IMG/VR virus record: IMGVR_UViG_3300022934_000193
Span: 1-23,179 of that record
DNA length: 23,179 nt
From: a virus
Reading direction: 5' to 3' (one strand)
The notes under the pieces are model-generated. The model was not told the DNA's origin and searched no databases. It saw only the letters and a program-made list of their open reading frames with translations. Shown here in pieces: positions 1 to 23,179 of the stretch; position 1 is the first letter of the stretch, and each line of letters starts with the position of its first letter. A program made the translations under genes and the position numbers.

Positions 1-307
1 TCTTGGGCATATATGGGCGTCCGTATTTCGTGAATCGTGGACGTGGACACGCCATGGGATGAACTGGGAAATCATGGAAGTGGATTCCATTCTTCTCGAA
101 CTTGCTGGATATTCGAAACATGGCGACACGAAAATAATTTTTGTTCACATCATCCACGGGAAGAAGCCCAATAATCTTTTCCATCTGTTTATGGGTGGGG
201 CTTTGGCGATTATCCAACCACTTTTCCCATAATGGCTTTGTGGTGGCTTTTCGTATCTCTGGAAAAGTATCCAATAGATACTTCAAATAATGGTGTAGGC
301 TATACAT
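1..307 (-). CDS. RusA-like Holliday-junction resolvase, N-terminal part (runs off left edge)
   Basis: Open reading frame of 102 codons without a stop, starting at ATG 307-305 and leaving the window at position 1. Residues 80-102 contain PVHPMACPRPRFTKYGRPYM followed by PK. This matches the N-terminal signature of phage RusA-type resolvases (a PRPR stretch, a Gly, then YMPK), which cut Holliday junctions during recombination and before packaging. The catalytic aspartates of the family would lie beyond the left edge, so activity cannot be judged. About 80 residues precede the motif. RusA itself starts close to it, so this is an N-terminal extension rich in charged and aromatic residues. The start overlaps the end of the upstream repressor gene by 8 nt (ATGTATAG), and GGGG lies just upstream as a ribosome site, so translation is probably coupled. 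The family call is good; the extension is of unknown role. Confidence 0.72.
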   Translation of the reverse strand, partial: MYSLHHYLKYLLDTFPEIRKATTKPLWEKWLDNRQSPTHKQMEKIIGLLPVDDVNKNYFRVAMFRISSKFEKNGIHFHDFPVHPMACPRPRFTKYGRPYMPK

Positions 308-509
308 CCAATTTCCCCATGGCACCCAAGATTTCATCCACGGAAGTTTCAAAGAGGGAAGCCAATTTGATGATGTTGGGAAGGGTTGGAACCCGTTCCC
401 CCTTCATCCATCTGGAAACCAATGATTCATGAACACCCATCTTTCCAGATAATTCTCGTTGGGTCCAATCTCTTTTGTGTAGCTGTTGATTCAAGTACTT
501 CTTAAACAT
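300..509 (-). CDS. Cro/CI-type (XRE) helix-turn-helix repressor
   Basis: A 69-residue protein, essentially one HTH_3 domain: TQRELSGKMGVHESLVSRWM followed by KGERVPTLPNIIKLASLF and the usual ending SVDEIL. It has no dimerisation or RecA-cleavage domain, so it resembles small Cro-like or phage-repressor proteins. An upstream in-frame ATG at 524 exists. I prefer ATG 509 because GGAG sits 9 nt before it, and because it then overlaps the upstream small gene by 8 nt (ATGTTTAA), the same overlap size as at its own downstream end. It is the second gene of a leftward operon that starts at a promoter near 711-739. Paired operator-like palindromes lie just upstream of that operon. It is therefore the best candidate to bind those sites and choose between the leftward and rightward operons (inference). 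Confidence 0.85.
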   Translation of the reverse strand: MFKKYLNQQLHKRDWTQRELSGKMGVHESLVSRWMKGERVPTLPNIIKLASLFETSVDEILGAMGKLDV

Positions 510-657
510 CTTTGTTATCTCCATGTTTTTCGTTCATCATCTTCTTCCACTTCTTATATTCTGCACTCTTAATTACTTCTTTGTTGTATATTTCCGCAGC
601 TTTCACGCGTCCAATGGCTTTCACCATCTCACGAAATTTTCTATATTCATCACTCAT
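502..657 (-). CDS. Small charged protein of unknown function (51 aa)
   Basis: A short frame starting MSDEYRKFREMVKAIG and ending GDNKDV. GGAG sits 8 nt before its ATG, a good ribosome site. It is the first gene after the putative leftward promoter and overlaps the repressor gene by 8 nt, which supports it as a real coupled gene. The product is mostly helical and very rich in Lys and Glu, with no membrane segment or recognisable motif. A small regulator or a partner of the repressor is possible, but nothing in the sequence proves it. Confidence 0.6.
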   Translation of the reverse strand: MSDEYRKFREMVKAIGRVKAAEIYNKEVIKSAEYKKWKKMMNEKHGDNKDV

Positions 658-685
658 GTTTTTTTCTCCGATTGTGATTTTTTTG

Positions 686-714
686 TTGACTTGTCAAAAC
701 GACAAGATTATTAA
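686..714 (+). promoter_or_regulatory. Putative rightward sigma70 promoter
   Basis: TTGACT (686-691), a 17-bp spacer (692-708), then TATTAA (709-714). It faces the leftward promoter and shares its -10 palindrome, so the two promoters overlap and should exclude each other. It would drive the plus-strand operon that begins at 777. The perfect 17-bp palindrome at 690-706 fills its spacer. Confidence 0.5.
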
Positions 715-740
715 TAGTTATATCTTGTCAAGATGTCAAG
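690..740. promoter_or_regulatory. Two operator-like 17-bp palindromes
   Basis: O1 (690-706) is CTTGTC-AAAAC-GACAAG, a perfect 6-bp inverted repeat with a 5-bp spacer. O2 (724-740) is CTTGTC-AAGAT-GTCAAG, the same layout with one imperfect half-site. They lie 34 bp apart start to start. O1 lies in the spacer of the rightward promoter, and O2 covers the -35 of the leftward promoter. An 8-bp tandem direct repeat TGTCAAGA (726-741) lies within O2. This is the expected layout for a dimeric repressor, most likely the nearby XRE protein. Confidence 0.65.
711..739 (-). promoter_or_regulatory. Putative leftward sigma70 promoter
   Basis: On the minus strand a perfect TTGACA (739-734) is followed by a 17-bp spacer and TATTAA (716-711). 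A second TTGACA copy lies at 731-726. The predicted start is near 704, giving a leader of about 47 nt before the 51-residue gene. The -10 hexamer is part of an 8-bp palindrome, TATTAATA (709-716), that also serves the rightward promoter. Confidence 0.6.
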
Positions 741-776
741 ATATTTTTATCACAAAAACAAAACAAGAGAGAAACC

Positions 777-911
777 ATGTATATCGAGCTATACCAAATC
801 CACCTATTTATGCACACCATGAAACCCTATATTATCGGCGCTTCCATCCCCGTCGGAATCATCTGTTTTGTGCTATATTACGCTTGGAGCCAAAACGAAG
901 GAAAACGATAA
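777..911 (+). CDS. Small membrane peptide (44 aa), first gene of rightward operon
   Basis: The frame begins at ATG 777 after GAGAGAAACC, the same AACC-ATG context seen at many starts here. An internal ATG at 819 would give a 30-residue form. The C-terminal half has one clear transmembrane segment (PYIIGASIPVGIICFVLYYA) followed by a short charged tail. Its stop overlaps the next ATG in TAATG (909-913), so the exonuclease is translationally coupled to it. No family is recognised. Single-span phage peptides of this size are often membrane-acting or exclusion proteins, but that is only a possibility. Confidence 0.55.
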   Translation: MYIELYQIHLFMHTMKPYIIGASIPVGIICFVLYYAWSQNEGKR

Positions 912-1480
912 TGTTACTCAAAGATAAGCCCATTTTATTCGTGGATTGTGAAACCACGGGATTGGATGATGAATACCATGAAATCATCTCTATCGCATTG
1001 GTACGACGCCATGATGGACAAACTTGGACATTCAAATCCAAACCCAATTGGCCCGACCATATAGACCCCCGCGCCGTGGCCGTGAACGGCTACACCCCAA
1101 GCGCTTGGATGGATGCCATGTCCCAAGAAGAATTGGCCAATAAGCTGGGAATACTGATGAAAGATTATATCATTGTGGGACATAACCCCCGCTTTGATGT
1201 TGGATTCATCCGCAATCTATTATGGCGGCATAAGATAAAGACATGGATAGACCCCCGCGCCATCGACACCACCACCTTGGCTTATTTGTATCTCGTCCCC
1301 TTTGGATTGGATTCTCTTTCCATGGATTCCATCCGCCGCTTCCTTGGGTGGAAGGTATACCCCACGCACGCCGCGCTTCAAGATACCAAAGATGTGGAAC
1401 GTCTCTATAATACTTTGGTTCATCCCATCCGCCGCTTCTCCTTAAAGTGCAAGCTCTGGATGAAGATGTGGAAAAGGTAA
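911..1480 (+). CDS. DEDDh 3'-5' exonuclease, DnaQ-like
   Basis: A 189-residue protein of the DnaQ/epsilon exonuclease superfamily, which removes nucleotides from DNA or RNA 3' ends using two metal ions. The catalytic residues are visible: D12 and E14 in VDCETTG, D96 in GHNPRFDVGF, and H153 with D158 in HAALQD. This is the DEDDh arrangement. The length is that of a bare exonuclease domain with no polymerase attached. I chose ATG 911 because it overlaps the preceding stop (TAATG) and the protein starts directly with the first beta strand; the open frame extends upstream only through non-homologous sequence. The likely role is proofreading in trans, or processing of ends during phage replication or recombination. 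Confidence 0.9.
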   Translation: MLLKDKPILFVDCETTGLDDEYHEIISIALVRRHDGQTWTFKSKPNWPDHIDPRAVAVNGYTPSAWMDAMSQEELANKLGILMKDYIIVGHNPRFDVGFIRNLLWRHKIKTWIDPRAIDTTTLAYLYLVPFGLDSLSMDSIRRFLGWKVYPTHAALQDTKDVERLYNTLVHPIRRFSLKCKLWMKMWKR

Positions 1481-1497
1481 GGGGTCCCAATTTCTCG

Positions 1498-1737
1498 ATG
1501 TGGCTATGCACCCAAAAGAGGATTCACAAGTTCCGTTGGAAAGATATGGCTTCCCATCTTGGTGTTTCCTGTCAGGGTGTCCATAGCTACGCCAACGGGA
1601 CTTCACACCCCCAAATCATGAACTTTTATGGGATATGTGAGTTCATCGCCCTACATACAAAACAACCAATAAACAACATCATCATCAAAGGTATGATGGA
1701 AATAGCAAAGGATAGAAACCATGAGAAGAAATATTGA
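1498..1737 (+). CDS. Small helix-turn-helix DNA-binding protein
   Basis: A 79-residue protein with a Cro-like fold: WKDMASHLGVSCQGVHSYAN is a typical helix-turn-helix, followed by a helix containing QIMNFYGICEFIAL. The start is uncertain: GTG 1447 in the same frame would overlap the exonuclease gene by 34 nt. I favour ATG 1498 because AAGGGG lies just upstream and the residues before it look unstructured. It overlaps the next gene by 17 nt. A second regulator of the early or late switch is likely, perhaps the counterpart of the minus-strand repressor (inference). Confidence 0.7.
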   Translation: MWLCTQKRIHKFRWKDMASHLGVSCQGVHSYANGTSHPQIMNFYGICEFIALHTKQPINNIIIKGMMEIAKDRNHEKKY

Positions 1738-2050
1738 TTCGCGCGTACTGATAACCCAGTGGCCCCCACCATCTGGAAATCTATACACAAAAGAATGGAA
1801 TCCGGAAAGATTCGCGGCTTGGGTCCGTTACACAATGAAAGCCCACGAAATGAGGAACCAACACTTCATTGACTTAGGAATGGATGAACAAACCATCATT
1901 TCCATGAAGATGGGGAAATCAAAACCCCGTCCCAAAACCCTCCACAAATTTGTCATGTGCATATTACAGCACAATCCCATGGGAAGAAATCGAAATGGGC
2001 TATTGAAAGAAGCATCTATGAACATGAAAGACTACAAAAAACCACAATAA
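1721..2050 (+). CDS. Possible helix-turn-helix protein (109 aa)
   Basis: The start has the good context GATAGAAACC-ATG. The middle part (about residues 29-85) has the helix pattern of an XRE-like domain: FAAWVRYTMKAHEM, then FIDLGMDEQTIISMKMGKS, then PKTLHKFVMCIL. This resembles the preceding gene product in layout, though not clearly in sequence. The N-terminus is rich in proline and aromatic residues. It overlaps the end of the preceding gene by 17 nt and ends 15 nt before the next. Probably a DNA-binding regulator; the family call is weak. Confidence 0.6.
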   Translation: MRRNIDSRVLITQWPPPSGNLYTKEWNPERFAAWVRYTMKAHEMRNQHFIDLGMDEQTIISMKMGKSKPRPKTLHKFVMCILQHNPMGRNRNGLLKEASMNMKDYKKPQ

Positions 2051-2065
2051 ACAAAGGAAAGAACC

Positions 2066-2395
2066 ATGATATTAATATGCAATGAAATCACCGATTATTC
2101 TACATTTGCAAAGAACCAAGACCCCCGCGCCGTGAAATCCGTGGGCATCAATGCCAACGAGATAATCACCATCCGCCCCTTGGAGCTTTGGAAATCGCAT
2201 CAAGACACCATCCACATCACGGAAGTGAATGTTGGTGGAACCGCTGTATATCTGGAACACTCGTTTGAAGAAGTGCGGGCTATGTTGTTTGGGATGACGT
2301 TGGTTCATGATTATCGCGTGGAACATGGAACCCACTTCATCAGAAGTGAACCCTATATGGTACCGGAAGAAGAAGATGAAGATTCTTGTTTCTGA
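2066..2395 (+). CDS. Hypothetical protein (109 aa) in rightward operon
   Basis: A strong ribosome site (AAAGGAAAGAACC) precedes the ATG. The product is mixed alpha/beta with a very acidic C-terminus (PEEEDEDSCF). I do not recognise a family. No membrane segment or signal peptide is present. It overlaps the SWIM-protein gene by 20 nt, which suggests coupled translation. Its position among regulators and an exonuclease suggests an early, host-directed or DNA-related role, without proof. Confidence 0.7.
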   Translation: MILICNEITDYSTFAKNQDPRAVKSVGINANEIITIRPLELWKSHQDTIHITEVNVGGTAVYLEHSFEEVRAMLFGMTLVHDYRVEHGTHFIRSEPYMVPEEEDEDSCF

Positions 2396-2570
2396 AAAGT
2401 ACACCATAAGCGGGAAAGAATATATCTTTCTCGTTTATTCGGTTGGGAACTACTATGTGTACGCACGAAAGAACCCCAATGGGAATCTATGGGGTTCATG
2501 CCAATGTGATGGGTGGTGGTATCGGAAAAGCTGTAAACACTTGAAACAGGTTATTGAATCTCTTTCCTAA
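2376..2570 (+). CDS. Small SWIM-type zinc-finger protein (64 aa)
   Basis: Starting at ATG 2376 after GGAAGAAGAAG. The C-terminal half holds a CxC-x8-CxH pattern: C42 and C44 in SCQCDG, then C53 and H55 in SCKH. This is the SWIM zinc-finger signature (CxC-xn-CxH), a zinc-binding module for DNA or protein contacts. Apart from an N-terminal beta-rich part (YVYARKNPNG) the protein is only the SWIM domain. The upstream in-frame ATG at 2307 lies inside the preceding gene and is less likely. It is the last gene of the plus-strand operon, and its 3' end overlaps the holin gene on the other strand by 20 bp. Confidence 0.7.
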   Translation: MKILVSEKYTISGKEYIFLVYSVGNYYVYARKNPNGNLWGSCQCDGWWYRKSCKHLKQVIESLS

Positions 2571-2922
2571 TTTCTTCTTTCATCTCAATCTTTGTTATCT
2601 TCTCTTTCACTTCGCTAAGTTCTCCCAGCAAGTGGAAGATTTTTTTCTGTCCACGTTCCAAGGAATCTATTCGATTGGAAAACCCTTCCACCAATAGCTT
2701 CCTATCATTGTTTAAACCTTTGATTACATTCTCAAATCTTGTTCTCACCCGTTGTTCTTCTTCTTTGGCTTCCGTCCGTATTTCCCGCGCTTCTTGTCTT
2801 GATTGTTCACGGGTTTCTTTCAAATCTTTGTTTGTTTGTACGTAACTATAAATCATCCATGCCAAGAAGGGGCTATTGGTTGCAAGGTTTATCCATAAAT
2901 CGTGATATGTTGAAGGGTCCAT
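2551..2922 (-). CDS. Putative holin, BhlA-like (one TM segment plus coiled coil)
   Basis: A 123-residue protein with one N-terminal hydrophobic segment (about residues 11-30, NLATNSPFLAWMIYSYVQTN). A long, highly charged helix to the C-terminus follows, with coiled-coil character. This layout matches BhlA/UviB-type bacteriocin or phage holins, which open the inner membrane at the end of infection. The start is 3 nt after the lysin stop with GGAG upstream, so the two lysis genes are co-expressed. It is the last gene of the late operon. I see no terminator after it; the end overlaps the convergent SWIM-protein gene. A spanin-like or other accessory membrane protein is the alternative. Confidence 0.65.
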   Translation of the reverse strand: MDPSTYHDLWINLATNSPFLAWMIYSYVQTNKDLKETREQSRQEAREIRTEAKEEEQRVRTRFENVIKGLNNDRKLLVEGFSNRIDSLERGQKKIFHLLGELSEVKEKITKIEMKEEIRKEIQ

Positions 2923-2925
2923 GGG

Positions 2926-3498
2926 TTACTCCGCTATAAGTGTGAAGGTGAAGGTGTGATATCCCATGGTTCTTTTCTGTTTATGTACCAATTCCATGAA
3001 GGCTTCCCAATCTGCCATCTTTGAGAAGACAATACATCCCGCGCTATATCTGTTTATTTCATCACTATCATGGATGGAAGAACGGTGGATGTTCAATCCA
3101 ATGGTATCCTTGAAGACTTCCCCACCATAATCCGCCTTTTCATCTTTGTTTCCATCCCGCCAATATTCCACGGGCTTCCACTGAACAAGTGCTTCATAGT
3201 TCCCACGATGAAGGCCTACTTTGTACGCTCCACGCGCTTGTTGGGGATGCTTATATACTGCACAAGCTTTATAATCTTCTTTTTCTAGCCAGTATCTTCC
3301 GGGGTCCGTGGATACTTGAAAGATATCTTCTTTCCAATGCCCATCTTCTGAGAGATAGCACACATGAAGTTTATCGTCGTATTGGTTCGCGTTGTTCTCG
3401 AGATTACGAACCCCAATAATGTTCAAATCATACGGCCCATCATCAAAAACTTTGAATCCATATTCTTGAATCTTTGCTAGTATTTCAGGCTTCCACAT
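2926..3498 (-). CDS. Putative cell-wall lysin, YkuD-like (L,D-transpeptidase-type active site)
   Basis: A 190-residue protein whose C-terminal half carries NIHRSS (H138) and, 13 residues further on, SAGCIVF (S152, C155). L,D-transpeptidase or YkuD-type enzymes use a cysteine in H-x13-17-(S/T)-H-G-C. Here the second His is Ala, so it is a diverged form, as in other small phage proteins next to holin genes. No signal peptide is visible, fitting release by a holin. It overlaps the tail-hub gene by 14 nt and precedes the holin gene by 3 nt. By position and motif it is the phage's cell-wall-acting enzyme. Whether it cuts or merely binds peptidoglycan is not shown. Confidence 0.65.
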   Translation of the reverse strand: MWKPEILAKIQEYGFKVFDDGPYDLNIIGVRNLENNANQYDDKLHVCYLSEDGHWKEDIFQVSTDPGRYWLEKEDYKACAVYKHPQQARGAYKVGLHRGNYEALVQWKPVEYWRDGNKDEKADYGGEVFKDTIGLNIHRSSIHDSDEINRYSAGCIVFSKMADWEAFMELVHKQKRTMGYHTFTFTLIAE

Positions 3499-5218
3499 TT
3501 CGGTTCCACTTCATGGGGTTATCATCTATTTTCACATCCAATAACCATCGACCATCTTCGAATAGCTTGGAAATGATTTGGGCTTTATGGGCATCCAAAC
3601 CAATATCATAATCTGTAATCTCCACTATATCACCCAAAACAAGATAACCATAACGCAATGATACACTGTATTGAATCATCTTGGTGGGTAGTGCTTCCCG
3701 CTCCAATATATCTTGGGCTATCCTTTGCGCGGTGCCATTATCATAACAAAAATCAAGCTCCACCACCTTCTTCTTTTCGCCATATCTTTGGATGGAAATC
3801 ATGGACTTGGGGTGGGCAATATATGAAATGGAAGATAATGTTCCAGCTGCGGGGACTTTGTTGGATACTTGAACAAATGTAGAATAATCTTCCACCACTC
3901 CATTCATGGCATAACGTACCGTTACAACGTTGGAAACATCTTCCGGCGTGTTCAGTGATACCACGGGTCCCACACGCTGAAATTCAGGCCCTTCCGCAAT
4001 GGATAAACGTGGTTGTATCTCCACCTGAGATTGGAACATATCAATAACCGGCTTGAGTCCATTGGGGCCATTCACGATATGTATGGGAAGATATGCCACA
4101 ATATTCTTTTGGAGCCATTGGAAAACCGTTATTTTATCATCATTCACATATCCCGCGAATAGATATTGATTCAGAAATGGGCGCAATGCGTTCCAAGCGT
4201 CATAGTCCACATCCGTGGTTAGCTCGGATAACAACCAAAGACAAATATCCCCACCACCTTGAAGATTTCCTTCCCCTACTGGGTTTGGATATGCTCCCCC
4301 ATCATCCCATTCCACCCACACTTCCCTATCGTCATTCGCGGCCACACTTTGGGGGATGGTGGAACCGTTGGGAAGTTCAAAGTATGTTAGTGTTCTATTG
4401 TCGATATTCACAAATGTGGAAATGGTGGCCGTGTCCACTTCCCCCGTGTTGGAAAAGAGATTCACGGAAGCCGCGTTGGTGACATGTCCCGCCGCCAAAT
4501 AGAAAACCGGTTTATGTCCGGCGCTTGGGTCGTACGCGATAGCATACGCCGGCGTGATGGGGATGGAACTTGTGGAACCACTGGAATGTTGGATTCCTTG
4601 AAGCTCCCCAAATACCCATGGAATAACCTTCCCACGGTGGATATCTTGAACTTCCGTCAATCCCCTATCTTGTGGCCACTCTGGGGAAACATACAAAGCA
4701 TTTGAACATGATACATCCTCGATATACATGTTTTCCCCCAAGATGGTGGCCAATAACCCTTGGGATGAAATCATGGCTTTGTTCTCTATGGAAAACTCTA
4801 CATATCCTTGGGGGCGGTTGGGGTGCCCATATACGGGTCCCGTTATGATTCCTTGGAAGATGGTGGGGCGATTGTCATACTCGGTTTCTATCTCCCCATT
4901 CTTGATAAGTACATAGCCAATCTTGGCGTGGGAACCTTCAATAAATTTTCCATCCATCTGAAGTTGGGCGATATTTTTGTTTGGGAAGGTGATGGCTATG
5001 GATACACTATCCGCTTCCGCGCTTATATCTCCCACTCTTTGAAGAGAAGTGGAAACCACCACATCTTCCAATCCACCGGAATATGGATAACTCTTCCCAG
5101 CTCCATCCACCAAATCCAAAGTGATGGTGGCGAATCGGTATTCTTCCCCAAGATATGAGACTTCCAACGTCCAAAGGATGTCCACCTCTTCCCAATCATT
5201 CCGCGTTCCGTAATACAT
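3485..5218 (-). CDS. Tail hub / tail-tip protein
   Basis: A 577-residue beta-rich protein directly after the large tail adhesin, with a 1-nt overlap (TAATG at 5220-5216). Its C-terminal part has segments typical of phage tail hub or attachment proteins: repeated oil-like strands, then a stretch where YSVSLRYGYLVLGDIVEITD resembles the end of such proteins. No enzymatic motif is seen. It likely closes the tail tip below the tape measure and helps open the host envelope. Assignment rests mainly on gene order (tape measure, distal proteins, hub, lysis) and size. Confidence 0.65.
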   Translation of the reverse strand: MYYGTRNDWEEVDILWTLEVSYLGEEYRFATITLDLVDGAGKSYPYSGGLEDVVVSTSLQRVGDISAEADSVSIAITFPNKNIAQLQMDGKFIEGSHAKIGYVLIKNGEIETEYDNRPTIFQGIITGPVYGHPNRPQGYVEFSIENKAMISSQGLLATILGENMYIEDVSCSNALYVSPEWPQDRGLTEVQDIHRGKVIPWVFGELQGIQHSSGSTSSIPITPAYAIAYDPSAGHKPVFYLAAGHVTNAASVNLFSNTGEVDTATISTFVNIDNRTLTYFELPNGSTIPQSVAANDDREVWVEWDDGGAYPNPVGEGNLQGGGDICLWLLSELTTDVDYDAWNALRPFLNQYLFAGYVNDDKITVFQWLQKNIVAYLPIHIVNGPNGLKPVIDMFQSQVEIQPRLSIAEGPEFQRVGPVVSLNTPEDVSNVVTVRYAMNGVVEDYSTFVQVSNKVPAAGTLSSISYIAHPKSMISIQRYGEKKKVVELDFCYDNGTAQRIAQDILEREALPTKMIQYSVSLRYGYLVLGDIVEITDYDIGLDAHKAQIISKLFEDGRWLLDVKIDDNPMKWNRNVEA

Positions 5219-8200
5219 TATTTCACTTCTCTAAGTGTGATGGTTGCAATCCGGAATACTTCACCGGTTTCATTTTGGAGTTCATCCCCTACCACGTGTT
5301 CAATCTGAACATCATTATCCAACGTTACAAGCGCTTGTTCTTTTTCACGGTTCAAGTATCTTTTGTCTTCGGATGATGATGTGGATTTGGATATATTCGG
5401 GAGATACACAAAATGTTTCTTGGCACCTTGGACATATCGAAGAAACCCCATCATCAAATCAGGCGCTTCATTTTGGACGGCTATGGGTTCCGCCCCACTT
5501 TGGTTTGATGCCATCCAATAATCCACATCCGGTTCATCCCCTTGAAGCTGGGAAACATCAATTCCATCCGTCCATGCAAGATTAAACACTCTTGTGGGTG
5601 GCTTCACTTCTCGAGAATAACGAATACCATCTTGTGTTTCTATGGTGGTTGTTCCACTTTCTATTGATATGGTTCTTCCTCTTCCGTATTGACGCCCTGG
5701 AACTATCACCGGTCCCATCACCACTTCCCCAATCCTAATATCGTCATCATAGGTTTCTTGGGCATCTGTTCTTATCTGGAAACCACTGGCTTGGATGCCG
5801 TTCATCGACACCACCACGGAAAACACCGGCGGGATGAAATAGATGGTTCCACTTCCTTGGGGTGGGTTGGTTTCAAATTGTACGGTGCATTGTTTTGTTC
5901 CCGTGGCCGTACCACCAAAGATTCCTTCCGTATTGGATATAATCTTTCGATGAACTTGGTCCAATCCTGATGTGATATAGGCAGTCCACCCCGCCAATTC
6001 GTTCAAAGTGAAATATGGTTCACTCAATCCCGTGGCCCCCCGCGCGCTTCTTCCCGTTACAACAGCGGAACATCTTATTTGGTTGTTTATGGATGCCAAT
6101 TGAACCCATGAAGTTCCATTATGATAGTATATGTCCCCCAATCTCCAATTGACACCATTCAAGTGGAAGCCCATCAAATCATTGGCTTGGGCTTCAATCA
6201 AAGATGTGGCCGTGTCAGGATTCAATTTGATGGATAAGGTTTGTTGGGGGATGTTTCCACTTGTTGTCTTTTCACTTCTCCACTGGATACGTGGGGATGG
6301 AGCTTGAGAAGGGAAGATGTTGGATACCGGATAATCATATTGGGGGATTATCTGGAACTCTTCCCCTTCATAGCTGGGACCGTCCGTTGTGGAGATGGAT
6401 ACACCATCATACACATAAGCATATTGTCCAAGTGGGGGATATGGACGGGATGCCAAATCATTGGGATTATCGAAGCCACCCGCCAATCCCATTCCCGTGG
6501 CTTCCAATGTGGAAACATGGAATTCATTCCAACGTGTGGATAGTGTTCCGGAAGTATATGTGAGATGTCCCCATTCAATGATATGTCCCGCCGCGCTGGA
6601 TGCCGCGCTTCCTATGGATATGTTGTCCACCAAATTGGTGTAATCCCTCAATTCACCATTTCCCATTGTGCGATACCATGTTGAAACCTTATCACCATCA
6701 CCTATTGAACACACTATATCCACCCCTTGGGTGTTATCATGGGAAACCGTGGCGATGTCGCTTCCACCCGTAACATCTCGAACTCTTATTTGTGTGGTGG
6801 TGATGTATACCGCCACTTTGTATCTATTTGTTCCATTGTCCATTTCCAAAGTGAACCCACGTTGGTTCAATGTGAAATCTCCCCCACTGTCAGCAATACA
6901 AGAGGAACGAATAATGATTCCTTGGTTGGTGTAATCGGAAGCCGTGGATGATGTTGGGAGATTATTCCATCTGTAATACCGATTACTTGGATATGTGATG
7001 GAACTTGTGATGGACAAATAACCACCTGTTATTCTATCGTCACCCGTTCCCAATACCAATAAGCCGGTGATGTTGGATGGTTCATCCAGTGGAAGATAAT
7101 TTCGAATAAAACCGGCGCGTGTCCAATCCGCTTCCGCAGCCCCATAAGATGTCTTGGGAAGATTCAAATCTGAATAGCCACCCAAAAATGTGAACAAAAG
7201 GGACAAATCGTGGGATGTACTTGAATCCATGTTGGAAACAATAAATCCACGCCCCAACCAATGAACCCCGTGAAGGTTTGATAATCTCGTAAATGAATCA
7301 TCACAATTAACCGTGGAAGCTTCGGGGATGTTTATACGTCCATTGGTTAGACGGAAGAAATCTCCATCATAGTATTGGGAGAAAATAAAATCATTGCTTC
7401 CTCCACTGTATGCGTAAATATAAACCCCACCATCATCATCCACTATCATAGCGGTGTCACCACCCGTCATATAATCATTTGTACCCGTGGAAGCGTTGGG
7501 AATTCCTGACAATGTAATAACGGCGCTAGCTTCCCGAAGAAGATGGATGTTAGAAAATGGGTTGGGAAGCTCCATATAATCCATTCCACCCGTGGATGAA
7601 ATATATGAAATGACATATCTTCCCAGCCTCTTCCCCAAGTTCACTTTTCGGAAGCTATTGGATTCAAGATTGGAAGTGGTGGACAACAAAGTGAAGGTAG
7701 CCGCCCCATCGATGGACACATATTGGAAGAGCTGGTTTCTTTTGGTTGTTCCGGTGTCGTTATACTCGGTTTCCACCAATAGCACCACGGAACCGGTGAT
7801 AGATTCCAAGCGCATCCGGATAACTTCATACGTATCCACACCCGCGCCGGCTGTCACTCCAACCGGTATTGTTTCATTCCACCCTTCACGGCTTACCACG
7901 TCCCACGTGGAACCATCATCTTCACTTCTGAGTATTCGAACATTGGCTTCATCTGCATCTTCTAAGATGTGCACCAAGATTATGGAGCCATCTTCCAATT
8001 CACACATGCAAGGGTGCATAAATTGATTGGTGGAAAGAAAAGCGGGGATGGAATAAAGATTGGTAGCTGTGGATTCATTCCCATCTTTGTCTATCCGTAA
8101 AACCTTTAAAAGATTGCTTCCGGTGGTGATGTGTTGATATGCCACCAATAAAGTGTCACTAGATGTAACCAAAGAAGTGGGGTTTCTGTATGCAGTACTT

Positions 8201-8538
8201 GTGATAGTGTTCCCAATAAGCTTGTATTCAAACCCGCTTATGGCGTTCATGGCATCCCGCCCATATTCCACGGTGGTGGATGTGACGTTATCTTTGAACG
8301 TGAACCGTGAACCATAACCGGCGCTTCCCGCTTTTCGTGTGACTATCGACAAATCCCCACCATCACTTTGATTTCCCGTGGCCAATACTCTCATCTTGGA
8401 AGTTTGTTGGGGGATAGGGTCCCCCGCGCTTGGATTCTGTTGTGATATGGTGGTTTCATCTTGCCAAATGTTATCCACTCCCACATCCAAGGGGAGAATG
8501 AATCCACGTATGTATTCCGGTGTTACGTTGTTACCCAT
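5218..8538 (-). CDS. Large tail-tip adhesin with sialidase-type Asp-box and lectin-like segment
   Basis: An 1106-residue protein, the largest in the window. I start it at ATG 8538, which has AAGGA upstream and follows the tape-measure stop at once; an ATG at 8574 would overlap that gene by 35 nt. Residues of about 100-460 are repeating beta strands with a perfect Asp-box, S205-x-D207-x-G209-x-T211-W212 (SEDDGSTW), and a degenerate one at 275-282 (SIDGAATF). This suggests a beta-propeller like sialidases. Residues of about 470-680 look like a LamG/ConA-type jelly roll (residue runs such as RYYRWNNLP, IEWGHLTY). The C-terminal third is typical distal-tail beta sequence. The likely role is host recognition, perhaps binding or trimming surface glycans. 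Catalytic arginines of sialidases were not identified. Confidence 0.7.
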   Translation of the reverse strand: MGNNVTPEYIRGFILPLDVGVDNIWQDETTISQQNPSAGDPIPQQTSKMRVLATGNQSDGGDLSIVTRKAGSAGYGSRFTFKDNVTSTTVEYGRDAMNAISGFEYKLIGNTITSTAYRNPTSLVTSSDTLLVAYQHITTGSNLLKVLRIDKDGNESTATNLYSIPAFLSTNQFMHPCMCELEDGSIILVHILEDADEANVRILRSEDDGSTWDVVSREGWNETIPVGVTAGAGVDTYEVIRMRLESITGSVVLLVETEYNDTGTTKRNQLFQYVSIDGAATFTLLSTTSNLESNSFRKVNLGKRLGRYVISYISSTGGMDYMELPNPFSNIHLLREASAVITLSGIPNASTGTNDYMTGGDTAMIVDDDGGVYIYAYSGGSNDFIFSQYYDGDFFRLTNGRINIPEASTVNCDDSFTRLSNLHGVHWLGRGFIVSNMDSSTSHDLSLLFTFLGGYSDLNLPKTSYGAAEADWTRAGFIRNYLPLDEPSNITGLLVLGTGDDRITGGYLSITSSITYPSNRYYRWNNLPTSSTASDYTNQGIIIRSSCIADSGGDFTLNQRGFTLEMDNGTNRYKVAVYITTTQIRVRDVTGGSDIATVSHDNTQGVDIVCSIGDGDKVSTWYRTMGNGELRDYTNLVDNISIGSAASSAAGHIIEWGHLTYTSGTLSTRWNEFHVSTLEATGMGLAGGFDNPNDLASRPYPPLGQYAYVYDGVSISTTDGPSYEGEEFQIIPQYDYPVSNIFPSQAPSPRIQWRSEKTTSGNIPQQTLSIKLNPDTATSLIEAQANDLMGFHLNGVNWRLGDIYYHNGTSWVQLASINNQIRCSAVVTGRSARGATGLSEPYFTLNELAGWTAYITSGLDQVHRKIISNTEGIFGGTATGTKQCTVQFETNPPQGSGTIYFIPPVFSVVVSMNGIQASGFQIRTDAQETYDDDIRIGEVVMGPVIVPGRQYGRGRTISIESGTTTIETQDGIRYSREVKPPTRVFNLAWTDGIDVSQLQGDEPDVDYWMASNQSGAEPIAVQNEAPDLMMGFLRYVQGAKKHFVYLPNISKSTSSSEDKRYLNREKEQALVTLDNDVQIEHVVGDELQNETGEVFRIATITLREVK

Positions 8539-8539
8539 T

Positions 8540-10732
8540 TTAGTATCCTTTTCTTCCAGTTCCTTGGATGGCACTCATGCCCATGGCATCCCGTCCACGT
8601 ATAAATCTATCATAATGCTTGAAGGGATTCATCACAATTATCTTTGGAGTTATTCCACCTCCAGTTTCCAGACTTCTCACCCCATCTTCACCTATTCGAT
8701 TCACGGCGGCGGTGGAAAGAATAGCTTCCCCTCTTTTGGCTGTCACCATCGTTTCATCCGGTGCCAAGGTGCCACCACCCCCAATCATCCCACCCATGTG
8801 GAACTTGGGTTGTTCACTGGCAACCAAAGCCCCTTGAGCAATACCCAAAGCCGTGGCCCCCGCCATCAAAAAGGGATTGGGGAATACTTCCACCACATTT
8901 TGGGCGGTTGCTATGGCGATTTCAGCAATTGCGGCGGCTTTTCTGATATTGAATACCAGCTCGGCGTTTTTCTTGTTCTTCATTGCGTTTTGGTCTATCA
9001 AATCGGCGGCTACATTCAAACCTTCCACAACCATATCCGCACCCATCATGTATTCACGGAATACTTCACGCGCGCTTTTCTTTCGTTTGTTGTCGTTCTC
9101 CAATTGCTTTTCTAGAACTTCATCGTCTTTTTCAATCTCCAATTCTCCGGTTTCAAGAATCAAAGATTGTTGTTCATCAAATGCTTCTTTGATAATCTTC
9201 TTTCTTTCATCCTTGAGTCTCATCATCTCATCTTCATGGACGAATTCAAGATTGGCGATGGTGTCCAATACTTCTTGGGTTTGTTCCATCGCTTGGAGCT
9301 TTTCGATTTGAGTATTCACGGAATCCGTTAGCGCTTGTTTTTCCTCGTGAATCTTTTGAAGTGCGATGTCTCGAAGTGCAAGAATCTTTTCTTCACCGGA
9401 TAGTTGGGCCACCTTTTCATCCCGTGTTTTCAGCATGGCGGCCAATGTTTTGTTTTCGATGTCTTCCACCATCTTCATGGCAACGGCTAATTCATCCACG
9501 GCTTTGGTGGTTTGTTGTGTCGCTTGGGATGCACCACCACCACTTCTTCTTGGGGCACCACCACCCGTCCCACCACCTTGGGAAGTCTGCATGGTAGCTT
9601 TCAATAGCTTATTAAATGAAGCCAATCTTTCTTCCGCAGCTCCAAAGGGGTCCAAAAACTTGTCCCCGTGTTGGGCTATTTCGTTCCCTATCTCATTGAA
9701 CACAATTTGGGCACGTTCCAATTCATCCGCCGTTCCCGTTATGCTAGTGACGGCTACATTCAAGCCAGCCAAAACAGCACCAAAGGATTGTTGTAATCCC
9801 TTCAAAGTGTTCCCAGCAATTTCACCGAATACAATAAACGCTTTTGTGGCTCCCAAGATGATTCCATTCAGGCCACCACCCGCGCCGGCTTCCCCGCCGG
9901 CTATAACATCCAATAATCTAAGGAACTCCCCTTGGATGGCTTCCGTAGCCGTGGCGCTTATCCGTTGGAAATCTGCCATCTGCTTTTGCATTTCAGGCCC
10001 AGCGGCTACACCGAATTCATTGGCCAATGCCACGAACTTATCAAGATTGTCTATAGCCCCGGATTGGATGAACTTGGGGCCGGCGGTACGTCCGAAAATG
10101 TCCGCGGCGCGCGCAGCTCTCTCTTCCGCGCTTGTAACCTGTTGTAGGCTATTGAAGACATCCTTTAGAACATCATCCGCGCTTCTTAGCTGTTCAAACC
10201 CATCCACGGTTTCCGTGGTTTGTACCCCAAGCGCTTCAAAGGCACGTTGGGCGGCTTTGCTTCCATCCGCTGATTCTTGCATCAATTGGGGGAGCTTCAC
10301 CAATCCCACTTCCAGTTCCTCAAATGATACACCGGCACCCGTGGCGGCTAATCTCAAACCATGAAGTGTTTCTGTGTTCACGCCGGTTTTGGTGGATGCG
10401 TCCACCAATTGATTGGATAAGTCGGCTATGTGTTGTCCAAAGGAAAGAACCGCAATGGCGGCGGCGCCGGCGGCTATTGAGATGTTGGAAAATGAAGCTT
10501 GGATTCCCTTCCCCACACCTTGGGCCGTACTCCCAACTTTTTTTAGTGCTCTTTCTTGTTTGGCGGCGCTTTTCTCCGCATCCCGCGCGGCTTTTGTGTA
10601 TGCCTTGTCCAAGTCATTGACAAGCTTTTGGGCTTCCTTCTCGCTAACTTGCCCTACCTTCTTCAAACCATTGATAAGATTCTGGACTTCCGCGCGGTAT
10701 TGGATACTAATCGTCTTATTTACGTCACTCAT
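8540..10732 (-). CDS. Tail tape measure protein
   Basis: A 730-residue, mostly helical protein with coiled-coil stretches at the N-terminus (about 10-70) and middle (about 410-570). Hydrophobic Ala/Gly/Ile segments occur near 83-102 and 595-650. The C-terminal block FHMGGMIGGGGTLAPDE followed by AKRGEAILS is the motif commonly found at the end of tape-measure proteins. A flexible Gly-rich linker lies near 400-420. Tape-measure length sets tail length at roughly 0.15 nm per residue, so a tail of about 110 nm is expected. It follows the chaperone genes and precedes the tail-tip genes, as in other siphoviruses. AAGGGATAAGACA upstream of the ATG is the ribosome site. Confidence 0.93.
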   Translation of the reverse strand: MSDVNKTISIQYRAEVQNLINGLKKVGQVSEKEAQKLVNDLDKAYTKAARDAEKSAAKQERALKKVGSTAQGVGKGIQASFSNISIAAGAAAIAVLSFGQHIADLSNQLVDASTKTGVNTETLHGLRLAATGAGVSFEELEVGLVKLPQLMQESADGSKAAQRAFEALGVQTTETVDGFEQLRSADDVLKDVFNSLQQVTSAEERAARAADIFGRTAGPKFIQSGAIDNLDKFVALANEFGVAAGPEMQKQMADFQRISATATEAIQGEFLRLLDVIAGGEAGAGGGLNGIILGATKAFIVFGEIAGNTLKGLQQSFGAVLAGLNVAVTSITGTADELERAQIVFNEIGNEIAQHGDKFLDPFGAAEERLASFNKLLKATMQTSQGGGTGGGAPRRSGGGASQATQQTTKAVDELAVAMKMVEDIENKTLAAMLKTRDEKVAQLSGEEKILALRDIALQKIHEEKQALTDSVNTQIEKLQAMEQTQEVLDTIANLEFVHEDEMMRLKDERKKIIKEAFDEQQSLILETGELEIEKDDEVLEKQLENDNKRKKSAREVFREYMMGADMVVEGLNVAADLIDQNAMKNKKNAELVFNIRKAAAIAEIAIATAQNVVEVFPNPFLMAGATALGIAQGALVASEQPKFHMGGMIGGGGTLAPDETMVTAKRGEAILSTAAVNRIGEDGVRSLETGGGITPKIIVMNPFKHYDRFIRGRDAMGMSAIQGTGRKGY

Positions 10733-10736
10733 TGTC

Positions 10737-11231
10737 TTATCCCTTCTTCTTTTGGTCGGCTATGAAAGCATCAGCCAATTTCTTCACAAGCTTGTCCACG
10801 CTTTTCCGCGCGGGTTTCCACATGGTTTCTTCCGCTAGGCTTTCCCCTTCTGGAACCGTGGAAGCGCTTCCATTCTCTCTTTTGGAATATGAAGCGGGTT
10901 TGATGGCATAGGCATATTGGGCACCGTTACGAAAGAACCCTTCAATGGCTTTTCCACCTTGCACTATCCGTATCCCATTTGTGAACTTATCTATGGAACG
11001 CTTGGATTTTTGTTTCTTGATGAATGTTCTTCCATCTTTGGTTGTGATGGGCTTTCCATATCTCACAATCCAATTTTCCTTGGCATATTCCACGCGGGTG
11101 TCTATTTCAGCTTCCAACACCTTCATGGTTTCACCCGCTACTTCTCGAAGCGCTTGTTCAAAAAGTTCACGTTGGGGACCGGTGATTTCAATGGAACCCT
11201 TCCCTTTTCCGTATCTTATCCGCCTAGCCAT
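10737..11231 (-). CDS. Hypothetical protein between tail chaperones and tape measure (164 aa)
   Basis: A basic, mixed alpha/beta protein. Its ATG overlaps the stop of the chaperone fusion frame by 8 nt (ATGGCTAG), and it ends 4 nt before the tape-measure start, so it is tightly coupled to both. The N-terminal half is helical (RELFEQALREVAGETMKVLE), and the C-terminus has a Lys-rich helix. The position is unusual for a head-tail joining protein, although the N-terminal helix recalls the HK97 gp10 group. A tail assembly or tail-tip role is most likely. No reliable family assignment. Confidence 0.75.
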   Translation of the reverse strand: MARRIRYGKGKGSIEITGPQRELFEQALREVAGETMKVLEAEIDTRVEYAKENWIVRYGKPITTKDGRTFIKKQKSKRSIDKFTNGIRIVQGGKAIEGFFRNGAQYAYAIKPASYSKRENGSASTVPEGESLAEETMWKPARKSVDKLVKKLADAFIADQKKKG

Positions 11232-11798
11232 CTAGCGCCCCCCGTCTCTTGAATCTTGCATGTTGTTTTTTCAGATTTTGAATTTGGAAACGCTTCTTCT
11301 TTTTCTTTACATCATCTTGTTTCATATTGGCCAATCTATAATCCGCTATTAGTTCCGCTTGGAGATTCTTGGGAAGATGGAAGAACCATGTTGGTTCTTG
11401 GTGCCAATACCGTGAGATAATGAACCCCGTCCGGACTATTCCGCCGGCGGGGGTGAAGTAAAATTTTCCGCGGCTTCCACTTCTTCATCCGTGGAGATGT
11501 GTTCCGTCATCATCTGGAAGAGTTCCGTTCCAACCTGTAGAACTTCGATGGGGTTCACCTTCTGAGATGATAGCCATTCTTGAACCTTCCCACCATAAGC
11601 CATCAAATCACAATCTGATAGACTGTACTTTGGGCATGATGGATAATTTTGGATGCAGATTCCCACCAAAGCCGCAAACAAACGACCCAATTGGGCGCGG
11701 TTGGGATTGGTGGAAATCATATAGAACACATCCCACATTGTGGACATAGATTTGGGAAGCCCAAATTCACAATCAAGTTTTCCAATGGATTTTTTCAT
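11224..11798 (-). CDS. Tail assembly chaperone, long frameshift product (GT-like)
   Basis: A -1 slip on AAATTTT (11466-11460) joins the first 113 residues of the short chaperone to a 78-residue downstream frame that begins YFTPAGGIVRTGF and runs to TAG 11226-11224. That frame has no good start of its own, and contains EPTWFFHLPKNLQAELIADY, of the kind found in T domains of lambda-type tail chaperones. It ends in a very basic tail (VKKKKKRFQIQNLKKQH). The predicted product is 191 residues from ATG 11798. In lambda and relatives a fixed ratio of G and GT is needed for tail assembly. The stop overlaps the next gene by 8 nt. Confidence 0.83.
11425..11466 (-). other. Programmed -1 ribosomal frameshift signal
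   Basis: On the minus strand, a canonical heptamer A-AAT-TTT (11466-11460) sits in the zero frame. A 7-nt spacer (11459-11453) and then a strong hairpin follow: CCCCGCCGG (11452-11444) pairs with CCGG-A-CGGGG (11434-11425) with one bulged base and a 9-nt loop. The zero-frame stop lies in the loop. Heptamer, spacer and hairpin spacing are those known to stimulate -1 frameshifting. Confidence 0.88.
11436..11798 (-). CDS. Tail assembly chaperone, short form (G-like)
   Basis: A 120-residue protein in the standard place between tail tube and tape measure. I start it at ATG 11798, where GGAGAACGGAACC precedes the ATG; an in-frame ATG at 11813 lies 2 nt after the tail-tube stop but lacks a clear ribosome site. 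The product is helical with an acidic end (STDEEVEAAENF). G-type proteins coat the tape measure during tail assembly. The frame ends at TAG 11438-11436, just after a slippery site that allows a longer product. Confidence 0.85.
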   Translation of the reverse strand: MKKSIGKLDCEFGLPKSMSTMWDVFYMISTNPNRAQLGRLFAALVGICIQNYPSCPKYSLSDCDLMAYGGKVQEWLSSQKVNPIEVLQVGTELFQMMTEHISTDEEVEAAENFTSPPPAE

Positions 11799-11815
11799 GG
11801 TTCCGTTCTCCATTA

Positions 11816-12298
11816 TTAAACTTCAGCACGTACGATGGAGCCATAGACTTCACCGGTTACGCTAATTGTATCGGGGTTTCCTTCTGCGATAGAAGCGAAA
11901 AGAAGAACCTTGTTAAAGGTTACTTTTGTATTGGAACCGCTGAGGGCGCTCATATTCGCTTGGAATTCTACAGTACAAAGAAATTGTTCAAAGCCGGTTC
12001 CACCTGTTGACGTGGCCGCGCTAGAATTTCCAGTCTTATAGATGAAATCGAGAAGTGTATCTTCTGTGGAATCTGCCAATTCACGAAGGTGAACAGAAAA
12101 AGATATGCTCGGTACAGGGTCATTTCCTGAGCGCAGCCCAACAATTGTGCCCCTATCATATATCACGATTCTCTCTGCTAGGTCAAGATTCATTGACATG
12201 TCGCCATTCTCGAAGGCTACTGTGTAAGTGGTTGCATCCCCGTTGGTGATGGAAATGGTTCCGTCACGTGGGACGGCTACTACGGTTGTTTCAGCCAT
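11816..12298 (-). CDS. Major tail tube protein
   Basis: A 160-residue beta-rich protein with the position, size and style of siphovirus tail tube subunits, which stack as rings around the tape measure. The sequence shows alternating strands and loops (for example FSVHLRELADSTEDTLLDFI and VEFQANMSALSGSN), with no membrane segment. AGGAG lies before the ATG. Codon use looks tuned for high expression, like the capsid gene. It is directly upstream of the tail chaperones. No sheath gene is near, which supports a non-contractile tail. Confidence 0.85.
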   Translation of the reverse strand: MAETTVVAVPRDGTISITNGDATTYTVAFENGDMSMNLDLAERIVIYDRGTIVGLRSGNDPVPSISFSVHLRELADSTEDTLLDFIYKTGNSSAATSTGGTGFEQFLCTVEFQANMSALSGSNTKVTFNKVLLFASIAEGNPDTISVTGEVYGSIVRAEV

Positions 12299-12318
12299 TG
12301 GAAGCTCCTATTGGTTGA

Positions 12319-12768
12319 TTATGAAAGTGGAATAAAATGAAGCGCTTCAAAAGATAATGTGGAAAGAATGTATTCCCCACTATCGGTCAAAGCTCGATTA
12401 GTTGATATTAGTTTGATATGTAGGTTTGGATATAAGACGGCATTGCTTCTATCCAATAAAGCGGTGATGATGGTGTTTTCAAGATTCAGTTGGTTATCCA
12501 CATCTGTGAGTTGGTCCAAAGGTCGAAGACGAAAAGCAAAGGTTATATCCAAGTCCGTTTGTAACATCGCCCCTTCTGTGGGGCGTTGTCTATCATCCAT
12601 GGCATTGGAACCACCTATTCCCACGGAAAAAGCTTTGTGGGCTATGGAATTGGGTGTTCTCCCAAACGCATCAAAGGGAAGCGGGGATTCTTTCAATCCC
12701 GCCCCCGTGATGGCTTCCAAAGCCGTGGCCACTCGTGAACGAATAGATGATAATTGAACCGTTCCCAT
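12319..12768 (-). CDS. Tail terminator / tail completion protein
   Basis: A 149-residue protein between the head-tail adaptor and the tail tube gene, the usual place of the tail terminator that caps the tube and joins it to the head. The start ATG 12768 overlaps the preceding stop in TGATG. Features include an N-terminal helix (SIRSRVATALEAITGA), then strands with polar loops (TDLDITFAFRLRPLDQ) and a final beta segment. These fit the compact alpha/beta fold of terminators. Assignment is by position and size. Confidence 0.7.
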   Translation of the reverse strand: MGTVQLSSIRSRVATALEAITGAGLKESPLPFDAFGRTPNSIAHKAFSVGIGGSNAMDDRQRPTEGAMLQTDLDITFAFRLRPLDQLTDVDNQLNLENTIITALLDRSNAVLYPNLHIKLISTNRALTDSGEYILSTLSFEALHFIPLS

Positions 12769-13547
12769 CAATACCGCCTATACTTGAAACGGTGATACCG
12801 GGATGGGGGATTGGTGGTGGAAATCATTGGGAACCCGGCTTTTCTTTTGTCCACATCATCCGCGCGCCCATCTTCATCCATATCATAACGAAATGATATT
12901 TGTTTGAACTGATATTCATAGCTTTTGATGTGTTCTCGATACAAATCCAAGTATCTTCCATTGGATTGGCCCAAAGAACTGTGCATATTTCGCCATATCA
13001 AAGCCAACGCCAATTCAAGATGGGAAGAACGAAGCGCTTGGGGTTCCGTGATAAGATATGGAAGATTCCCAAGTTGGCGCAATCGTTCAATGATACGAAC
13101 CCATGCTTCATCAATGTAACGTTGCCATCCATCTGTATATGAATCTGGAAGAAGGTTTTCCAAGTCGGAATAGCTGGCTTCCAAATCAATGTCAGATATA
13201 CACGGATACAATGGACGCCGGCACAAATAGGCGGGACGTTGGAAGGTATAATCCAATCCATCAATCTCTACTTCCCATAGCTCAAAGAGACCATCACTTA
13301 GGGTCATTGTTTGGGGAACCACTGAAGAACTTATTGTGTATTGGATTTTATTTCCAACGATGGAAGCGCTAGATGTGGAGATGATTTCCGTTCCATCTTC
13401 ATCCAAAAGTTGATATGTGGCGCCGGTGGGAGTTACTTCCGCACCATTGCGATATATGATAAGCTCCACGATTTGGGTTTTCCCCCGTTGAATCATCTGG
13501 GGGACCCGTATTCGTGGGGCATAGTATGTATCAAGAAGCGCCATCAT
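12768..13547 (-). CDS. Head-tail connector / adaptor-like protein with Ca-binding loop
   Basis: A 259-residue protein. Residues 15-105 form an Ig-like beta segment (QMIQRGKTQIVELIIYRNGA), residues 118-190 a helical part (DLEASYSDLENLLPDSYTDG and following) that resembles head-tail adaptors, and residues 222-231 carry a DxDxDGxAD loop (D222, D224, D226, D230) typical of calcium-binding EF-hand or dockerin loops. AGGA precedes two adjacent ATGs; the second, at 13544, is also possible. It lies between capsid-associated genes and the tail terminator, fitting a connector. Confidence 0.62.
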   Translation of the reverse strand: MMALLDTYYAPRIRVPQMIQRGKTQIVELIIYRNGAEVTPTGATYQLLDEDGTEIISTSSASIVGNKIQYTISSSVVPQTMTLSDGLFELWEVEIDGLDYTFQRPAYLCRRPLYPCISDIDLEASYSDLENLLPDSYTDGWQRYIDEAWVRIIERLRQLGNLPYLITEPQALRSSHLELALALIWRNMHSSLGQSNGRYLDLYREHIKSYEYQFKQISFRYDMDEDGRADDVDKRKAGFPMISTTNPPSRYHRFKYRRY

Positions 13548-13553
13548 TCAATC

Positions 13554-13898
13554 CTAAGTCTGTTCAAGTACAACGGCCCAATTGCTTCCATCGCTCGCAA
13601 TTAGTGCAGCTTTACCAGCCCCCAAATTTGGGGTTGCAATAATGTCCGCACCATCCGCATCTTTTACATTTATGGTATGGGCTGAACTACTTCCACAAGT
13701 AATCCAAAAATACGCACCGTTTTTTAATACTGGAAGCTTCACAACAGCCACCGAACCTTTATTATTAGTTAGTACTTGATATTGTGAATCTCTATACGTT
13801 AATGTTTTGTCTGCTGTTATGGTTTCAATGTTGATTCCATCTTTAACGCATATTGGTCTTGGTACTGTGAAAGATTGTTTTCCGTTATATTCTGCCAT
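13554..13898 (-). CDS. Small beta-rich virion protein, possible head decoration (114 aa)
   Basis: A short protein with strands and turns only (LTYRDSQYQVLTNNKGSVAV, then NVKDADGADIIATPNLG, then SDGSNWAVVL). This is similar in style to phage decoration or fibre-tip domains. It sits among head genes after the capsid gene. No membrane or signal segment. AGGA lies before the ATG. Codon use differs from its neighbours, with fewer CCC/GGG codons, as for abundant proteins. Function inferred from context only. Confidence 0.65.
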   Translation of the reverse strand: MAEYNGKQSFTVPRPICVKDGINIETITADKTLTYRDSQYQVLTNNKGSVAVVKLPVLKNGAYFWITCGSSSAHTINVKDADGADIIATPNLGAGKAALIASDGSNWAVVLEQT

Positions 13899-13921
13899 TT
13901 CGAAATCCTATTGGTTTGAGG

Positions 13922-14065
13922 TTATTTCCCGCTGTTTTTGCGGTCGTGGCGTATAGCGACATTAGCGGCTATTTTGCGCGCTTCTGTCTCTGACATCTTA
14001 CCACCATTTTTCTTTGATTGTTCCATTAATCTTTTGGTGAATGCTTCAAACTTTTCTCTAGACAT
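13922..14065 (-). CDS. Small hypothetical protein (47 aa)
   Basis: A short frame beginning MSREKFEAFTKRLMEQSKKN and ending HDRKNSGK. Its ATG overlaps the preceding gene's stop by 8 nt (ATGTCTAG), like three other junctions in this window, which supports it as a real gene. Highly charged and helical, without a recognised motif. It fills the space between two virion genes. Confidence 0.55.
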   Translation of the reverse strand: MSREKFEAFTKRLMEQSKKNGGKMSETEARKIAANVAIRHDRKNSGK

Positions 14066-14699
14066 CTCTTTTCACCTTCTTGGCTTTGGGTTTGGTTCCT
14101 TCGATAGTCACAGGCCCACCAAGTTCGATATATTTTTTCATCATTTCCAGCTTGTTTACATCTGCATCATAGAGCTTCTTAATTCGTGGGGTCATGTTCT
14201 TTCCCTCGTTACGTTCCACGCGCTTTTCTTGCATATCGACAAAAAAGGAAAGTATATCCATATCCGGGAAATCTATCACACCTTCTTCCATAAGCTGAAC
14301 ACGCCAATCATCAAATGATTGTTTATCCATCTTCCACACAACACGGTTTCCAATAACTTTTGGAGATTCCCACACATTGGAATAATAGTATCCCCCACTT
14401 CTTGTTAGGTGTCTCGTTTGATAGCCAAGGTCCCATTCGAGAACTTCAAACCCATCATCCATCATACGCACCCGCGCCATTTGGGAATCCGTCCCACCAC
14501 GTGGAACCATCCGTACCCCATTCACGCCGGCCAATTCAAAAAGACGGCGGAAGGTGGGAACGAACATCCACTGCTCACGATGTTGGATGAATTCCCAACA
14601 TGTGTTTGGGTGGTGCATATACCAAAAAGGCTGATTTGGTTTGATGGGTAGCGCGCTTGTTTTGCTTACATCGGCACCCGTCCAAGGTTGGTTTGTCAT
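14058..14699 (-). CDS. Conserved-looking head-region protein of unknown function (213 aa)
   Basis: Starts after AGGAAAAAACC with the AACC-ATG context. The N-terminal half has many aromatic residues (QPFWYMHHPNTCWEFIQHRE, then MFVPTFRRLFELAGVNGVRM). The C-terminal half is helical and charged, with a basic tail (KPKAKKVKR). It follows the capsid gene and its terminator-like structure. I do not recognise the family; a head-completion or capsid-associated role is possible from location only. Confidence 0.75.
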   Translation of the reverse strand: MTNQPWTGADVSKTSALPIKPNQPFWYMHHPNTCWEFIQHREQWMFVPTFRRLFELAGVNGVRMVPRGGTDSQMARVRMMDDGFEVLEWDLGYQTRHLTRSGGYYYSNVWESPKVIGNRVVWKMDKQSFDDWRVQLMEEGVIDFPDMDILSFFVDMQEKRVERNEGKNMTPRIKKLYDADVNKLEMMKKYIELGGPVTIEGTKPKAKKVKRDV

Positions 14700-14713
14700 G
14701 GTTTTTTCCTAGG

Positions 14714-14784
14714 TTCATGGTTATAAAAAAGGGATGGTGGGGGATATACATCCCCCCAAAGGCTTGGGGGCTTGGAACCATGAA
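14714..14784 (-). terminator. Terminator / attenuator-like structure after the capsid gene
   Basis: In the minus-strand RNA, three hairpins compete for the same bases: CCCCCAA/TTGGGGG (14753-14770), GGGGGAT/ATCCCCC (14739-14756), and GGGATG/CATCCC (14731-14754), the last followed at once by six T (14730-14725). An outer pair TTCATGGTT/AACCATGAA (14714-14722 and 14776-14784) encloses them. This lies in the 116-bp gap between the capsid and next genes. It probably reduces downstream transcription. Confidence 0.65.
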
Positions 14785-14815
14785 AACAGCCCCAAAGCCA
14801 CCCATTCAAATCGTG

Positions 14816-15739
14816 TTATGCATCTGTGGAGATAAGAACACCACGTGCTTGTTCTACGATAGCCGCGCCGGTGTACGCCGTACCCACTACCTTAGTCAAG
14901 CTATAAGCGGAGTCACGTTCCAGCTCCACAAGTACGGGGGTTCCCGCTGGGCGAATCTCACCGCTTGGGGCCGCAAGTGGGACCGGTGTTCCAAGAGCGT
15001 ATCCAATCGCACCTGCTGAGAACATAGCGCCTTCACGGTTTGCACCATTCTGTGGGCAGAAAGAAGACTTATGGATTTGAACACCCATGAAATCGCCTAC
15101 AAAGCCTTGCCCGAGAGATTTCATTAGCTCGTGGTGTGCTGGGTTGAAAGCGATAGCGTTAGCGGTTTCATTACGGATTGAAGATTGAAGGTCCGCAATC
15201 TGGCGTGGGTGAAGAACTGCGAAAAGCTGGGAAGGGTTATCCGCGATTTCAAGAAGATACAAAGCGTCCATGAAATCATCCACTGACATATCCACACCAC
15301 TAGTTCCAGCGGAAGAAGAGAATCCTGTGAATGTTGCACAAACCATTTCCATGAATCGTGATTCAAAAGCACCCGCCATGGATTCAGCAAGGCGGAACAC
15401 GTCAATATCGTTTCCAAGCTTTGTCAATGCCGCCAAATCTGTGATGTCGTAACGCAAGCCGATTCTTCCCACTGCTATATCTGCTGTAGCCATTGTGAGA
15501 TTGGAAGAAGTGATTTCCGCACCATCCGCTGCGGTATTCATGGCTTCATAGCCATCCAAGCCCGCATAACGAAGTGTCAGGGAATCGGAACCGATTCCCG
15601 CCACATCTCCACCGAAGAGAAGTGCACCAGAGTTACGAATAGAAGCCGCATCATGGAGAAGAGCACGAACTTCATTTTCAATCATTGCATCGAGGCGTAA
15701 GCCCCCTGTATTTAATGCGCTATAATCAATAGTAGCCAT
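14816..15739 (-). CDS. Major capsid protein (HK97-like fold)
   Basis: A 307-residue protein with the order and features of HK97-fold capsid proteins: a helical N-terminus, then the spine helix and beta sheets (FRLAESMAGAFESRFMEMVC, DFMDALYLLEIADNPSQLFA). The C-terminal A-domain is marked by ALGTPVPLAAPSG and LTKVVGTAYTGAAIV. AGGA precedes the ATG. A scaffold gene lies upstream, but I see no maturation protease. Proline and other codons follow a highly expressed pattern (CCA over CCC), unlike most neighbours. It has its own likely promoter and a terminator-like structure on either side. Confidence 0.87.
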   Translation of the reverse strand: MATIDYSALNTGGLRLDAMIENEVRALLHDAASIRNSGALLFGGDVAGIGSDSLTLRYAGLDGYEAMNTAADGAEITSSNLTMATADIAVGRIGLRYDITDLAALTKLGNDIDVFRLAESMAGAFESRFMEMVCATFTGFSSSAGTSGVDMSVDDFMDALYLLEIADNPSQLFAVLHPRQIADLQSSIRNETANAIAFNPAHHELMKSLGQGFVGDFMGVQIHKSSFCPQNGANREGAMFSAGAIGYALGTPVPLAAPSGEIRPAGTPVLVELERDSAYSLTKVVGTAYTGAAIVEQARGVLISTDA

Positions 15740-15818
15740 TTTTTTATCCTATTATATGGTTTTGGGTTATCCGTGGTTCCTTCGTTGTTACGGGTACGAC
15801 CCTAACCACACAATGTCT

Positions 15819-15824
15819 ATTATA
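15819..15824 (-). promoter_or_regulatory. Possible capsid-gene promoter (-10 TATAAT)
   Basis: A perfect TATAAT on the minus strand, 80 nt before the capsid ATG and directly after the DnaA-box array. The -35 at 17 bp is poor, so activity is uncertain; an activator or the DnaA array could help. It would give the capsid gene its own transcript after the upstream terminator. Confidence 0.4.
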
Positions 15825-15838
15825 CAAGGTTTTTGTAA

Positions 15839-15994
15839 CCTGTGTATAACCTGTGTATAACTTTTTTTCATAGCCTGTGAATAACTTGTGTATAACTTTT
15901 TGGAATCGGCTTTGTGGCTATCTGGAAGCGTGGTTTGGCCTGTGAATAACTTGTGGATAACTTTTTCAATAGCCTGTGAATAACTTGTGTATAA
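15839..15994. repeat. Array of eight DnaA-type boxes in four pairs (putative origin)
   Basis: Eight 9-mers of the form TGTGNATAA (TTATNCACA on the minus strand, the DnaA-box consensus) start at 15841, 15852, 15876, 15887, 15941, 15952, 15975 and 15986. Each pair is spaced 11 bp, one helical turn. Pairs begin with CCTG and the first three end with CTTTTT; pair starts lie 35, 65 and 34 bp apart. All boxes point the same way. The array fills the whole gap between the capsid gene's upstream neighbour and the capsid promoter. The box at 15952 is the canonical TTATCCACA. It may be a replication origin or a DnaA-binding regulatory site. Confidence 0.75.
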
Positions 15995-16375
15995 CTATAT
16001 TCCACGCCGTTGGAATAAGTCGATACACTTGGCCACATCTTCCGCTTCTGAATGTTGGGAACCACAAAAGGAAATTATCGCCTTCTTGTTTCTCAAGTTG
16101 GTGATGTTGTCACAAGTTGTCCCACTCACTTCACCGGTGGCGCTATTGGTTTGGGTCATACACATAAGTTCACGACAAAGCCCATCCCCTTTCTTCTCGA
16201 TGAACTTGGGTTCACAAATGGGAAGCACCACATCCAATTTTCCCAGCTCCTTGGCGACGGGGTCGGCGGGAACCACGATGGGAACCGGCGCTTCCTGTGT
16301 TCCCTTTATGAGTCCAAAAGTCAGGGAACCACCCACAATCATTCCACCAATAATCAATCCAATCGTTTCTATCAT
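15995..16375 (-). CDS. Cys-rich membrane-anchored protein (126 aa)
   Basis: I start at ATG 16375, which has AAGGA 7 nt before it (ATG 16381 is too close). One N-terminal membrane segment (about residues 3-23, ETIGLIIGGMIVGGSLTFGL) is followed by a Pro-rich linker and an outer part with six Cys (in ICEP, LCRE, MCMT, TCDN, FCGS, KCID), enough for three disulfides. This suggests a membrane-bound domain on the outer side of the inner membrane. It lies between the fibre terminator and the DnaA array; its stop touches the last box. No family recognised. Superinfection exclusion or a lysis role are possible, not shown. Confidence 0.65.
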   Translation of the reverse strand: MIETIGLIIGGMIVGGSLTFGLIKGTQEAPVPIVVPADPVAKELGKLDVVLPICEPKFIEKKGDGLCRELMCMTQTNSATGEVSGTTCDNITNLRNKKAIISFCGSQHSEAEDVAKCIDLFQRRGI

Positions 16376-16393
16376 TTTCATATCCTTGTAAAT

Positions 16394-16422
16394 AAAAAGG
16401 GGTGGGGCACCAACCCCACCCC
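16394..16422 (-). terminator. Strong intrinsic terminator after fibre gene
   Basis: In minus-strand RNA, GGGGTGGGG and CCCCACCCC form a perfect 9-bp stem with a 6-nt loop, followed by TTTTTATTT. It follows the fibre stop by 20 nt. It should end the packaging-to-fibre transcript and isolate the genes downstream. Confidence 0.9.
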
Positions 16423-16442
16423 AACAGGAGAATTATGGAGGA

Positions 16443-18146
16443 TTAAACAGAAATCGCCACGGTTACAGTAACACCAACAGCGCTTTCCACTGTGAGGGCA
16501 GAAGTGGAAGAGTAAACAACGTCCAATTCAATCTTGTTTCCACTTGCATCCATCGCGGACACGTGAACAAGTTGTTTCCCAAGATTGTGGGTGATGCTTG
16601 TGGCAGTATTCGCGGAAAGAGTGATGGATGTTTCATGGCGTAAATCTTGAAGACGAAGTGAGAAAGAACCATTGGATGAATCGTAGTTAATAAGTTCATC
16701 CGCTTGGCTTCCCGCTGATACCGCCGCGCGTACACGTGCATCGGTATAGTATAGATTTGATGCACCTTCGGCCACATCATCAGTATCCGCATCCAAAGAG
16801 TATTCACCAGTTCCATCGTAGGAAAGCCCGCTTCCCGCTGTAAATTCACCGGTTACATCTGAAACGAGAACTTTGAAAGCTCCGGTGGTGCTGTTGTATT
16901 GGAGAAGGTTTCCATCTGGAAGAGATACACTTTCAGCAGATACCGCACCGCGCGCACGAGCTTGCGTGAAGTATTGGTTGGAAGAACCTTCTGAAACATC
17001 ATCACTATCACCATTAAAAGCAATAACGCCATTTGTGATTCCAATAGCGGTTCCACCACTGAAAGCTCCACGAACGGAAGATGTTGAAACCAACAAATCA
17101 CCGGTGGAAGATGTGTATGAAAGCAAGTTTCCAACCGCGCTATCTGCTTGGATGCTTCCACGTGCTCGAGCTTGTGTGAAGTATTGGTTTGTACTTCCTT
17201 CACTCACATCATCACTATCGCCATTGAATGAAATGGTGTTTCCTGAAATTCCAATAGCAGTTCCACCAACCAAATCGATGGCAATTGCACCGGTTCCGCT
17301 TGTGTAGGAAATACCAGTTCCACCGGAAAGAGCACCGCGCGCGCGTGCATCTGTGAAGTATAGATTGGATGAACCTTCTGATACTTGGTCAGTATTCGCA
17401 GAAAGTGAGTATTCACCACTTCCATCGTAACTTAGACCGGTTCCCGCCGAAAATTCACCAACGACATCCGAAAGAAGAACCTTCATTTCACCGGTGGAAG
17501 AATTGTATTGGAGAAGATTGGAATCTGGAAGGGATACGCTTTCCGCTGAAATAGCGCTTCTTGAACGGCTATCAGTGTAATAAAGATTGGAAGAACCTTC
17601 ACTGATTTCATCACTTGTGGCATCCACTGCAAAAGTGATTTGACCGTTGGAAACACTTGATGAAAGACCGGTTCCCGCCGCAATGTTTGCGCTAATTGTA
17701 GCGTTTGAAGCATTGACGCTAATTCCATCACCAGCTTGGAGAACTGCCCCAACTTCCGCCGCGCTTAGTGGGCTTTCAATCTGTGTATAGTTTCCAGCGC
17801 TTGAACCGTTGGCACCGCTCACAATGTATGTTTCAGTTCCATCTGTTGGAGCTGTGAGAATAAGAACATCACCTTCAGCAAGTGAAGCCGCCGTGGATGA
17901 TTCGTTGGCAATGAAGTTAGCCAAAGATGTTTGGGTGTTATCCACGTGAACATCAGTGATAGCAAGATTCGAGATTGAAAGTTCACCGTTGGAAACGGAA
18001 AGCATTGAAGAAGAACCGGAAGCAATAGCGGAAATGAAAGATAAATCCGCCACATCTTGTTTTCGTACAAGATGGCCATTCTCGGTTGGTGCATTGTCGC
18101 ATTTTACGCCACCTTTAAAGATGACTTCTGGATTATAGAATTGCAT
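16443..18146 (-). CDS. Repeat-bearing fibre protein, probably a head fibre
   Basis: A 567-residue beta-rich protein. Five copies of a 23-residue motif, best seen as SEGSSNLYYTDARARAAIS, lie near 179-201, 252-274, 311-333, 381-403 and 456-478; this motif is known from phage tail fibres. The C-terminal 60 residues end in a knob-like strand domain (SITHNLGKQLVHVSAMDASG) that resembles the whole of the small protein encoded upstream (18174-18398). GGAG precedes the ATG. The gene lies between scaffold and capsid genes, so a capsid-attached fibre is more likely than a tail fibre. No enzymatic motif. Confidence 0.8.
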   Translation of the reverse strand: MQFYNPEVIFKGGVKCDNAPTENGHLVRKQDVADLSFISAIASGSSSMLSVSNGELSISNLAITDVHVDNTQTSLANFIANESSTAASLAEGDVLILTAPTDGTETYIVSGANGSSAGNYTQIESPLSAAEVGAVLQAGDGISVNASNATISANIAAGTGLSSSVSNGQITFAVDATSDEISEGSSNLYYTDSRSRSAISAESVSLPDSNLLQYNSSTGEMKVLLSDVVGEFSAGTGLSYDGSGEYSLSANTDQVSEGSSNLYFTDARARGALSGGTGISYTSGTGAIAIDLVGGTAIGISGNTISFNGDSDDVSEGSTNQYFTQARARGSIQADSAVGNLLSYTSSTGDLLVSTSSVRGAFSGGTAIGITNGVIAFNGDSDDVSEGSSNQYFTQARARGAVSAESVSLPDGNLLQYNSTTGAFKVLVSDVTGEFTAGSGLSYDGTGEYSLDADTDDVAEGASNLYYTDARVRAAVSAGSQADELINYDSSNGSFSLRLQDLRHETSITLSANTATSITHNLGKQLVHVSAMDASGNKIELDVVYSSTSALTVESAVGVTVTVAISV

Positions 18147-18173
18147 GGGTGAAATACTCCATAGTGTGGTTGG

Positions 18174-18398
18174 TTAGGTTAGGTATACCGTACCCGTTAC
18201 AGTGGTACAAAAAGTTATGGTGATGGAATTCGAAAAATATTGTATGTCTCCCATAATCACTTCACCACTAGAATCTACTATTATAACGCGGGGTTTATGA
18301 CTGAAATTGTGGGAAATTGATACACTAGATTGATTCAGAAATTCCGTGGTGGTTTGAGTTATACCCCCACCACCGGGGGAATATATTGGGATGGCCAT
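18174..18398 (-). CDS. Small fibre-knob-like protein (74 aa)
   Basis: A Gly-rich start (IYSPGGGGITQ) and then a compact beta unit: SVSISHNFSHKPRVIIVDSS, GDIQYFSNSITITF, TGTVYLT. Strand order and the N-F/L-G-K, D-S/A-S-G and YxS positions align with the last domain of the neighbouring fibre. It could be a free-standing knob or decoration subunit. AGGAAGGAACC is its ribosome site. Confidence 0.7.
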   Translation of the reverse strand: MAIPIYSPGGGGITQTTTEFLNQSSVSISHNFSHKPRVIIVDSSGEVIMGDIQYFSNSITITFCTTVTGTVYLT

Positions 18399-18414
18399 GG
18401 TTCCTTCCTATTGT

Positions 18415-18723
18415 CTATTCAAAAATGAGGTATATGGTAGCGGTTCCGGTGGAACTTGCAATGAATATACTTCTTTCCTGTGCGGTTTGTACTGGATTAT
18501 ATTGAATGATTGCGTCCACGGGATGGGGGAATGCGTGGGAACTTGGGGAAGCTCCATCCGTTCCATCATAGGAAAATAATACATCTTGGCCCGCTGGTTT
18601 CACCGTTACAAGTTTGGCCCATTTGGGAAGCTTGAATTCTTGGTTTGTTACTCCCACACTTGCTTGTTTCCATGTTGCGCCACCATTGGCCCAATTCAAA
18701 GTTGTTAAATCTATAGCTGCCAT
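18415..18723 (-). CDS. Small beta-rich virion protein (102 aa)
   Basis: Begins MAAIDLTTLNWANGGATWKQ and ends TGTATIYLIFE. It looks like a compact jelly-roll or sandwich domain without membrane segments. Strong ribosome site AAGGGGG. It lies in a group of four fibre or decoration-like genes between scaffold and capsid. Function inferred from location. Confidence 0.7.
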   Translation of the reverse strand: MAAIDLTTLNWANGGATWKQASVGVTNQEFKLPKWAKLVTVKPAGQDVLFSYDGTDGASPSSHAFPHPVDAIIQYNPVQTAQERSIFIASSTGTATIYLIFE

Positions 18724-18735
18724 TTTGGCACCCCC

Positions 18736-18915
18736 TTATTTTCTTCTTCGGTTAGTTTTGGTTCTTTGTCCCCTTTTGGGACGGGTTGGTTTTTTGCGCT
18801 TCTTCCCAGCCATCGATAAAGCTATAGCAATGGATTGCTTCATGGGCTTCCCCTCGCTTCTTAGCTTCTTGATTTTTTTGGATAATGCGCTTGATTTTTT
18901 TCTTGGTGTTGCCAT
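18736..18915 (-). CDS. Small basic DNA-binding-like protein (59 aa)
   Basis: Start at ATG 18915 with GAGGGA 7 nt before it. The product is extremely Lys/Arg-rich. It contains KIKKLRSEGKPMKQSIAIAL, a motif common in small basic phage proteins (KI-x-x-L-x-x-EGKP-x-KQA-IAIAL). It may bind DNA or a virion partner. It overlaps a longer frame (18752-18979) in a different reading frame; the motif makes this one the more convincing gene. Confidence 0.7.
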   Translation of the reverse strand: MATPRKKSSALSKKIKKLRSEGKPMKQSIAIALSMAGKKRKKPTRPKRGQRTKTNRRRK

Positions 18916-18979
18916 TGGGCGTTCCCTCATGAAGATAATATTCACCGTCTATTTGATAGGCGGTGATATCTCTAATCAT
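18752..18979 (-). CDS. Overlapping frame coupled to scaffold stop (75 aa)
   Basis: Its ATG overlaps the scaffold stop as ATGA (18979-18976). The N-terminal 19 residues (MIRDITAYQIDGEYYLHEG) look like a real protein, but the rest lies in a +1-shifted frame of the basic-protein gene and is low-complexity Lys/Asn. It may be translated to couple the scaffold and basic-protein genes, or only its beginning may be meaningful. Confidence is moderate. Confidence 0.4.
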   Translation of the reverse strand: MIRDITAYQIDGEYYLHEGTPNGNTKKKIKRIIQKNQEAKKRGEAHEAIHCYSFIDGWEEAQKTNPSQKGTKNQN

Positions 18980-19647
18980 TGTTTAAATCTGTTGTTTCTC
19001 TTAGCATAGTACGCTTTTCGAAGTTCCGCGCGGTTTTGTTGGTAGAACTCGAAGTCTGAAGCCGCACGCTTCCACACGTCCCCACTTGTAGAATGGTTTT
19101 GGGTTTGGGCTACACCTTGATTGGTGGATGGACGTGGCGTGGATTGTGGGGCTTCTTGAAGGCTTTGGATTTGGCTTCTATCCACGTTGGTGGGGGTGGA
19201 TTCTTGGGGCGCGTTCTGTGGGGCTTCTTGGGCTTGGAAATATGGCTTCAATACTGTGGGAACTTCTCCACTCTCTTTCATGGTTGCCATCCATTCCCCC
19301 ATGGGTATTCTATCTTTCTTGGCTTTGGAATCCATGGCTTTGTTGTATTGCCATTCCACCAAATCCCTAACTTCGGGGTCCGTGATTCCTTGGGCGGCTA
19401 TAGCTTGGTGGCGTTCATATCTTTGGTTTGATACGGCCAATTCATCTTGGAGCGTTGCAAGCTGGGATGCCATTGCTTCCGCTCCCTTCACTTTGGATGA
19501 CATATCTTCCAATTGGCTTTCCAATTCTGATACACGTTTTTCCGCGCTTCTTTTGGTTTCCGTTACTTTGGATAGACGTTCTCGAACGATTCCATCCACT
19601 TCACTTTTCAAAATGTATTCTTGGCCTTCATGGGTTATTGTTTTCAT
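18976..19647 (-). CDS. Capsid scaffolding protein
   Basis: A 223-residue protein between portal and capsid genes, the expected place of a scaffold. Residues of about 20-80 are a coiled coil (EKRVSELESQLEDMSSKVKG). Residues of about 140-190 are rich in Gln, Pro, Ser and Thr. The C-terminus is basic and helical (AELRKAYYAKRNN), fitting the capsid-binding end of scaffolds. No protease motif is visible, so it probably acts as a removable scaffold. AAGGTAATAACC precedes the ATG. Confidence 0.8.
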   Translation of the reverse strand: MKTITHEGQEYILKSEVDGIVRERLSKVTETKRSAEKRVSELESQLEDMSSKVKGAEAMASQLATLQDELAVSNQRYERHQAIAAQGITDPEVRDLVEWQYNKAMDSKAKKDRIPMGEWMATMKESGEVPTVLKPYFQAQEAPQNAPQESTPTNVDRSQIQSLQEAPQSTPRPSTNQGVAQTQNHSTSGDVWKRAASDFEFYQQNRAELRKAYYAKRNNRFKQ

Positions 19648-19667
19648 GGTTATTACCTTGGTTGGGG

Positions 19668-21116
19668 TTATGCGAACTCAATTTTTTGTTGTCTGATTGT
19701 TCTAAGTTTTTGAATGGCTTCTTCTTCCGTTGCCAAATCTGGATAGAGCTTGAACATAGCATCCACGGGAGAAAGAAGCCCCTTATCCAATAGCGCAATG
19801 ATATTTTCACGCTGGGATTTCTGTTCCATCTCGGAAAGCTCGATGGACTCATATTGGATAACATATCCACTTTCTGGATACGATGTTTTCAAGATGGCGT
19901 TGGAAATCATGGCGGCCTTCTCGATGGCTTCAATATCCGATACTCTGAACACTGGTTCATATCTTTCTTGGGCTTCCCTCATGGATTCCTTACTCATGGC
20001 AATGGAATAACCGCTTCTTGGGTCGGAAGATACCTTTTGAACGGATGCGGGGTCTATTCCCATTTGTGTCGCCAATCTTCTTTCATAGGTGGTGATGGCT
20101 CCCAACATTGTGGCGGGGTCACTCATGCCGGCTTGGAACTGCCCAATCAATGGTTGGGTGGTGCTGTCAGGGTCCGCCGTGAAACATAGAATGGATGACG
20201 GGTCCGTGGAAACACTCATTCTTTGGGAAGCCAAATTGGTGTCCATCGTGTTCAAACCTGCCAATTGTAGAGACGCTACATAGCGTTGGGGAAACGACGC
20301 ATCGAACATTAAGTGCTTAAGATATGTGTAGTATGTGCTCGCCACCATGCTTCCCGCCACTACTTCAGATAATTCATAAGGGGAAAATAGTTGTCCATCT
20401 ATGGAAGCATGATAGAACACCCATGGAAGAAACGGTTCACCCTTGGAATCTCGATAGGGATAATTGGCCCCACTCATGTTCCCACCCAAAAACATTTCCG
20501 TCATCTCTTCACCCAATAGCCCATCCGCTTCCACATGATGAACTTTGTATTTGGGATTTTTTTTATCTCTCAAGTCATAGACATCCGCCGTCCAAAACAT
20601 TTCCCCCGTGGAATCATTCTTTCGAAGTCGTAATTCATAAAGATAGTTGGGTTTCATGGGGTCCCCAGCTGGGGCCGTTGCAAAAACCATGTCAGGCGTG
20701 ACAGGTCGGAACATGATTTGGTTGGAATCCGATATATCTATTCTCATGAGCATCTCACGAAGCCCAATTGTTTTCATCTGAATGGATGCCATCATTTCAA
20801 AATAGTGGGACTTATCCAAAGCACCTTGGGGACCAATATATTCACGCGCGGCTTCTGCATTTTCTCTTTCAATCCCCACTGAAGGCTTCCGAGAATACAA
20901 AACGGCTAGAGCTTCACATCCTTGTTTGAAAACGTTGGATGATGTGTCCAATGCTCCCCAAATCGCGCGCCTATCAAGCGCCACGGAATCCGTTATGAAG
21001 TCTTCCAAATCGGAAGCCCAATTTCCTTCCAATAATCTTCTTCTTCTTGCTGTGGTTTCGCTTCTGTCGTTTGATGCCTTATCTGGAAAGATTGGCTTGG
21101 CTGGCATTGTTAACAT
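19668..21116 (-). CDS. Portal protein
   Basis: A 482-residue protein after terminase and before the scaffold: the standard location. It is largely helical, with segments typical of portals such as YTYLKHLMFDASFPQRYVAS and YERRLATQMGIDPASVQKVS, and a C-terminal helical region rich in charges. AGGAA upstream lies at the end of the terminase gene, 2 nt of which separate stop and start. ATG 21107 is an in-frame alternative. It forms the dodecameric DNA entry channel. Confidence 0.83.
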   Translation of the reverse strand: MLTMPAKPIFPDKASNDRSETTARRRRLLEGNWASDLEDFITDSVALDRRAIWGALDTSSNVFKQGCEALAVLYSRKPSVGIERENAEAAREYIGPQGALDKSHYFEMMASIQMKTIGLREMLMRIDISDSNQIMFRPVTPDMVFATAPAGDPMKPNYLYELRLRKNDSTGEMFWTADVYDLRDKKNPKYKVHHVEADGLLGEEMTEMFLGGNMSGANYPYRDSKGEPFLPWVFYHASIDGQLFSPYELSEVVAGSMVASTYYTYLKHLMFDASFPQRYVASLQLAGLNTMDTNLASQRMSVSTDPSSILCFTADPDSTTQPLIGQFQAGMSDPATMLGAITTYERRLATQMGIDPASVQKVSSDPRSGYSIAMSKESMREAQERYEPVFRVSDIEAIEKAAMISNAILKTSYPESGYVIQYESIELSEMEQKSQRENIIALLDKGLLSPVDAMFKLYPDLATEEEAIQKLRTIRQQKIEFA

Positions 21117-21118
21117 AT

Positions 21119-22579
21119 CTATTTCCTATGAATTGGGATTTTTGAAAACTTGGGGGCGCTATACTTGGAATCCAAGATGGGAACCACGGCATATCTTAGC
21201 GCATCAATTGCATGTTTCCATTCAGAAAGTCTATCCATGGCACCACTTTTTTTCAGTGTCCAAGATGAAAGTGAACGGATAAGTCTTTTACACTTGGGAT
21301 TGACGATGAACCGCCCTTGAACCATGGCTTCACTTACCAATTGGCATCCATAGTATACGGACCATCTTGGCTTATGTGCTGTGTGTATTCGGAAAGGACA
21401 AGAATTGGCGGGATAATCCAACACGTGTTCCAGAGCTGAACGAAGAAGTGAATTGGACATTCTTCCACCGTGCTTTCCACCACCGTGGGGGCGGTCCCCC
21501 GTCCAGCGGTTTATCTGTAGGGGTTCCAATCCGTTCCTTTTTATCATGGCAACGATGGCGCGCGCGTGTCTTCTTGCCGTGGCTTTCTGTTGTTCCCCAC
21601 CCGCCGCAAAGTATTCATCCAAAACATATATGGTTTTGTCATCTTCCGAGATTGCAACCAGGATAGCACACTGTGAATTTGGATGGTGCCCATGGTCGAT
21701 TCCTATGGAAAACTTATATTCACCTGTTGGGCATGGGGAATCTGATATGTGGTCCTCTCCAAAGTGTTCAAAGATTCTTCCATCCATGGGAACCCCAACA
21801 TCCCACGAACCTTCAAGGCGCGCGGCCCTATCTATGGAAAGATATGTATCCGCTATTCTATCCACATCCGATTGAAGAAGAAGAGGCTCCAATGGAGTTC
21901 CATCCAAATCGATGGGGGTTGTATTCTCCACGGATAGGGGAGCATGGATATCCTTCACCCGTGGGGGCTTTGTTTCTGTGAGCTTCTTTAGCCATGATAA
22001 ATCACCCCCACCAATTGGTGTCATGGTCATGAGCATCCGCCCACGGTTCCGAAGTAATCGGGCCGCCAATTCTCCAAATAGCGCTTGGGGGCAAGGTTCA
22101 TCCACCCAACAGAAATTAATCGTACCGGATGCCGCGCCAAGTGTTCCTTGGTTGGCAGTCTTGAAGAACAACATGGAACCATTCTTGAGCTTGAACCATG
22201 GATTCTTGGCACGGTATCCACGCCCCTCGAGAAAGTCGGGGGAATCATCCGCATATTCATTCTTTCCAATCAAGCTATGAATCTTGGCTTGGATAATCTT
22301 GGATTGTTCCCAGCTATGGACAATAGCCCACACAATGATTGGTGGTTTGATGTGGGATAAATCTTTGTAGGGTGAATAACCTTTCATCATATAGAGGCAT
22401 TCAGCGGCCCCCACATAAGTTTTTCCTAGCTGGTTAGCCGCACGAAATAAAGTTATGGGATGTTCCGATTCCAAGACACGCCGCTGGGGTAACGAAGGAC
22501 GGAAGAAGTCCAATGGACATTCATCCACAAGATTCTTCAGTTCCTTGGCTTTCTTTGCGGCTTGAAGTAGTGCAATCAT
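21119..22579 (-). CDS. terL: Terminase large subunit
   Basis: A 486-residue motor protein that cuts and pumps DNA. Walker A is AANQLGKT (47-54), Walker B FCWVDE (156-161), and the coupling motif is MTMTPIGGG (184-192). The nuclease domain shows an acidic triad: D295 in SIGIDHG, D321 in YVLDEYF, D459 in HAIDALRY. Length is typical. The start overlaps the small subunit stop as ATGA. Cos or headful cutting cannot be told from this sequence. Confidence 0.96.
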   Translation of the reverse strand: MIALLQAAKKAKELKNLVDECPLDFFRPSLPQRRVLESEHPITLFRAANQLGKTYVGAAECLYMMKGYSPYKDLSHIKPPIIVWAIVHSWEQSKIIQAKIHSLIGKNEYADDSPDFLEGRGYRAKNPWFKLKNGSMLFFKTANQGTLGAASGTINFCWVDEPCPQALFGELAARLLRNRGRMLMTMTPIGGGDLSWLKKLTETKPPRVKDIHAPLSVENTTPIDLDGTPLEPLLLQSDVDRIADTYLSIDRAARLEGSWDVGVPMDGRIFEHFGEDHISDSPCPTGEYKFSIGIDHGHHPNSQCAILVAISEDDKTIYVLDEYFAAGGEQQKATARRHARAIVAMIKRNGLEPLQINRWTGDRPHGGGKHGGRMSNSLLRSALEHVLDYPANSCPFRIHTAHKPRWSVYYGCQLVSEAMVQGRFIVNPKCKRLIRSLSSWTLKKSGAMDRLSEWKHAIDALRYAVVPILDSKYSAPKFSKIPIHRK

Positions 22580-23112
22580 TTTGTGCTTAATCTCACTACA
22601 TTGGTATTATCCACCATCAATTCATCCATCACTTGTTTCTTCAATAGCGGGGGAAGACTTTGGATGGCATCCACGATTTCAATCTTCAATTGTTCCGGTG
22701 TAGCGCCATGGGCTTCTTTGGTGGCATCCACAAAAGTCCGTAGCTCATCATGAAGGGATAAATGGAGTTTATGCAAAGAACCCAAGGTGTGAATAACTTT
22801 TTCATCACGTGCGAATTGAATGTCCCCTTCAATCTCCAGTATCTTCCCAATCCGGAATTTGATGGGGTCCGTTGGATAAGTGTGGGGATTCTTGGTGGCT
22901 TGTTCCTTCTTCACCTTCTTCTTCTCGATAAGTTCATTATCTCTATGATACTTGTTCATCATATATGTGATGTTGGGGACGCTACACCCATACTTCTTTG
23001 CTATGGCGGTTCTTGTCATCTTCCCTTCAAGGCATAGCTTGATAATCTCTTCACGCTCGGCTTGGGTGAGCTTGGCGTTTTTGCCTTTTTTGTTTTTGTC
23101 GCGTGTTGTCAT
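22576..23112 (-). CDS. terS: Terminase small subunit
   Basis: A 178-residue protein that recognises phage DNA for packaging. Residues of about 15-57 form a helix-turn-helix (LTQAEREEIIKLCLEG, then AIAKKYGCSVPNITYMMNKY), and the rest is helical with a Lys-rich linker. I start at ATG 23112 (AACC context); an ATG at 23130 in the same frame lacks a ribosome site. It ends inside the large-subunit start (ATGA). A single TTATTCACA box (22796-22788) lies within the gene. Confidence 0.87.
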   Translation of the reverse strand: MTTRDKNKKGKNAKLTQAEREEIIKLCLEGKMTRTAIAKKYGCSVPNITYMMNKYHRDNELIEKKKVKKEQATKNPHTYPTDPIKFRIGKILEIEGDIQFARDEKVIHTLGSLHKLHLSLHDELRTFVDATKEAHGATPEQLKIEIVDAIQSLPPLLKKQVMDELMVDNTNVVRLSTK

Positions 23113-23179
23113 GGTTTTATGGGCCTGCATTAAGGTTTAATTTGATGGGATGGAGAGAAAATATGGTGGTCATAAATAG

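Follow-up and report, generated by a model that had tools for sequence, protein, structure and literature searches.

Upstream of the major capsid gene of an uncultured phage, we found an array of eight DnaA-type boxes, one end of which lies within a predicted sigma70-type promoter of that gene. The window studied here is the entire 23,179-base IMG/VR record of this virus. Comparison with related contigs showed that the array is conserved, that its boxes vary in the manner of DnaA sites and that its geometry relative to the promoter is fixed. With moderate confidence, and by analogy with promoters of Escherichia coli, we interpret the array as a DnaA-read control region of the capsid promoter, which would likely be repressed by DnaA and released when replication of the phage DNA titrates that protein. 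This suggests that production of the virion shell is timed by the number of phage genomes that have taken up host DnaA. The features of the region, in window coordinates, are as follows.

14816..15739, minus strand: gene of the major capsid (head) protein (307 aa), which the array precedes; match to PHROG 544 major head protein, E 2e-7
15774..15808, minus strand: conserved leader RNA with outer stem GTGGTT/AACCAC, hairpin GGGT-CGT-ACCC and pseudoknot CGT/ACG, predicted from covariation
15819..15824, minus strand: TATAAT, the -10 element, separated by 16 bp from the proximal box (by direct reading) and identical in all ten aligned relatives
15841-15846, minus strand: -35 hexamer TACACA, formed by the final six nucleotides of the proximal box, by direct reading
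15841..15860, minus strand: DnaA box pair 1 (promoter-proximal), TTATACACA-GG-TTATACACA, exact match
15876..15895, minus strand: DnaA box pair 2, TTATACACA-AG-TTATTCACA, exact match
15941..15960, minus strand: DnaA box pair 3, TTATCCACA-AG-TTATTCACA, exact match
15975..15994, minus strand: DnaA box pair 4, TTATACACA-AG-TTATTCACA, abutting the stop of the 128-aa ORF, exact match
15995..16381, minus strand: 128-aa protein with an N-terminal hydrophobic segment, the upstream neighbor, without a match in a family search

The eight exact TTATNCACA matches (minus strand, starts at 15841, 15852, 15876, 15887, 15941, 15952, 15975 and 15986) form four pairs with a start-to-start spacing of 11 bp, all pointing in the late-gene direction, and occupy the gap between the ORF at 16381-15995(-) and the major capsid ORF at 15739-14816(-). 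Position 5 is A or T in most of them, the canonical TTATCCACA occurring only once. No stretch of 160 bases held more than two same-strand boxes in any of 500 dinucleotide shuffles of the window, and the same maximum was found in 5,000 shuffles of the local 290 bases; a chance origin was therefore ruled out (at most two boxes versus the eight observed). Exact matching and shuffling thus confirmed the original observation of eight boxes in four 11-bp pairs, running in one direction through an intergenic gap. A search of the whole 23,179-base window found no second paired array, and in the records of 15 relatives every box match fell into a single cluster per record.

That these are boxes of the DnaA type had also been predicted, and the pattern of variation among relatives bears this out. 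In an alignment of ten relatives, box positions 1, 2, 4 and 6 to 9 have a mean pairwise identity of 97%, whereas positions 3 and 5 are only 59% identical, compared with 58% at the 4-fold degenerate sites of the capsid gene in the same relatives; the spacers between boxes are intermediate, at 80%. Because the fixed box positions are conserved far above both spacers and silent sites, we rejected the idea that the array is a relic of tandem repetition. Among 129 box slots in the 11-bp register, variation is almost wholly confined to position 3 (A or T) and position 5 (A, T or C), and the two are coupled: C occupies position 5 in 22 of 25 TTTT boxes versus 8 of 99 TTAT boxes (Fisher p 8e-15), and in 15 of 18 versus 8 of 64 when only unique 25-mer contexts are counted (p 3e-8), p values that overstate independence because box copies share ancestry. 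The coupled form is not tied to one site, since TTTTCCACA is found at differing array positions in different relatives. According to measured affinities, E. coli DnaA needs C at position 5 to bind a TTTT box well (PMC5835720), and an E. coli-type pattern, with tolerance at positions 3 and 5 only and C needed in TTTT boxes, is what we found. All eight window boxes match the E. coli-type consensus TTWTNCACA exactly. We concluded from this conservation and coupling that the array very probably consists of genuine DnaA boxes, and since it keeps the measured coupling of positions 3 and 5, it offers a clean natural data set for the rules of DnaA recognition.

The tolerated positions and their coupling also bear on the proposal that the boxes are operators of some other protein, for example, a phage regulator that reads a DnaA-like word. 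We regard this as very improbable, as both properties match DnaA specifically; in its favor, a clade with ~56% capsid identity has no array and carries a TGACATnTGTCA-like palindrome near the capsid promoter instead. The presence of this palindrome in place of the array implies that regulators at the capsid promoter can be swapped.

The proximal box itself supplies the -35 element of the predicted promoter, as TACACA or TTCACA, and a script that scored 16 array-bearing relatives placed TATAAT 16 to 18 from the end of the box in every one (in the window and in L005 and L006, where the script took a later TATAAT, the gap is 16 by reading). C, which distal boxes may have at position 5, never occurs there in the proximal box. 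In six relatives (L018-L022 and L054) a reverse exact box (TGTGTATAA) lies over the -10 element, and the overlap of TGTGTATAAT with the -10 may be a mere extended -10 element. Given this overlap with the promoter core at a fixed spacing, a titration-dependent or replication-timed switch at the capsid promoter is the best supported of the functions that had originally been proposed for it.

In outline, DnaA would occupy the tandem boxes up to and across the -35 element of the sigma70-type promoter, covering the -10 element as well in some relatives, and would thereby exclude RNA polymerase from the capsid promoter early in infection. Each genome copy made by phage replication would then add about eight boxes and titrate host DnaA until, with DnaA depleted, the promoter would open and capsid synthesis would track genome copy number. 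If this is true, a capsid promoter built from sites for the host initiator would tie virion production directly to copy number through DnaA titration. Phages usually turn on their late genes with activators, antiterminators or sigma factors of their own. We raise, as a tentative extension, the possibility that a genome-copy counter made of host parts runs the capsid operon here with no phage late activator and that the pseudoknot leader acts as a second, translational checkpoint.

DnaA binding, repression and release by titration are proposed by analogy with mioC and dnaA2p of E. coli, promoters that have a number of closely placed boxes upstream of them and across them and that are derepressed by titration (PMC5835720). 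The promoter core of the capsid gene lies inside DnaA boxes, as at mioC and dnaA2p, and for this reason we favor repression that would be released by genome amplification. As E. coli contains ~200 DnaA monomers per origin (PMC5835720), ~25 phage genome copies would offer as many boxes. The likeness to mioC and dnaA2p, for which relief by titration is documented (PMC5835720), extends to the presence of degenerate boxes among good ones; the phage array differs in driving a capsid gene and in its regular 11-bp paired layout.

DnaA is also able to activate promoters (PMC8203912), and for the lambda origin, PMC3985674 cites transcriptional activation stimulated by DnaA. A variant of opposite sign, in which DnaA is a positive regulator that recruits RNA polymerase to a weak promoter, is possible but in our judgment unlikely, with a probability that overlaps that of the best explanation. 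It would fit the imperfect -35 match (TACACA/TTCACA) and the position of the boxes immediately upstream of the promoter, which is the classical one for an activator; against it, the proximal box coincides with the -35 element and a box covers the -10 element in the six relatives noted above, an arrangement that favors polymerase exclusion.

Multicopy DnaA boxes are known to titrate DnaA in E. coli (PMC5835720), and the array might accordingly serve mainly as a sink that titrates host DnaA and halts initiation on the host chromosome, its place at the capsid promoter being incidental. The many boxes per genome, cleanly kept, would suit such a sink, as would the variable distance to the capsid promoter in a divergent lineage described below. 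We nevertheless consider it quite improbable, because most of the boxes are of the weaker-affinity kind, with A or T at position 5, whereas a sink would be expected to favor TTATCCACA, and because the close lineage keeps a constant spacing to the promoter.

It had also been suggested that the array is the phage replication origin, at which host DnaA would bind, melt nearby DNA and load the replisome. Tight same-direction arrays of DnaA boxes do look like bacterial origins, the divergent lineage retains an array at a similar place, and, of the iteron-like clusters in the array-bearing genomes that were scanned, the array is the principal one (no qualifying exact-word cluster came from G001 or G003, and G004 also had a GC-rich repeat elsewhere). 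Near the replication genes of array-bearing genomes, we looked for a further iteron cluster and found none at the exact 9- to 11-mer level. Most of the evidence, however, argues against an origin, which we regard as improbable. GC skew, which had been suggested as a check, has no sign change across the array, nor do 4-fold sites split there, and left-right differences are within the range of array-free relatives, although skew is confounded as origin evidence because the late genes run on one strand. Upstream of the array in the window, no neighbor exceeds the genome's 99th percentile of AT content (the maximum per 50 bases is 0.64 upstream; downstream it is 0.76, at +84, within the leader/ribosome-site region). 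In several relatives, AT-rich stretches of 0.74 to 0.80 lie near the array.

The replication genes likewise lie elsewhere. The early region of near-complete relatives encodes a VapE-like helicase, with a primase-like protein in most and RusA in several, and the helicase and primase genes are many kilobases from the array. Relatives with the same gene plan (~28-30 kb), searched whole, are without the array, so that its presence does not follow the shared replication module, and three array-free relatives carry repeats of other kinds close to VapE in the early region. Nor would an origin predict a fixed promoter spacing. These other repeats near the VapE-like gene are at L290:1766-2039 (G021), L276:3052-3301 (G022) and L278:3669-3897 (G023); those of G021 and G022 are spaced at 10-11 bp and are possible origins or operators.

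A search with the capsid protein returned 20 related viral contigs, 17 of which have an array in the corresponding position, with a set of TTATNCACA and TTTTCCACA boxes particular to each contig, and a pattern scan added three more array-bearing relatives (L031, L038 and L054). L015 and L017, identical to each other in the upstream region, have only a degenerate box pair, and the array is absent from L024 (54% capsid identity). Among the 80 loci of a wider capsid search, arrays are limited, apart from the divergent lineage, to a clade of roughly 78% capsid identity or more; L210, at 75%, has none. The degenerate pair in L015 and L017 and the lack of an array in L210 and in the ~56%-identity clade imply that control by the array is dispensable. 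In L012, the 128-aa gene is separated from the array by a 215-aa ORF in the opposite direction (G001:23191-23838); the stretch immediately upstream of the array has been swapped out there, with the promoter-proximal boxes and the promoter retained.

In the divergent lineage, whose capsid proteins are 35 to 41% identical to that of the window, arrays recur in six loci (L103, L133, L143, L145, L148 and L149) between the preceding structural gene and the capsid module, and inspection by eye revealed a terminator-like hairpin between the preceding gene and the array in all of these but L133. The array lies 31-32 nt before another gene (DUF5824), and not at the capsid promoter, in L103, L143 and L145, and more than 150 bases upstream of the capsid promoter in L133 and L148. 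Since these arrays precede DUF5824 or sit farther upstream, tight coupling to the promoter is a property of the close lineage.

So tidy an array within late structural genes had been called unusual when first noted, a description that holds for its place but not for its existence. Arrays of four boxes are common in phage contigs: our pattern scan of IMG/VR (L083-L154) returned at least 120 stretches with four or more DnaA boxes at 11-bp spacing, often beside a gene for an AT-hook-like (RGRPRK) protein that is transcribed away from the array. Tandem TTATCCACA-type boxes with the same spacing are also found in the T7-like Berlinvirus P483 and A7, in Klebsiella podophages and in many IMG/VR contigs, but in the other phage arrays sampled, position 5 is mostly C, and most of these arrays are found near packaging genes or between genes that are small or early. 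Placement at the capsid promoter is, within our sample, particular to this phage group, and our searches of the open-access literature gave no account of DnaA boxes at the capsid promoter of a phage. Clusters of DnaA boxes are shared with oriC-type origins and with the datA titration locus, from which the window array differs in being tied to a promoter and in having no melting region that we could find beside it in the window. At a datA-type locus, DnaA is sequestered with IHF beyond proportion to the number of boxes. The lambda origin likewise has host DnaA boxes near a phage promoter (PMC3985674), but lambda's sites are in the replication region and the window's array is in the structural module.

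Between the promoter and the capsid start lies a leader of ~35 nt in which covariation is seen both in the hairpin and in a pseudoknot that joins its loop to a triplet farther downstream (CGT/ACG, CGC/GCG, CAC/GTG). Across 32 sequences, 93% of cells pair, with a covariation score of 0.39 versus 0.08 or less in slid controls. The case for the predicted structure comes from this covariation; thermodynamic folding of the leader by itself is weak (z -1.4) with a program that is blind to pseudoknots, and outer-stem length alone was not above shuffles in most sequences taken singly. The leader precedes the capsid gene down to ~43% identity independently of the array, being found at the same place in L191-L270, and the leader model gave about one match per genome and nothing else in 463 kb except extra copies in L340 and L335. 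The extras are two tandem copies at L340:5384-5475 and one full plus one weak copy at L335:3090-3169. The leader RNA also occurs before likely scaffolding genes at L295:5734-5769, L320:2709-2744 (-) and L322:1248-1283 (-), where the downstream protein is unrelated to the window's capsid family. For L320 and L322, inspection by eye showed the outer stem and the Shine-Dalgarno sequence to overlap, which suggests translational control. A search of Rfam gave no match to the leader, and a search of annotated phages gave nothing convincing; if functional, it would represent a type of cis-acting RNA not previously described for the head genes of phages.

These phages form an uncultured family seen in metagenomes. 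The capsid gene had no match among annotated phages, and the identity found was ~25% for TerL and 29% for VapE; the lysin is ~40% identical to those of Bacteroides and crAss-like phages. No tRNA was found in the window, and a search of a genome collection gave one match, to a short MAG contig of uncertain origin. Terminal direct repeats of 10-11 nt, cos-like in character, are present in five relatives (G003, G004, G005, G021 and G025), and because the window's right end resembles the terminus of such repeat-ended relatives, it is probably a natural genome end.
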